From assembly GCA_024235615.1 (NCBI GenBank), contig JACKMB010000001.1, positions 744,001 through 808,000 of the forward strand: 64,000 bases of DNA, given 5' to 3'. The stretch is from Thauera sp. Its GTDB lineage: Bacteria; Pseudomonadota; Gammaproteobacteria; Burkholderiales; Rhodocyclaceae. Below are positions 1 through 64,000 of the stretch, piece after piece. A program made the position numbers and the translations under genes. The notes under the pieces were generated by a model. The model saw only the letters and a list, made by a program, of their open reading frames with translations. It did no database searches and was not told the DNA's origin. Numbering within the stretch: the stretch's first letter is position 1; each line of letters begins with the position of its first letter.

Positions 1-1
1 G

Positions 2-1108
2 GCCAGGACCGCGTGGATGCGCCGCCTGCCCGGCCCGCTCGCGGTGCTGATCATCATGACCGCGGTGAACACCCTGGTCGCGCTTCCGGTCGACACCATC
101 GGCAGCCGCTTCGGCGGCATCCCGCAGGAGATCCCCGCCTTCGGCCTGCCCGAGCTGAGCCTGTCCACGCTCGGCAAGCTGATCGCGCCGGCGATCACGA
201 TCGCGCTGCTCGGCGCGATCGAGTCGCTGCTGTCGGCGCGGGTGGCCGACAGCCAGATCGACGACCGCCACGACCCCAACCAGGAGCTGATGGCGCAAGG
301 CATCGCCAACGTCGCCGCGCCGCTCTTCGGCGGCTTCGCCGCCACCGGCGCGATCGCCCGCACCGCCACCAACATCCGCACCGGCGGCCGCACCCCGATC
401 GCGGGCATGATCCACGCCGGCGTGCTGCTGGCGATCGTGCTCGCGCTCGCCCCCGCGGCCAGCCACATCCCGCTCGCCACGCTGTCGGCGATCGTGGTCA
501 TCGTGTCGATCAACATGGGCGAATGGCACGCCTTCGCGCCCAAGGAACTCGCGCGCTATTCGCTGAACTACCGCACCATCCTGCTCGGCACCTTCTTCAT
601 CACCGTGGTGTTCGACCTCACCCTGGCGGTCGAGATCGGCATGGCGCTGGCGAGCCTGTTCTTCATCTACCGGATGTCCGACCTCACCCGCATCGACCGC
701 GTCCCGCTGGAGGACTTCTACGGCGTCGAGGCCTTGTCCCACCCCGACGGCACGCCGCGCATCGTCGCCTACAAGCTCAAGGGCAGCCTCTTCTTCGGCG
801 CCGCCAACAAGCTCGAGAACCTGCTGCTCGGGCTACCGGGCCACCCCGAGGTGGTGGTGCTGGACCTGGACAAGGTGATCAACATCGACACCACCGGGCT
901 GGACATCCTGCAGACCCTGCACCGCAACCTGCAGAAGCGCGGCGCCCACCTGGTGCTGTGCGGGCTCAACTCGCAGCCCGGCTCGATCGTGTTCCGCTCG
1001 GGCTTCAGCGACAAGCTCGGCGACGACAACATCACCGCCAACCTCACCGAGGCGCTGATCCGCGCCCAGCGCCTGGGCGGGCGCGAACCGGAGATCGCCT
1101 ATGCCTGA
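2..1108 (+). CDS. SulP/SLC26-family anion transporter, C-terminal part (partial)
   Basis: Inner-membrane SulP permease for sulfate, bicarbonate or another anion; its 5' end lies before the window, and the frame is open from base 2. The visible 368 or so residues hold the later hydrophobic segments of the transport core (for example the stretch around [12 protein letters not shown] and the conserved NxxAPLFGG region with [11 protein letters not shown]), followed by a C-terminal STAS domain of about 120 residues ([15 protein letters not shown], then [16 protein letters not shown]). STAS domains are typical regulatory tails of SulP carriers. The stop overlaps the start of the acylphosphatase gene by 8 bp, so the two are probably cotranscribed. 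Substrate cannot be read from sequence. The methionine at base 17 is internal to the family and is not the true start. Confidence 0.9.
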
Positions 1109-1469
1109 CGGGAAATCGTCCATGCCCGGCCGAGCCTCGCAGTTGCCGTGCGGAAACTCGGCGGTTCCGGATGCAACCGCACCGGCACCCGACATCATCG
1201 CCCGCCGCCTGCGCATCCACGGTCTCGTGCAGGGCGTCTGGTATCGCGGCAGCGCCACCGCCGAGGCCACCCGCCTCGGCCTCGCCGGCTGGGTGCGCAA
1301 CCGCGGCGACGGGACGGTCGAGGCGCTCGCGATCGGCGCGACGGCCGCGGTCGAGACCTTCGTCGCCTGGGCCCACCGCGGCCCGTCGAACGCGCGCGTG
1401 TCGCGCGTGGAAGTGTTCGAGGCCGCGCTCGAGCAGCTCACAGGCTTCGAACAACGCCCGACGCTTTGA
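1101..1469 (+). CDS. acyP: Acylphosphatase
   Basis: Small cytoplasmic enzyme hydrolysing carboxyl-phosphate bonds (acetyl phosphate, 1,3-bisphosphoglycerate). The roughly 90-residue acylphosphatase fold begins near residue 33: [15 protein letters not shown] carries the phosphate-binding loop with the catalytic Arg, and [13 protein letters not shown] carries the catalytic Asn. The ATG overlaps the upstream transporter stop (ATGCCTGA). This start gives about 30 residues ahead of the domain with no recognisable motif. A later start is possible, but no better ATG sits close to the domain, so the exact N terminus is uncertain. Confidence 0.9.
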
Positions 1470-1520
1470 GCACAGCCCCGCCGCTACCGCGGGCGGCCGA
1501 CGCAGGGCGGAGACCGAACG

Positions 1521-1666
1521 GCCGCTATCGCGCCTGCCGGCGCTCCTACGGGAAGCATCGCGGCTCCATGCGCCTGCAGGAACGCCAGCCGCCGCGCACC
1601 GACGCCGCGGTCGTAAGCTCGGTCGGATGCGCAAGGGCCGCCTTTGCGCCTGGCGGCGCCCCTGCC
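1521..1666 (-). repeat. Decayed REP-like pair between convergent genes
   Basis: Between the acyP and dnaE stop codons are two degraded copies of the palindrome found in the three large arrays of this window. Bases 1521-1549 contain the complement of GTAGGAGCGCCGGCAGGCGC with its GTAG head intact. Bases 1637-1666 are a mutated second copy. They are 116 bp apart, close to the 117-bp period of the intact arrays, so this looks like a decayed tandem of the same element. Confidence 0.6.
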
Positions 1667-1680
1667 TAAACGATCGCGCC

Positions 1681-5196
<3,516 letters not shown>

Positions 5197-5206
5197 GGCG
5201 CCGATT

Positions 5207-5752
5207 TTACCCGAGCTCGCCCCCCTCCACGCCCTGCGCTGCAGCCTCGCGCGCCCTGCCGTCCGTCGCCGCCGGCAGCCAGTGCAGCAGCGCGGCGTAG
5301 AGCTTCTCGGGGATCACCGGCTTGGCGATGTGGTCGTTCATCCCGGCCGCCAGGCAGGCCTCGCGGTCGTCCTCGAAGGCGTTGGCGGTCATCGCCAGGA
5401 CGGGTAGCACGTCGGCGCCGCGGCCCGGCAGCGTGCGGATCGCGCGCGTCGCCTCCAGCCCGTCCATCACCGGCATGCTGATGTCCATCAGCACCAGGTC
5501 GTAGTCGTGTTCGCGCACGCGATCGAGCCCGATCCGGCCGTTCTCGGCCACCTCGACCACCAGCCCGGCGCGCCGCAGCAAGGCCTTGGCCACCTCCTGG
5601 TTGATGCGGTGGTCCTCGACGAGCAGGATGCGCCGCCCGGCGCGCGTCTCGCGCAGCAGCTGGTGAGCGCTCGACGCCGCCGGGACGGCCGCGGGCGCCG
5701 CCGCAGCAATCGCGAGCGGCTGGACCGACGGCTGCACGACCGCCAGCGGCAC
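5207..5752 (-). CDS. Response-regulator receiver domain (detached 3' part of hybrid kinase)
   Basis: This frame continues that of the upstream histidine kinase and is separated from it only by a TAG codon at 5759-5761. It holds an Ala/Pro-rich linker of about 45 residues and then one complete receiver domain: acidic pocket in [14 protein letters not shown], phosphoacceptor Asp in [14 protein letters not shown], then LAMTANAF and the conserved Lys in HIAKPV. The GTG at 5752 is the first possible restart after the amber codon, but no good Shine-Dalgarno sequence precedes it. The simplest reading is that the ancestral protein was one hybrid kinase of about 962 residues. The receiver would be produced now only by reinitiation, amber readthrough, or if the stop is a sequencing error. 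Confidence 0.7.
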
Positions 5753-5758
5753 GCGGAT

Positions 5759-8095
5759 CTAGAAGGTGCTGCCCTGCCCTGGCGCGCTCTCGACACCGAT
5801 CTCCCCGCCCATGAGCGTCGCCAGGCGCTTGCTGATCGCGAGCCCGAGCCCGGTTCCGCCGTACTTCTTCGTCACCGAGCCGTCGGCCTGCTCGAAAGCC
5901 TTGAAGATGCGCAGCTGTTCGGCGGGATCGATCCCGATGCCCTGATCGACCACCTCCAGGCGCAGGTGAACCATCCCGCCCTCCGCGGCAACCTGGCGGG
6001 CGCGCACGACGATGTCGCCGGTATCGGCGAACTTCACCGCGTTGGAGAGGAAATTGACCAGGATCTGGGTGAGGCGGACCGGATCGCCGGCAAGCGCACG
6101 GGGCAGCACCGGGTCGATCTCGCGGCGCAGGCGCAGACCCTTGTCACCGGCGCGCTCGCGCACCAGGGCCACCGCACGGCCCACGAGATCGGACAGGACG
6201 AACTCGGCGCGCTCGATCCCGAGCTTTCCGGCTTCGATCTTCGACAGGTCGAGGATGTCGTCGATGATGCCGAGCAGGTGATGGGCCGCGCCCTGGATCT
6301 TGCCGAGGCGATCGCTGCTGCGCCCGTCGCTGCCCTCGCGCAGCAGCAGTTCCGACAGGCCGATGATCGCGTTCATCGGCGTGCGGATCTCATGGCTCAT
6401 GTTGGCGAGGAAGGCGCTCTTGGCGCGGCTGGCGGCCTCGGCCTGGTCGCGCGCCTCGGCAAGCGCCGCAGTACGTTCGCGCACCATGGCCTCGAGGTGC
6501 TCGCGATGACGCTCGAGTTCGGCTTCGACCTGCTTGCGCGCGCCGATGTCGCGCTGCATCGCCAGCACGTAGGAGTCGCCGCCCCACTCCACCCGGCTCG
6601 ATGAGACCTCGGCGATGAAGCGGCTGCCGTCCTTGCGCTCCTGCAGGGTCTCGAACAGGTTCTGCAGGGCGTCGGTGCGCTGCAGCATGTCCATCAGCGC
6701 GGGGCGCTCGATGCTGCGATCCCACTCCCAGACGTGCAGGCCGCGGGCCTCCTCGCGCGTGTAGCCGAGCATGGCGGCGAACTGCCGGTTGCAATCGCGC
6801 ACCGCACCGTTCGCGTCGATCAGCACCAGTCCGTCGCGCATGTTGTCGAAGAGCGCCTCGCGGCGGGTGGTCTCCGAGGTAAGCGCGTCGAGCATGGTGT
6901 CGAGCTGCCGCCCGAGGCGGCCGACCTCGTCGTCGCGTTCGGGCGCGCCGACGCGGGCGGAGAGATCGCCCGCCGCCGCCGCGCTCATGGTGCCCATGAT
7001 GCGCGTCAGCGGCGCGGTGATCCGGCGCGACCACCCAACGTAGAGCCCGGACAGCAGCAAGGTCAGCAGCAAGAAGAGTCCGCCCACGGCGGCGAAGAGC
7101 TGCAGCTTCTCGCGCTGGTAGGGCGCCTCGGGAAAGCCGGAGAAGAGCATGCCGATGCGCTCGCCGTCGCCATCATGGATCGGTGCGTAGCCGGCGATCA
7201 TGGATTCACCGAGAACGCTGGCGCGCGCCAGCCAGATGTTGCCCTGCTCGAGCACGTGGGCGAGCACCTCGGGCTCGGCAAAGCTCCCCACCGCGCGCTC
7301 GCCGCCGGCCAGGCGCAAGGTGGTGGCGACGCGCCGGCTGTCCAGCAGCAGGCTGGTCTGGCCCTCGGTGCCGTCGGGCAGGGTGCCGGCCGGGAAGACG
7401 ACATCGCGCATGCGATCGACGAGGGCCTCGTTGCCGCTCAGCGCGAGTCCTCCGAAGAGAACCCGATCCACCTCGCCGGCGGCCGATGCGATGGGTGCGG
7501 CCACCGTCAGCAGCAAGCCGTGTTCCTCGACGCCGCCAAGGCCAGGGCGAGCCTGCCCAGCCGGGGTGAGCACGCGCACCCGCGCTGGCAGGCCCGGATC
7601 GATCGCGGCGAGCTGGTTCGGGTCAAGGCGTTCGAAGGCCGCGGCCGCCAGGCCCTGGCGCGCCTGGCGGAGCGTGAAGCTGCGTGGCAACCGGCCGCCG
7701 TGCGGCCGTCCGGCGGTGCCGACCAGCACCTCACCCTCGGCCGTGGCGATCACGAGGAAATCCAGCCCTGCAGTCTCCGCCCGGCTGGCGAGGATCGCCG
7801 CGACCTCCTCGGCGGGGCCCGCCTCGTCGAGCAGGCGCCGCATCGGCCTGGACTCGGCAAGCTGGCCCACGCGCTCCTCGGCCTGGCGGCGCACGTCCTC
7901 TAGATAGCGCTCGTTGCCGGCGAGGTGGGTCCTGGCGTTGGCGATGACGATGCGGTCGAAATACGAACCGCCCCAGAACACCAGGAGCGCCATGATCAAC
8001 GGAAACCCCAGCAGCAGCGGGGTCAGCCCGATCGCCAGCAGACGGGCACGGATCGACCAGCGCGCGCCGCCTTGCGCGCCTGTGCTCGGCCTCAT
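5759..8095 (-). CDS. Sensor histidine kinase (hybrid kinase truncated by amber codon)
   Basis: Membrane sensor kinase of 778 residues. An N-terminal transmembrane helix (about 18-45) is followed by a large periplasmic sensor region (about 46-325, cache-like), a second transmembrane helix (about 330-352), HAMP, a PAS domain (about 420-530), a coiled coil, HisKA with phosphoacceptor His in [14 protein letters not shown] (about 566), and a complete HATPase_c domain ([24 protein letters not shown]). It stops at GQGSTF, which in this family normally continues directly into a linker and receiver; here TAG intervenes and the frame then continues into that receiver. It is divergent from a periplasmic binding lipoprotein, a plausible ligand-sensing partner (inference). 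Confidence 0.85.
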
Positions 8096-8318
8096 CGTTC
8101 AGCGCTCCTGCGGGTGCCGGGCTGCGACGGCGACACGGCCGCGCGCGTTGCCGTCGCTCGTGGAAGACGCGCTCGGGTGCCGTCGAAGGCGGTCGGGAAG
8201 TGGTCCATCTTTCGTTTCAGGCCGGGCGCCCCGGACCGGGCGCGGCGACGCGCAGGTCTGGTCTTTGAGAGTGAATCGGCACGATAAACGCCAGGCACAT
8301 CCAAACTTTGTGATGTTT

Positions 8319-8347
8319 TTGACGTTTCAGTTTATCTTCGCGATTAT
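8319..8347 (+). promoter_or_regulatory. Candidate sigma70 promoter for the binding-lipoprotein gene
   Basis: In an unusually AT-rich stretch upstream of the gene at 8384, TTGACG (8319-8324) is followed after 17 bp by GATTAT (8342-8347). The next hexamer, TATAGA, overlaps it. The predicted start point is about 30 bp before the ATG. The -35 is strong and the -10 moderate. Confidence 0.4.
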
Positions 8348-8383
8348 AGACTCTAATCTTCTAAAACCACCCGCAAACCGCCG

Positions 8384-9484
8384 ATGATCCGCCCTGTCCT
8401 CGCCACTGCCCTCGCCAGTCTCGCCCTGCTCGGCTGCCAGCCCCGCGAGCCCATCCGAATCGGCTTCCTCGGGGGGCTGAGCCATCGTGCCTCCGACGTC
8501 GGCGAGGCCGGGCGCAACGGCGTCCAGCTCGCGCTCGAGGAGCGCAACGCCGCCGGCGGCATCCACGGCCGGCCGCTCGAGTTGCTGGTGCGCGACGACG
8601 CGCAGACGCGGGAGATCGCCGCGAAGGGCGCGGCGGAGCTGATCGAGGCGAAGGTCGAGGCCATCGTCGGTCCCTTCGCGAGCGCGATGGCGGCGGCCGC
8701 GCTGCCGCACATCAACCGCAACCGGGTGGTGATGGTGAGCCCGACCATCACCTCGATGGACTTCTACGGCAACGACGACTATCTCTTCCGCATCAACCGG
8801 ACCACCCGCGACAACGCCCACGACTACGCCAGGCGGCTGTTCGCGCAGGGGCAGCGCCGGGTGGCCGTGGCCTACGACCTGCGCAACCGCTCCTTCACCG
8901 AATCGTGGTTCAGGGAGTTTGAGGCCGCCTTCAGCGGCCTGGGCGGCAAGACCGTCGCCGCGGTGACCTTCGAATCGCGGCCCGACGCCGACTTCGGCGA
9001 GGTCATGCGCGCGATGCTCGCTGCCGAACCCGATGGACTGATGTTCCTCGCCGCGGCGATCGACCTTACCCGGCTGTGCCAGCACGCCAAGCTGCAGGCG
9101 CCGCAGCTGCCGATCGCCGCGGCGGAGTGGGCGGCGAGCGAGAAGCTGATCGAGCTCGGCGGCAAGGCGCTGGAGGGGCTGGTGATCGTGCAGGCCTTCG
9201 ACCGCGACGAGCGCTCGGCACGCTACCAGGCCTTCCGCAGCGCCTACTTCAAGCGCTTCCAGCGCGAGCCCGGATACAGCTCGGTGCTGGCCTACGACGC
9301 AGCGACCGTGCTGTTCGACGCGATGCAAAGGCGCACGGAGGACGAGACGCTCAAGCAGGCCCTGGTGCGCCACGCCCCGTTCCAGGGGCTGCAGCAGCAG
9401 ATCGCCTTCGACGCCAATGGCGACACGCCGCGGACGGTCTACTTCACCCAGATCCGCGACGGCCGCTATGTGCTGCTCGACTAG
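8384..9484 (+). CDS. Periplasmic ligand-binding lipoprotein (LivJ/Peripla_BP_6 family)
   Basis: Binding protein of the branched-chain amino acid/amide type, 366 residues. It begins with a lipoprotein signal (ALASLALLGC, lipidated Cys at residue 18) and continues with the two-lobe type I fold: IRIGFLGGLSHRASDVGEAGRNGVQLALEE, AIVGPFASAMAAAALP and VVMVSPTITS. No ABC permease or ATPase gene lies nearby. Instead it is divergent from a sensor histidine kinase with a large periplasmic region, so it may deliver a ligand to that sensor rather than to a transporter. That role is inferred from context only. The ligand is unknown. Confidence 0.85.
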   Translation: MIRPVLATALASLALLGCQPREPIRIGFLGGLSHRASDVGEAGRNGVQLALEERNAAGGIHGRPLELLVRDDAQTREIAAKGAAELIEAKVEAIVGPFASAMAAAALPHINRNRVVMVSPTITSMDFYGNDDYLFRINRTTRDNAHDYARRLFAQGQRRVAVAYDLRNRSFTESWFREFEAAFSGLGGKTVAAVTFESRPDADFGEVMRAMLAAEPDGLMFLAAAIDLTRLCQHAKLQAPQLPIAAAEWAASEKLIELGGKALEGLVIVQAFDRDERSARYQAFRSAYFKRFQREPGYSSVLAYDAATVLFDAMQRRTEDETLKQALVRHAPFQGLQQQIAFDANGDTPRTVYFTQIRDGRYVLLD

Positions 9485-9507
9485 GACGCCCCCTGCCGGC
9501 CGCAGCG

Positions 9508-9524
9508 GCGCCCGGCGCGGGCGC
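9508..9524. terminator. GC-rich inverted repeat between convergent genes
   Basis: A perfect 7-bp stem (GCGCCCG/CGGGCGC) with a 3-nt loop lies in the 50-bp gap between two convergent stop codons. It has no T-run on either strand, so it is at best a weak or Rho-assisted terminator. Confidence 0.3.
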
Positions 9525-9534
9525 GCAAGCGCAC

Positions 9535-10509
9535 TCAGGGAAGCAGTATGGTGGAGCCGGTGGTCTTGCGCGCCTCGAGATCGCGGTGCGCCTGGGCGGC
9601 GTCCTTGAGCGCGTAGCGCTGCAGGATCTCGATCTTCACCCGGCCGCTGCGCACCACCTCGAACAGCGCCGCGGCGCGCTCGACCAACTCCGCGCGGCTG
9701 GCGATGTAGTCGGGCAGGCCGGGACGGGTGACATAGACCGAGCCGGCCTTGTGCAGCAGCGCGCAGTCAAAGGGGGCGACCGCGCCGGTGGCGTTGCCGT
9801 AGCTCACCATGGTGCCGCGCCGGCGCAGGCAGGCCACCGAGTCGAGGAAGGTGTCGCGCCCCACCGAGTCGTACACCACCGCGACGCCCGCGCCGCCGGT
9901 GAGCTCGCGCACGCGCTCGGGGAACTTCTCGCGCGAGTACACGATGACGTGGTCGCAGCCGAGGGCACGCGCGCGCTGCGCCTTGTCGTCGTTGCCCACG
10001 GTGCCGATCACGGTGGCGCCGAGCAGCTTGGCCCACTGCACGAGGATCGAGCCGACGCCGCCGGCCGCCGCATGCACCAGGATGGTCTCGCCCGCCTTCA
10101 CCGGGTAGGTGGCATGTAAGAGGTATTGCGCGGTGATGCCCTGCAGCATCATCGCCGCGCCCTGCTCGAAGGAGAGGTCGTCCGGCAAGGCCACGAGGTG
10201 GCGCGCCTCGATGTTGCGCGCCTCCGAGTAGGCGTCCAGCGGGCCACCGGTGTAGGCCACGCGGTCCCCCACCTTCAGCCCGGCCACGCCCTCGCCCACC
10301 GCCTCGACCACGCCCGCGCCCTCCATGCCCAGCCCCGAGGGCAAGGGCAGCGGGTACAGGCCGCTACGGTGATAGGTGTCGATGAAATTGAGCCCCACCG
10401 CATGGTGGCGCAGCCGCACCTCGCCGGCCGCGGGCGGCGGCAGCTCGACGGCCTCCCACTGCAGGACTTCGGGACCGCCGGTGCGGTGGATTCGGATCGC
10501 ATGGTTCAT
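9535..10509 (-). CDS. qor: Quinone oxidoreductase (NADPH:quinone reductase family)
   Basis: Cytosolic MDR-superfamily oxidoreductase of 324 residues, reducing quinones or related enones with NADPH. The N-terminal GroES-like domain includes GLNFIDTYHRSGLYPLPLP and GMEGAGVVEAVG, typical of QOR. The Rossmann domain carries the AAAGGVGSILVQWAKLLGA nucleotide-binding loop. Structural zinc cysteines are absent, as expected for QOR. The start at 10509 is set by a strong ribosome-binding site, AAGGAG, about 6 bp upstream. The upstream phospholipase gene lies 44 bp away on the same strand, so the two may share a transcript. Confidence 0.93.
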   Translation of the reverse strand: MNHAIRIHRTGGPEVLQWEAVELPPPAAGEVRLRHHAVGLNFIDTYHRSGLYPLPLPSGLGMEGAGVVEAVGEGVAGLKVGDRVAYTGGPLDAYSEARNIEARHLVALPDDLSFEQGAAMMLQGITAQYLLHATYPVKAGETILVHAAAGGVGSILVQWAKLLGATVIGTVGNDDKAQRARALGCDHVIVYSREKFPERVRELTGGAGVAVVYDSVGRDTFLDSVACLRRRGTMVSYGNATGAVAPFDCALLHKAGSVYVTRPGLPDYIASRAELVERAAALFEVVRSGRVKIEILQRYALKDAAQAHRDLEARKTTGSTILLP

Positions 10510-10553
10510 CGGATTCTCCTTGGGGTTGGTCGGGCACGGCCGTTGGGCGCGCT

Positions 10554-11771
10554 CTAGCGTACCAGCGAGACGCCGATGCGGTACTGCGCTTCCTTGTTCT
10601 CGTCGTATTCGAGCAGGGTCTCGCCGTAGCCCTTGAAGGCCTGCAGATGCACGAAGGCGCCCACGCCGGAGAACACGCTGCGCCGGATCGGATAGGACAG
10701 GTCGTACTGCGTGCCCATCTTGCCCTCGGTGCCGCGACGGATCAGCGTGGAGAACAGCCAGCCGTCGTCGCGGCCGAGGCGCAGGCCGAGTTCGGCGTGG
10801 CCGCGGTAGCGCGCGATGTCTGGGTTGTCCTCGCGGTCGAGGTAGGTCCACGCCTTGGGCACGACGCCGAGGTAGGTGCCCGCTTCGTCCAGGCGCAGAC
10901 GCGCGTCGGCGCGCACGAAGAGCGTGTCGATGCTGCGCGAGGGCATGTCCTCCTGGCCGTTGGATTCGTGCTCGTAGCCGCCGGAGAGCGCCAGCGAGCC
11001 GCGCTTGTCGGGATCGTCGAGGGCGAAGCGGTAGAACAGCGAGGGGCGGAAGCTCGAGTCGCGGAAGGGCTTGGACTCGGACTGCAGGTCCCACAGCGAG
11101 GTCTGGGTGAAACCGAAGTAGAGCCCGCTCGCCACCGGGATCGACTCCGCCACCACGCCCTGCTCGTCGAAGATGCGGTAGCGGAAGCTGAACTGAAAGC
11201 GCGCAGACACCGGGTCGCGACCGCCGATGAGAAAGTACATCGGTTCGTGGAAGCCGAAGCCCGAGGGCTCGACCGGCACCGCGTCGGCCGGAGCCGCGGC
11301 GACGGGGGCCATCGGTGCCACCGCGGCCGGTGCAGCCGCAGCGGCGACCGGCACCGCGGGCACGACGGCGGCCGGCACGGCAGGGGCTGCGGCCACGCCG
11401 GCCGGCGCGCCGGCATCGAGCAGCACCCGCGCCGAGGGCCTGCCGACGAGCGCGAGCGCCGCCACTCCGGCCACCTCCATCGGCCAGCGCGCGAAGTAGC
11501 GGCGCTGGCCGGCCCCCGCCGCCGCCTTGCCGATCGCGACCAGCTCGACCGCGATGGAGGGCCCGCCCCCAGGCAGCTCGATGCTCGCCGGCAGGCGCGC
11601 CGGCCATTCCGCCGCGCGGCCCTCGCCGATCACCACGACCTCGAAGCGCTGGCCGGGCACGACCCGCGGACTGGAGGAGGCGAGCAGCCAGTCGGCAGCC
11701 TGCGCGGCCGGGGCGCTCAGGGCAAGCGCGCCGGCGAACAGCAGCGCGCGCGGGGAGGTGGTCTTCGGCAT
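10554..11771 (-). CDS. pldA: Outer-membrane phospholipase A family protein
   Basis: Probable OMPLA-type phospholipase, an outer-membrane beta barrel that hydrolyses phospholipids misplaced in the outer leaflet. Signal peptide with cleavage after PAAQA (about residue 26); then a roughly 140-residue periplasmic region ending in a very Ala/Pro/Val-rich linker (about 120-165); then a barrel of about 240 residues. The catalytic His-x-Ser appears in GGYEHESNGQ. Fourteen residues after that His, where E. coli PldA has catalytic Asn156 (SRSWN), this protein has Asp (SRSID). The C terminus ends YRIGVSLVR rather than in Phe. The long N-terminal extension is not part of E. coli PldA but occurs in betaproteobacterial relatives (recollection, not checked). 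Confidence 0.85.
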   Translation of the reverse strand: MPKTTSPRALLFAGALALSAPAAQAADWLLASSSPRVVPGQRFEVVVIGEGRAAEWPARLPASIELPGGGPSIAVELVAIGKAAAGAGQRRYFARWPMEVAGVAALALVGRPSARVLLDAGAPAGVAAAPAVPAAVVPAVPVAAAAAPAAVAPMAPVAAAPADAVPVEPSGFGFHEPMYFLIGGRDPVSARFQFSFRYRIFDEQGVVAESIPVASGLYFGFTQTSLWDLQSESKPFRDSSFRPSLFYRFALDDPDKRGSLALSGGYEHESNGQEDMPSRSIDTLFVRADARLRLDEAGTYLGVVPKAWTYLDREDNPDIARYRGHAELGLRLGRDDGWLFSTLIRRGTEGKMGTQYDLSYPIRRSVFSGVGAFVHLQAFKGYGETLLEYDENKEAQYRIGVSLVR

Positions 11772-11875
11772 CGGGATCGCCTGTCGGGGAAGAAGGAAAC
11801 AAAGCGGGGCAGCCCCTCGCGGAGCTGCCCCAGGAACACGCTGCGCGAACCCCGTCGCGGGAGGCTCGCGCCGGG

Positions 11876-11895
11876 GCGGTGCCGACCGGCACCGC
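11876..11895 (-). terminator. Inverted repeat after maeB
   Basis: A perfect 8-bp stem, GCGGTGCC/GGCACCGC with a 4-nt loop, begins 10 bp beyond the maeB stop codon. No T-run follows, so termination strength is doubtful. Confidence 0.3.
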
Positions 11896-11904
11896 CAGCG
11901 GGCC

Positions 11905-14199
11905 TCAGGCCCCGGCGTTGCGCGACTCCTTGGCGTCGACCACCGCGAGCGCGGTCATGTTGACCAGCCGTCGCACGGTGGCCGAGGGCGTCACGATATG
12001 CACCGGCTTGGCCGCGCCGAGCAGGATCGGCCCCACCGACACGCCGTCGCCGTTGGCCACCTTCATCAGGTTGAAGGAGATGTTGGCCGCGTCCAGGTTG
12101 GGCATCACGAGCAGGTTGGCCTCGCCCTTCAGGCCCGAATCCGGGTGCAGCTTGTCGCGGATCTCCTCGGACAGGGCGGCGTCGCCGTGCATCTCGCCAT
12201 CGACGTTGAGATCGGGCGAAGTCTCGCGCAGGATCTCGCAGGCACGGCGCATCTTGCGCGCCGAGGCCGAGCTCGAGCTGCCGAAGCTGGAGTGCGACAG
12301 CAGCGCCACGTTGGGCTCGATGCCGAAGCGGCGCAGCTCGTCGGCCGCCATGCGCGCGATCTCGGCGACCTCCTCCGCGCTCGGGCTTTCATTCACGTAG
12401 GTGTCGGTGATGGCCAGCATGCGCTTGGTGAGCAGCAGCAGGTTCATCGCCGCGAACTGCTTGGCCCCCGGGGCGAGGCCGATCACGTCGGCCACCTGCT
12501 TGAGGTGGTAGTCGTAGGAACCGAAGGTGCCGCAGACCAGCGCGTCGGCGTCGCCGCGGCGCAGCATCATGACCCCGATCAGGGTGGTGTCGCGGCGGAT
12601 CTTGGCCTTTGCCAGGTCCGGGGTGACCCCGTCGCGCTTCATCAGCGCGTAGTAGTCGGACCACAGCTCGCGGTAGCGCGGGTCGGACTCGGGGTTGACG
12701 ATCTCGAAGTCGCGCCCCGGCTTGAGGTTGAGGCCGATCTTCTTGATGCGCATCTCGATGACCTCGGGGCGACCGATCAGGATCGGCGCTGCCAGCCCCT
12801 CGTCGAGCACCACGCGCACCGCATGCAGCACGCGCTCGTCCTCGCCCTCGGCGTAGATCACGCGCTTCTGCTCCAGCGGCACCGCCTTGGCGGCCGAGAA
12901 CACCGGCTTCATCACGATGCCGGACTGATAGACGAAAGCGTTGAGACTGGAGGCATAGGCCTCGAGGTCGGCGATCGGCTTGGTCGCCACACCCGAATCC
13001 ATCGCTGCCTTCGCCACCGCGGGCGCGATCTTGACGATCAGGCGCGGGTCGAAGGGCTTCGGGATGATGTACTCGGAGCCGAAGCTGAGCTCCTGGCCGC
13101 CATAGGCGCTGGCGACGATGTCGCTGGCCTCGGCCTCGGCCAGCTCGGCGATCGCCTTCACGCAGGCGAGCTTCATCTCCTCGTTGATCGTGGTCGCGCC
13201 GACGTCGAGCGCACCGCGGAAGATGAAGGGGAAGCACAGCACGTTATTGACCTGGTTCGGGAAGTCCGAACGGCCGGTGGCGACGATGCAGTCGGGGCGC
13301 ACGGCCTTGGCATCGGCCGGCAGGATCTCGGGGTTCGGGTTGGCGAGCGCGAAGATCAGCGGCTTGTCGGCCATCTTCGCCACCATCTCGGGCTTGAGCA
13401 CGCCGGCGGTGGACAGCCCGAGGAAGACGTCGGCGCCGGCGATCACGTCACCCAGCGTGCGACCTTCGGTCTTCTGCGCATAGCGCGCCTTGGTCGGCTC
13501 CATGTTGGGCTCGCGGCCCTCGTAGATGACGCCCTTGGAGTCGCACACGTAGATGTTCTCGCGGCGCAGGCCCACGCTGACCATCATGTCGAGGCAGGCG
13601 ATCGCCGCCGCGCCGGCGCCGGAGCACACCAGCCTGACGTCGGCGATGTTCTTGCCGACCACCTTGAGGCCGTTGACCAGGCCGGCGGCCGAGATGATCG
13701 CGGTGCCGTGCTGGTCGTCGTGGAAGACCGGGATCTTCATGCGCTCGCGCAGCTTCTTCTCGATGTAGAAGCACTCGGGCGCCTTGATGTCCTCGAGGTT
13801 GATGCCGCCCAGCGTGGGCTCGAGCGCGGCGATGATCTCGATCAGCTTGTCGGGGTCGTTCTCCGCCAGTTCGATGTCGAAGACGTCGATATTGGCGAAC
13901 TTCTTGAAGAGGCAGCCCTTTCCTTCCATGACCGGCTTGGAGGCCAGCGGGCCGATGTTGCCCAGGCCGAGCACCGCGGTGCCGTTGGTGACCACGGCGA
14001 CGAGGTTGCCGCGGCTGGTGAGCTCGAAGGCCTCGGCGGGGTCGGCGACGATGGCGTCGCAGGCCGCGGCCACGCCGGGCGAATAGGCGAGCGCGAGGTC
14101 GCGCTGGTTGGTGAGGCCCTTGGTGGGCACCACCGAGATCTTGCCGCGCGTCGGCGAGCGGTGGTAGTCGAGCGCTGCTGTGATGAAATCCTGATCCAT
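11905..14199 (-). CDS. maeB: NADP-dependent malic enzyme, maeB type (malic + phosphotransacetylase-like domains)
   Basis: Oxidatively decarboxylates malate to pyruvate, making NADPH; cytoplasmic, 764 residues. The N-terminal malic domain ([12 protein letters not shown], then [17 protein letters not shown]) and NAD(P)-binding domain ([28 protein letters not shown]) occupy about 1-430. The C-terminal 330 residues are the phosphotransacetylase-like domain ([28 protein letters not shown]) that in MaeB proteins acts as an allosteric acetyl-CoA sensor rather than an enzyme. Length matches E. coli MaeB. It is monocistronic as far as can be seen, divergent from the ParA-like gene. Together with the TRAP systems it suits C4-acid metabolism. 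Confidence 0.96.
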
Positions 14200-14549
14200 G
14201 TTCTCCCCTCTCGTGTCTGTGAGGTAGCCGTTGTGAGTTCGTCGAGGCCGCGCCGGGATCGCGACGCAGCACAGGCCGTCCCGGGCTTGCCGCTCGGGAG
14301 GCTGGACGCTGTTCGGAACTCGACCGCAGACCTGCTTGTTTTATGTTGGCGCCGTCCGGCTCGGGATCGCCGGCTACCGACGCCCCGGAAGTGTACTCCA
14401 GCGCCCCGACCTTGGACACGCCCGCCGCTGATGCGCAGGATCACGTGGAATCGCGCCTTGCGTCTGCCTGGCGCGCCGGCGGCGCCGGTTTTTGGCAGAA
14501 TGCGGGGCCGGCGAGCAGCCGCGCGCACATGACGACAGGGGAGAAGGCG
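14200..14549. other. 350-bp divergent intergenic region, maeB / parA-like
   Basis: No gene with coding character is seen. An open frame does continue upstream of the ParA start to 14343, but its residues do not resemble the family and it lacks a ribosome-binding site. A short AT-rich patch near 14333-14346 is the only promoter-like stretch; I could not assign clear -35/-10 boxes on either strand. Confidence 0.4.
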
Positions 14550-15329
14550 ATGCGACGGGTGGTATTCAATCAGAAGGGCGGCGTGGGCAAGTCGACGATC
14601 ACCTGCAACCTCGCGGCGATCGCCGCCGCTCAGGGCAAGCGCACCCTGGTGGTGGACCTCGACCCGCAGGGCAACTCCACCCAGTACCTGCTCGGTGCCG
14701 GCGTGGACGGCCTGGATGCGACGCTCGCGGACTTCTTCGACCAGACGCTCAACTTCAAGCTCAACCCGCGCGACACCGCGGAGTTCGTCGTCGCCACCCC
14801 CTTCGAGCGCCTGCACGTGATGCCCTCGCATCCGCAGCTCGAGGAGCTGCAGTCGAAGCTGGAGTCGCGCTACAAGATCTACAAGCTGCGCGACGCTCTT
14901 GAGGAGCTGGCGCAGGACTTCGACTGCGTCTTCATCGACACCCCGCCCGCGTTGAACTTCTTCACCCGCTCGGCGCTGATCGCCGCCGATGCCTGCCTGA
15001 TCCCCTTCGATTGCGACGAGTTCTCCCGCAAGGCGCTGTACTCGCTGCTCGAGAACGTGCAGGAGATCAAGTCCGACCACAACCGCGGCCTCGAGGTCGA
15101 AGGCATCGTGGTCAACCAGTTCCAGCCGCGCGCCAGCCTGCCGCAGAAGGTGGTGCAGGAGCTCATCGACGAGGGCCTGCCGGTGCTGCAGCCCTACCTG
15201 TCGGCCTCGATCAAGATCAAGGAATCGCACGAGCAGGCCAAGCCGATGATCCACCTCGACCCGAAGCACAAGCTGTCGCAGGAGTTCGTCGCGCTTCACG
15301 ACACCCTGGCCCGCAAGTACGGCACCTGA
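14550..15329 (+). CDS. ParA-family (ParA/Soj) ATPase, orphan
   Basis: Cytoplasmic deviant-Walker ATPase of 259 residues. The start at 14550 puts the hallmark FNQKGGVGKSTITCNLA at residues 5-21, as expected for ParA/Soj, and is preceded by AGGGGAG 6 bp upstream. DLDPQGNSTQYLLG (Walker A' region) and FIDTPPALNFFTRSAL (Walker B) are intact. No parB, parS cluster or minC/minE lies beside it, so it is probably an accessory positioning ATPase and not the chromosomal ParA, which would sit with parB near the origin. Partner unknown. Its stop is followed immediately by a REP array. Confidence 0.88.
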   Translation: MRRVVFNQKGGVGKSTITCNLAAIAAAQGKRTLVVDLDPQGNSTQYLLGAGVDGLDATLADFFDQTLNFKLNPRDTAEFVVATPFERLHVMPSHPQLEELQSKLESRYKIYKLRDALEELAQDFDCVFIDTPPALNFFTRSALIAADACLIPFDCDEFSRKALYSLLENVQEIKSDHNRGLEVEGIVVNQFQPRASLPQKVVQELIDEGLPVLQPYLSASIKIKESHEQAKPMIHLDPKHKLSQEFVALHDTLARKYGT

Positions 15330-15340
15330 GCCCCGCGACA

Positions 15341-15760
15341 TAAGGCGCTCCGGGACGCGTCGTGGTTCATGTAGGAGCGCCGGCCGGCGCGAAGGCGGCG
15401 GCGCAGTGCTGCACGCGCGGCATTTACCGAACCGCCGGGTTCGCAGCTGCCGCAGCTCCTACAGGCGATCCGGGACGCGTGGCGGTTCATGTAGGAGCGC
15501 CGGCAGGCGCGAAAGCGGCGGCGCAGTGCTGCACGCGCGTCATTTACCGAACCGCCGGATTCGCAGCTGCCGCAGCTCCTACAGGCGATCCGGGACGCGT
15601 GGCGGTTCATGTAGGAGCGCCGGCAGGCGCGAACGCGGCGGCGGGGTTCTGCACGCGCGCCGATTGCTATACCGCCGGGTTCGCAGCTGCCGCAGCTCCT
15701 ACAGGCGATCCGGGACGCGGGGTGGTTCATGTAGGAGCGCCGGCAGGCGCGAACGCGGCG
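15341..15760 (+). repeat. Tandem REP/inverted-REP array, 120-bp period, about 3.5 units
   Basis: GTAGGAGCGCCGG recurs at 15371, 15491, 15611 and 15731, exactly 120 bp apart. Each unit has a forward arm (GTAGGAGCGCCGGCAGGCGC then GAA), a spacer of about 46 bp, an inverted second arm (complement of GTAGGAGCTGCGGCAGCTGC then GAA) and a 28-bp spacer. Both arms start with GTAG followed by an imperfect palindrome, the architecture of REP sequences mobilised by RAYT transposases. The array fills the gap between the convergent parA-like and AI-2E transporter stop codons and could help end transcription. No transposase gene is present in the window. Confidence 0.9.
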
Positions 15761-15762
15761 GA

Positions 15763-16884
15763 TCAGGATCGTCCGGCGTCCTCGCCCTCCTCCCGCCCCC
15801 CGGCGGGCGAGGCGATGGCGGCGAGGCGGGCGAACTCGGACTCCTCCAGCCACTCGCGCCACACCGCCATCAGCACCGCCAGCACCACCGGGCCGAGGAA
15901 GAGCCCGACCAGGCCGAACGCGGCCAGGCCGCCGAGCACGCCGAACATCACCAGCAGGAAGGGGATGCGCGTGGCGTTGCTGATCACCAGCGGGCGCACC
16001 AGGTTGTCCACCCAGCTCACCACCAGCGCGCCCCACAGCAGCAGGCCGATGCCCTCGACGGTGTTGCCGGTGAGCAGCAGCCACACCCCGATCGAACCCC
16101 ATGCGAAGGGTGTGCCGAAGGGGATCATCGCGATCACCGCGGTGATCGCCCCCATCAGCACCGGCGCCGGCACGCCCGCCCACCAGTAGCCCAGGCCGGC
16201 GACGAAGCCCTGGCCGATCGCGGTCGCGATCAGGCCCCACACCACCGCCTTGGTCATCCCGCCCACCGCCGCCAGATAGGGGTCGAGGCGCTCGCCGAGG
16301 AAGCGGCGCAGCACCGCGACCACCTGCTCCAGCACGTACTCGCCGTCACGGTAGAGGAAGAACACCGTGATGAGCGCGAAACCCAGCTTGGCCGCGTTGC
16401 GCCCGACGTCGCCGATCAGCGTCAGCACGAGATCGCTGCCCTGGCGCACCCACTCGGTGAGCTGGGTGCGCAGCGCCTCCGGCTCGCGGGTGAGTTCGCC
16501 CAGCATCGCCTGCAGGTCGTCGCCGATCCATGGCAGCGTGCGCACGAACTCGGGCAGCACGAAGGCGCCCTCGCGGATCTGCGCCGTGACCGCGGCGATC
16601 GCCACGCCGACCTCGGTGCGCAGCAGCATGCCGATCCACAGCGCGGGCAGCACGAAGGCCGCGCTCAGCAGCAAGGTCATCAGCAGCGCGGTGATCGTGG
16701 GGTAGCGCGGCAGCCGCGCGCGCAGCTGGCGGTGAGCCGGCCAGGTGGCGTAGGCGATGATCACCGCCCACGCCACCGGCACGATGAAGAGGTGCAGCAC
16801 AGCGTAGCTCAGCAGCAGCAGGCCGCCGAGGAGGAAGCCGAGGATGACGCGGCGGACGACCTTCTCGGCGACCTGGTCGATCAT
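15763..16884 (-). CDS. AI-2E family transporter (UPF0118/PerM-type permease)
   Basis: Inner-membrane protein of 373 residues with about eight hydrophobic segments: paired helices near the N terminus (ILGFLLGGLLLLSYAVLHLFIVPVAWAVIIAYATW), a soluble amphipathic middle (about 100-190), and a conserved C-terminal cluster including AVIAMIPFGTPFAWG and the PLVISNATRIPFLLVMFGVLGGL signature of this family. Family members have been linked to autoinducer-2 export or Na+/H+ antiport; substrate here is not predictable. Its ATG overlaps the upstream CorC-like stop (ATGA), so the pair is translationally coupled. Confidence 0.88.
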   Translation of the reverse strand: MIDQVAEKVVRRVILGFLLGGLLLLSYAVLHLFIVPVAWAVIIAYATWPAHRQLRARLPRYPTITALLMTLLLSAAFVLPALWIGMLLRTEVGVAIAAVTAQIREGAFVLPEFVRTLPWIGDDLQAMLGELTREPEALRTQLTEWVRQGSDLVLTLIGDVGRNAAKLGFALITVFFLYRDGEYVLEQVVAVLRRFLGERLDPYLAAVGGMTKAVVWGLIATAIGQGFVAGLGYWWAGVPAPVLMGAITAVIAMIPFGTPFAWGSIGVWLLLTGNTVEGIGLLLWGALVVSWVDNLVRPLVISNATRIPFLLVMFGVLGGLAAFGLVGLFLGPVVLAVLMAVWREWLEESEFARLAAIASPAGGREEGEDAGRS

Positions 16885-18224
16885 GCGCTCTCGCTCCGAT
16901 CTTCCGTTCCGGCTTCCTGCTCGGCGCCGATCCCGTCGGCCGGCTCGGGCAGGCGACTCGCCAGCACCTTGTCGATGCGCTTGCCGTCGAGGTCGATCAC
17001 CTCCAGCCGCCAGCTCTCCCAGGTGGCGATGTCGCCCGTGCCCGGCAGGCGGCCGAGCAGCCACATCACCATGCCCGACAGCGTGTGGTAGCGCCCCTTT
17101 TCCTCTTCCGGCACGGTCTTGATGCCGAGGCGGTCCTTGAGCTCCACGATCGGGATCAGGCCGTCGAGCAGCCAGGAGCCGTCCTCGCGCTGCACCGCCC
17201 AAGCCTCCTCGGTATCCTGCGGCAGGAACTCGCCGGTCACCGACTCGATCACGTCGTGCAGCGTGACCATGCCCTGGATCTCGCCGTATTCATCGATCAC
17301 GAACACGGTGTAGGTGCCCGACGAGCGGAACTGGTCGAGCAACTCCATGCCGGTGAGCGACTCGGGCACGTACACGGCGGGCTGCAGGTCCTTGGCGAGG
17401 TCGATCGGCTCGCCGCGCAGGGACTGGTTGAAGAGCTTCTTGGCGCTGGCGATGCCGAGGATGTCGTCGAGTCCGCCACGGCACACCGGAAAGCTGGAGT
17501 AGGACGACGACGCTACCAGCTCGAGGTTCTCCTCCAGCGGCCGATTCAGGTCGAGCGACACGATGTCCGCGCGCGGCACCATCAGCGAGCCGATCTGGCG
17601 ATCGTCGAGGCGGAACACGTTGCGAACCATGTCGTGCTCGCTCTTCTCGATCACGCCGGCCTCGGAGCCCTCGACCAGCATGGCGTGGATCTCCTCCTCG
17701 GTCACGCTCGGGCCGGTGCTTTCGCGCTGGCCCATGATGCGCAGCAGCAGGGCAGTCGATCCGGCGAGCAGATACACGAAGGGCCGCGACGCGATCGACA
17801 GCACATTCATCGGCCGCGCCACCAGTCGGGCGATGCCCTCGGGGTCGATCTGGCCGATGCGCTTCGGCACCAGCTCGCCGACCACGATCGACACATAGGT
17901 GATCACCACCACGACCAGCACGGTCGAGCCGATCTCGCTCACGCGCTGCTCCATGCCCATCACCTGCAGCCAGTCGGCGAGCGGTCCGGCGAGCGCGGCC
18001 TCGCCGACGATGCCGTTGAGCACGCCGATCGAGGTGATGCCGATCTGGATCGTGGACAGAAAGCGGGTCGGGTCCTCGCCGAGCTTGATCGCCACCTCGG
18101 CCGCACCGTCGCCCTCCTCGGCCAGGCGTGCGAGCCGCGCCCGGCGCGCAGTGACGAGCGCGATCTCGGACATGGCGAAGACGCCGTTGAGGACGATGAG
18201 GCCGATCAGGAAGAGGATTTCCAT
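16881..18224 (-). CDS. CNNM/CorC (HlyC/CorC) family transport protein
   Basis: Membrane protein of 447 residues. Domain order: CNNM/DUF21 transmembrane domain (about 1-190; MEILFLIGLIVLNGVFAMSE start, GELVPKRIGQ motif), two CBS domains (about 210-335; MVPRADIVSLDLN and FVIDEYGEIQGMVTLHDVIE), then a CorC_HlyC transporter-associated domain (about 345-430). Family members act in Mg2+/Co2+ efflux or homeostasis; the hemolysin label is historical. The start at 18224 was chosen because it begins the DUF21 domain at its usual place. It shares an operon with the downstream AI-2E permease (4-bp overlap). Confidence 0.9.
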   Translation of the reverse strand: MEILFLIGLIVLNGVFAMSEIALVTARRARLARLAEEGDGAAEVAIKLGEDPTRFLSTIQIGITSIGVLNGIVGEAALAGPLADWLQVMGMEQRVSEIGSTVLVVVVITYVSIVVGELVPKRIGQIDPEGIARLVARPMNVLSIASRPFVYLLAGSTALLLRIMGQRESTGPSVTEEEIHAMLVEGSEAGVIEKSEHDMVRNVFRLDDRQIGSLMVPRADIVSLDLNRPLEENLELVASSSYSSFPVCRGGLDDILGIASAKKLFNQSLRGEPIDLAKDLQPAVYVPESLTGMELLDQFRSSGTYTVFVIDEYGEIQGMVTLHDVIESVTGEFLPQDTEEAWAVQREDGSWLLDGLIPIVELKDRLGIKTVPEEEKGRYHTLSGMVMWLLGRLPGTGDIATWESWRLEVIDLDGKRIDKVLASRLPEPADGIGAEQEAGTEDRSESA

Positions 18225-18406
18225 GGGTTCGAGGTGGTTGAAAAAGGGGGCGCCGACGAGCGCCCGGGCATGACGGGCGGGCCGGACGCCGCCGATGATG
18301 CCCCAGCCGGCACGGGGTGTCGACCGCGCCCCTGCGCCCCGCGCCCGCTCGCTGCTGCAGCGCAACACCTGGAAGCCATGGACCGCAGCGATCGACTTCG
18401 ACGGCG

Positions 18407-18436
18407 TTGACACTCCCGCAGCGCAACAGACACAAT
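18407..18436 (+). promoter_or_regulatory. Sigma70 promoter for the riboswitch-terC transcript
   Basis: A perfect TTGACA (18407-18412) is followed after 18 bp by CACAAT (18431-18436). The predicted start near 18443 lies just before the first conserved base of the riboswitch at 18449, which supports the assignment. Confidence 0.7.
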
Positions 18437-18448
18437 CCTGCCCATCAA

Positions 18449-18582
18449 GGGGAGTAGCTTTTCCGCTCCGGCATCGTCAATACGGCAGATCGGTCTTCCG
18501 ACCGTCTCCCGGTGCCGGGGGCAACGCTCGAATCCGTTCGGCCGTTGCAAGCGAGACCTTGCCCGAGGGGCAAGGTCCGTGC
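18449..18582 (+). ncRNA. yybP-ykoY (Mn2+-sensing) riboswitch aptamer
   Basis: The leader opens with the hallmark GGGGAGTAG (18449-18457), has the internal CGTCAATACGG element (about 18475), and a long hairpin with GAGACCTTGCC pairing to GGCAAGGTC (18553-18577). These match the conserved elements of the yybP-ykoY class, which binds Mn2+ and often precedes terC/alx or mntP genes; the downstream gene here is terC-family. The presence of a typical intrinsic terminator immediately after the aptamer points to transcriptional control. The class call rests on motif recognition, not on a covariance-model search. Confidence 0.87.
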
Positions 18583-18596
18583 ATCGAAGCGCGCCA

Positions 18597-18634
18597 GGGT
18601 CTGTGTCCGTCGGGAACAGGCCCTTTTTGTTTTT
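18597..18634 (+). terminator. Intrinsic terminator forming the riboswitch expression platform
   Basis: GGGTCTGT (18597-18604) pairs with ACAGGCCC (18616-18623), with one G-U pair, and is followed by TTTTTGTTTTT. It lies between the aptamer and the terC ribosome-binding site (GGAG, 18639-18642), so readthrough must be permitted, presumably by Mn2+ binding, for terC expression. Confidence 0.85.
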
Positions 18635-18648
18635 GTGCGGAGCGCGCG

Positions 18649-19626
18649 ATGGAATCGATCGGAACGTGGTGGATGTGGGCGGCCTTTGCCGCCATCGTGG
18701 TAACGATGCTGCTGGTGGACCTGTTCGCCTTCGGCGGCGGCAAGCAGCACCGGGTGTCGCTGAAGGAGGCGGCGGGCTGGTCCCTCGCCTGGGTCACGGT
18801 GGCGATGCTGTTCGCGGCCGGTCTGTGGTGGTACCTCGACGGCACGCTCGGGCGTGCGCTGGCCAACGAGCAGGCGACTGCCTTCGTCACCGGCTATCTG
18901 GTGGAGAAGTCGCTGGCGGTCGACAACGTCTTCGTGTGGATGATGATCTTCAGCTTCTTCGCGGTGCCGCTGGAACTGCAGCGCCGCGTACTGCTGTACG
19001 GCATCGTCGGCGCGATCGTGCTGCGCACGATCATGATCTTCGCGGGCAGCTGGCTGATCAGCGAGTTCCACTGGCTGCTCTACGTCTTCGGCGCCTTCCT
19101 GATCGTCACCGGCATCAAGATGGCGTGGTTCTCCGAGCACGACCCCGACCTCGAGAAGAATCCCCTCATCCGCTGGATCCGCAACCACTACCCGATCACC
19201 GAGAAGCTGGAAGGCGAGCGCTTCTTCGTGGTGCGCGACGGCGTGCGCATGATGACGCCGCTCTTCCTCGCGCTCGTGCTGGTCGAGATCTCGGATGTGA
19301 TCTTCGCGGTCGACAGCATCCCGGCGATCTTCGCGATCACCACCGACCCGTTCATCGTGCTGACCTCCAACCTGTTCGCGATCCTCGGCCTGCGCGCGAT
19401 GTACTTCCTGCTCGCCGACCTCGGCGACCGCTTCGAGCTGCTCAAGTACGGCCTGGCCGCGATCCTGGTCTTCATCGGCACCAAGATGCTGATCGTCGAG
19501 TGGTTCAAGATCCCGGTGCTGGTGTCGCTGTCGGTGGTCGCCACCATCCTGGCGTGCTCGGTGTTCGCCAGCCTGTGGTACACGGCGCGCAAGCAGAAGG
19601 AAGCGGCCACGACGCGCGCGGGCTGA
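18649..19626 (+). CDS. TerC/Alx-family membrane protein
   Basis: Integral inner-membrane protein of 325 residues with about nine hydrophobic segments. TerC-family signatures are present: the acidic membrane motif EKSLAVDNVFVW (about residue 84), and the second copy EISDVIFAVDSIPAIFAIT (about 218), each carrying intramembrane acidic residues; YFLLADLGDRFELLKYG is also typical of Alx. Alx relatives take part in Mn2+ export or metal homeostasis. The start at 18649 has GGAG 6 bp upstream. Control by the upstream Mn2+ riboswitch and terminator supports a manganese role over tellurite resistance, the historical name of the family. Confidence 0.93.
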   Translation: MESIGTWWMWAAFAAIVVTMLLVDLFAFGGGKQHRVSLKEAAGWSLAWVTVAMLFAAGLWWYLDGTLGRALANEQATAFVTGYLVEKSLAVDNVFVWMMIFSFFAVPLELQRRVLLYGIVGAIVLRTIMIFAGSWLISEFHWLLYVFGAFLIVTGIKMAWFSEHDPDLEKNPLIRWIRNHYPITEKLEGERFFVVRDGVRMMTPLFLALVLVEISDVIFAVDSIPAIFAITTDPFIVLTSNLFAILGLRAMYFLLADLGDRFELLKYGLAAILVFIGTKMLIVEWFKIPVLVSLSVVATILACSVFASLWYTARKQKEAATTRAG

Positions 19627-19740
19627 AGCTCGCCGGCCGGGACGGCAGGGACGGGACGTCGCACGCCCGCCCCCGCCGTCGCGGCGCCGTCGGTCCGCCT
19701 GTTTCTTCACCCCTGAAACCGCACGCATCCTGCTCGTCAA

Positions 19741-20586
19741 ATGACTGCCAACCTCCAACGCCTCGTCGAATCCGCCGCCTTCCAGCGCTTCATCGTCGCG
19801 GTGATCGTCGTCAACGCGATCACCCTCGGCCTCGAGACCTCCCCGACCGCCATGCAGCAGGCCGGCGGACTGCTGCTCGCGCTCGACCGCACCGCACTCG
19901 CCATCTTCGTGGTCGAGATCGTGCTCAAGCTCATCGTCTACCGCCAGCGCTTCTTCCGCAGCGGCTGGAACGTCTTCGACTTCACCATCGTCGCGATCAC
20001 CCTCGCCCCCACCGGCGAAGGCCTGCAGGTGCTGCGCTCGCTGCGCATCCTGCGTGCGCTGCGCCTGGTGTCGGTGGTGCCCTCGATGCGCAAGGTGGTC
20101 AACGCCTTGCTGCGCGCCATCCCCGGCATGAGCTCGGTGCTCACCCTGCTGCTGCTCGTGTTCTACGTCGCCGCGGTGATGAGCACCAAGCTGTTCGGCG
20201 CGAGCTTCCCGGACTGGTTCGGCAGCGTCGGCGAATCCTTCTACACCCTGTTCCAGGTCATGACCCTGGAGTCGTGGTCGATGGGCATCGTCCGCCCGGT
20301 CATGGAGGTCTACCCCTACGCGTGGATCTTCTTCGTCCTCTTCATCCTGCTCACCACCTTCGCGGTGCTCAACCTCTTCATCGCCATCGTGGTCGATTCG
20401 ATGAGCGCGGTGGAGCACGAAGAGCAGGAGCAGACGCGCGAGCTGGTCAGCGTGGACCACGACGCGGTGCTCGCCGAGCTGCGCGCCATCCGCGCCGAGC
20501 TGGCGGAACTGCGGGGCGAGCGCACGGATGATTCGGCCGCTGCGCCTGCTGCGGTCAGCGCGGGATCGACTGCAAGGCCGGGCTGA
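19741..20586 (+). CDS. Voltage-gated sodium channel (NaChBac/NavAb type)
   Basis: Single-domain six-transmembrane ion channel of 281 residues that should assemble as a homotetramer. S1-S3 span about 15-95 (FIVAVIVVNAITLGLET; WNVFDFTIVAITL). S4 is the voltage sensor LRSLRILRALRLVS with Arg every third residue, continuing to VPSMRKVV. The pore holds the selectivity filter TLESWSM (about residue 178), identical to that of NavAb and diagnostic of bacterial Na+ channels. S6 (LFILLTTFAVLNLFIAIVVDSM) is followed by an acidic neck and a predicted C-terminal coiled coil (DHDAVLAELRAIRAELAELRGE). It follows terC at a 114-bp distance with no obvious terminator between. Confidence 0.93.
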   Translation: MTANLQRLVESAAFQRFIVAVIVVNAITLGLETSPTAMQQAGGLLLALDRTALAIFVVEIVLKLIVYRQRFFRSGWNVFDFTIVAITLAPTGEGLQVLRSLRILRALRLVSVVPSMRKVVNALLRAIPGMSSVLTLLLLVFYVAAVMSTKLFGASFPDWFGSVGESFYTLFQVMTLESWSMGIVRPVMEVYPYAWIFFVLFILLTTFAVLNLFIAIVVDSMSAVEHEEQEQTRELVSVDHDAVLAELRAIRAELAELRGERTDDSAAAPAAVSAGSTARPG

Positions 20587-20616
20587 TCCGTGACAGGGCG
20601 CGCCTGCTGCGTGCCC

Positions 20617-21021
20617 TCAGCGCTTGACCTCGAGCAGCTCGATCACGAAGTTCAGCGTGCTGTCGGGCGGGATGCGGCCCGGCACGCCGCGGCTGCCGTA
20701 GGCGGTCGCGGGCGGGCACACGATGCGCACCGCGCCGCCCGGCTTCATCTGCTGCAGCACCTCCTGCCAGCACGGCACCAGCGCCTCCAGCGGCAGCTCG
20801 GCAGGGCGGCCGCGGCTGTAGGAGCTGTCGAACTCCTTGCCGTCGGCGAGCGTGCCCTGGTAATGCACGCGCACCACGTCGGCCAGCGTCGGCGACGCGC
20901 CGGTCTCCCCCACGCGGTAGGTCTCGACGGTGATGCCCGAGGGCAGGGTCGTGGTCTGTGGGCCGGCGGCGATCGCGCCGGTGAGGGGAAGCAGGGCGAG
21001 GGCAGAAAGCAGTCGGCGCAT
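20617..21021 (-). CDS. FKBP-type peptidyl-prolyl cis-trans isomerase, exported
   Basis: Prolyl isomerase of 134 residues with an N-terminal signal peptide (LLSALALLPLTGAIAAG, cleaved near residue 19-20), so probably periplasmic. The single FKBP domain shows VRVHYQGTLADGKEFDSSYSRG, an ELPLEALVPCWQEVLQQMKPGG segment in place of the usual VIPGW loop, and the AYGSRGVPGRIPPDSTLNFVIELLEV ending. The replacement of VIPGWxE by LVPCWQE leaves the hydrophobic pocket largely preserved but introduces Cys. It lies 18 bp downstream of the PIN toxin gene, so it may be transcribed with that toxin-antitoxin pair. Confidence 0.9.
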   Translation of the reverse strand: MRRLLSALALLPLTGAIAAGPQTTTLPSGITVETYRVGETGASPTLADVVRVHYQGTLADGKEFDSSYSRGRPAELPLEALVPCWQEVLQQMKPGGAVRIVCPPATAYGSRGVPGRIPPDSTLNFVIELLEVKR

Positions 21022-21039
21022 GTCGAGAACTCCGGGAAT

Positions 21040-21426
21040 TCAGATCTTGATGATCGTATCGCTGTAGAGCGCCACGAAACGATCGTGCGTCACCAGGCGC
21101 ATCGGCTCGGCCAGCGCCTGCGCCACCAGAAGACGGTCGAAAGGGTCCTGATGATGCGCGGGCAAGGCCTCGACCGCCACGACGTGCTCGGGCTCGATCG
21201 CGAGCAGGCGATAGCCCGAGGCGGTGAAATAGCGCACGGCATCCTGGCTGGAGACCGGCATGTCGCCACGCCCGAGGGAATGCTTGATGGCGATCTCCCA
21301 GACGCTGGCGACGCTGACCCAGACCGTCGATTTCGGCGACAGGATCAGCTCACGCGCGCTCTGCGACAGCTTGGGGTGGTCGGTGATGGCCCACAGCGCG
21401 ACATGCGTGTCGAGGAGCAGATTCAA
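21040..21426 (-). CDS. PIN-domain toxin (VapC family)
   Basis: Small PIN ribonuclease of 128 residues, expected to cleave RNA when free of its antitoxin. The acidic active site is recognisable: Asp in LLLDTHVALWAI (residue 6), Glu in SVASVWEIAIK, and Asp residues in HQDPFDRLLVAQAL and VTHDRF. It starts 2 bp after the antitoxin gene stop, the usual toxin-antitoxin arrangement. The LDTHxLLW opening and pairing with a Phd/YefM-like antitoxin are typical of one VapC subgroup. Confidence 0.9.
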   Translation of the reverse strand: MNLLLDTHVALWAITDHPKLSQSARELILSPKSTVWVSVASVWEIAIKHSLGRGDMPVSSQDAVRYFTASGYRLLAIEPEHVVAVEALPAHHQDPFDRLLVAQALAEPMRLVTHDRFVALYSDTIIKI

Positions 21427-21428
21427 GA

Positions 21429-21671
21429 TCAGCCTCCCGCCAGGAACAGCCTCGCGACGTCCTCGTTGCTGGCGTCGATGTCGTCGGGCACCTCGAACCT
21501 GCCCTTGGCCACCCCGATGCGGGGTCCCGCGGACGCGTCCTCCACCGGCACGAGCCGGGCGGCAGGGCGGCCGTTGCGGGCGATGACGATCTCGCGCTCC
21601 TGGCCCGACTCGATCGCGTCAACGAGGCGGGACAGGGATGACTTTGCCTGCAGCATGTTGACGGATTGCAT
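21429..21671 (-). CDS. Phd/YefM-family antitoxin
   Basis: Antitoxin of 80 residues. The N-terminal Phd/YefM DNA-binding fold begins VNMLQAKSSLSRLVDAIESGQEREIVIARNGRPAARLVP, and the acidic C-terminal tail (EVPDDIDASNEDVARLFL) should wrap the toxin. A GGGAGG ribosome-binding site lies 7 bp upstream. Just before it, around 21690-21706, are repeats of the type AGACTAG that could serve as an autoregulatory operator (inference). Confidence 0.9.
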   Translation of the reverse strand: MQSVNMLQAKSSLSRLVDAIESGQEREIVIARNGRPAARLVPVEDASAGPRIGVAKGRFEVPDDIDASNEDVARLFLAGG

Positions 21672-21785
21672 TGGGACCTCCCTGGAGACTTACCTAGTCT
21701 AGTCTGGCTAACCCGGTCCGGCAAACAAGCGCTCAAAGCATTCCGCAGCGCATCGACCGCAGCGCCCCCACCCAAGCCCGTTCCC

Positions 21786-21815
21786 AAAAAAGACGCCCGG
21801 CAATCGCCGGGCGTC
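21786..21815 (-). terminator. Intrinsic terminator of alaS
   Basis: On the - strand a perfect 10-bp stem (GACGCCCGGC/GCCGGGCGTC, 4-nt loop) is followed by TTTTTT. It lies 63 bp past the alaS stop codon and before the next gene pair. Confidence 0.93.
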
Positions 21816-21877
21816 CTCATGCATGCAGGGCCAGAGCACACGAGCGCCGCTCGCGCTCGCCGCCCTCAAGCCCGCGC

Positions 21878-24499
<2,622 letters not shown>

Positions 24500-24500
24500 G

Positions 24501-24917
24501 TCAGGTCGTGGCCAGGACGTTGTTGAATCGGGAGCGATCGGGGAGACGATAAACGTCGAAGTCCCGGTCGAGTGTCAGGATGTCGCGCACACCACTTTCG
24601 AGCGCGAGCACGATCAGCGACCCGTCGGCGATATCCATCGGCAGGTCGCGGTATTTTTCGGAGAGCTGGCGGATCAGCGAGACGGCGCCCGCGCCGGGCG
24701 TCGTCACCTCCACGCCACCACGCTCCACCCATTGCAGGAAGGCGAGCTGGCGATCGACCGAATGACCGAGCATGTGGCCGACTTCGGTCAGCACCGGCCA
24801 GGTGGTCAGAAGCGCCCCCTCGTAGTTCTCGATGAAGCTGCGCACACGCGCGTGGTTGCGCTCGGCGGGCTCGAACAGCGCGATCAGCGGCCCGGAGTCA
24901 GCGATCGTTCTCAGCAC
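24501..24917 (-). CDS. PIN-domain toxin (second VapC-like toxin)
   Basis: PIN ribonuclease of 138 residues starting at GTG 24917, inside the antitoxin gene (20-bp overlap), with GGAG about 9 bp upstream. Active-site acids: Asp in [13 protein letters not shown] (about residue 7), Glu in [12 protein letters not shown], Asp in [15 protein letters not shown] and Asp in [13 protein letters not shown]. The overlap with a ribbon-helix-helix antitoxin is the usual operon layout. Its stop is separated from the alaS start by one base, placing an essential synthetase under the same transcript. Confidence 0.88.
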
Positions 24918-25161
24918 GCAGCCGCTCCACGATGGTGCTGCGGACGCGGTCCTTGCTGGTGAGATCGAGCGTCGCCGCCGTGGCGGACGGATCGCCGAAC
25001 AGGTCCTTGCCGAGCTCGTAGGGCGTCTTGCGCGGCGCAAGCCGGGCGAGATATTCGCGCAGGCTGGCCTTGACCAGCTCGCTCTTGCTGCGGCCAGTCT
25101 GCGCGGCGGCGCGCGCGAGTTCGGACTCGAGCTCGGGATCGAGGCGGATCGACAGGGTCAT
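24898..25161 (-). CDS. Ribbon-helix-helix antitoxin
   Basis: Antitoxin of 87 residues. The N terminus MTLSIRLDPELESELARAAAQTGRSKSELVKASLREYL is a classic ribbon-helix-helix (CopG/MetJ-type) DNA-binding domain; the remaining acidic and polar tail (about 45-87) should bind the PIN toxin. Upstream, CGTAT-TGCAT-CGTAT (about 25188-25202, + strand) repeats a pentamer twice and could be its operator, since ribbon-helix-helix antitoxins bind repeated short boxes; this is inference. Confidence 0.88.
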   Translation of the reverse strand: MTLSIRLDPELESELARAAAQTGRSKSELVKASLREYLARLAPRKTPYELGKDLFGDPSATAATLDLTSKDRVRSTIVERLRAENDR

Positions 25162-25240
25162 GGGGCCGGCTTCCTGTATTACACAACGTATTGCATCGTA
25201 TGACGCGCTGCGATCGAAGTCAATTTCAGCCGCTCGCGCC

Positions 25241-25246
25241 TATAAT
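25241..25246 (+). promoter_or_regulatory. -10 box for the cobalamin adenosyltransferase gene
   Basis: A perfect TATAAT lies 37 bp before the ATG. No convincing -35 hexamer is seen at 16-18 bp upstream, so the promoter may be weak or activator-dependent. No cobalamin riboswitch elements were found in the leader. Confidence 0.45.
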
Positions 25247-25283
25247 TATGCGTTACGACAACCACCCCGGACACGAGGACATC

Positions 25284-25835
25284 ATGGGTAACCGCCTCTC
25301 CAAGATCTACACCCGCACCGGCGACGCCGGCACCACCGGCCTCGGCGACGGCAAGCGCGTCTCCAAGAACAGCCTGCGCATCCACGCCCTGGGCGAGGTC
25401 GACGAGACCAACGCCATCATCGGCCTGCTGCTGTGCGAGGAGCTGCCCGAGGACGTGCGCGTGCTGCTGACCAACGTGCAGCACGACCTCTTCGACCTCG
25501 GCGGTGAGGTGTGCATCCCGGGCATGAGCATGATCACCGGCAAGCAGGTCACGCATCTGGAAGAAGAGCTCGACCGCTTCAACGAGCCGCTCGAGCCGCT
25601 CAAGGACTTCATCCTGCCCGGCGGCACCCGCGCCGCCGCCTACGCCCACCACGCCCGCACCGTCTGCCGTCGCGCCGAGCGCGCGCTGGTGGCACTGGCG
25701 CTGGAAGAGTCGGTGAACGACGCCCCGCGCCAGTACCTCAACCGCCTCTCCGACCTCCTCTTCGTGCTCGGCCGCGTGCTCAACCGCGCCGGCGGCCGCG
25801 GCGACGTGCTGTGGCAGAAGCGCAAGAATGCGTGA
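25284..25835 (+). CDS. ATP:cob(I)alamin adenosyltransferase (PduO type)
   Basis: Makes adenosylcobalamin from cob(I)alamin and ATP; cytoplasmic, 183 residues, trimeric in the family. The N-terminal KIYTRTGDAGTTGLGDGKRVSK is the ATP-binding signature. LPGGTRAAAYAHHARTVCRRAER carries the conserved Arg residues of the active site, and QYLNRLSDLLFVLGRVLN is the family C-terminal signature. The start at 25284 puts the signature at residue 7 and has GAGG 6 bp upstream. It is a lone gene here; other cobalamin genes are absent from the window. Confidence 0.95.
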   Translation: MGNRLSKIYTRTGDAGTTGLGDGKRVSKNSLRIHALGEVDETNAIIGLLLCEELPEDVRVLLTNVQHDLFDLGGEVCIPGMSMITGKQVTHLEEELDRFNEPLEPLKDFILPGGTRAAAYAHHARTVCRRAERALVALALEESVNDAPRQYLNRLSDLLFVLGRVLNRAGGRGDVLWQKRKNA

Positions 25836-25872
25836 GGGGTGAGGGTGAGGGGTCAGGCGTAAGGGGTCAGGA
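25832..25872 (+). repeat. GTNAGGS heptamer repeat array
   Basis: Six near-contiguous heptamers of the form GTGAGGG/GTCAGGC/GTAAGGG fill the gap between two convergent genes and include both stop codons. The same heptamer recurs at 28953-28980 and 37620-37636. Confidence 0.65.
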
Positions 25873-27810
25873 GCCAGACGCCTCGCCACTCACCGCCTGG
25901 GCGGCGAGGAGCTCGCGGAAGAGCGCGGAGCCCTGCGCCAGCTCCCAGGCGCGGCCGACCGCCTCGATGCGGCCGGCGCGCATCAGGATGACCTCGTCGA
26001 AGCGGTCGAGCAGGTGCAGCCGGTGCACCGAGGACACCAGCGCCGCATCCGGGAAGTGCGCGAACAGGCGCTGGTAGACGTGCGCCTCGGTCTCCGGGTC
26101 CAGGCTGCTGGTGGGCTCGTCGAGCAGCAACAGGCTCGTGCCCTCGGCGGCGAGCACGCCGCGCGCGAGCGCCAGGCGCTGGCGCTGCCCGCCGGACCAG
26201 TTGGCGCCGCCCTCCACCACGCGCGTCTCCAGGCCCTGCGCCAGGCCCTCGACCACGCGGTCGGCGCAGGCCGCATGCAGCGCGGCCTCGATGCGCTCGG
26301 GCGCGCGATCGGCGCCGAGCAGCAGGTTCTCGGCCAGCGTGCCGTCGAACATCTCGGCCTGCTGCGGGATCAGGGTGGCGAGATGGCGCAGGCGCGCGGG
26401 CATCGCGGCCACGCCCCCGGCGTCGCTCGCCAAGCCGCCAGCGGCGGACGGCTCGCCGGCGACCGCCACGGGCACGGACTCGCCATCGATCGACAGGACG
26501 CCCGCCGTGGGCGCGTCCAGCCCGGCGAGCAGGCGCAGCAGGGTGGTCTTGCCCGCGCCGCTCGGGCCGACCAGGGCGTAGCGCCGGCCGCGCACGAGCG
26601 CCAGGCGGTCGAGCTCGAGCGCGCTGGCACGGCCATCGCCATGGGCGAAGCGCACCCCCTCCAGGCCCAGCGTGCGCCAGGCCGAGGCGGCGATGTCCTC
26701 GCCGTCGGCGGAACGCGCCGCCGGCGCGGCACTGAGCAGCGGCGCGGCGGCGGCGTAGTCGGCGCGCTGGCGGGCGAGCGACTGAAAGTGGGCCGCGATC
26801 GCGGTGATCACCCCGCCGGCCTGCTGCGAGTACTCGTACACCATGAAGACCTTGCCGAGCGCGATCGTGCCGGCCGCCGCCGCGGCCCCGCCCGCGGCGG
26901 CGCCGAAGCCGAACACGCCCGCGGCCTCCGCCGCATACACGCCGACCAGCACGCACCACAGCGCGCTCGCGAGCAGGTCCACCGAGCACCACTTGGCCTC
27001 GTTGAGCACGATGCTCTTCTTCAGCGGCCCGAACACCGCCGCCAGGCGCTCGCCGATCAGCCGCGCCACGCCCTCGCCACGCCGCAGCGCGAGCACCGAC
27101 AGCACGTTGCCGAGCACATCGACCAGAGTGGCGGAATAGGCGCGCTCGGCGCGGTTCTCCTCCACCGCCACGCGCATCATCACGCGGTCGAAGCGGGTGA
27201 TGAGCAGGCCGATGAGCCCGTAGCCGACCAGCGCCACCACGCCCACCAGCGGCGAGATCAGCCACAGCGCGACGATCGGCCCCACCAGGCGCACGGTGTT
27301 CTGCAGGTAGATGAACTGGCTCTGCGCGAAGTCGTAGAGCGCATGCGTGCTCTGCTGCATGCGGTGGGTGGTCTCGCCCGAGTGGTGGCGCTCGTGCCAG
27401 GCCAGCGGCGCGGCGAGCAGGCGACCCACGAGCAGGGCGGCGAGGCGCTCGCGCACCCTGAGCGCGACGTTGCGCTCGAGGATGCGCCCCGGCCCGTGCA
27501 GCAGCCAGCTCGCGACGATGGCCGCGAAGACCATGCCGAGCCAGCGCCCGGCCTCGCTCATGCCCTCCAGCCCGCCGGCCTGGATCTGGTTGATCGCGTT
27601 GCCGGCCAGCCAGGGCACGGCGAGCTTGAAGAGCTGGGACGCGAGCAGCAGCAGGAAGGCGTAGAGCAGCAGCGGGCGCGCGCCCGCGGCGTGCTCCCAC
27701 AACGCACGGTAGAGCGCGCCGAGGCCCACCGGGCGCTCGTCGGCGGACGCGGGCGGCTGCGGCGCGGGCGGCGGCTCGGCCGCGGCGGCGTGGGTTTCGA
27801 GGTCGGACAT
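25867..27810 (-). CDS. ABC transporter, fused permease and ATPase (exporter type)
   Basis: Inner-membrane half-transporter of 647 residues, expected to work as a homodimer. The N-terminal 30 residues are Pro/Ala-rich. The transmembrane domain has about six helices (about 45-340), including LLLYAFLLLLASQLFKLAVPWLAG and an ABC-exporter coupling motif HHSGETTHRMQQST. The C-terminal nucleotide-binding domain has Walker A GPSGAGKTT, Q-loop LIPQQAEMFDGTLAENLLLG, signature WSGGQRQRLALARG, Walker B LLLLDEP and switch His in SSVHRLHLLD. An Ala/Gly-rich insertion separates Walker A and the Q-loop. Substrate not predictable. dinB starts 13 bp away in the direction of its start codon, so the two may be cotranscribed. 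Confidence 0.9.
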   Translation of the reverse strand: MSDLETHAAAAEPPPAPQPPASADERPVGLGALYRALWEHAAGARPLLLYAFLLLLASQLFKLAVPWLAGNAINQIQAGGLEGMSEAGRWLGMVFAAIVASWLLHGPGRILERNVALRVRERLAALLVGRLLAAPLAWHERHHSGETTHRMQQSTHALYDFAQSQFIYLQNTVRLVGPIVALWLISPLVGVVALVGYGLIGLLITRFDRVMMRVAVEENRAERAYSATLVDVLGNVLSVLALRRGEGVARLIGERLAAVFGPLKKSIVLNEAKWCSVDLLASALWCVLVGVYAAEAAGVFGFGAAAGGAAAAAGTIALGKVFMVYEYSQQAGGVITAIAAHFQSLARQRADYAAAAPLLSAAPAARSADGEDIAASAWRTLGLEGVRFAHGDGRASALELDRLALVRGRRYALVGPSGAGKTTLLRLLAGLDAPTAGVLSIDGESVPVAVAGEPSAAGGLASDAGGVAAMPARLRHLATLIPQQAEMFDGTLAENLLLGADRAPERIEAALHAACADRVVEGLAQGLETRVVEGGANWSGGQRQRLALARGVLAAEGTSLLLLDEPTSSLDPETEAHVYQRLFAHFPDAALVSSVHRLHLLDRFDEVILMRAGRIEAVGRAWELAQGSALFRELLAAQAVSGEASGS

Positions 27811-27823
27811 CGCGGGCTCCGCG

Positions 27824-28939
27824 TCAGTGGGATTCCGCCGCGGGGCACGCGGGATCGGGGTCGGGTTCCAGTTGAGGATCGAAGAGCGGGATCTGCGCCG
27901 GCCGCTCGCTTCCGTCCTCCTCGGCGAAGCGCACGCCGACGCCGAGCAGGCGCACCGGCAGCGCCTTGCGCGCGTGCGCCTCGTCGAGCAGGCGCAGCCA
28001 GATGGCCTCGTCGGGCGCGCTGGCGACGCACTCGGCGGTGGTGCGGCTGAAATCGGAGAAGCGCACCTTGACGAAGGCCTTGTGCACCGGCGGGCGGTCG
28101 CGCGCGCGCTCGAAGCGACGGTGGAAGTCCTCCAGCAGCGCGAGCAAGCCGGCGCGGCAGGCGGCGAGGTCGTGCAGGTCGGGGGTGTAGGTGGTCTCCA
28201 CGGACAGCGACTTGCGCACGCGGTCGGGCTGCACCGCGCGCTCGTCGATGCCGCGGCACAGGTGGTGCAGGCTGGCGCCGAAGCTGCCGAACTCGCGGGT
28301 GAGCTCGGCCACGCTCCAGGCGCGCAGGTCGGCGCAGGTGTTCACACCGAGACGGTTGAGCTTCGCCGCGGTGACCTTGCCGACACCGAAGATCTTCTTC
28401 ACCGGCAGCGCGGCGACGAAGGCGTCGACGTCCTGCGGGCGCACCACGAACTGGCCGTCGGGCTTGTTCCAGTCGCTCGCCACCTTGGCGATGAACTTGT
28501 TGGGCGCGATGCCGGCCGAGGCGGTGATGCCGACCTCGGCGCGGATGCGTTCGCGGATTTCCTGCGCCATCAGCGAGGCCGAGCCGCGGCAGCGCTCGAC
28601 CCCGGTCACGTCGAGGTAGGCCTCGTCGAGCGACAGCGGCTCCACCAGCGCGGTGTAGTCGTGGTAGATCGCCAGGATGCGGCGCGAGGCCTCGCGGTAG
28701 CGCTCGAAGTCGGGCGCCAGCAGGACGAGCTGCGGGCACAGCTGCAGCGCGCGCGCGGTGGGCATCGCCGAATGCACGCCGAAGGCGCGCGCCTCGTAGT
28801 TGCAGGTGGCGATCACCCCGCGCGTCTCGGCGCGCCCGCCCACCGCGACCGGCCTGCCGCGCAGCGTCGGGTCGTCGCGCATCTCGACCGACGCGTAGAA
28901 GCAGTCGCAATCGCAGTGGATGATCTTACGCGTGCGCAT
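27824..28939 (-). CDS. dinB: DNA polymerase IV
   Basis: Y-family translesion polymerase of 371 residues, cytoplasmic. It begins RKIIHCDCDCFYASVEMRDDP with the first catalytic Asp, has the steric-gate Phe/Tyr region and ATCNYEARAFGVHSAMP, and the second acidic pair in EPLSLDEAYLDVTG. Helix-hairpin-helix motif KIFGVGKVTAAKLNRLG and the little-finger domain follow. The C terminus ends IPLFDPQ, resembling a beta-clamp binding motif (QxxLF-like), then an acidic Asp/Pro tail. The start at 28939 is fixed by the universally conserved N terminus. No LexA box was recognised just upstream. Confidence 0.95.
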   Translation of the reverse strand: MRTRKIIHCDCDCFYASVEMRDDPTLRGRPVAVGGRAETRGVIATCNYEARAFGVHSAMPTARALQLCPQLVLLAPDFERYREASRRILAIYHDYTALVEPLSLDEAYLDVTGVERCRGSASLMAQEIRERIRAEVGITASAGIAPNKFIAKVASDWNKPDGQFVVRPQDVDAFVAALPVKKIFGVGKVTAAKLNRLGVNTCADLRAWSVAELTREFGSFGASLHHLCRGIDERAVQPDRVRKSLSVETTYTPDLHDLAACRAGLLALLEDFHRRFERARDRPPVHKAFVKVRFSDFSRTTAECVASAPDEAIWLRLLDEAHARKALPVRLLGVGVRFAEEDGSERPAQIPLFDPQLEPDPDPACPAAESH

Positions 28940-28952
28940 GCGCGCGGGAGGC

Positions 28953-28980
28953 GTCAGGGGTGAGGCGTGAGGGGCGAAGG
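28953..28980 (+). repeat. GTNAGGS heptamer repeats
   Basis: Four consecutive heptamers (GTCAGGG, GTGAGGC, GTGAGGG, GCGAAGG) lie between dinB and aroG. They are the same unit as at 25832-25872. Confidence 0.6.
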
Positions 28981-29019
28981 GGCCTGCCGGGGGCAGGCCG
29001 GGTGGAGTGCCGTCCGCGC

Positions 29020-30102
29020 TCAGAACTCGGCGGCGCGCTTGACGCGGCGCTGGCGCACGCCCTCGGCGAGGATGTCGAGCACGTCGATGCTGTCTTCCCA
29101 GCCGATGCAGGCGTCGGTGATGCTCTTGCCGTACTCGAGGTCCTTGCCCGGGACGAGATCCTGGCGGCCTTCCTTGAGGTGGGACTCGACCATCACGCCC
29201 ATGATGCGGTCGTCGCCCGCGGCGAGCTGGGCGGCCACGTTCTTCGCCACCTCGATCTGCAGGCGGTGCTGCTTGCGGCTGTTGCCGTGGGAGAAATCGA
29301 CCATGACCTTGTTGCACACCCCGGCCGCGGCGAGCTCGCGGCTGGCGGCATCGACGCTGTCGGCGTCGAAGTTGGGCTCCTTGCCACCGCGCAGGATGGC
29401 GTGGCAGTCCTCGTTGCCGCGGGTCGAAACGATCGCCGAGTGGCCGGCCTTGGTCACCGACAGGAAGTGGTGCGGCGCCTGCGCGGCCTTGATCGCGTCG
29501 GCGGCGATGCGCAGGTTGCCGTCGGTACCGTTCTTGAAGCCCACCGGGCAGGACAGGCCCGAGGCGAGCTCGCGGTGTACCTGGCTCTCGGTGGTGCGCG
29601 CACCGATCGCGCCCCAGGCGATCAGGTCGGCGATGTACTGCGGGGTGATCATGTCGAGGAACTCGGTGCCTGCCGGCAGGCCGATCTCGTTGACCTCCGA
29701 CAGCAGCTTGCGCGCCAGGCGCACGCCATCGTTGATGCGGAAGCTGTTGTCCAGCCCGGGGTCGTTGATCAGTCCCTTCCAGCCCACGGTGGTGCGCGGC
29801 TTCTCGAAATAGACGCGCATCACGATCAGCAGGTCGTCCTTGACGCGCTCGGCCTCGGCCTTGAGCTTGTGCGCGTACTCCATCGCCGCCTTGGGGTCGT
29901 GGATCGAGCACGGGCCGATCACCACCAGCAGGCGGTCGTCGGCGCCGTACAGGATGCGGTGGATCGCCTGGCGCGCCTCGTAGGCGACCTCGGCCGCCTT
30001 GGGCGTGGCCGGAAACTCGCGCAGCACGTGCGCGGGCGGCACGAGCTCCTTGATCTCCTGGATGCGGACGTCGTCGATATGCAGTTTGATGGAGGCGGAC
30101 AT
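29020..30102 (-). CDS. aroG: 3-deoxy-7-phosphoheptulonate (DAHP) synthase, class I
   Basis: First step of the shikimate pathway: condenses phosphoenolpyruvate and erythrose 4-phosphate. Type I-alpha enzyme of 360 residues, like E. coli AroG/AroF/AroH. Signatures: DDRLLVVIGPCSIHD (metal-binding Cys), MRVYFEKPRTTVGWKGLINDP (PEP-binding Arg/Lys), GARTTESQVHRELASGLSCPVGFKNGTDG and VMVDFSHGNSRKQH, and the C-terminal GKSITDACIGWE. The N-terminal 40 residues are of the kind that form the aromatic amino acid feedback site; which amino acid is sensed cannot be told. Monocistronic, divergent from msrP. Confidence 0.96.
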   Translation of the reverse strand: MSASIKLHIDDVRIQEIKELVPPAHVLREFPATPKAAEVAYEARQAIHRILYGADDRLLVVIGPCSIHDPKAAMEYAHKLKAEAERVKDDLLIVMRVYFEKPRTTVGWKGLINDPGLDNSFRINDGVRLARKLLSEVNEIGLPAGTEFLDMITPQYIADLIAWGAIGARTTESQVHRELASGLSCPVGFKNGTDGNLRIAADAIKAAQAPHHFLSVTKAGHSAIVSTRGNEDCHAILRGGKEPNFDADSVDAASRELAAAGVCNKVMVDFSHGNSRKQHRLQIEVAKNVAAQLAAGDDRIMGVMVESHLKEGRQDLVPGKDLEYGKSITDACIGWEDSIDVLDILAEGVRQRRVKRAAEF

Positions 30103-30304
30103 GCGAGACTCTTTGTCGGATCTTTGCTGGGGTGCCCGATTCTAGCGGAAAGCCGCCCATGGCTGGACGCAATGCGGACTATAAGCCCGATGGGATGAAC
30201 CGATCGGCGCCGAACGCGTCTGTTCGTACACTGCCGCCCGCGCTTCGTCGCGGCCGGCGCCTGCCTGCACCCTCGAATCCCCCGTTCCAAACGAGCCCGC
30301 AATC

Positions 30305-31240
<936 letters not shown>

Positions 31241-31271
31241 GCCGCGCGCTCCTCCTCGCCCGATCAAGACA

Positions 31272-31955
31272 ATGAATCTCTCCCTGAAAGCGCCCACCGC
31301 GGGCACCATCGCCGCCGTCAAGGCGCTCGTGTTCGTCCTCTGCCTGCTGCCCGCGCTGGATCTCGCGCTCGGCTGGCGGGCCGACACGCTCGGTGCCAAC
31401 CCGATCGAGACGATCACCCGCGCCAGCGGCGAGTGGGCGCTGCGCCTGTTGCTGATCACCCTGGCGGTGACGCCGCTGCGCCGCTTCAGCGGTCTGCACT
31501 GGCTGCTGCGCCTGCGCCGCATGCTCGGGCTGTTCGCGTTCGCCTATGCGTTCGGGCATTTCACCATCTACCTGTGGCTGGACCAGTTCTTCGACTGGAA
31601 CGCGATCGCGCTCGACATCCTCGACCGGCCCTTCATCACCGTCGGTTTCGCCGCCTTCGTGCTGCTGATCCCGCTCGCCGCCACCTCGAACGGCTTCGCC
31701 ATCCGCCGCCTCGGCGGGCGCAGGTGGCAGGCGCTGCACCGCTCGGTGTATGCGATCGCGATCCTCGCGGTGCTGCATTTCTGGTGGCTGGTGAAGGCGG
31801 ATATCGGCAGGCCGCTGCTGTACGCGAGCATCCTCGCCGTGCTGCTCGGCTTGCGCGGCTGGTGGCGCGAGCTCGAGCGCCGCCGCCAGCTCTCGGTGCC
31901 GCCGCCGGCGAAGCACCTGGAAAAGAAGGTGATCCGGCTGGTGCCACGGCAGTAG
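31272..31955 (+). CDS. msrQ: Heme-containing membrane subunit of the methionine sulfoxide reductase system
   Basis: Inner-membrane cytochrome b-like protein of 227 residues that passes quinone- or flavin-derived electrons to MsrP. About six hydrophobic segments are present, with heme-ligand histidines likely in FAYAFGHFTIYLW, RRWQALHRSVYAIAILAVLHFWW. RRMLGLFAF is a family motif. It follows msrP by 31 bp and ends at the edge of a REP array. Confidence 0.95.
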   Translation: MNLSLKAPTAGTIAAVKALVFVLCLLPALDLALGWRADTLGANPIETITRASGEWALRLLLITLAVTPLRRFSGLHWLLRLRRMLGLFAFAYAFGHFTIYLWLDQFFDWNAIALDILDRPFITVGFAAFVLLIPLAATSNGFAIRRLGGRRWQALHRSVYAIAILAVLHFWWLVKADIGRPLLYASILAVLLGLRGWWRELERRRQLSVPPPAKHLEKKVIRLVPRQ

Positions 31956-31962
31956 GCTCTGT

Positions 31963-32420
31963 AAGCTCGCACGCACGTCGTTCGATCGACCGCTCATTCG
32001 CGGCTGCCGCCGCTCCTACAAAGGGACGGAACCGCGGTACTTTCTGTAGGAGCGCCGGAAGGCGCGAAGGCGGCGATGCAAGCTCGCACGCGCGTCGTTC
32101 GATCGACCGCTCATTCGCGGCTGCCGCCGCTCCTGCAAAGGGACGGAACCGCGGTGCTCTCTGTAGGAGCGCCGGCAGGCGCGAAGGCGGCGATGCAAGC
32201 TCGCACGCGCGTCGTTCGATCGACCGCTCATTCGCGGCTGCCGCCGCTCCTGCAAAGGGACGGAACCGCGGTGCTCTCTGTAGGAGCGCCGGCAGGCGCG
32301 AAGGCGGCGATGCAAGCTCGCACGCGCGTCGTTCGATCGACCGCTCATTCGCGGCTGCCGCCGCTCCTGCAAAGGGACGGAACCGCGGTACTCTCTGTAG
32401 GAGCGCCGGCAGGCGCGAAC
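31963..32420 (+). repeat. Tandem REP/inverted-REP array, 117-bp period, about 4 units
   Basis: GTAGGAGCGCC recurs at 32046, 32163, 32280 and 32397, exactly 117 bp apart. The forward arm equals that of the other arrays; the inverted arm is a variant (complement of GTAGGAGCGGCGGCAGCCGC). The spacers (about 45 and 26 bp) are nearly identical between units here but differ from those of the other arrays. The array lies between convergent msrQ and the methyltransferase gene. The first unit differs at several positions (CGGAAGG for CGGCAGG; TCCTAC for TCCTGC). Confidence 0.9.
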
Positions 32421-32495
32421 CAGCCCTCGGGAATACCCCGAACGCACTCGGCCCCTATCGAAACAGCTCGACGGCGAGCCGAGCGCGTCCGCAGC

Positions 32496-33800
32496 TCAGC
32501 ACTTCGCGACGCCCAGGCGCCACAGCGAGGTCGTCTCCGCGGCCCGCGCCGCATGCAGCGGGTCGTCCGCATCGGCCGCCTTGCCGTGGCGTGGGCGGAT
32601 GTCCTCGCGACCGAGCACGCGCAGGCCCGCGGCCTCGGTCCAGCCGAGCAGCTCGGCGCGCGTGCGCAGGCCGAGGTGTTCGGCGAGGTCGGAAAGAATC
32701 AGCCAGCCCTCGCCGCCCGCCTCCAGGTGTTCCGCCAGGCCGGCCAGGAAGCCGCGCAGCATGCGGCTGTCGGGGTCATAGACCGCGTGCTCGATCGCGG
32801 AGCTCGGCTTGGCGGGCACCCAGGGCGGGTTGCACACCACCAGCGGCGCGCGGCCGGGCGGGAAGAGGTCGGCCTGAAGCAACTCGACACGGCCGGCGGG
32901 AAGCTCATTGGCACCCAGGTTCGCATCCGGGTTCGCGCCCGACTTCGCACTTGAGCTGGCGCCCGAGTTCGCGCGATTGGCTCCGCGAAGGGCGCCCCCC
33001 GGGTCCGCGACCTCGGCCAGCAGCCCAAGGCGCGCGAGGTTCTCCTGCGCGCAACCCAGCGCACGCGGCGACACGTCGGTGGCCACCACGCGCGCCACCC
33101 CGCGGCGTGCGAGCAGCGCGGCGATGACGCCGGTGCCGGTGCCGATGTCGAAGGCCAGCGTGCTCGCGGGCAGCGGCACGCGCGCGACGAGGTCGAGATA
33201 CTCGCCGCGGATCGGCGAATAGACGCCGTACCACGGATGGATGCGCTCGCCGAGCACCGGGATGCCGACGCCCTTGCGCCGCCACTCGTGCGCGCCGATG
33301 AGGCCGAGCAGCTCGCGCAGCGACATCACGAAGGGCCCCGCAGCGAGATCGGCATCCGGCGTCCCGGCGACCGCCTCGGCAAGGACCTCTGCCACCTCGG
33401 GCGCGCGCCGCAGCGGGATGCGCGCGCCGGCCTCGAAGGGGATCAGCAGCATCCCCAGCGTACGCGCGCGCTGCGCCTGCGCCATGCGGTGGAGGTGGAA
33501 GGCTTCGGCGGGGGTAGCGGGCGGCCTGGCCGCCTTGCCCGGCTTGCGCGTGCGGCCGTCGGCGCGCCGCGCCATGGCCTGCAGCAGCTGGCGGGCGTTG
33601 TGGTAGTCACCGCGCCACAGCAGCGCGCTGCCCTCGCAGGCCAGCCGCCAGGCGGCGTCGGCCTTGGTGGTGTCGTCGGCGATCACCACCCGGCGCGGTG
33701 GCGCCTGGCCGCTCTCCGAGCGCCAGCGCGCGCTGCATCGACGGAGCGCCCCGTCCTCCGCGGTCTCTTCCCAGGCGAGCTGGGCGGGCGCGCTCGACAT
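32496..33800 (-). CDS. Class I SAM-dependent methyltransferase (HemK/RsmC-like)
   Basis: Cytoplasmic methyltransferase of 434 residues. The N-terminal half (about 1-200) has no family I can name. The SAM-binding domain has motif I TLAFDIGTGTGVIAALLARRG, then VATDVSPRALGCAQENLARLG and the catalytic-loop VVCNPPWVPAK; NPPW is typical of N-methyltransferases acting on glutamine (PrmC) or guanine (RsmC). Between these motifs is a low-complexity Ala/Asn/Ser/Gly insertion (about 285-312). Substrate unknown. The start at 33800 follows the mog stop by 2 bp, giving an operon yjgA-mog-methyltransferase. Confidence 0.82.
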   Translation of the reverse strand: MSSAPAQLAWEETAEDGALRRCSARWRSESGQAPPRRVVIADDTTKADAAWRLACEGSALLWRGDYHNARQLLQAMARRADGRTRKPGKAARPPATPAEAFHLHRMAQAQRARTLGMLLIPFEAGARIPLRRAPEVAEVLAEAVAGTPDADLAAGPFVMSLRELLGLIGAHEWRRKGVGIPVLGERIHPWYGVYSPIRGEYLDLVARVPLPASTLAFDIGTGTGVIAALLARRGVARVVATDVSPRALGCAQENLARLGLLAEVADPGGALRGANRANSGASSSAKSGANPDANLGANELPAGRVELLQADLFPPGRAPLVVCNPPWVPAKPSSAIEHAVYDPDSRMLRGFLAGLAEHLEAGGEGWLILSDLAEHLGLRTRAELLGWTEAAGLRVLGREDIRPRHGKAADADDPLHAARAAETTSLWRLGVAKC

Positions 33801-33802
33801 GC

Positions 33803-34393
33803 TCACGCCTGCTTCGGCCGGATCGCGTGCTTGGGTCGGAAGGCCTTGATCACCGCATCGTCGGTCTCGACGTAGGGGCCGCCGACGAGGTCGATGCAGT
33901 ACGGGACCGCGGCGAAGATGCCGAGGTGGCGCACGCCGCCATCGGCGTCGCGCACGCCTTCGAGGGTCTCGCGGATCGACTTGGGTTGACCGGGCAGGTT
34001 GATGATCAGGCACTTGCCGCGGATCACCGCGACCTGGCGCGACAGGATGGCCGTGGGCACGAAGTTGAGGCTGATGCGGCGCATCTCCTCGCCGAAGCCC
34101 GGCATCTCCTTGTCGCCGATCGCGAGCGTGGCCTCGGGGGTCACGTCGCGCACCGCCGGGCCGGTGCCGCCGGTGGTGAGCACCAGGTTGCAACCGGAAA
34201 CGTCGACGAGCTCGACCAGGGTGCGCTCGATCAGCGCGCGCTCGTCGGGGATCAGCCGGGTCTCGGCACTCCATGGGGAGCTCAGCGCCCTGCCCAGCCA
34301 GTCCTTCAGCGCAGGGATGCCCTGGTCTTCGTAGGTGCCGTCGGAGGCACGGTCGCTGATCGACACCAGGCCGATGCGGATGTGTTCACTCAT
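33803..34393 (-). CDS. mog: Molybdopterin adenylyltransferase
   Basis: Adenylates molybdopterin before molybdenum insertion; cytoplasmic, 196 residues, E. coli MogA-like length. Signatures: RIGLVSISDRASDGTYEDQGIPAL at the N terminus, NLVLTTGGTGPAVRDVTPEAT (substrate-binding GGTG), and KCLIINLPGQPKSIRETL. It overlaps the yjgA stop by 4 bp (ATGA). MsrP encoded 3 kb away is one likely client of the cofactor. Confidence 0.95.
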   Translation of the reverse strand: MSEHIRIGLVSISDRASDGTYEDQGIPALKDWLGRALSSPWSAETRLIPDERALIERTLVELVDVSGCNLVLTTGGTGPAVRDVTPEATLAIGDKEMPGFGEEMRRISLNFVPTAILSRQVAVIRGKCLIINLPGQPKSIRETLEGVRDADGGVRHLGIFAAVPYCIDLVGGPYVETDDAVIKAFRPKHAIRPKQA

Positions 34394-34986
34394 GGGTTCG
34401 ATCCCTGTTCGGTTGCGTCCTCATCGGCAGCGCGCTCCGCCTCAGCCTCGGCAGCGGCGTCGCTGGCTTCCTGCAACTCGCGCAGCACACGGAAGATCTC
34501 GCGGAAGGACTTCGGCGGCCTGGCGGCCTCGCGTTCCTTCAAGGCGTTGCGGCGCAGGGTGCGCAGGTATTGCAGGTCGGCCTCGGGCCAGGTCTCGGCG
34601 ATGGTGCCGATGACCTGCTCGTCCTCGAGCAACTGCTCGCGCAGGCGCTCGAGGCGGTGCATCTTCGCCACCTCGACGGCCGAGTTGCCGGCGAAGATGT
34701 CGAGCTGGGCCTGGATGGGCTCGGGGTCGATCTTGCGCATCAGCTTGCCGATGTACTGCAGCTGGCGGCGGCGCGCTTCCATCTTGAAGCCCTGGGCGGC
34801 ACGGATGGCCTCGTACAGGCTCTCGGGCAGCGGCACCTTCTTGAGGCGCTCGGGCGAGAGTGCGACGAGCTGCTCGCCGAGGTCCTGCAGCGCCTGCATC
34901 TCGCGCTTGCGGCTGCTCTTGCTCGGCGGCTCGGGAAAGTCGTCCTCGTCAGCGGGGTCGGAATGGTGGTGGCGCATTGCTTGCAT
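34390..34986 (-). CDS. yjgA: DUF615 / YjgA-family ribosome-associated protein
   Basis: Cytoplasmic protein of about 198 residues, highly charged and helical, with the DUF615 features SKSSRKREMQALQDLGEQLVAL, QYIGKLMRKIDPEPIQ and RLREQLLEDE. E. coli YjgA binds late 50S assembly intermediates. The acidic C terminus (EAEAERAADEDATEQ) is family-typical in being low complexity. Two in-frame ATGs (34986, 34977) are possible and neither has a clear ribosome-binding site. It lies divergent from pmbA, the usual neighbour in proteobacteria. Confidence 0.93.
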   Translation of the reverse strand: MQAMRHHHSDPADEDDFPEPPSKSSRKREMQALQDLGEQLVALSPERLKKVPLPESLYEAIRAAQGFKMEARRRQLQYIGKLMRKIDPEPIQAQLDIFAGNSAVEVAKMHRLERLREQLLEDEQVIGTIAETWPEADLQYLRTLRRNALKEREAARPPKSFREIFRVLRELQEASDAAAEAEAERAADEDATEQGSNP

Positions 34987-35042
34987 GGGGGGCTGGCTCG
35001 ATCGGGGTAAGATTATAGCCTTTGCACGCACCCGGCCCGCCC

Positions 35043-36389
35043 ATGTCCAGCCAAGGCTTCTCCTTCTCGCAGGCGCATCTCGCCGAGATCGCCACCGACA
35101 TCCTCAAATACGCCCGCAAGCACGGCGCCTCGTCGTGCGAGACCGATGTCTCCGAGGGCTTCGGCCAGTCGGTGGCGGTGCGCCGCGGCGAGGTCGACAC
35201 CATCGAGTACAACCGCGACAAGGGCGTCGGTGTCACCGTCTACCTCGGCCAGCAGCGCGGCTATGCGAGCACCTCCGACTTCTCGAAGAAGGCGCTCAAG
35301 TCGACCGTGGATGCGGCGCTGTCGATCGCGCGCTTCACCGCACCCGACCCGTGCGCCGGACTCGCGGACGCGGCACTGATGGCGAAGGCGAAGGACATGC
35401 CCGAGCTCGACCTCTTCCATCCGTGGAACATCGACGTCGCCGAGGCGATCGAGCTCGCGCGCCGCTGCGAGAACGCGGCCTTCGCGGTCAGCCCGAAGAT
35501 CAGCAACTCAGAGGGCGCCAACACTTCGATCCAGCAGTCGCACTTCGTGTCGGCCAACAGCCACGGCTTCCTGGGCGGCTACGCCACCACGCGCCACGGC
35601 CTGTCGTGCTCGGTGATCGCGGGCGAAGGCGACGGCATGCAGCGCGAGTACTGGTACGACTCGCGACGCGATCCCGCCGAGCTGATGGCGGCCGAGGACG
35701 TCGGCCGGCTGGCCGGCGAGCGTGCGCTGGCGCGCCTGGGCGCGAAGAAGATCCGCACCTGCGAGGTGCCGGTGCTGTTCGAGGCGCAGCTCGCGGTCGC
35801 GCTGATCGGCAACTTCGTGCAGGCGGTGAGCGGCGGCTCGCTCTATCGCAAGTCGAGCTTCCTGCTCGACAGCCTCGGTCATCAGGTGTTCTCGCCGGTG
35901 GTGAGCATCGCCGAGCGCCCTCACCTGCAGAAGGCCTTCGGCTCCAGCCCCTTCGACGGCGACGGCGTCGCCACCCGCGACCGCGAGGTCGTCACCGACG
36001 GCGTGCTGAACGGCTACTTCCTGTCCACCTACTCGGCGCGCAAGCTCGGCATGCAGACCACTGCCAACGCCGGCGGCTCGCACAACCTGATCGTGAAGCC
36101 GGGCGACCAGGACCTCACCGGGCTGATCCGGCAGATGGACCGTGGGCTGCTCGTCACCGAGCTGCTCGGCCATGGCGTGAATTACGTCACGGGCGATTAC
36201 TCGCGCGGTGCGGCAGGCTTCTGGATAGAGAAAGGCCGCATCAAGCACGCCGTCGAGGAGATCACCATCGCCGGCAACCTGCGCGACATGTTCCGCAGCA
36301 TCGTCGCGGTCGGCAACGACGCCCTGCCGCGCGGTGCAAAGTTGTGCGGCTCGGTGCTGATCGAGCGCATGAAGGTGGCCGGGCGCTGA
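35043..36389 (+). CDS. pmbA: TldE/PmbA-family metalloprotease subunit
   Basis: Partner of TldD in the heterodimeric protease that degrades CcdA antitoxin and matures microcin B17 in E. coli; cytoplasmic, 448 residues. Family signatures: SCETDVSEGFGQSVAVRRGEVDTIEYNRDKG, ISNSEGANTSIQQS, FLLDSLGHQVFSP, and VTELLGHGVNYVTGDYSRGAAGFWIE. PmbA lacks the HExxxH zinc motif of TldD, and so does this protein. tldD is not in the window. Start placed at the ATG at 35043; an upstream GTG/ATG would add only a few Pro-rich residues. A -10-like GATTATAG lies at 35011-35018. Confidence 0.95.
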   Translation: MSSQGFSFSQAHLAEIATDILKYARKHGASSCETDVSEGFGQSVAVRRGEVDTIEYNRDKGVGVTVYLGQQRGYASTSDFSKKALKSTVDAALSIARFTAPDPCAGLADAALMAKAKDMPELDLFHPWNIDVAEAIELARRCENAAFAVSPKISNSEGANTSIQQSHFVSANSHGFLGGYATTRHGLSCSVIAGEGDGMQREYWYDSRRDPAELMAAEDVGRLAGERALARLGAKKIRTCEVPVLFEAQLAVALIGNFVQAVSGGSLYRKSSFLLDSLGHQVFSPVVSIAERPHLQKAFGSSPFDGDGVATRDREVVTDGVLNGYFLSTYSARKLGMQTTANAGGSHNLIVKPGDQDLTGLIRQMDRGLLVTELLGHGVNYVTGDYSRGAAGFWIEKGRIKHAVEEITIAGNLRDMFRSIVAVGNDALPRGAKLCGSVLIERMKVAGR

Positions 36390-36452
36390 GCCACCCGAGA
36401 GGCCTCGCTGCGACAACGCCAGCCGTTTCTGCCCCGATCACCGATCGGGATC

Positions 36453-36458
36453 TATAAT
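36453..36458 (+). promoter_or_regulatory. -10 box for the first TRAP binding-protein gene
   Basis: Perfect TATAAT 50 bp before the ATG at 36509, without a recognisable -35 at the right spacing. The second binding-protein gene also has a perfect TATAAT at a similar distance, so both may use activator-dependent promoters. Confidence 0.45.
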
Positions 36459-36508
36459 CTTTTGCCGAATTCGCTCGAATCCCCCCCAAAAAAACGCAAG
36501 GAGAAATC

Positions 36509-37615
<1,107 letters not shown>

Positions 37616-37619
37616 GGGC

Positions 37620-37663
37620 GTCAGGCGTCAGGCGTGAAAAAGCCGGGCATTGCCCGGCTTTTT
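37620..37663. terminator. Bidirectional intrinsic terminator with heptamer repeats
   Basis: After two GTCAGGC heptamers (37620-37633), AAAAAGCCGGGC-ATT-GCCCGGCTTTTT (37637-37663) forms a perfect hairpin with an A-run before and a T-run after, so it can end transcription of both convergent TRAP genes. Confidence 0.92.
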
Positions 37664-37677
37664 CGTGGTGCGTGCGC

Positions 37678-39321
37678 TCAGTTGCCCTGGAGCTGACGCA
37701 TGAGGTCGGAGCTCGAGTCGCCCGCGGGCGCGGCCCCGCCGCCGCCCTGCAGCAACTGCTCGAGGTCGAGCTCCTGCTGCTGCGCCGGCTTGGCACCCGC
37801 GTCGCCGTAGGACACCAGCCCCGGGAAGGCGATGATGAGGCCCACCATGATCAGCTGGATGATCACGAAGGGCACCGCACCCCAGTAGATCGACGCCGTC
37901 TTGACCTTCTCGGAGGCCACCGAGCGCAGGAAGAACAGCGCGAAGCCGAAGGGCGGGTGCAGGAAGGAGGTCTGCATGTTCACCGCCAGCAGCACGCCGA
38001 ACCAGATCAGGTCGATGCCGAGCTTGTCGGCCACCGGCGCGAGCAGGGGCACGATGATGAAGGCGAGTTCGAAGTAGTCGAGGAAGAAGGCGAGCACGAA
38101 AACCAGCAGGTTCACCGCGACCAGGAAGCCGGTCTGCCCGCCGGGCAGCGAGGTCATCAGGTGCTCGACCCAGAGGTCGCCGTTGACGCCGCGGAAGGTG
38201 AGGCCGAACACGCTCGAGCCGATCAGGATGAAGATCACGAAGCAGGACAGCTTGGTGGTCGAGTCCATCGCCTGCTTGAGCAGCGGCAGCGACAGGCGGC
38301 GACGCGCGAGCGCCATCAGCACCGCGCCGAGCGCACCCATGGCGCCGCCCTCGGTCGGCGTGGCGACGCCGATGAAGATGGTGCCCAGCACGAGGAAGAT
38401 CAGCCCGAGCGGCGGGATCAGCACGAAGGTCACGCGCTCGGCCATGCGCGACAGCAGGCCGATACCGAACAGCCGGTTGATCATCGCCGCCACGAAGGCG
38501 ATGCCGATACCGACCATGGCCGAAACCACCACCACCTCGTCGCGCGGCGCATCGGCCCGATAGAGCTGGCTGGCGAAGAACCAGGCGCCGGCCACCGCGA
38601 CCACGGTCAGCAGGGCCAGCGAGCGCAGCCCGCTGGCGCCGTCGGGCTCGCGCAGCGTGCGCGCCTCGGGCGGCATCGCCGGCGCGAAGGACGGCCGGAA
38701 GACCGCGACCAGCGCGACGTAGCCGACGTACATGCTGGTGAGCACCAGACCCGGCAGCAGCGCACCCTGGTACATGTCGCCGACGCTGCGGCCGAGCTGG
38801 TCGGCCATCACGATCAGCACCAGCGAGGGCGGGATGATCTGCGCCAGCGTGCCGGAGGCGGCGATCACGCCGGTGGCCAGGCGGTGGTCGTAGCCGTAGC
38901 GCAGCATGATCGGCAGCGAGATCAGGCCCATCGAGATCACCGAGGCCGCCACCACGCCGGTGGTCGCCGCCAGCAGCGCGCCGACGAAGATCACGGCGAA
39001 GGCCAGACCGCCGCGGATCGGCCCGAAGAGCTGGCCGATGGTGTCGAGCAGGTCCTCGGCCATGCCGCTGCGCTCCAGGATCAGGCCCATGAAGGTGAAG
39101 AAGGGCACCGCGAGCAGGGTGTCGTTGGCCATGATGCCGAAGATGCGCTCCGGCAGGGCCTGGAAGAGCGCGCCGTGGAGCAGGCCGAGCTCGATGCCGA
39201 CGAGGCCGAAGAGGATGCCGTTGGCCGCGAGCGCGAACGCCACCGGGAAGCCGAACAGCAGGAACAGCACCATGGACGCGAACATCAGCGGCGCCATGTT
39301 GGCGATGACGAACTCGGTCAT
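37678..39321 (-). CDS. TRAP transporter large permease, DctM family (copy 1)
   Basis: Inner-membrane permease of 547 residues with about twelve or more hydrophobic segments. DctM signatures: LFLLFGFPVAFALAANGILFG, NDTLLAVPFFTFMGLILERSGMAEDLLD, GALLAATTGVVAASVISMGLISLPIMLRYGY, and PTEGGAMGALGAVL. It carries a C-terminal tail of about 40 residues rich in Gln, Gly and Ala that ends in DLMRQLQGN. The start at 39321 overlaps the DctQ stop by 4 bp. The partner binding protein is probably the convergent gene at 36509. Confidence 0.94.
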   Translation of the reverse strand: MTEFVIANMAPLMFASMVLFLLFGFPVAFALAANGILFGLVGIELGLLHGALFQALPERIFGIMANDTLLAVPFFTFMGLILERSGMAEDLLDTIGQLFGPIRGGLAFAVIFVGALLAATTGVVAASVISMGLISLPIMLRYGYDHRLATGVIAASGTLAQIIPPSLVLIVMADQLGRSVGDMYQGALLPGLVLTSMYVGYVALVAVFRPSFAPAMPPEARTLREPDGASGLRSLALLTVVAVAGAWFFASQLYRADAPRDEVVVVSAMVGIGIAFVAAMINRLFGIGLLSRMAERVTFVLIPPLGLIFLVLGTIFIGVATPTEGGAMGALGAVLMALARRRLSLPLLKQAMDSTTKLSCFVIFILIGSSVFGLTFRGVNGDLWVEHLMTSLPGGQTGFLVAVNLLVFVLAFFLDYFELAFIIVPLLAPVADKLGIDLIWFGVLLAVNMQTSFLHPPFGFALFFLRSVASEKVKTASIYWGAVPFVIIQLIMVGLIIAFPGLVSYGDAGAKPAQQQELDLEQLLQGGGGAAPAGDSSSDLMRQLQGN

Positions 39322-39914
39322 GGCTCGGCCCTCCCCTCGCGCTGCGCCTTGATCGCCGCCACCAGGTCCTCGGTCGTCGCGCCCGCGGACTTCTTCTGCA
39401 GCGGGTTGGGCCCGTGTCCGGTCAGGAAGGCGATGCGCTTGACCAGCTCGGAGAAGGCCTGCAGCACCAGCAGGCCGAGTCCGAGCGGAAGCAGCATCTT
39501 CACCGGCCAGCGGATCAGGCCGCCGGCGTTCTGCGACATCTCGCCCGAGGCCAGCGAGGTCATCACGATCGGCCACGACAGCCACAGGATCAGCACGGCC
39601 ATCGGCAACAGAAAGAACACGATGCCGAGGATGTCGACGACGTTCTGCCCGCGCGGCGATAGCCGGCTGGTGAGGATGTCGATGCGCACGTGCTCGTTGC
39701 GCAGGAAGGTGTAGCCCGCGGCGAGCATGAAGATCGCGGCGAACAGGTACCACTGGATCTCGAGCAGGGCGTTGGAACTTGTGTTAAACAGCTTGCGGAC
39801 GAGCGCGTTGCCGGCGCTGATCACCACGGCGACCAGCACCAGCCACATCACCGCGCGTCCGACCCGTTCATTGATCCAGTCGATCAAGCGGGATAAGCGC
39901 AGCAGAGAGGACAC
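39318..39914 (-). CDS. TRAP transporter small permease, DctQ family (copy 1)
   Basis: Inner-membrane protein of about 198 residues with four hydrophobic segments (MWLVLVAVVISAGNAL; LEIQWYLFAAIFMLAAGYTFL; VVDILGIVFFLLPMAVLILW; LLPLGLGLLVLQAFSELVKR). The pair NEHVRIDIL and the E-x-x-W motif are typical of DctQ. I chose GTG at 39914, preceded by GGAG at 8 bp, over a longer TTG/ATG extension whose residues are not membrane-like. It is coupled to dctM by ATGA overlap. Confidence 0.88.
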   Translation of the reverse strand: MSSLLRLSRLIDWINERVGRAVMWLVLVAVVISAGNALVRKLFNTSSNALLEIQWYLFAAIFMLAAGYTFLRNEHVRIDILTSRLSPRGQNVVDILGIVFFLLPMAVLILWLSWPIVMTSLASGEMSQNAGGLIRWPVKMLLPLGLGLLVLQAFSELVKRIAFLTGHGPNPLQKKSAGATTEDLVAAIKAQREGRAEP

Positions 39915-40033
39915 GGGAAGACTCCGGAAACCGGGGCGGCATGCCGCCCGGGTGCCGCTTTGCAAGCCGGCAGGCCTGAAAAATCTCGATTATCCCACAA
40001 GGGCCGTCCTTGCCGGGCGGCTGCTTGCCCATA

Positions 40034-40711
40034 ATGATGAAAACACGAAACTCGCCACAATCAGCACACGCCTGCAGGATCTGCCTCGTCCGCCACGGCG
40101 AAACCGCCTGGAATACCGAGCGCCGCCTGCAGGGCCACATCGACATTCCGCTGAACCCGCGCGGCCTGTCCCAGGCCGAGGCCACCGCACGCAGCCTCGC
40201 GCGCGCCGGCGAACGCTTCGCCGCGCTCTACAGCAGCGACCTGCAGCGTGCACGCCAGACCGCCGACGCGGTCGCGCGCGCGCACCAGCTCGCCGCCACC
40301 CACGACGCGCGCCTGCGCGAGCGCCACTACGGCGTGCTCCAGGGGCTGACCTTCGATGAGGCCGCGCTCCACCAGCCGCAAGCCTGGCAGCACTTCAAGC
40401 GGCGCGATCCGATGGTGGCGCTGGACGGCGGCGGCGAGAGCCTGGCCGGCCTCGCTGCGCGCGTGCATGGCGCGCTCGAGGAGATTGCCGCGCGCCATGC
40501 CGGCGAGACGGTGGTGGTGGTGACCCATGGCGGCGTGCTCGACATCGCCCACCGCCTGGCCACCGGCAAGCCGCTCGAGGGGGCTCGCGACTTCGCGATC
40601 CCGAACGCGGCGCTCAACTGGATCGAACACACGGCAGGGAGCTGGCGGTTGCTGGCATGGGCCGACGAAAGCCACCTCACCGACGCGCTGGACGAGCTGC
40701 CGGGGAGTTGA
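40034..40711 (+). CDS. Histidine phosphatase (phosphoglycerate mutase-like)
   Basis: Cytoplasmic phosphatase of 225 residues in the RHG family. The catalytic ICLVRHGETAWNTERRLQGHIDIPLNPRG holds the phospho-His and Arg residues; the second His is in VVVVTHGGVLDIAHRLA, and the proton donor Glu in RLRERHYGVLQG. The lack of the cofactor-dependent mutase extension and the short length favour a broad phosphatase (as in CobC/GpmB-like proteins) over a glycolytic mutase. It lies between the two TRAP clusters. Start placed at the first of two adjacent ATGs; no clear ribosome-binding site. Confidence 0.88.
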   Translation: MMKTRNSPQSAHACRICLVRHGETAWNTERRLQGHIDIPLNPRGLSQAEATARSLARAGERFAALYSSDLQRARQTADAVARAHQLAATHDARLRERHYGVLQGLTFDEAALHQPQAWQHFKRRDPMVALDGGGESLAGLAARVHGALEEIAARHAGETVVVVTHGGVLDIAHRLATGKPLEGARDFAIPNAALNWIEHTAGSWRLLAWADESHLTDALDELPGS

Positions 40712-40764
40712 TGCGCAATGCATCTAAAATGACAAAGTGGCGCGCCATTAGGGTTTTCCGTGGA

Positions 40765-40794
40765 TTACAGCCCGGTATCGGGTCTTCCTATAAT
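40765..40794 (+). promoter_or_regulatory. Candidate promoter for the second TRAP operon
   Basis: TTACAG (40765-40770), 18-bp spacer, perfect TATAAT (40789-40794). It lies 48 bp before the binding-protein ATG at 40842 and after the phosphatase stop at 40711. Confidence 0.55.
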
Positions 40795-40841
40795 CGCATT
40801 GATGGTTTCGATCACACACCTCACGCGATAAAGGAGACACC

Positions 40842-41924
40842 GTGGAACGTCGTAAATTTCTGCAGGGCGCCGGCATGGCCGGCATTCTCGCTGCCGGCAC
40901 CGCCCCGGCCATCGTCCACGCCCAGCAGCAGATCCGCTGGCGCCTCGCATCCAGCTTCCCGAAATCGCTCGAGACGGTTTTCGGCGCGAGCGAGGCATTC
41001 GCCAAGTACGTCTCCGAGGCCACCGGCGGCAAGTTCGTGATCTCGGTGCACCCGGCGGGCGAACTCGTGCCCGCATTCGGCGTGGTCGACGCCGTTCAGC
41101 AGGGCACCATCGAGTGCGCCCACACCGCCCCCTACTACTTCTTCGGCAAGGACGAGACCTTCGCCTTCGACTGCACGATCCCCTTCGGCATGACCTCGCG
41201 CGCGATGAGCGCGTGGATGTTCGAGGGCAACGGCCTCAAGCTGATGCGCGAGTTCTACGCCCAGTTCAACATCGTGAACTTCCCCTGCGGCAACACCGGC
41301 GCCCAAATGGGTGGCTGGTTCCGCAAGGAGATCAAGTCGGTCAAGGACATCGAGGGCCTGAAGATGCGCATCGGCGGCTTCGGCGGCCGCGTGCTCGCCA
41401 AGCTCGGCGCGGTGCCGCAGAACATCCCCGCCGGCGAGATCTACCAGTCGCTGGAGAAGGGCACGATCGACGCAGCCGAATGGATCGGCCCCTATGACGA
41501 CCTCAAGCTCGGCCTGCACAAGGTGGCGCAGCACTACTACTTCCCGGCGTGGTGGGAAGGCAGCACGCAGTTCTCGGTGTACATCAACGACAAGCAGTGG
41601 AACAGCCTGTCGGCCGAGTACAAGGCGATCGTCGAGCAGGCCTCCCGCGCCGCCCACGTCACCTGTCAGGCGCGCTACGACGCCCGCAACCCCGGCTCGC
41701 TCAAGCAGCTGATCGCCGAAGGCGCCAAGCTGTCGCGCTTCCCGAAGGACTTCATGGACGCCGCATTCAAGGCCTCGCGCGAGGTCTATGCCGAGCTCAA
41801 CGAGAAGAACGCGAACTGGAAGAAGGTTTACCCCGACTACAGCCGCTTCCTGGCCGACCAGGTGCAGTGGGAGTCCGTGGCCGAAGGCAACTACGCGCAG
41901 TACCTCGCATCGCAGAAGCTGTAA
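40842..41924 (+). CDS. TRAP transporter substrate-binding protein, DctP family (copy 2)
   Basis: Periplasmic binding protein of 360 residues, paralogous to the one at 36509 (shared SSFPKS, GGWFRKEIK, QSLEKGTIDAAEW and YDxLKLG motifs). Tat-like or Sec signal MERRKFLQGAGMAGILAAGTAPAIVHA. The GxxYQSLEKGTIDAAEWIGPYDDLKLG stretch and HYYFPAWWEGS fit the TakP-type group for 2-oxo/2-hydroxy acids. AAGGAG lies 7 bp upstream. It is the first gene of a complete P-Q-M operon, with an intrinsic terminator after it that should lower expression of the membrane subunits. Confidence 0.94.
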   Translation: MERRKFLQGAGMAGILAAGTAPAIVHAQQQIRWRLASSFPKSLETVFGASEAFAKYVSEATGGKFVISVHPAGELVPAFGVVDAVQQGTIECAHTAPYYFFGKDETFAFDCTIPFGMTSRAMSAWMFEGNGLKLMREFYAQFNIVNFPCGNTGAQMGGWFRKEIKSVKDIEGLKMRIGGFGGRVLAKLGAVPQNIPAGEIYQSLEKGTIDAAEWIGPYDDLKLGLHKVAQHYYFPAWWEGSTQFSVYINDKQWNSLSAEYKAIVEQASRAAHVTCQARYDARNPGSLKQLIAEGAKLSRFPKDFMDAAFKASREVYAELNEKNANWKKVYPDYSRFLADQVQWESVAEGNYAQYLASQKL

Positions 41925-42000
41925 GCGGTCCGCAGCGGGCGGGGCCACCCCTGCCCGCCGGTCGTTCCCGTTTCACATTCTTCGCACGCAGATTTCCTCC

Positions 42001-42035
42001 CGCCGAGCGCGCCACCCGCCCTGCTCGGCGTTTTT
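42001..42035 (+). terminator. Intercistronic terminator between dctP and dctQ (copy 2)
   Basis: CGCCGAGC (42001-42008) pairs perfectly with GCTCGGCG (42023-42030), followed by TTTTT. It sits inside a P-Q-M operon and would let the binding protein be made in excess over the permease. Confidence 0.82.
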
Positions 42036-42062
42036 GTGCACGCAAGGTTCAAGGCGACCCCC

Positions 42063-42665
42063 ATGGACACCCTGCTCCGCTTGTCACACGGCATCGACGC
42101 CGTGAGCCGATTCTTCGGCAAGTTCATCATCTGGCTCGTCCTCGCCGCGGCGCTCATCAGTGCGGCAAATGCAGTCGCGCGCAAGGCCTTCAACATCGGC
42201 TCGAACGCCTTCCTCGAGATCCAGTGGTATCTCTTCGGCGCGGTGTTCCTGCTCGGCGCCGGCTACACCTTCCTGCAGAACGCCCACGTCCGCATCGACG
42301 TGCTCGCGGGCAAGCTGTCGATGCGCACGCGCATGTTCATCGACATCGCCGGCATCCTCGTCTTCCTGCTGCCGATGTGCTGGTTCATGATCCAGTTCGC
42401 CTGGCCGGTGGTGGTCGGCGCCTATGTCTCTGGCGAGATGTCGTCCAACGCCGGCGGGCTGATCCGCTGGCCGGTGTATGCGCTGGTGCCGCTCGGATTC
42501 GGGCTGCTGGCGCTGCAGGCGATCTCGGAGCTGATCAAGCGTTTCGCCTTCCTGCAGGGCAAGGCGCCCAACCCGCTGCTGCACGGCGCGCACGAGAGCA
42601 ACGAGGCGCACGACGCCGAACACGCCCAAGCCCATCATGACGACGCCGGCGAGGTGCGCAAATGA
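42063..42665 (+). CDS. TRAP transporter small permease, DctQ family (copy 2)
   Basis: Inner-membrane protein of 200 residues with four hydrophobic segments, closely similar to copy 1 (NAFLEIQWYLFGAVFLLGAGYTFLQNAHVRIDVL; SGEMSSNAGGLIRWPVYALVPLGFGLLALQAISELIKRFAFLQGKAPNPLL). A short hydrophilic His/Asp/Glu-rich tail ends the protein (HESNEAHDAEHAQAHHDD). Start at ATG 42063, where MDTLLRLSHGID matches the copy 1 N-terminal region; a longer GTG extension is less likely. It overlaps dctM by 4 bp (ATGA). Confidence 0.92.
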   Translation: MDTLLRLSHGIDAVSRFFGKFIIWLVLAAALISAANAVARKAFNIGSNAFLEIQWYLFGAVFLLGAGYTFLQNAHVRIDVLAGKLSMRTRMFIDIAGILVFLLPMCWFMIQFAWPVVVGAYVSGEMSSNAGGLIRWPVYALVPLGFGLLALQAISELIKRFAFLQGKAPNPLLHGAHESNEAHDAEHAQAHHDDAGEVRK

Positions 42666-44485
42666 TCGAACTGTTCACCGCCCACGCCCCCGAGCTGATG
42701 TTCGGGTCGCTGCTGATCTTCCTGCTCACCGGCTTCCCGGTCGCCTTCGCGCTCGCCGCCTGCGGCCTGCTGTTCGGCTTCATCGGCGTCGAGATCGGCT
42801 TGTTGTCGCCCAGCATCTTCCAGGCGCTGCCGCTACGCGTCTTCGGCATCATCCAGAACGACACCCTGCTCGCGATCCCCTTCTTCACGCTGATGGGCCT
42901 GGTGCTCGAGCGCTCCGGCATGGCCGAGGAGCTGCTCGACACGGTCGGCCAGGTGTTCGGGCCGATCCGCGGCGGCCTCGCGCTCGCGGTGATCTTCGTC
43001 GGCGCGCTGCTGGCGGCAACCACCGGCGTGGTCGCGGCCGCGGTCATCTCGATGGGCCTGATCTCGCTGCCGATCATGCTGCGCTACGGCTACAGCCCGG
43101 CGATCGCCAGCGGCGCAATCACCGCCTCGGGCACGCTCGCGCAGATCGTGCCGCCCTCGCTGGTGCTGATCGTCATCGCCGACCAGCTTGGCCGCAGCGT
43201 CGGCGACATGTACAAGGGCGCGTTCGTCCCGGCCTTCATGCTCATCGGCCTGTACGTGCTGTTCATCATCGGCCTGGCGATCTTCAAGCCCGCGATGGTG
43301 CCCGCCCTGCCGCCCGAGGCGCGCACCTACCGCGAGCCGGACGGCAGCTCGGGCATGCGCTCGCTCGGCGTGTTCACCGTTTTCATCACCGCGATCGCGG
43401 TCGCCTTCGGCATGCACTACGGCGAGATCCTGAGCGCGCTCAAGGGCACCGAGGTCAAGCCGGCGATGGACGAGACCATCGTCGTGGCGCTCACCGGCGG
43501 CACGCTGTTTGCGTTCGTCGCCGCGCTGATCAACAAGCTCACCGGCCTCGGCCTGCTGTCGCGCATCACCGAGCGCGTGACCTTCGTGCTGATCCCGCCG
43601 CTGGCGCTGATCTTCCTGGTGCTGGGCACGATCTTCCTCGGCGTCGCCACACCGACCGAGGGCGGCGCGATGGGGGCGGTGGGTGGCATGATCATGGCCT
43701 TCTCGCGCGGCAAGCTCGACCTGGCGATGCTCAAGCACGGCCTCGAGGCCACCGCCCGGCTGTCGTGCTTCGTGCTCTTCATCCTGATCGGCTCGACCAT
43801 CTTCAGCTTCACCTTCACCGCGGTCGACGGTCCGATCTGGGTCGAGCACCTGTTCGACAAGCTGCCCGGCGGCGAGATCGGCTTCCTGGTGTTCGTGAAC
43901 ACGGTGATCTTCTTCCTCGGCTTCTTCATCGACTTCTTCGAGATCGCCTTCATCCTGATCCCGCTGCTGGCGCCGGTGGCCGACAAGCTGGGCATCGACC
44001 TCGTGTGGTTCGGCGTGCTGCTGGCGATGAACCTGCAGACCTCCTTCCTCACCCCGCCGTTCGGCTTCGCCCTGTTCTACCTGCGCAGCGTGGCGCCGGC
44101 CAAGGACTACCTCGACCGCATCACCAGGAAGCGCGTCGCCGGCGTGAAGACGACCGACATCTACGCCGGCTCGATCCCCTTCGTGCTGATGCAGATCGTC
44201 ATGGTGGTGGCGCTGATCGCGTTCCCGGGCCTGGTCACCTTCACGCTGGACAAGAAGCTGGAGGTCGATCTCGACACCATCGAGATCAAGATCGAGGGCA
44301 GCGGCGGCGGCGATGGCGGCGGCTGGGGCGCACCGCAGTCCGACAGCTGGGGCGGCGGCGCGGCACCCGCCGAGCCGGTCCAGGGCGGCGATGCACCCGC
44401 CGAGGGCGGCAGCGCGGCACCCGCCGGAGAGGCCGCACCGACCGGCGGCAACGAGGGCTTTGGCACGCAACAGCGCGGCTGGTAG
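42662..44485 (+). CDS. TRAP transporter large permease, DctM family (copy 2)
   Basis: Inner-membrane permease of 607 residues, paralogous to the copy at 37678 along its whole transport core (NDTLLAIPFFTLMGLVLERSGMAEELLD; LLAATTGVVAAAVISMGLISLPIMLRYGY; ATPTEGGAMGAVGG). It differs by a C-terminal extension of about 75 residues rich in Gly, Ala, Pro and acidic residues, starting near SGGGDGGGWG and likely disordered. The core is of normal DctM length plus a loop near residue 260. It completes the P-Q-M operon and ends just before a strong terminator. Confidence 0.95.
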   Translation: MIELFTAHAPELMFGSLLIFLLTGFPVAFALAACGLLFGFIGVEIGLLSPSIFQALPLRVFGIIQNDTLLAIPFFTLMGLVLERSGMAEELLDTVGQVFGPIRGGLALAVIFVGALLAATTGVVAAAVISMGLISLPIMLRYGYSPAIASGAITASGTLAQIVPPSLVLIVIADQLGRSVGDMYKGAFVPAFMLIGLYVLFIIGLAIFKPAMVPALPPEARTYREPDGSSGMRSLGVFTVFITAIAVAFGMHYGEILSALKGTEVKPAMDETIVVALTGGTLFAFVAALINKLTGLGLLSRITERVTFVLIPPLALIFLVLGTIFLGVATPTEGGAMGAVGGMIMAFSRGKLDLAMLKHGLEATARLSCFVLFILIGSTIFSFTFTAVDGPIWVEHLFDKLPGGEIGFLVFVNTVIFFLGFFIDFFEIAFILIPLLAPVADKLGIDLVWFGVLLAMNLQTSFLTPPFGFALFYLRSVAPAKDYLDRITRKRVAGVKTTDIYAGSIPFVLMQIVMVVALIAFPGLVTFTLDKKLEVDLDTIEIKIEGSGGGDGGGWGAPQSDSWGGGAAPAEPVQGGDAPAEGGSAAPAGEAAPTGGNEGFGTQQRGW

Positions 44486-44508
44486 GCGCGCAGCGTACTC
44501 CCCCGCTG

Positions 44509-44542
44509 GCGGCGGGCGTCCGATGGACGCCCGCCGCTTTTT
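44509..44542 (+). terminator. Intrinsic terminator of the second TRAP operon
   Basis: A perfect 13-bp stem, GCGGCGGGCGTCC/GGACGCCCGCCGC with loop GAT, is followed by TTTTT, 23 bp after the dctM stop. Confidence 0.95.
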
Positions 44543-44618
44543 CGTGCACCGCTGCATGTTAGAATCGCGCGTCCGAATCGCCTCGATTCCGCCCAACCCC
44601 ATCCGGTAAGCAGACGCC

Positions 44619-45869
<1,251 letters not shown>

Positions 45870-45876
45870 GCGGCGC

Positions 45877-45899
45877 GGCGGGGCGCCTGCCGCCCCGCC
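45877..45899 (+). other. Intercistronic hairpin between glyA and nrdR
   Basis: A perfect 9-bp stem, GGCGGGGCG/CGCCCCGCC with a 5-nt loop, lies in the 42-bp gap. There is no T-run, so it more likely stabilises the glyA 3' end or tunes the operon than terminates it (inference). Confidence 0.4.
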
Positions 45900-45911
45900 C
45901 GCTCCACCACC

Positions 45912-46424
45912 ATGAAATGCCCCTTCTGCGGTGACCCCAACACCCAGGTCACCGACACGCGCGAGAACGAGGACGGCGACGTCGTCCGGCGTCGGCGTCG
46001 CTGCGTGAAGTGCGACAAGCGCTTCACCACCTACGAGCGCATCGACCTCAAGATGCCGCACATCGTCAAGCGCAACGGCAACCGCACCGAGTTCGACCAC
46101 GCCAAGCTCGCAGGCAGCATGAAGCTCGCGCTGCGCAAGCGTCCGGTGACCATCGAGGCCATCGACGCCGCGGTCGACCGCATCGAGGCGCGCCTGCTCG
46201 CGATGGGCGAACAGGAGGTGCCGAGCGAGAAGATCGGCGAGCTGGTGATGAAGGAGCTCAAGAAGCTCGACAAGGTCGCCTACATCCGCTTCGCGTCGGT
46301 GTATCGCAACTTCGCCGACGTCGACGAATTCGCCGAGGTCATCCGTGAAGTTCAGACGCGTCCTCGGCGCGGCAAGGCCGACAAGGGCGGCGCGGACCCC
46401 GGAAATGACCTTTTCGGCGGCTGA
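45912..46424 (+). CDS. nrdR: Transcriptional repressor NrdR
   Basis: Represses ribonucleotide reductase genes in response to dATP/ATP; 170 residues. The N-terminal zinc ribbon [38 protein letters not shown] has four Cys; the ATP-cone domain follows ([46 protein letters not shown]). A short basic/Gly tail ends the protein. It lies in the glyA-nrdR-ribD order usual for betaproteobacteria, and its end overlaps ribD by 20 bp. Confidence 0.97.
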
Positions 46425-47502
46425 CCACGCCGCCATGGCGCGCGCGCTGCAGCTCGCCGCCCGCGGCCTCGACACCACCTCGCCCAACCCGCGCGTGGGC
46501 TGCGTCATCGTGCGCGACGGTGCCACCGTCGGCGAGGGCTGGCACGCGCGTGCCGGCGAGCCGCACGCCGAGATCCACGCCCTGCGCGCCGCCGGCGCGG
46601 CCGCACGTGGCGCCACCGCCTACGTCACCCTGGAGCCGTGCTCGCACTTCGGCCGCACCCCGCCCTGCGCCGACGCGCTGATCGAGGCCGGCGTGGCACG
46701 CGTGATCACCGCGATGGAAGATCCCAACCCGCTCGTCGCCGGACGCGGGCTTGCCCGCCTGCGTGCCTCCGGCATCGCCACCGCGCACGGCCTGCTCGCC
46801 GAAGCGGCGCACGAGCTCAACATCGGCTTCGTGTCGCGCATGACGCGCGGCCGGCCCTGGGTGCGGCTCAAGGTCGCCGGCACGCTCGACGGCAAGAGCG
46901 CGCTCGACAACGGCGTCAGCCAGTGGATCACCGGCCCGGCGGCGCGGCGCGACGGCCACCGCTGGCGCGCGCGGGCATGCGCGATCCTGACCGGCATCGG
47001 CACGGTGCGCGAGGACGACCCGCAGCTCAGCGTGCGCGACGTGCCGTGCTCACGCCAGCCGCTGCGCATCCTCGTCGACGCACGCCTGGAGGTCTCCGTG
47101 CAGGCCCGCATCCTGCAGGGCGACCCCATCCTGATCGCCACCGCGAGCACCGACGAGGCGCGTATCGACGCGCTGCGTGCGGCCGGCCACGAGCTCGTCT
47201 GCGTGCCCAACGCCGCCGGCAAGGTGGAGCTCGGCGCGCTGCTGCGCCTGCTGGGCGAGCGCGGCGTCAACGAACTGCACGTCGAGGCCGGCTTCAAGCT
47301 CAACGGCTCGCTGATGCGCGAAGGCTGTGTGGACGAACTGCTGATCTACCTGGCCCCGATGCTCGTCGGCGATACCGCGCAGGGGCTCTTCAACCTGCCC
47401 GCGCTCACCCGCCTCGAGGGCGCGACGCGCCTGGACATCCGCGATCTGCGCCGCATCGGAGCGGACCTGCGCCTGATCGCGCGGCCGCTGCCGCAAGGGT
47501 AA
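46405..47502 (+). CDS. ribD: Bifunctional diaminohydroxyphosphoribosylaminopyrimidine deaminase / 5-amino-6-(5-phosphoribosylamino)uracil reductase
   Basis: Second and third steps of riboflavin synthesis; 365 residues. The N-terminal deaminase has the zinc site [11 protein letters not shown] and [19 protein letters not shown]; the C-terminal reductase (about 150-365) has [28 protein letters not shown] and [13 protein letters not shown]. The ATG at 46405 lies within the end of nrdR and has GGA upstream; a longer frame upstream does not resemble RibD. Other rib genes are not in the window. Confidence 0.96.
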
Positions 47503-47546
47503 GCGCCGCCGGGCGGTGGATCGCCCGGCCCGCCCCCGTCAGGCGA

Positions 47547-48296
47547 TCAACGCCCGGCGCACACCGCGCAACCGGGATCGCGCCCGAGCGCGACACTGCG
47601 CCATTCCATCGACAACCCGTCGAGCAGCAGCAGGCGGCCATCGAGCGTACGCCCGCAGCCGATGATCACCTTGAGCGCCTCGGCCGCCTGGATGGTGCCG
47701 ACGATGCCGACGATGGGCGCGAACACGCCCATCACCGCGCAGCGCACCTCCTCGATGTCCTCGGCCTCCGGGAACAGGCAGTGGTAGCAGCCGCTGTCGG
47801 GCTTGCGCAGATCGAACACCGAGACCTGGCCGTCGAAGCGGATCGCCGCACCGGACACCAGCGGCTTGCGGTGCTTCACGCAGGCGCGGTTGATGGCATG
47901 GCGAGTGGCGAAGTTGTCGGTGCAGTCGAGCACCACGTCGGCGCGTGCCACCTCGGCCTCGAGCGCCTCACCCTCGAGCCGCGCCTGAATCGGCTCCAGG
48001 CGCGTCTGCGGGTTGAGTCGATGCAGCGTGGCGCGCGCCGAGGCGACCTTGGGGAGGCCTACCATGTCGGCCGAGTGCATGATCTGGCGCTGCAGGTTGG
48101 TGAGATCGACCGTGTCGTGGTCGGCAAGCACGACGGTGCCGACCCCGGCGGCGGCGAGATACATCGCCGCGGGCGAGCCCAGACCACCCGCGCCGACGAT
48201 CAGCGCGCGCGCGTCGAGCAGCGCCTGCTGGCCCTCCACGTCGATTTCGGGCAGCAGGATGTGGCGGCTGTAGCGCAGCAGCTGGTCGTCGTTCAT
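47547..48296 (-). CDS. moeB: HesA/MoeB/ThiF-family adenylyltransferase
   Basis: E1-like enzyme of 249 residues that adenylates the C-terminal Gly of a ubiquitin-like sulfur carrier (MoaD or ThiS). Signatures: RYSRHILLPEIDVEGQQAL, ALIVGAGGLGSPAAMYLAAAGVG (ATP loop), DHDTVDLTNLQRQIMH, DCTDNFATRHAINRAC and two zinc-binding Cys pairs (CYHCLF; CAVCAGR). Whether it serves molybdopterin (MoeB) or thiamine (ThiF) cannot be settled from sequence; I favour MoeB by overall likeness. It is the last gene of the envC-ctpA operon on this strand. Confidence 0.9.
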   Translation of the reverse strand: MNDDQLLRYSRHILLPEIDVEGQQALLDARALIVGAGGLGSPAAMYLAAAGVGTVVLADHDTVDLTNLQRQIMHSADMVGLPKVASARATLHRLNPQTRLEPIQARLEGEALEAEVARADVVLDCTDNFATRHAINRACVKHRKPLVSGAAIRFDGQVSVFDLRKPDSGCYHCLFPEAEDIEEVRCAVMGVFAPIVGIVGTIQAAEALKVIIGCGRTLDGRLLLLDGLSMEWRSVALGRDPGCAVCAGR

Positions 48297-48316
48297 CGCC
48301 CGTCTATCTGGCCCGT

Positions 48317-48766
48317 CTATTTGTATTCGCGCAGTTCGAGCGGGGTATCGTCGTGGTCGCCGTGGGCGTGGTGGTCCCAGGCCTGGATATAGACCTCGTT
48401 GGACTGCTTGATCAGGCGCTCGGGCGACAGCAGGTTGTGGCGCTGGGTCTCCTCGCTGAAATAGACGAGCGCCCGCACCAGCTTGATGTAGAGCGAATTC
48501 TCCAGCGCGAAGCCGGCCTCGCGCAGCGCATCTTCGAGCGCCTCGAGGGAGTAGTCGAGCACCGAGTAGCGCACCACGATGCAAAGCGGGTCGTCCGTGC
48601 GCTCGAGCTGTAGGCCCTTGAGCAGTTGCAGCGCTCTCCAGGCGCGCTCCACCTGGCCCGGCGGCAGCGGCTTGAAGCGGATGTCGCGCTGCTTGTGGAT
48701 GTCGGCACCCGGCAGGGGCCGGTCGTGATGCCGGCCCGCCAGCTTGTAGGCAGTTTCCCTGCGCAT
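48317..48766 (-). CDS. Small protein with HMA-like half-domain and His-rich tail (function unknown)
   Basis: I do not recognise a named family for this 149-residue protein. Residues about 60-90 (CIVVRYSVLDYSLEALEDALREAGF) resemble the second half of a heavy-metal-associated ferredoxin-like fold (beta-alpha with the ending ALxxAGF) but lack the CxxC metal site. The middle part is amphipathic helix. The C-terminal tail AWDHHAHGDHDD and an N-terminal RHHDRP are His/Asp-rich and could bind a divalent metal (inference). It sits between ctpA and moeB on one strand and has no visible signal peptide. Start at ATG 48766. Confidence 0.75.
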   Translation of the reverse strand: MRRETAYKLAGRHHDRPLPGADIHKQRDIRFKPLPPGQVERAWRALQLLKGLQLERTDDPLCIVVRYSVLDYSLEALEDALREAGFALENSLYIKLVRALVYFSEETQRHNLLSPERLIKQSNEVYIQAWDHHAHGDHDDTPLELREYK

Positions 48767-48794
48767 GATCGTCCCCCCCGGCCGGACTCCCGGC

Positions 48795-50255
48795 TTACTG
48801 TTTCGCCGCCGCCGGCTGTGCAGCCTCGACCGCGGCGGCCTTGTCCCCGGCCGCCTCGGCCGCTGCAGCCTGCACGGCCTGCGCGATGTCCTCGCCCTTG
48901 AGCAGGCGGATCGCCTGCTTGAGCTGATGATCGTTCTCGCCGGCGAGCTCGAAGCGCACCGGCTCCGCCGACTCGTCCTCCACCGCCGCGCCATCCCCCT
49001 TGCCCGCAGCCGTGGTGGCGGCCTTGGCAGCCTCCCCGGCGCCCTTGTCGTTCTCGAGGTGACCCAGCAGGTCGGCCTCGCGCACACGGCGGCTGGAGCC
49101 GTTGGCGGTCTCCTCGACGACGATGTCGGGCTCGATGCCCTTGGCCTGGATCGAGCGCCCGCTCGGCGTGTAGTAACGCGCGGTGGTGAGCTTGATCGCG
49201 GTGTTGTTGTTGAGGGGCAGGATGGTCTGCACGGAGCCCTTGCCGAAGGTCTGCGTGCCGATCACCTTCGCGCGCTTGTGATCCTGCAGCGCGCCGGCGA
49301 CGATCTCGGAGGCCGAGGCCGAGCCCGCATTGACCAGCACCACCATCGGCACGTCGCGCGCATACGCCGGCAGGCGGCGCAGGAAGTCGTCGCGCGTCCC
49401 GCGCAGATAGTCGGCCTGGATGGCGCGGTATTCACGCTTGGCGTCCTCGGTGCGGCCGTCGGTACTGACCACGAGGGTCTCCTCGGGCAGGAAGGCCGCC
49501 GACACGCCGACCGCCCCGTGCAGCAGGCCGCCGGGGTCGTTGCGCAGGTCGAGCACGAGGCCCTGAACCGGCCCCTGGGCAGCGAGCTTGGCGAGATGCT
49601 CGACCACCGAAGCCGCGGTGTTCTCCTGGAACTGGGCGATGCGCAGGTAGGCGTAGCCGGGCTCGACCACCTTGGACTTGACGCTCTGCACCTTGATGAC
49701 TTCGCGCGTCAGCTTGATCACGATCGGCTGCGGCTGCCCCTTGCGCATGATGGTCAGGGTGATGTCGGTGCGCGGCTTGCCGCGCATGCGCTTGACCGCG
49801 TCGTTGAGGCTCATGCCCTTGACCGGGGTGTCATCGAGCTTGACGATCAGGTCGCCCGCCAGCACGCCGGCGCGGAAGGCCGGGGTGTCCTCGATCGGCG
49901 AGATCACCTTGACGAAGCCGTCCTCCATGCCGACCTCGATGCCGAGGCCGCCGAACTCGCCCTGGGTGCCGACCTGGAGGTCCTTGAAGGCCTCGGCGTC
50001 GAGATAGGCGGAGTGCGGGTCCAGCCCGGAGAGCATGCCGCTGATCGAGTCGGTGATCAGCTTCTTGTCTTCCACAGGCTCGACATAGCCCTGCTTGATC
50101 GCATTGAACACGTCGGCATAGGCGCGCAACTCGTCCACCGGGAGCGGCGGGGGCACGCTGCGGTCGGCATTGGCGGAGAAATTGAGGCTGATCATGATCC
50201 CGGCCACCATGCCGGTCATGACGAGGCCGAACTGTTTCAGCTTGCTGCTGCGCAT
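48795..50255 (-). CDS. ctpA: S41-family carboxy-terminal processing protease
   Basis: Periplasmic serine protease of 486 residues. An N-terminal signal/anchor (FGLVMTGMVAGIMISLNFSANA) is followed by a PDZ domain (EFGGLGIEVGMEDGFVKVISPIEDTPAFRAGVLAGD) and the S41 catalytic domain: LVLDLRNDPGGLL, catalytic Ser in VNAGSASASEIVAGAL and Lys in IGTQTFGKGSVQT. The last 100 or so residues are Ala/Glu-rich. The start at 50255 has TGGAG about 7 bp upstream. It follows envC by 44 bp; in many proteobacteria this neighbourhood is envC-ctpA. Confidence 0.95.
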   Translation of the reverse strand: MRSSKLKQFGLVMTGMVAGIMISLNFSANADRSVPPPLPVDELRAYADVFNAIKQGYVEPVEDKKLITDSISGMLSGLDPHSAYLDAEAFKDLQVGTQGEFGGLGIEVGMEDGFVKVISPIEDTPAFRAGVLAGDLIVKLDDTPVKGMSLNDAVKRMRGKPRTDITLTIMRKGQPQPIVIKLTREVIKVQSVKSKVVEPGYAYLRIAQFQENTAASVVEHLAKLAAQGPVQGLVLDLRNDPGGLLHGAVGVSAAFLPEETLVVSTDGRTEDAKREYRAIQADYLRGTRDDFLRRLPAYARDVPMVVLVNAGSASASEIVAGALQDHKRAKVIGTQTFGKGSVQTILPLNNNTAIKLTTARYYTPSGRSIQAKGIEPDIVVEETANGSSRRVREADLLGHLENDKGAGEAAKAATTAAGKGDGAAVEDESAEPVRFELAGENDHQLKQAIRLLKGEDIAQAVQAAAAEAAGDKAAAVEAAQPAAAKQ

Positions 50256-50299
50256 GAGAACTCCAGTAGTGCGCCGACCGCCCGGGCCGGCCATCCCGT

Positions 50300-51859
50300 C
50301 TAGTTGAGCCGCATCCACTGCATCGGATCGATCGGCAGCCCCCGGTGACGGATCTCGAAGTATAAACCCGAATCGTTGCCTACTCCGGCGCTGCCCACGC
50401 TGGCGATCGGCTCGCCTCCACCGACCCGCTCGCCCTCCTCCTTGAGCAGGGCATCGTTGTTGCCATAGATGGTCAGGTAGTCGCCGCCGTGGTCGACGAT
50501 GATGAGGTTGCCGTAGCCGCGCAACCAGTCCGAAAAGACCACTTCCCCGCCCGCCACCGCACGCACCTCGGCGCCGTCGCCCGCACGGATGAACACGCCC
50601 TTCCAGGTGGTGCCGCCCTCTGCCCTTGGAGCGCCGAAGCGGCCGACGAGTTCTCCGCGCACCGGAAAACGCAGCTGCCCGCGCAACTGATTGAAGCGCA
50701 CGCCGGTGGGGCTCGCACCGGCGGCGTCGCGGACCTCGCCGACGACAGGCTCGGGCCGCTGCGCCCGCTCCACCCGCGCCGGCGGCGGCTCCTCGACGCG
50801 CGGAGCCGGCTCCGGTGCCGCGCGCGCAGCGGTCTCGCCGCGCGGTTCCTGTTCCGCGCGCGCGCGCGCAGCCAGGGCCGCCAGGCGCTCGGCCTCGCGC
50901 TGCGCGGCGGCGCGGCGTTCGGCCTCGCGCTGCTCCGCTTCACGACGCGCGGCCTCGCGGGCGGCGGCCAGGCGCGCACGGCGGGCGAGGGTCTCGATGA
51001 GCTTGCCGAGGCGCTGCTCGTCCTGCTGCAGCGCGTCGACCTCGGTCTTCTTCGCCTTCAGCTCGCGGCTCACCTCCGCGAGCGCGGCCTTGCGCCGCGA
51101 CTGCTCGGTCTGCAGCTGCTGCTGGCGGCCGCGCTGCTCCCGCTCGAGCGCGGCGAGGCGGTCGCGGCGCTGGACGATCTCGTCGGCGCGACGCCGGGTC
51201 TCGGCGAGGTCGGTACGCAGACCTTCGATGAGCTCGAGGCGGGCACGGCCGAGGTGCTCGAGGTAGTGCGCGTCACGCGCGAGCTGGTTCGGGTCGCGCG
51301 CCGACAGCAGCGGCGCCACGCCATCGGCCGCCCCATGTACGTAATGGCGCCGCACCCAGTCGGCCAGCTCGCCGCGACGCGCGTCGATGCGCGCGGCAGT
51401 CTCGCGCTGCTCGCCCTCGAGCACCGCGAGCTGCTTCTCGGCCCCCCTGCGCTCGCCCTCGATGCGGCCGAGCTCGCGCACCGCGCGCGACACCGCGCGC
51501 TCGGACTCGACGAGGGCCTTCTGCGCAGTGCTGCGCTCGGCCTCGGCCCTTGCCATCTCGTCCTGCAGTTCGCGGATGCGCTGCTTGAGCTCGTCGAGGT
51601 CGGAGCGCCGCTCGGCGATCTCGCCGCCGGCCTGGGCAAGCGCCGGACGAGGCACGCCGGCCAAGGCGACGAACGCGGCGACGCAGGCGCCGGCGAGCAG
51701 CGGGTTCAGGCTTCTGGGTGACAACGGGGGTGGAATCCGCGGAATCTTGCGAGTGGGAACGAAGGCGTGGCGAGCAGGAACGATGGCGATGCGACGATAC
51801 CCCGCGGCCGCGCGAACCGCACTCCGCGACCCGGTGCAGCCGCAGGCGCGATCTCTCAT
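50300..51859 (-). CDS. envC: Murein hydrolase activator EnvC-type (coiled coil + M23/LytM domain)
   Basis: Periplasmic cell-division factor that activates amidases. An uncleaved-looking N-terminal segment precedes a signal-like hydrophobic stretch LLAGACVAAFVALAGVPRPALAQA; then a long coiled coil (about 90-310) rich in Arg, Glu, Gln and Ala; an Ala/Arg/Pro linker; and a C-terminal LytM domain (about 400-519: FPVRGELVGRFGAPRAEGGTTWKGVFI, LIIVDHGGDYLTIYGNND). The HxxxD/HxH zinc residues of active M23 enzymes are incomplete (WKGVFI replaces HxGxD), as in EnvC, which is degenerate. Start uncertain: ATG 51859 is given, with a GTG/TTG closer to the signal possible. Confidence 0.88.
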   Translation of the reverse strand: MRDRACGCTGSRSAVRAAAGYRRIAIVPARHAFVPTRKIPRIPPPLSPRSLNPLLAGACVAAFVALAGVPRPALAQAGGEIAERRSDLDELKQRIRELQDEMARAEAERSTAQKALVESERAVSRAVRELGRIEGERRGAEKQLAVLEGEQRETAARIDARRGELADWVRRHYVHGAADGVAPLLSARDPNQLARDAHYLEHLGRARLELIEGLRTDLAETRRRADEIVQRRDRLAALEREQRGRQQQLQTEQSRRKAALAEVSRELKAKKTEVDALQQDEQRLGKLIETLARRARLAAAREAARREAEQREAERRAAAQREAERLAALAARARAEQEPRGETAARAAPEPAPRVEEPPPARVERAQRPEPVVGEVRDAAGASPTGVRFNQLRGQLRFPVRGELVGRFGAPRAEGGTTWKGVFIRAGDGAEVRAVAGGEVVFSDWLRGYGNLIIVDHGGDYLTIYGNNDALLKEEGERVGGGEPIASVGSAGVGNDSGLYFEIRHRGLPIDPMQWMRLN

Positions 51860-51881
51860 GCATCGGAACAACGCGTTATTT

Positions 51882-51887
51882 TATACT
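51882..51887 (+). promoter_or_regulatory. -10 box of the arsR-rhodanese-grx operon
   Basis: TATACT lies 26 bp before the GTG start, inside an AT-rich island shared with the divergent envC gene, where TATAAAAT on the - strand could be that gene's -10. An AGCGCT palindrome (51888-51893) follows and may be part of an operator (inference). Confidence 0.4.
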
Positions 51888-51913
51888 AGCGCTTTGATTC
51901 TGCCGGCCCCATC

Positions 51914-52243
51914 GTGGACAAAGACGCAATCAGCACCCTGATCGACAAGCACGAACACATCGAGACCGCCGCGCGCGCGCTCAAGGCGATCGCGCATCCC
52001 CTGCGCCTCAAGATCCTCTGCGTGCTCGGCGGCGGGGAAGAATGCGTGCAGGACATCGTCGATGCCGTGGGCACCTCGCAGAGCAACATCTCCCAGCATC
52101 TCGCCATCCTGCGCGACAAGGGCGTGCTGCAGACGCGCAAGGACGCCAACCGCGTCTATTACCGCGTCGGCGACGAGCGCACCCTCCAGCTGATCGTGCT
52201 GATGCGCGAGGTCTTCTGCGCCCCCGACGCGGACGAACGCTGA
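51914..52243 (+). CDS. ArsR-family regulator with SqrR/BigR-type cysteine pair
   Basis: Winged-helix repressor of 109 residues starting at GTG. The DNA-binding core is IAHPLRLKILCVL ... VQDIVDAVGTSQSNISQHLAILRDKGVL, wing KDANRVYYRVGD. Cysteines are Cys36 (LKILCVL), Cys44 and Cys102 (REVFC). The 66-residue spacing of Cys36 and Cys102 equals that of the redox/persulfide pair in SqrR (41/107) and BigR (42/108). Cys44 aligns with the first Cys of the ArsR ELCVC motif, but the second is Gln, so an arsenic role is less likely. Immediately followed by a rhodanese and a glutaredoxin gene. Confidence 0.9.
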   Translation: MDKDAISTLIDKHEHIETAARALKAIAHPLRLKILCVLGGGEECVQDIVDAVGTSQSNISQHLAILRDKGVLQTRKDANRVYYRVGDERTLQLIVLMREVFCAPDADER

Positions 52244-52275
52244 TCCCCACCCCCCGCAACCGGAGCATCCCCCTA

Positions 52276-52692
52276 GTGGAATTCCTGCAACAGAACTGGT
52301 ACTGGGCCGCGCTCGCCGCCGCCTCGGGCACCTGGCTCATGGTCGAGCTCATCCGCAGCCGCGGCGACGACACCCAGCTCTCGCCGGTCGAGGCGACCCT
52401 GCTCGTCAACCGCGAGGACGCGATCGTCATCGACGTGCGCGAACAGGGCGAATACGCCCAGGGCCACATCCCCAATGCGCGCCACATCCCCGCCGGCGAG
52501 ATCGAGCGCCGCAGCAAGGAAATGGAAAAGTGGAAGGACCACCCGGTCATCCTGTGCTGCGCCACCGGCGCGCGCTCGAACAGTGCCGCAGGCGCCCTGC
52601 GCAAGGTCGGGTTCAACCGCATCTACAATCTGCGCGGCGGCATGATGGAATGGCAGAAGGCGGGACAGCCCGTCAGCCGCAAGAGGAAATGA
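52276..52692 (+). CDS. Membrane-anchored rhodanese-like sulfurtransferase
   Basis: Protein of 138 residues starting at GTG. The N-terminal helix (NWYWAALAAASGTWLMVELI, about 7-26) anchors it to the inner membrane; the single rhodanese domain follows with VIDVREQGEYAQGHIPNARHIP and the active-site loop CCATGARSNSAAG, in which the second Cys is the persulfide-forming residue (Cys-x-x-Gly-x-Arg). In betaproteobacteria this gene sits with grxC-secB-gpsA, as here. GGAG lies 10 bp upstream. Confidence 0.93.
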   Translation: MEFLQQNWYWAALAAASGTWLMVELIRSRGDDTQLSPVEATLLVNREDAIVIDVREQGEYAQGHIPNARHIPAGEIERRSKEMEKWKDHPVILCCATGARSNSAAGALRKVGFNRIYNLRGGMMEWQKAGQPVSRKRK

Positions 52693-52694
52693 GC

Positions 52695-52964
52695 ATGCAG
52701 CCCCCGATCCGCATGTACGCGACCGCAACCTGCCCCTACTGCATCCGCGCCGAGCAGTTGCTGCTCGACAAGGGCGTGACCGGGCTGGACAAGATCCGCG
52801 TCGACCTCGACCCCGCGCGCCGCGAGGAGATGATGAAGCTGAGCGGGCGCCGCACGGTTCCGCAGATCTTCATCGGCGACTACCATGTCGGCGGCTGCGA
52901 CGATCTCTTCGCCCTCGAGCGCGCCGGCAAGCTCGACCCGCTGCTGCGCGGCGAGGCCGCCTGA
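52695..52964 (+). CDS. grxC: Glutaredoxin 3
   Basis: Thiol-disulfide oxidoreductase of 89 residues, cytoplasmic. Dithiol active site ATCPYCIRAE (CPYC), cis-Pro loop RTVPQIFIGDYHVGGCDDL with the GSH-binding GGCDD. It starts 2 bp after the rhodanese stop, so the two are coupled; together with the ArsR-family gene they form a probable sulfur/thiol stress unit. Confidence 0.96.
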   Translation: MQPPIRMYATATCPYCIRAEQLLLDKGVTGLDKIRVDLDPARREEMMKLSGRRTVPQIFIGDYHVGGCDDLFALERAGKLDPLLRGEAA

Positions 52965-53063
52965 GCGCGAGTCGCGGCAAAGCAGGCCGGGAAACCCACC
53001 GCCCTACCCTTTCCTTCCGCGGTCGCAGTCGCGACCGCACCCAACCCAACCGGAACCCGATTC

Positions 53064-53540
53064 ATGAGCGAAAACGCCCAACCCGTCTTCTCGATCGAAA
53101 AACTCTACGTCAAGGATCTCTCGGTCGAAGTGCCGGGCGCCCCGCAGATCTTCCTCGAGCGCGAGACCCCGCAGGTGAATGTGCAGCTGCGCACCGAAGG
53201 CCAGGTGGTCGAAGAAGGCGTGTATGAAGTCACCCTCACCGTCACCGTCAACGCCCGCATCGGCGAGGACCGCAACCTGTTCCTGGTCGAAGTGGCCCAG
53301 GCCGGCATCTTCCAGATCCGCAACCTGCCCGAAGGCGAGCTCGAGCCGGTGATGATGATCGGCTGCCCGAACATCCTCTTCCCTTACGCCCGCGAGGCCG
53401 TGTCCGACGCGGTCACCCGCGCCGGCTTCCAGCCGGTGCTGCTGTCGCCGGTCAACTTCGAGTCGCTCTACCAGTCGCAACGCCAGCAGGCCATCGAGCA
53501 GGCCATGCAGAAGGCGAACGGCGAAGTGCCGATCCAGTGA
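53064..53540 (+). CDS. secB: Protein-export chaperone SecB
   Basis: Tetrameric cytoplasmic chaperone of 158 residues keeping precursors unfolded for SecA. Signatures: FSIEKLYVKDLSVEVPGAPQIF, GVYEVTLTVTVNA, FLVEVAQAGIF, CPNILFPYAREAVSDAVTRAGFQPVLLSPVNF and the acidic/Gln-rich tail. It lies 100 bp after grxC and 10 bp before the SH3 gene. Normal length. Confidence 0.98.
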   Translation: MSENAQPVFSIEKLYVKDLSVEVPGAPQIFLERETPQVNVQLRTEGQVVEEGVYEVTLTVTVNARIGEDRNLFLVEVAQAGIFQIRNLPEGELEPVMMIGCPNILFPYAREAVSDAVTRAGFQPVLLSPVNFESLYQSQRQQAIEQAMQKANGEVPIQ

Positions 53541-53550
53541 GGCTTCCCGC

Positions 53551-54048
53551 ATGAAGCGCGCGCGCCGTCCGTCCCCGCAGAGCCTGCCGGCGCCGCTCGG
53601 GCGCGCGCTCCTGAACCTCGCCGCGCTCGTCGCCCTGGGTGGCGCGGCGCTGCCGGTCGCCGCGCAGGCGATCGAGTATCGCTCCGCCGGAGCGGGGGCC
53701 CTGCTGCGCGAACGCCCCGCGGCGGAAGCCGAGCCGCAGTTCCGCCTGCGTCCCGGCACGCCGGTCGAGGTGGTCGTGCGCGAGGACGGCTGGGTGCGCG
53801 TGCGCGACCCTCAAGGCGGGCTCGCCTGGGTCGAGGGCAGCGCGCTCACCACACGCCGGACGGTCATCGTCACCGCGGAGCGCGCCGTTATCCGCCGCGC
53901 GCCGCAGGAGTCGGCCGCACCCGCCTTCGAAGCCACGCGACACGTCGTCCTCGAACTGCTCGAGCCCGCCAGCGAGGGCTGGGCGCGCGTGCGCCACGTC
54001 GAAGGCTTCGAGGGTTTCGTGCGCGCCGGCGAGGTATGGGGACTGTGA
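53551..54048 (+). CDS. Exported SH3-like domain protein
   Basis: Protein of 165 residues with a signal peptide (ALLNLAALVALGGAALPVAAQA, cleaved about residue 40). Two bacterial SH3-like repeats follow: IEYRSAGAGALLRERPAAEAE ... VREDGWVRVRDPQGGLAWVEGSAL and TAERAVIRRAPQESAAPAF ... WARVRHVEGFEGFVRAGEVWGL. Such SH3_3 domains often bind cell wall. The exact role is unknown; neighbours secB and gpsA are the usual ones for this protein in betaproteobacteria. Its end overlaps gpsA by 13 bp. Confidence 0.88.
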   Translation: MKRARRPSPQSLPAPLGRALLNLAALVALGGAALPVAAQAIEYRSAGAGALLRERPAAEAEPQFRLRPGTPVEVVVREDGWVRVRDPQGGLAWVEGSALTTRRTVIVTAERAVIRRAPQESAAPAFEATRHVVLELLEPASEGWARVRHVEGFEGFVRAGEVWGL

Positions 54049-55037
54049 GCCGCTGCCGCATCGCCGTGTTCGGCGCGGGCGCCTGGGGCACCGCACTTGC
54101 CCAGGCCTTCTCTGCCAGCCACGACGTCGTGCTGTGGGGACGCGACCGCGACCAGCTCGACGAGATCGGCCGCCTCCACGAGAACAGCCGCTACCTGCGC
54201 GGCGTGCGCCTGCGCGACGCGCTCGCGGTCGAGCCCGACTTCGCGCGCGCCGCCGTCGATGCCGATCTGCACCTGGTCGTCACCCCGCTCGCCGGCCTGC
54301 GCACCACGTTGCGCGAGCTGCGCCGGCTCGCCCCCGGGCGCGCCCTGCTGTGGGCATGCAAGGGCTTCGAGGCCGGCACCGGCAAGCTGCCGCACGAGAT
54401 CGTCGCCGAGGAGTGCGGCGCCGGGGCCGCCAGCGGCGTGCTCACCGGCCCGAGCTTCGCCGCCGAGGTCGCGCGCGGCCTGCCCGCCGCGATCGCGCTC
54501 GCCGCGCACGACGCCGACTTCGCCCGCCACTGGGTGGGCGTGCTGCACCAGCCGCGCCTGCGCATCTACGCCAACACCGACCTCGTCGGCTGCGAGGTCG
54601 GCGGCGCGGTCAAGAACGTCATGGCGATCGCCGCCGGGGTCTCCGACGGCATGGGCTTCGGGCTCAATGCACGCGCCGCGCTGATCACCCGCGGCCTCGC
54701 CGAGATCGCCCGCCTCGCGCGCGCGCTCGGCGCACGCGGCGAGACCCTGATGGGCCTCGCAGGCATGGGCGACCTCATCCTCACGTGCACCGGCGACCTC
54801 TCGCGCAACCGCCGCGTCGGCCTCGCGCTGGCCGAAGGCAAGGGCCTCGCCGACATCCTGCGCGAACTCGGCCACGTCGCCGAAGGGGTATCGACCGCAC
54901 GCGAGGTGGTCGGGCTCGCGCGCCGGCACGGCGTCGAGATGCCGATCTGCGAGGCCATCGACGCCCTGCTCCACCACGGCCTGGACGCGCGCGGCGCGGT
55001 CGAGCGCCTGCTCGCGCGCGATCCGCGCGCGGAGTGA
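54036..55037 (+). CDS. gpsA: Glycerol-3-phosphate dehydrogenase [NAD(P)+]
   Basis: Makes sn-glycerol 3-phosphate for phospholipids; cytoplasmic, 333 residues. Signatures: RIAVFGAGAWGTALAQAFS (NAD loop), SGVLTGPSFAAEVARGLPAAIALA, CEVGGAVKNVMAIAAGVSDGMGFG (catalytic Lys) and GLAGMGDLILTCTGDLSRNRRVG. The start ATG lies inside the SH3 gene end; a GTG 9 bp later is also possible. It ends 36 bp before the convergent trmL stop. Confidence 0.97.
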   Translation: MGTVSRCRIAVFGAGAWGTALAQAFSASHDVVLWGRDRDQLDEIGRLHENSRYLRGVRLRDALAVEPDFARAAVDADLHLVVTPLAGLRTTLRELRRLAPGRALLWACKGFEAGTGKLPHEIVAEECGAGAASGVLTGPSFAAEVARGLPAAIALAAHDADFARHWVGVLHQPRLRIYANTDLVGCEVGGAVKNVMAIAAGVSDGMGFGLNARAALITRGLAEIARLARALGARGETLMGLAGMGDLILTCTGDLSRNRRVGLALAEGKGLADILRELGHVAEGVSTAREVVGLARRHGVEMPICEAIDALLHHGLDARGAVERLLARDPRAE

Positions 55038-55073
55038 GCCGCCGCGCCCGCTGCCGCCCCGTGCGCTTGCGGC

Positions 55074-55550
55074 TCAGTCGCCCTGGTCCGCCGCGCCAGC
55101 GAAGCCGTGCTGACGCCAGCCCTCGTACACCACCACCGCCACCGCGTTCGACAGATTGACGCTGCGATTGGTCGGGCGCATCGGGATGCGCACCCGCCGC
55201 TCGGGCGCGAAGTCGCGCAGGACCTCCTCGGGCAGGCCGCGGCTCTCCGGACCGAACAGCAAGGCATCGCCGGGCTGGAAATCCACCCGGTCGTGGCGTC
55301 GGCTCGCGCGCGTGCTCATCGCGAACATGCGCCGCCCGGCGAGCGCCGCCTGGCAGTGCGCCCAGTCCGGATGCACCGTGAGGCAGGTCAGGTCGTGGTA
55401 GTCGAGACCGGCGCGGGCGAGCTGCTTGTCCGACAGGTCGAAGCCCAGCGGCGCCACCAGATGGAGACGGCAGCCGGTGTTGGCGGCAAGGCGGATCACG
55501 TTGCCGGTGTTGGGCGGGATCTCGGGCTGGTAGAGGACGATCTCGAACAT
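55074..55550 (-). CDS. trmL: tRNA (cytidine(34)-2'-O)-methyltransferase
   Basis: SPOUT methyltransferase of 158 residues that modifies the wobble base of two leucine tRNAs. Signatures: EIVLYQPEIPPNTGNVIRLAANTGCRLHLV, DALLFGPESRGLPEEVL and the SAM-binding knot IPMRPTNRSVNLSNAVAVVVYEGWRQ. The ATG at 55550 gives the canonical N terminus. It is followed on the upstream side by a long REP array rather than by another gene. Confidence 0.95.
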   Translation of the reverse strand: MFEIVLYQPEIPPNTGNVIRLAANTGCRLHLVAPLGFDLSDKQLARAGLDYHDLTCLTVHPDWAHCQAALAGRRMFAMSTRASRRHDRVDFQPGDALLFGPESRGLPEEVLRDFAPERRVRIPMRPTNRSVNLSNAVAVVVYEGWRQHGFAGAADQGD

Positions 55551-55726
55551 CGCTGGAGAGGCAGGCTGGCCCCGGAACGTGCCGGGGCGGGAATTGGGAG
55601 ACGGTGGGAGTCGCTGGTCCGCGAACCGCAACGGGCACCTTGAATCCGGCAAGGCGGGTCCCCTGCACCGCAGCCGCGGGCCGCCGAGTCTAGCAGGCCG
55701 GCACCGACGCAGGCGCGGAATTCCGC

Positions 55727-56515
55727 CGCCACCTTCGCGCCTGCCGGCGCTCCTACACGAACCACCGCGCGCCCCGCCTCCTGTAGGAGCTGCGGCAGCT
55801 GCGAACCAGGCGGTCGGGCAGGCGACGCCGGCGCGGACTGTACGGCCGCCTTCGCGCCTGCCGGCGCTCCTACACGAACCACCACGCGTCCCGCCCCCTG
55901 TAGGGGCTGCGGCAGCTGCGAACGGGGCGGTCGGGCAGGCGACGGGGGCGCGGACTGTACGGCCGCATTCGCGCCTGCCGGCGCTCCTACACGAACCACC
56001 GCGCGCCCCGCCTCCTGTAGGAGCTGCGGCAGCTGCGAACCAGGCGGTCGGGCAGGCGACGCCGGCGCGGACTGTACGGCCGCCTTCGCGCCTGCCGGCG
56101 CTCCTACACGAACCACCACGCGCCCCGCCCCCTGTAGGAGCTGCGGCAGCTGCGAACCAGGCGGTCGGGCAGGCGACGCCGGCGCGGACTGTACGGCCAC
56201 CTTCGCGCCTGCCGGCGCTCCTGCACGAACCACCGCGCGCCCCGCCTCCTGTAGGAGCTGCGGCAGCTGCGAACCAGGCGGTCGGGCAGGCGACGCCGGC
56301 GCGGACTGTACGGCCGCATTCGCGCCTGCCGGCGCTCCTACACGAACCACCACGCGTCCCGCCCCCCTGTAGGAGCTGCGGCAGCTGCGAGCTCAATACA
56401 GGCGACAGGGGCGCGGACTGTACGGCCGCCTTCGCGCCTGCCGGCGCTCCTACACGAACCACCGCGCGCCCCGCCTCCTGTAGGAGCTGCGGCAGCTGCG
56501 AACGGGGCGGTCGGG
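55727..56515 (-). repeat. Tandem REP/inverted-REP array, 117-bp period, seven units
   Basis: The second arm GTAGGAGCTGCGGCAGCTGC begins at 55783, 55900, 56017, 56134, 56251, 56369 and 56480; the steps are 117, 117, 117, 117, 118 and 111 bp. Between them on the complement lies the first arm (GTAGGAGCGCCGGCAGGCGC). Units alternate between two spacer variants (GCGCGCCCC/ACGCGTCCC near the centre, and GCATTC/GCCTTC before the arm), suggesting block duplication. One unit lacks part of the spacer (GAGCTCAATACAGG replaces the usual GGCGGTCGGGCAGG). The array fills the gap between comF and trmL, both on the - strand. Confidence 0.92.
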
Positions 56516-56529
56516 CCGGTGACGCGGGC

Positions 56530-57267
56530 TCAATAGGGAGAAGGCGTGCGCGCCACAACCAGGTTGCCGACCCAGCTCGCCCCCTTCCCTTTCAGGCAGC
56601 GCGCCAGCTCGTCGAGGGTGGCGCCGGTGGTCATCACGTCATCGACCACGATGACCCGGCGCCCGTTCAGATCTTCCACGCACTCGAAGGCGCCGCGCGG
56701 GCTGCGCAGGCGGGCCTCGCGGTCGAGCCCGGCCTGCGCCGGCAGGTCGCGCAGCTTGCGCACCACGGCGAGCCCGAGCGGCAGCTCGCGCGCACGCGCC
56801 AGGGCGCGCGCCAGCTCCACCGCCTGGTTGAAGCCGCGCTCGGCGAGCCGGCGCGGGTGCAGCGGCATCGGCAGCACGAGGTCGGCCACGCCGGCCTCCG
56901 CACCGAAATCGGCGCCGCAGCGCGCCAGCGCGTCGCCCAGGAAGCGGCCCACCGCGAGCTGATGACGGTACTTGAGCGCATGGATCATCGCGTCGACCGG
57001 GAAGGCGAAATCGAACACCGCGCGCGTGGCGTCGAAGGCCGGCGCGCTGCGCCGGCAGGCGGCGCAGCGTCCGCCATCCAGGCCGGGCAGGCCGCATTGC
57101 GGGCAGGCGGTGGGCGGGCGCCGCGGCAGCTCGTCGGCGCAGGCGCTGCAGACGGCCTCGCCGCCGCTCGTCGCGCCGCAGACGAAGCAGTCCTGCGGCG
57201 CGAGCACGTCCATCGCATGGTTGAGCAGGACGCGCAGGGAATGCAGTGAATTTGACAAGATTTCCAC
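56530..57267 (-). CDS. comF: ComF-family phosphoribosyltransferase-like protein
   Basis: Protein of 245 residues. A double zinc ribbon (CFVCGA, CSAC, CPQCGL, CAACRR; about residues 27-70) precedes a type I phosphoribosyltransferase domain ending in the PRPP loop RRVIVVDDVMTTGATLDELA. ComF homologues are needed for DNA uptake and recombination in competent bacteria, but the family is widespread in non-competent species. Here it stands alone, divergent from bioB across 55 bp. Confidence 0.93.
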   Translation of the reverse strand: MEILSNSLHSLRVLLNHAMDVLAPQDCFVCGATSGGEAVCSACADELPRRPPTACPQCGLPGLDGGRCAACRRSAPAFDATRAVFDFAFPVDAMIHALKYRHQLAVGRFLGDALARCGADFGAEAGVADLVLPMPLHPRRLAERGFNQAVELARALARARELPLGLAVVRKLRDLPAQAGLDREARLRSPRGAFECVEDLNGRRVIVVDDVMTTGATLDELARCLKGKGASWVGNLVVARTPSPY

Positions 57268-57322
57268 CGATGGAAGAACATTCGGGCCTCGTAATTCGTA
57301 ATTACAGCCCGGAAAGCATTAC

Positions 57323-58303
57323 ATGACAACGACTTCCGCAACGATCGAGCGTCCCGCAGCGCCCCAGTCCCGCCACGAATGGGCGGTCGCCGAGGTCGAG
57401 GCGCTGTTCGAGCTGCCCCTGCTCGAGCTCGTCTTCCGCGCCCAGCAGGTGCATCGCAGCCACTTCGACCCGCAGGAAGTGCAACGCTCCACCCTGCTCT
57501 CCATCAAGACCGGCGGCTGCTCGGAAGACTGCGGCTACTGCTCGCAGTCCGCCCGCCACGACAGCGGCCTCGCCCGCCAACGCCTGCTCCCGATCGACGA
57601 GGTGCTCGCCAACGCGCGCGCGGCCAAGGCCCGAGGCGCGAGCCGCTTCTGCATGGGCGCCGCCTGGCGTGGCCCGAAGGACCAGGATCTCGCCCCGGTG
57701 CTCGAGATGGTGCGCGAGGTGAAGGCGCTCGGCCTGCAGACCTGCGTGACCCTGGGCATGCTCAAGGAGGGCCAGGCCGAGCAGCTCGCCGACGCCGGTC
57801 TCGACTACTACAACCACAACCTCGACACGGCGCCGGACTTCTACGGCCAGGTGATCACCACCCACACCCTGCAGGACCGCCTCGACACCCTGGACAAGGT
57901 GCGCGGCGCCGGCATCAACGTATGCAGCGGCGGCATCGTGGGCATGGGCGAGAACCGCCGCCAGCGCGCCGCGCTGATCGCCCAGCTCGCCAACCTGCCC
58001 ACCCCGCCCGAGTCGGTGCCGATCAACAACCTCGTCCAGGTCCCGGGCACGCCGCTCGCCGGTGCGGGTGCGCTCGACCCCTTCGAGTTCGTGCGCACGA
58101 TCGCCGCCGCGCGCATCACCATGCCGGCAAGCTACGTGCGGCTTTCCGCCGGCCGTGGCGAGATGAGCGACGAGCTGCAGGCACTGTGCTTCATGGCGGG
58201 CGCCAACTCGATGTTCTACGGCGAGCGCCTGCTCACCACCGACAACCCCGACGCCGACCGCGACGACCGCCTGTTCGCGCGCCTCGGCCTGCGCGCGATC
58301 TGA
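57323..58303 (+). CDS. bioB: Biotin synthase
   Basis: Radical SAM enzyme of 326 residues inserting sulfur into dethiobiotin. The [4Fe-4S] motif [16 protein letters not shown] (CxxxCxxC) lies near residue 62; [24 protein letters not shown] and [13 protein letters not shown] follow, and the second-cluster ligand Arg/Cys set is present (TFRLSAGR-type stretch [10 protein letters not shown]). Normal length. bioC follows by 11 bp; bioFHAD are elsewhere. Confidence 0.97.
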
Positions 58304-58314
58304 GCGCCGCACGC

Positions 58315-59256
58315 ATGGACGCGACCCGCCAGGGCCTCACTGCCAACGAGCCCCCCGCCGCGCCGGGCTTCACCCTCGACCGCGGCCTGCTGCGCCGCCG
58401 CTTCGAGCGTGCCGCGCCGCACTACGACGCCGCCGACGCGCTGGCGCGCGAGGTCGCGCGGCGCATGGATGAGCGCCTCGACTACATCCGCCTGAGCCCG
58501 CAGCGCGTGCTCGACCTCGGCTGCGGCACCGGCGCCGACCTGCCGCGCCTGGCCGAGCGCTTTCCCGCAGCCACCCTGCTCGCCGCCGACTTCGCGCCCG
58601 CGATGCTCGCGCGTGCGGGTGTGCGCCTGCGCCCGCAGGGCGGCGGACTGCTGCGTCGCCTGATCGGCGGACGCCCCGCCGCCGCACCGCACTTCGTCGC
58701 CGACGCGCGCGCACTGCCGCTGGCGCGCGCCAGCCTCGGGCTGGTGTGGTCCAACCTGATGCTGCCGGCCCTCGACGATCCCCTGCCCGCCTTCCGCGAG
58801 GTGCATCGCACGCTGCAGGTGGACGGGCTGTTCATGTTCTCCACGCTCGGCCCCGACACCCTGCGCGAGCTGCGCGCCGTGCTGCCCGCTGCGGCCGGCG
58901 AGCGGGTGCATCGCTTCATCGACATGCACGACCTCGGCGATGCGCTGGTGCAGGCCGGCTTCAGCGACCCGGTCATGGACATGGAGATGCTGACCCTGAC
59001 CTACGCCGACCTCGACGGCCTCTTCGCCGACCTGCGTGCGTGCGGTGGCAACAACGCCGCCAGCACTCGCCCGCGCGGGCTCTCCGGTCGCAGCGGCTGG
59101 GAGGCCGCGCGCGCCACCTACGAGCGCCTGCGCCGCGACGGCCGCCTGCCGGCGAGCTTCGAGATCATCCAGGGCCACGCCTGGAAGGCCGCGCCGAAGA
59201 CCACCGAGGACGGCCGCGCGATCGTGCGCTTCCAGCCGCGCCCGCCCGCCCGCTGA
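58315..59256 (+). CDS. bioC: Malonyl-ACP O-methyltransferase BioC
   Basis: Methylates malonyl-ACP to start biotin side-chain synthesis; cytoplasmic, 313 residues. The SAM-binding motif RVLDLGCGTGADLPRLAERFP lies near residue 64, after an N-terminal helix with FERAAPHYDAADALARE (BioC-typical RRRFERAA). Post-motif LVWSNLMLPALDDPLPAFREVHRTL fits BioC-type enzymes. Follows bioB by 11 bp, supporting the assignment. Slightly longer than E. coli BioC because of an insertion after residue 100. Confidence 0.92.
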   Translation: MDATRQGLTANEPPAAPGFTLDRGLLRRRFERAAPHYDAADALAREVARRMDERLDYIRLSPQRVLDLGCGTGADLPRLAERFPAATLLAADFAPAMLARAGVRLRPQGGGLLRRLIGGRPAAAPHFVADARALPLARASLGLVWSNLMLPALDDPLPAFREVHRTLQVDGLFMFSTLGPDTLRELRAVLPAAAGERVHRFIDMHDLGDALVQAGFSDPVMDMEMLTLTYADLDGLFADLRACGGNNAASTRPRGLSGRSGWEAARATYERLRRDGRLPASFEIIQGHAWKAAPKTTEDGRAIVRFQPRPPAR

Positions 59257-59283
59257 GCCCCCACCCTGCCCCGAGCGAAGAAG

Positions 59284-59934
59284 ATGCCCACCCGTCCCGT
59301 CTGGCTGTTCGACCTCGACAACACCCTGCACAACGCCAGCCCGCACATCTTCCCGCACATCAACCGCAGCATGACGCGCTACCTCGAGCAGCACCTCGGG
59401 CTCGGCCTCGACGAGGCCAACGCGTTGCGCATGCAGTACTGGCACCGCTACGGCGCCACGATGCTCGGCCTGATGCGCCACCACGGCACCGACCCCGACC
59501 ACTTCCTGGTCGAGACCCACCGCTTCGACCGCCTGCACGAAATGATGGTGTTCGAGCGCGCGCTGCGCGGCATGCTGCGCGCCCTGCCGGGCCGGCGCAT
59601 CGTGTTCTCCAACGCACCACGTCACTACGCCGAGGCGGTGCTGGAGATCATGGGCGTGCGCCGGCTGTTCGAGGACGTGGTCGGCATCGAGGACCTCGAC
59701 TACCACCCCAAGCCCGGCATCCGCGCCTACCGCAGCCTGCTCCAGCGCCGACGCCTGAACGCCGCGCAATGCATCATGCTGGAAGATTCGGCCGTGAACC
59801 TGCGCACCGCGAAGCGCCTCGGCATGCGCACCGTGCTGGTGGGCGGCGGGCTGCGCACGCCGGCCTACGTGGACCTGCGCATCCCCAACATCCTGGCGCT
59901 GCGCCGCCAGCTCGGGCGCCTGCAGGTGCGCTGA
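59284..59934 (+). CDS. HAD-family pyrimidine 5'-nucleotidase-like hydrolase
   Basis: HAD phosphatase of 216 residues. Motif I LFDLDNTLHNAS (nucleophile Asp), motif II IVFSNAP (Ser/Asn form), motif III Lys in YHPKPG and motif IV EDSAVNLRTAKRLGMRTV. Members of the group with HINRSMTRYLEQHLGL are annotated as pyrimidine 5'-nucleotidases (SDT1/YjjG-like). Follows bioC by 27 bp in the same direction and may be cotranscribed. Confidence 0.9.
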   Translation: MPTRPVWLFDLDNTLHNASPHIFPHINRSMTRYLEQHLGLGLDEANALRMQYWHRYGATMLGLMRHHGTDPDHFLVETHRFDRLHEMMVFERALRGMLRALPGRRIVFSNAPRHYAEAVLEIMGVRRLFEDVVGIEDLDYHPKPGIRAYRSLLQRRRLNAAQCIMLEDSAVNLRTAKRLGMRTVLVGGGLRTPAYVDLRIPNILALRRQLGRLQVR

Positions 59935-59990
59935 GGGGGGAAGACACGGGCGAACGGCGGCGCGGCGATGGCGCCCCACCGCCCGCAACC

Positions 59991-60500
59991 TCAGTCGCGC
60001 ACTGCCCGCTCCATCAGGCAGGCGCCCTCGCCATAGCCAGGCGGCAGCGCCCCCGGCACCACGGCGAAGCCCTGGCGCACCCAGAACGGCAGCGCGTCGG
60101 CGAGCGCCACCAGCCGCATCCCACGATGCCCCGCGCCATCCGACCAGTCGCGCACGCGGCCGAACAGCGCCGCCGCAACGCCCAGCCCGCGCGCCGCCGG
60201 CGAGACCGCGAGGTCGTGCACGAAGCCATGCGCGGCGCGCGCGGGCAGCGCCTGCAGCGGCGCATGCAGGGGCGGCGCGCCGGCGTCGCCCCAGGGATGG
60301 GCGAACACGTAGCCCACCACCCCACCATCCGACTGCGCGAGCCAGCACGCCTGCGGCGCCAGCGCGAGCTTGCGCCCGAGCACCGCGGCCGACTCCTGAT
60401 AGCCGTCGCCGTAGGCCGCACGCTGGATCGCCAGCACGGCGGGCAGGTCGTCCGCACGCAGCGGCCGCAGGACCGGCCGCGCGGCCGCCGCGTGCGCCAT
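59991..60500 (-). CDS. GNAT-family N-acetyltransferase
   Basis: Acetyl-CoA-dependent acetyltransferase of 169 residues. The acetyl-CoA loop is in VHDLAVSPAARGLGVAAALFGRVRDW (R/Q-x-x-G-x-A form), with the usual strand VGYVFAHPW before it and MRLVALADALPFWVRQGFAVV after. Substrate unknown. Starts at ATG 60500, 2 bp after the hemB stop, so it is probably cotranscribed with hemB. Confidence 0.88.
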   Translation of the reverse strand: MAHAAAARPVLRPLRADDLPAVLAIQRAAYGDGYQESAAVLGRKLALAPQACWLAQSDGGVVGYVFAHPWGDAGAPPLHAPLQALPARAAHGFVHDLAVSPAARGLGVAAALFGRVRDWSDGAGHRGMRLVALADALPFWVRQGFAVVPGALPPGYGEGACLMERAVRD

Positions 60501-60502
60501 CG

Positions 60503-61666
<1,164 letters not shown>

Positions 61667-61747
61667 TCAGGTGAGGGAGTCATCTTAGCAGGCAGATGGC
61701 GCCGTGCCCCCAGGCCGGCCATCTCCCGCTTCACCTCCCTGAGCGGG

Positions 61748-61773
61748 TGCCTCACGCCTGGTGAGGCATTTTT
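61748..61773 (+). terminator. First intrinsic terminator of the candidate small RNA
   Basis: 8-bp perfect stem TGCCTCAC/GTGAGGCA, 5-nt loop, then TTTTT. On the - strand the flanks are A-rich, so it does not terminate ysxC. Confidence 0.8.
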
Positions 61774-61812
61774 GCCCCCGACTACGTCCCCTGGTCGGGG
61801 GCTTTTGTTTTT
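61774..61812 (+). terminator. Second intrinsic terminator of the candidate small RNA
   Basis: 9-bp perfect stem GCCCCCGAC/GTCGGGGGC with an 11-nt C-rich loop, then TTTTGTTTTT. It overlaps the ysxC 3' end in antisense. Confidence 0.85.
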
Positions 61813-62468
61813 GCGGCCGGCAAAGCATCGCCCGCGGCGGCAGGCGTGCCGGCCGCGTCCTCGGAAGCCGCGCCGGGCGGCACCAGCCAGCCGCCGATCA
61901 CGCGCTCGACCTCCTCCACCCCGCTCTTCTTGAGACTGGAGAACAGCTGCACGCTGACCTGCGGCCCGAGCGGCTCGAGCGCGCGCCGCACCTCCTGCAG
62001 GGTCGCCGCGGCAGCCCCGCGCGAGAGCTTGTCGCTCTTGGTGAGCAGCACGTGCATGGGCCGGCCCGAGGGCGCGAACCAATCGATCATGTTGCGGTCG
62101 AGAGGCGTGAGCGGATGACGGCTGTCCATGATCAGCACGAGTCCGATCAGGCTCTCGCGCGTGCGCAGGTAGGTCTCGATCAGCCCCGACCACTGGCGGC
62201 GGATCTTTTCGGGCACTGCGGCGTAGCCGTAGCCGGGCAGATCGACGAGCAAGGCGCCGTTGTTGAGGCGGAAGAAGTTGATCAGCTGGGTGCGCCCGGG
62301 CGTCTTCGACACGTAGGCCAGGCGCACATGGCCTGCGAGGGTATTGATCGCGCTCGACTTGCCGGCGTTGGAGCGCCCTGCGAAGGCGATCTCCGCCCCC
62401 GAGGGTGGCGGCAGCCCCGAAGGCTTGGCGATCGAGATTTCGAATGTTGCGTTGCGGAACAGAGGCAT
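61782..62468 (-). CDS. ysxC: Ribosome biogenesis GTPase YsxC/EngB
   Basis: Essential GTPase of 228 residues in 50S assembly. G1 [17 protein letters not shown] (about residue 29), G2 [12 protein letters not shown]3 [13 protein letters not shown] and G4 LLTKSDKLS are all present; EngB-type start [18 protein letters not shown]. The last 35 residues are an Ala/Pro-rich tail. The stop overlaps the terminator of the candidate + strand small RNA. Divergent from the cytochrome c4 gene. Confidence 0.96.
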
Positions 62469-62591
62469 GGATAAAGATCACCGGAAACCGCGCCTTGCGC
62501 GGCAAACAGACCTCATCGCATCGCGCAATCAGGCGTTCGTGTATTAGAATACCTCGTTTGAAACAATCACTCACGGCTTTCCGAGGACATC

Positions 62592-63221
62592 ATGATCAAG
62601 CGTTCCCTGCTGCTCTCGTCGCTTCTGCTGGTCGCCGGCGGCCTTCAGGCCCAGGACCAGGCCCCGGACCTCGAAAAGGCCAAGCAGACCGCCGAGACGG
62701 TCTGCGCGGCCTGTCACAGCGCCGATGGCAACAGCCAGCTCCCGGCCAACCCGAAGATCGCCGGCCAGCACGAGGACTACCTCTTCAAGCAGCTGCGCGA
62801 GTTCAAGGGCTGGAACGGCAACCCCCCGGTGCGTGAAAACGCGATCATGGGCGCGATGGTCGCCGGCCTCGAGGAGGCCGACATGCGCGGCCTCGCGAAG
62901 TACTTCGCCTCCAACGAGCTGAAGCCCGAGCCGGCCAAGAGCCTGGGCACCATCGAGCTCGGCCAGAAGATCTGGCGCGCTGGCATCGCCGAGAAGGGCG
63001 TGCCCGCCTGTGCAGCCTGCCACGGCCCCGCGGGCGCCGGCATGCCCGCGCAGTATCCGCGCCTGTCCGGCCAGTTCGCCGAATACACCGAGGCGCAGAT
63101 GAAGGCCTTCCGCGACGGCGTGCGCCTGAACGATCCGAACAGCATGATGCGCATGATCGCGATCAAGATGACGGACCCGGAAATCAAGGCCGTCGCCGAC
63201 TACGCGACCGGCCTGCGCTGA
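62592..63221 (+). CDS. Dihaem cytochrome c4
   Basis: Periplasmic electron carrier of 209 residues, probably donating electrons to terminal oxidases. Signal peptide KRSLLLSSLLLVAGGLQAQ. Two CxxCH haem sites: VCAACHSADGN (about residue 38) and ACAACHGPAGAGMPAQYPRLSGQ (about 140), each in a c-type domain of about 90 residues with likely Met ligands (NAIMGAMV; SMMRMIA). It precedes resB, a haem-lyase component that matures such cytochromes. A TAGAAT at 62545-62550 may be its -10 box. Confidence 0.95.
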   Translation: MIKRSLLLSSLLLVAGGLQAQDQAPDLEKAKQTAETVCAACHSADGNSQLPANPKIAGQHEDYLFKQLREFKGWNGNPPVRENAIMGAMVAGLEEADMRGLAKYFASNELKPEPAKSLGTIELGQKIWRAGIAEKGVPACAACHGPAGAGMPAQYPRLSGQFAEYTEAQMKAFRDGVRLNDPNSMMRMIAIKMTDPEIKAVADYATGLR

Positions 63222-63276
63222 CCCGCTGTCTGCCCGGCCTTCGGGCCGGCGGGACGCCTCGCCACGTCAGGATGTG

Positions 63277-63298
63277 CGCGCCCGCGAAGGCGGGCGCG
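63277..63298. terminator. Strong hairpin after cytochrome c4
   Basis: Perfect 9-bp stem CGCGCCCGC/GCGGGCGCG with a GAAG loop lies 55 bp past the stop. A smaller CCGGCC-TTCG-GGCCGG hairpin (63235-63250) lies nearer. Neither has an adjacent T-run, so termination is uncertain. Confidence 0.45.
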
Positions 63299-63413
63299 AG
63301 CATGTTTCCGCTTTCCGGCGCGACTCGCGCCCGCCGCCCGCAAGGCGCGGCTCGATCGCCCGCCGCACCGCCTGGCCTGCGGTGCCGGCGTCCGTTTTTT
63401 CTCCGAGGTCCGG

Positions 63414-64000
63414 ATGCATAGCGGCATCGCGCGCGCCCTCTTCGAGCTGCTCAGCTCGATGCGATTTGCCATCTCCCTGCTGACGATCCTGTCGATCGCC
63501 TCGGTGGTGGGAACGGTCGTTCGCCAGAACGAGCCTTTCAACGCCTATCTCAACCAGTTCGGTCCGTTCTGGTTCCCCGTGTTCGAGAAGCTCGGCCTGT
63601 ACTCGGTGTACAACGCCGGCTGGTTCCTCGTCATCCTCGCCTTCCTGGTGCTGTCGACCACGCTCTGCATCGTGCGCCAGACCGCACCGATGCTGCGCGA
63701 GATGCGCAGCTTCCGCGAGCGCGCGCGCGAGGCCTCGCTGCGCAGCTTCGCCCACCGCGCCATCCTCGTGCCGGCAGTGCCCGAGGCCGACACGATCGAG
63801 CGCGCGCGGGCCTACCTCGCGCACGCGGGCTTCGCCAGCCGGGTGGCCGACAACGGCGAAGGCACCCTGCTCGCCGCCCGCCAGGGCAGCGCCGGGCGCA
63901 TCGGCTACTTCCTCGCCCACGGCGCGATCGTGCTGATCTGCGTGGGCGGCCTGCTCGACGGCAACCTGCCACTGCGCCTGCAGGTCTGGCTGGGCGACAA
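63414..64000 (+). CDS. resB: Cytochrome c biogenesis protein ResB (Ccs1), N-terminal part
   Basis: System II cytochrome c maturation protein that, with CcsA, delivers haem to apocytochromes; the gene runs off the window after about 195 codons. It begins ALFELLSSMRFAISLLTILSIASVVGTVVRQNEP (first membrane helix and ResB signature), then FGPFWFPVFEKLGLYSVYNAGWFLVILAFLVLSTTLCIVRQTAPML (second helix) and a third helix near YFLAHGAIVLICVGGLLDG. GAGG lies 6 bp before the ATG. It follows cytochrome c4 at about 190 bp, a natural pairing. Confidence 0.92.
   Translation, partial: MHSGIARALFELLSSMRFAISLLTILSIASVVGTVVRQNEPFNAYLNQFGPFWFPVFEKLGLYSVYNAGWFLVILAFLVLSTTLCIVRQTAPMLREMRSFRERAREASLRSFAHRAILVPAVPEADTIERARAYLAHAGFASRVADNGEGTLLAARQGSAGRIGYFLAHGAIVLICVGGLLDGNLPLRLQVWLGD

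Follow-up and report, generated by a model that had tools for sequence, protein, structure and literature searches.

We analysed a 64,000-nucleotide stretch of a Thauera sp. contig (hereafter the window), in which a predicted small RNA (sRNA) gene lies on the plus strand between two minus-strand genes, hemB and ysxC/engB, the place expected of its family (Table 1). The likely hemB start is an ATG near 61519. The ysxC/engB gene matches E. coli yihA in locus L139 (49%, tblastn), and an RNA ending at 61812 would overlap the last 31 nt of its frame, which stops at 61782. The predicted RNA is about 119 nt long in its full form and about 80 nt if it ends at the first terminator. The four hairpins (H1–H4), two U-tracts and three C-rich loops that a preliminary description had read from the letters are all present: the loops of H1, H2 and H4 are C-rich, and that of H3 is GCCTG. 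A simple terminator scan found H4, in two overlapping rows, and did not find H3 as a terminator.

Table 1 Features of the hemB–engB interval, in window coordinates
Feature	Position	Strand	Evidence
hemB, delta-aminolevulinic acid dehydratase, divergent left neighbour	60503–61564	−	Longest frame; Pfam ALAD, 463 bits on 60506–61519
Candidate RpoE/AlgU-type (ECF sigma) promoter motif: −35 GGAACTT 61660–61666, N16, −10 TCTTA 61683–61687	61660–61687	+	Sequence reading
sRNA gene, anti-hemB family, four hairpins	61694–61812	+	RF02837; models R1 and R2
H1, stem AGAUGG/CCAUCU, loop with GCCCCC here	61694–61724	+	Co-variation
H2, loop TCACCTCCCTG / UCACCUCCCUG, candidate Shine-Dalgarno-pairing site	61725–61747	+	Loop conservation
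H3, helix 61749–61767, stem GCCUCAC/GUGAGGC, then U5 61769–61773; first terminator	61749–61773	+	
H4, helix 61774–61802, loop with GUCCCC, tail TTTTGTTTTT 61803–61812; second terminator	61774–61812	+	
ysxC/engB/yihA GTPase gene, convergent with the sRNA	61782–62468	−	Open reading frame; Pfam MMR_HSR1, P-loop GTPase

An Rfam scan of the window matched RF02837 (anti-hemB) at 61722–61810 with 73.3 bits against a cut-off of 49.5 (E = 2.8e-15), spanning 81 of 81 model positions. This is the only Rfam family above its cut-off in the window, where the Spot 42 model (RF00021) found no match; sub-cut-off matches at the site were mmgR (RF00519, 24.3 bits), 6C (23.8 bits), PAGEV (18.6 bits, on the other strand) and two more. 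The genome holds one copy above cut-off, and the model exceeds its cut-off in 28 of 31 genomes of a set of relatives (this genome included) and in 190 of the 300 genomes sampled from the order. Two models of the RNA, R1 and R2, gave 90.5 and 83.5 bits on 61694–61809, the window sequence being in both training sets. Folding of 61680–61815 yielded −66.3 kcal/mol compared with −48.98 ± 3.74 in 200 dinucleotide shuffles (z = −4.63, none as good), while the two terminator-like sites in the region against 1.3 expected are, alone, not rare. It is conservation (the RF02837 match, its presence in kindred genomes and the co-variation described below) that decides, and on this ground we take the gene as real.

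Judged by sequence conservation, then, the four hairpins do form a genuine regulatory sRNA, one that already has a catalogue entry as anti-hemB. The proposal of a plus-strand sRNA gene with two serial terminators is supported, but the RNA is not novel in itself: the family was known as RF02837 and, in Burkholderia cenocepacia, as ncS04, and the window copy is a new member. What is new here is H1 as part of the RNA, the RpoE-type promoter motif and the link to sRNAs of the polA/engB locus. The passages on ncS04 in the B. cenocepacia study (PMC5688073) describe a 105-nt RNA with a mapped start and a 3′ end from RACE, seen by Northern blot and dRNA-seq, and its Table 2 lists no significant change in any of 7 conditions; according to the same passages, the Rfam matches of the candidates conveyed no function. 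The published length fits the four-hairpin form (106 nt in locus L037). A literature search on RF02837 found nothing in the open-licence literature. The window RNA resembles anti-hemB/ncS04 (‘Burkholderia RNA 7’) in scoring above the cut-off and in sitting between hemB and engB.

Possible paralogues in the same genome, six weak RF02837 matches, were rejected. Four were inspected: L002 and L006 are by look ordinary hairpin-plus-T stretches, L003 resembles coding sequence and L005 a simple repeat. R2 likewise gives low scores to three of the six matches (19.0, 18.8 and 11.1 bits). A small protein inside the RNA, as SpfP in Spot 42, was likewise rejected; the window RNA holds a 22-codon frame (MAPCPQAGHL...), and the frames of relatives vary in start, length and sequence, with many having none.

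That the stems should co-vary among relatives had been named beforehand as a test that could refute the RNA, and co-variation was found. In an alignment of 31 Burkholderiales sequences taken from the predicted start (A1; aligned with MAFFT, structure from the window; 98.8% of cells paired), both sides had changed at 15 of 27 pairs, compared with 6.2 ± 1.3 in shuffles (0 of 500 reaching 15) and with 1 to 6 pairs in slid controls. By helix, both-side changes fell on 5 of 6 pairs in H1, 1 of 6 in H2, 4 of 7 in H3 and 5 of 8 in H4. H2 is thus nearly invariant among the betaproteobacteria of A1, and in a gammaproteobacterial alignment not fitted to the structure 4 of its 6 pairs changed on both sides. 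The Rfam model begins at H2 and leaves H1 outside, whereas the window has H1; since 5 of 6 H1 pairs change on both sides in the 31 relatives, H1 belongs to the RNA, and its inclusion in the preliminary description is borne out. RNAalifold on the gammaproteobacterial alignment A3 recovered H2 and H4 and neither H1 nor H3. Alignment A2, with both-side changes at 27 of 27 pairs, leans towards the R1 structure because it was fitted to it.

While stems vary, loops retain their letters. We counted loops in 32 betaproteobacterial (beta) and 47 gammaproteobacterial (gamma) sequences aligned to R1, some loci contributing several copies, with expectations from letter shuffles. A C-rich H2 loop is present in all 32 beta sequences and in 40 of the 47 gamma ones (3.2 and 5.2 expected), and its CTCCC is near-invariant (31 of 32 and 39 of 47). 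C-rich H4 loops occur in 30 of 32 and 23 of 47 (3.8 and 6.7 expected) and C-rich H3 loops in 5 of 32 and 34 of 47 (1.1 and 6.4 expected). For H1 the counts, 5 of 32 and 3 of 47, are near expectation (3.0 and 3.5), so the GCCCCC of the window is a local feature; the earlier emphasis on C-rich loops holds for H2 in relatives but does not generalize to H1. Similarly, both terminators of the proposed tandem exist in the window, but the arrangement is mainly a beta trait, with TTTT after H3 in 17 of 32 beta versus 6 of 47 gamma sequences. The H2 loop UCACCUCC presumably resembles the 3′ end of 16S rRNA; the 16S anti-Shine-Dalgarno pattern GGATCACCTCCTTTCT is absent from this genome's own assembly.

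The neighbouring genes bear on whether the RNA acts in cis. HemB was found within the examined stretch at 50 of 57 over-cut-off Burkholderiales loci, on the side where gammaproteobacteria have polA, and EngB on the opposite strand at 50 of 59 loci, two of those loci being sub-cut-off. The RNA overlaps engB at 41 of 50 beta loci versus 6 of 23 gamma loci, some of the distances depending on frames extended past the aligned part. Because the overlap is frequent among beta loci and infrequent among gamma loci, cis action would be at most secondary, and the suggestion that the RNA acts chiefly on ysxC in cis is not upheld.

We therefore regard it as quite improbable that the RNA regulates ysxC/engB as a cis-antisense transcript, or hemB, to which the name anti-hemB points. 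The 31-nt overlap in the window, the many overlapping beta loci and the frequent convergent arrangement with engB speak for it; against these stand the few overlaps in gammas, the placing of the conserved letters in loops, polA as left neighbour in 16 + 7 of 40 gamma loci, the existence of copies away from engB (L102 and L103), and the direction of the RNA, which starts upstream of hemB and leads away from that gene. Scarcely credible is an interval with no RNA gene at all, its hairpins serving as terminators of an upstream plus-strand gene or of ysxC. Two terminator-like hairpins do sit between genes here, but the T-runs are on the plus strand, so the hairpins cannot terminate ysxC, and the upstream plus-strand frames face hemB on the other strand and have the look of antisense frames to it. 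The conservation of H1, H2, the promoter motif and synteny also contradicts this account, as does, in the passages cited above, the mapping of ncS04 by dRNA-seq, RACE and Northern blot (PMC5688073).

The preliminary description had missed both the polA/engB locus and the RpoE-type promoter motif that ends about 7 nt before H1 and places the predicted transcription start at about 61693–61694. GAACTT-N16/17-TCNNA is the known RpoE/AlgU promoter class. With a regular expression written after viewing the upstream regions of 59 Burkholderiales and 40 gamma loci, a like motif was found at 45 of the 59 (0.29 expected), including 19 of 19 own-genus loci, and at 22 of the 40 (0.09 expected), leaving 18 gamma loci at which the expression finds none. 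A tally of the 59-locus set by family gave 18 of 25 Burkholderiales families with the motif and 7 without. In a second set of at least 118 loci found by the H2 core alone (2 of 120 were not counted), with taxa assigned from record titles, the motif was, among the matches listed, absent from all 28 Comamonadaceae-type and all 12 Burkholderia-group loci, in contrast to the window; among the same matches, 22 of 38 loci from other taxa named in their titles carried it (0.12 expected), as did 8 of 40 whose records showed no title (0.08 expected). Where the GGAACTT motif would stand, the Burkholderia-group loci L173, L178, L180, L185, L188 and L197 have another upstream block in common, TGGTATATCATA or TGGTATATGATA.

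The genome encodes RpoE (TIGR02939, 344.7 bits), and we infer that it would recognize the window motif. Across the 300 genomes of the order, RpoE was found in 198 of 206 sRNA-positive versus 61 of 94 sRNA-negative genomes (Fisher p = 3e-12, uncorrected for phylogeny), leaving eight sRNA-positive genomes without an RpoE match. In the window's own genome we found the exact motif once, a second site differing from it by one mismatch, and a looser form at two places, and the motif is absent upstream of rpoE at 10 of 10 loci examined; autoregulation of rpoE by the same motif is unsupported, and a local RpoE regulon is thus undocumented.

Searching the class at E 1e-5, RF02837 matched in 88 of 274 genomes, 14 of them above cut-off, both counts including this genome and one of its order. 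Among the matches listed, EngB could be placed in 59 of the 87 genomes other than our own (one of the 87 in its order), and 28 could not be judged; in 42 of the 59 the match is convergent at the engB 3′ flank, in 3 it lies there on the same strand and in 14 it is elsewhere (11 on another contig, 3 far away on the same contig). We fetched 40 gamma loci from the 86 genomes outside the order, all chosen as RF02837 matches and combining the best-scoring with a hand-picked spread; 34 of them lie within 1.5 kb of polA and/or engB. Polymerase and GTPase genes flank the RNA as polA upstream and engB downstream at 16, with polA only at 7, engB only at 7, both genes with the RNA reversed at 4, and neither within 1.5 kb at 6. 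The PolA of L112 was confirmed by Pfam, and E. coli carries polA, spf and yihA in the same order and direction. R1 matches 39 of the 40 loci at E < 0.01 and the remaining one, L114, at 0.054.

Some gamma loci have unusual layouts. At L109, L116, L117 and L131 the RNA sits between polA and engB with its direction reversed relative to both; L102 (G577) and L103 (G466) each carry two tandem copies, with a tmRNA gene about 1.5 kb away and no polA or engB found close by; and R1 finds four copies in L133 (L133/L156, G487) and five in L134 (G578). In the phylum, R2 at E 1e-5 matched 12 of 259 genomes, 10 in the order (our own included) and 2 in the class. Under the strict filters of this search the sX13 and ErsA genomes themselves (G329 and G478) were not found, and for this reason, the number of out-of-class genomes also not being shown, it says little about other classes.

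Spot 42 (RF00021, the spf product) stands at the same place and in the same direction relative to engB/yihA in E. coli. It differs in its control by cAMP-CRP and in its single-stranded pairing regions, and R1 and R2 gave no match at the spf locus at E up to 10. At E 1e-4 the sX13 model (RF02232) found matches in 7 of the 274 class genomes. Two of these are above cut-off, both beside polA, three fall on anti-hemB matches (G487, G399 and G549), one lies beside engB (G453) and one elsewhere (G439). The ErsA model (RF01719) matched two of the 274, one above cut-off in L159 with polA 100 nt upstream and a GAACTT-type motif (GAACTT...GTCATA) before it, and the other on a G487 copy that is also an anti-hemB match. 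In the tandem array of G487, RF02837, RF02232, RF01719 and RF02344 all match at E < 0.01 with scores short of their respective cut-offs; none of these four families is shown with a clan. Neither the sX13 nor the ErsA model matches the genome of the window at E 1e-4 (cut-off 50 for both).

R2, built from 79 beta and gamma sequences, was also applied to loci outside its training set, giving 50.6 to 57.7 bits on the G487 copies and 42.6 on L158, the sX13-model match next to engB. L157 does not test R2, since it and L125, which is in the training set, are one locus. The two sX13 loci scored 23.1 and 22.6 bits and the ErsA locus 19.4, whereas the background, two loci of our own genome without the RNA that had been preselected as weak RF02837 matches, scored 19.0 and 18.8, so that score does not set ErsA apart from background.

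Passages of the sX13 study (PMC3771888) describe that RNA as confined to Xanthomonadaceae and invariably located downstream of polA, give its loops as 4C, 4C and 5C, and report that it acts without Hfq and that repression needs both the C-rich loops and G-rich motifs at the ribosome-binding site. A possible likeness to the window RNA lies in the C-rich apical loops. It differs in that the left neighbour in the window is hemB rather than polA, that the two sX13 loci show no GGAACTT-type motif, and that the H2 stem is not kept in sX13 alignments. The preliminary description drew this comparison by pattern only, and there may be more to it, because some relatives at gamma engB/polA loci match both the anti-hemB and the sX13 models, below cut-off. 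ErsA, AlgU-dependent in the relevant passages of PMC8395346, is a polA–engB intergenic gene, of whose two sides the window has that of engB and not that of polA. What sets it apart from the window RNA, in the passages describing it, is a long U-rich unpaired domain and Hfq dependence for several targets; its pairing with anr is predicted to run through a U-rich region. The mode of action may therefore differ inside the family, ErsA depending on Hfq and sX13 acting free of it. We found no open-licence literature treating Spot 42, ErsA and sX13 together, although a paper linking two of the names may exist.

Taken together, we consider it likely from the sequences that sX13 is linked to anti-hemB. 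A link of ErsA is plausible, from the bridge, the place and the promoter and not from score, and is the weakest of these; Spot 42 is a positional parallel only. We lean, somewhat, towards descent of anti-hemB, sX13 and ErsA from one ancestral beta–gamma sRNA of the engB/polA locus with an RpoE-type promoter and a Shine-Dalgarno-masking CCUCCC, the Burkholderia group, Comamonadaceae and Xanthomonadaceae having later replaced the promoter and thereby uncoupled the RNA from stress. Convergence, in which C-rich hairpins followed by a terminator resemble any covariance model and the site is shared by chance or because it is permissive, seems to us the rather less credible account. It would explain the low R2 scores of sX13 and ErsA beside a background of about 19 bits, bridge matches that all stay below the Rfam cut-offs, a Spot 42 that goes unmatched at the same site, and the weak matches of alphaproteobacterial models; yet the sX13 and ErsA models place their weak matches on anti-hemB copies, on the same bases, synteny is common to the anti-hemB relatives, sX13 and ErsA, and the promoter motif extends to the ErsA locus L159. 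Also unlikely, in our judgement, is a constitutive housekeeping C-rich sRNA read from a sigma-70 promoter, with GGAACTT-TCTTA unused or serving another ECF factor. Such an RNA would fit the unchanged ncS04 in Table 2 of PMC5688073, the motif-less Burkholderia-group, Comamonadaceae-type and rpoE upstream regions, and three f31 genomes (G137, G273 and G303) that encode RpoE yet lack the motif at their sRNA loci. But a simple scan of 60500–63000 found no sigma-70-like promoter, and the motif, standing about 7 nt before H1, is far above chance in the own genus, in most families tallied and among the gamma loci, 22 of 40; the flat expression of ncS04 may itself reflect the missing motif at Burkholderia-group loci.

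Our preferred reading, to which we assign a probability of about 0.62, is that the window RNA is an anti-hemB RNA with an RpoE-type promoter that masks Shine-Dalgarno regions through its H2 loop, and that it represents the betaproteobacterial branch of an engB/polA family including sX13 and perhaps ErsA. Its family membership, four-helix structure, loop conservation, promoter-like motif and synteny are seen here. In its own organism the RNA is predicted to be expressed and to depend on RpoE: envelope stress would free RpoE, which would transcribe anti-hemB from the RNA's own ECF sigma promoter, and the two serial terminators would give forms of about 80 and 119 nt. The main pairing site would be the H2 loop UCACCUCCCUG, which presents a CUCCC anti-Shine-Dalgarno stretch on a stable stem, probably assisted by the loop of H4, also C-rich, and in the window by that of H1. 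CUCCC-type loops are found in C-rich-loop anti-Shine-Dalgarno sRNAs such as RsaE, the Neisseria sibling sRNAs and the alphaproteobacterial ar14. By pairing with purine-rich Shine-Dalgarno regions, the loops would act in trans to lower translation of a set of mRNAs, the putative targets probably being envelope or metabolic genes. This mode is likened to that which the sX13 passages describe with G-rich motifs near start codons (PMC3771888).

As far as sequence can tell, the collected loci tie a catalogued Burkholderia RNA to the polA/engB locus, with bridging sequences, in several gamma families. If the preferred reading is true, three separate Rfam entries should form one clan, anti-hemB gains a testable role as an envelope-stress sRNA, and non-pathogenic Azoarcus-type strains are a place to study the ancestral form. 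Among gamma members, the alphaproteobacterial models ar14 (RF02344; L156 and L155) and Atu_C7 (RF02501; L155) match weakly, which hints either at a broader kinship among C-rich sRNAs or at similar composition. Single records also stood out: within the order, G252 has five RF02837 matches; L206, from Nitrosospira briensis, has two H2-core matches 123 nt apart; and L237 (CAMDRJ010000108.1), titled a Klebsiella pneumoniae metagenome-assembled genome, shows a beta-like hemB–sRNA–engB arrangement and is perhaps a mislabelled bin.
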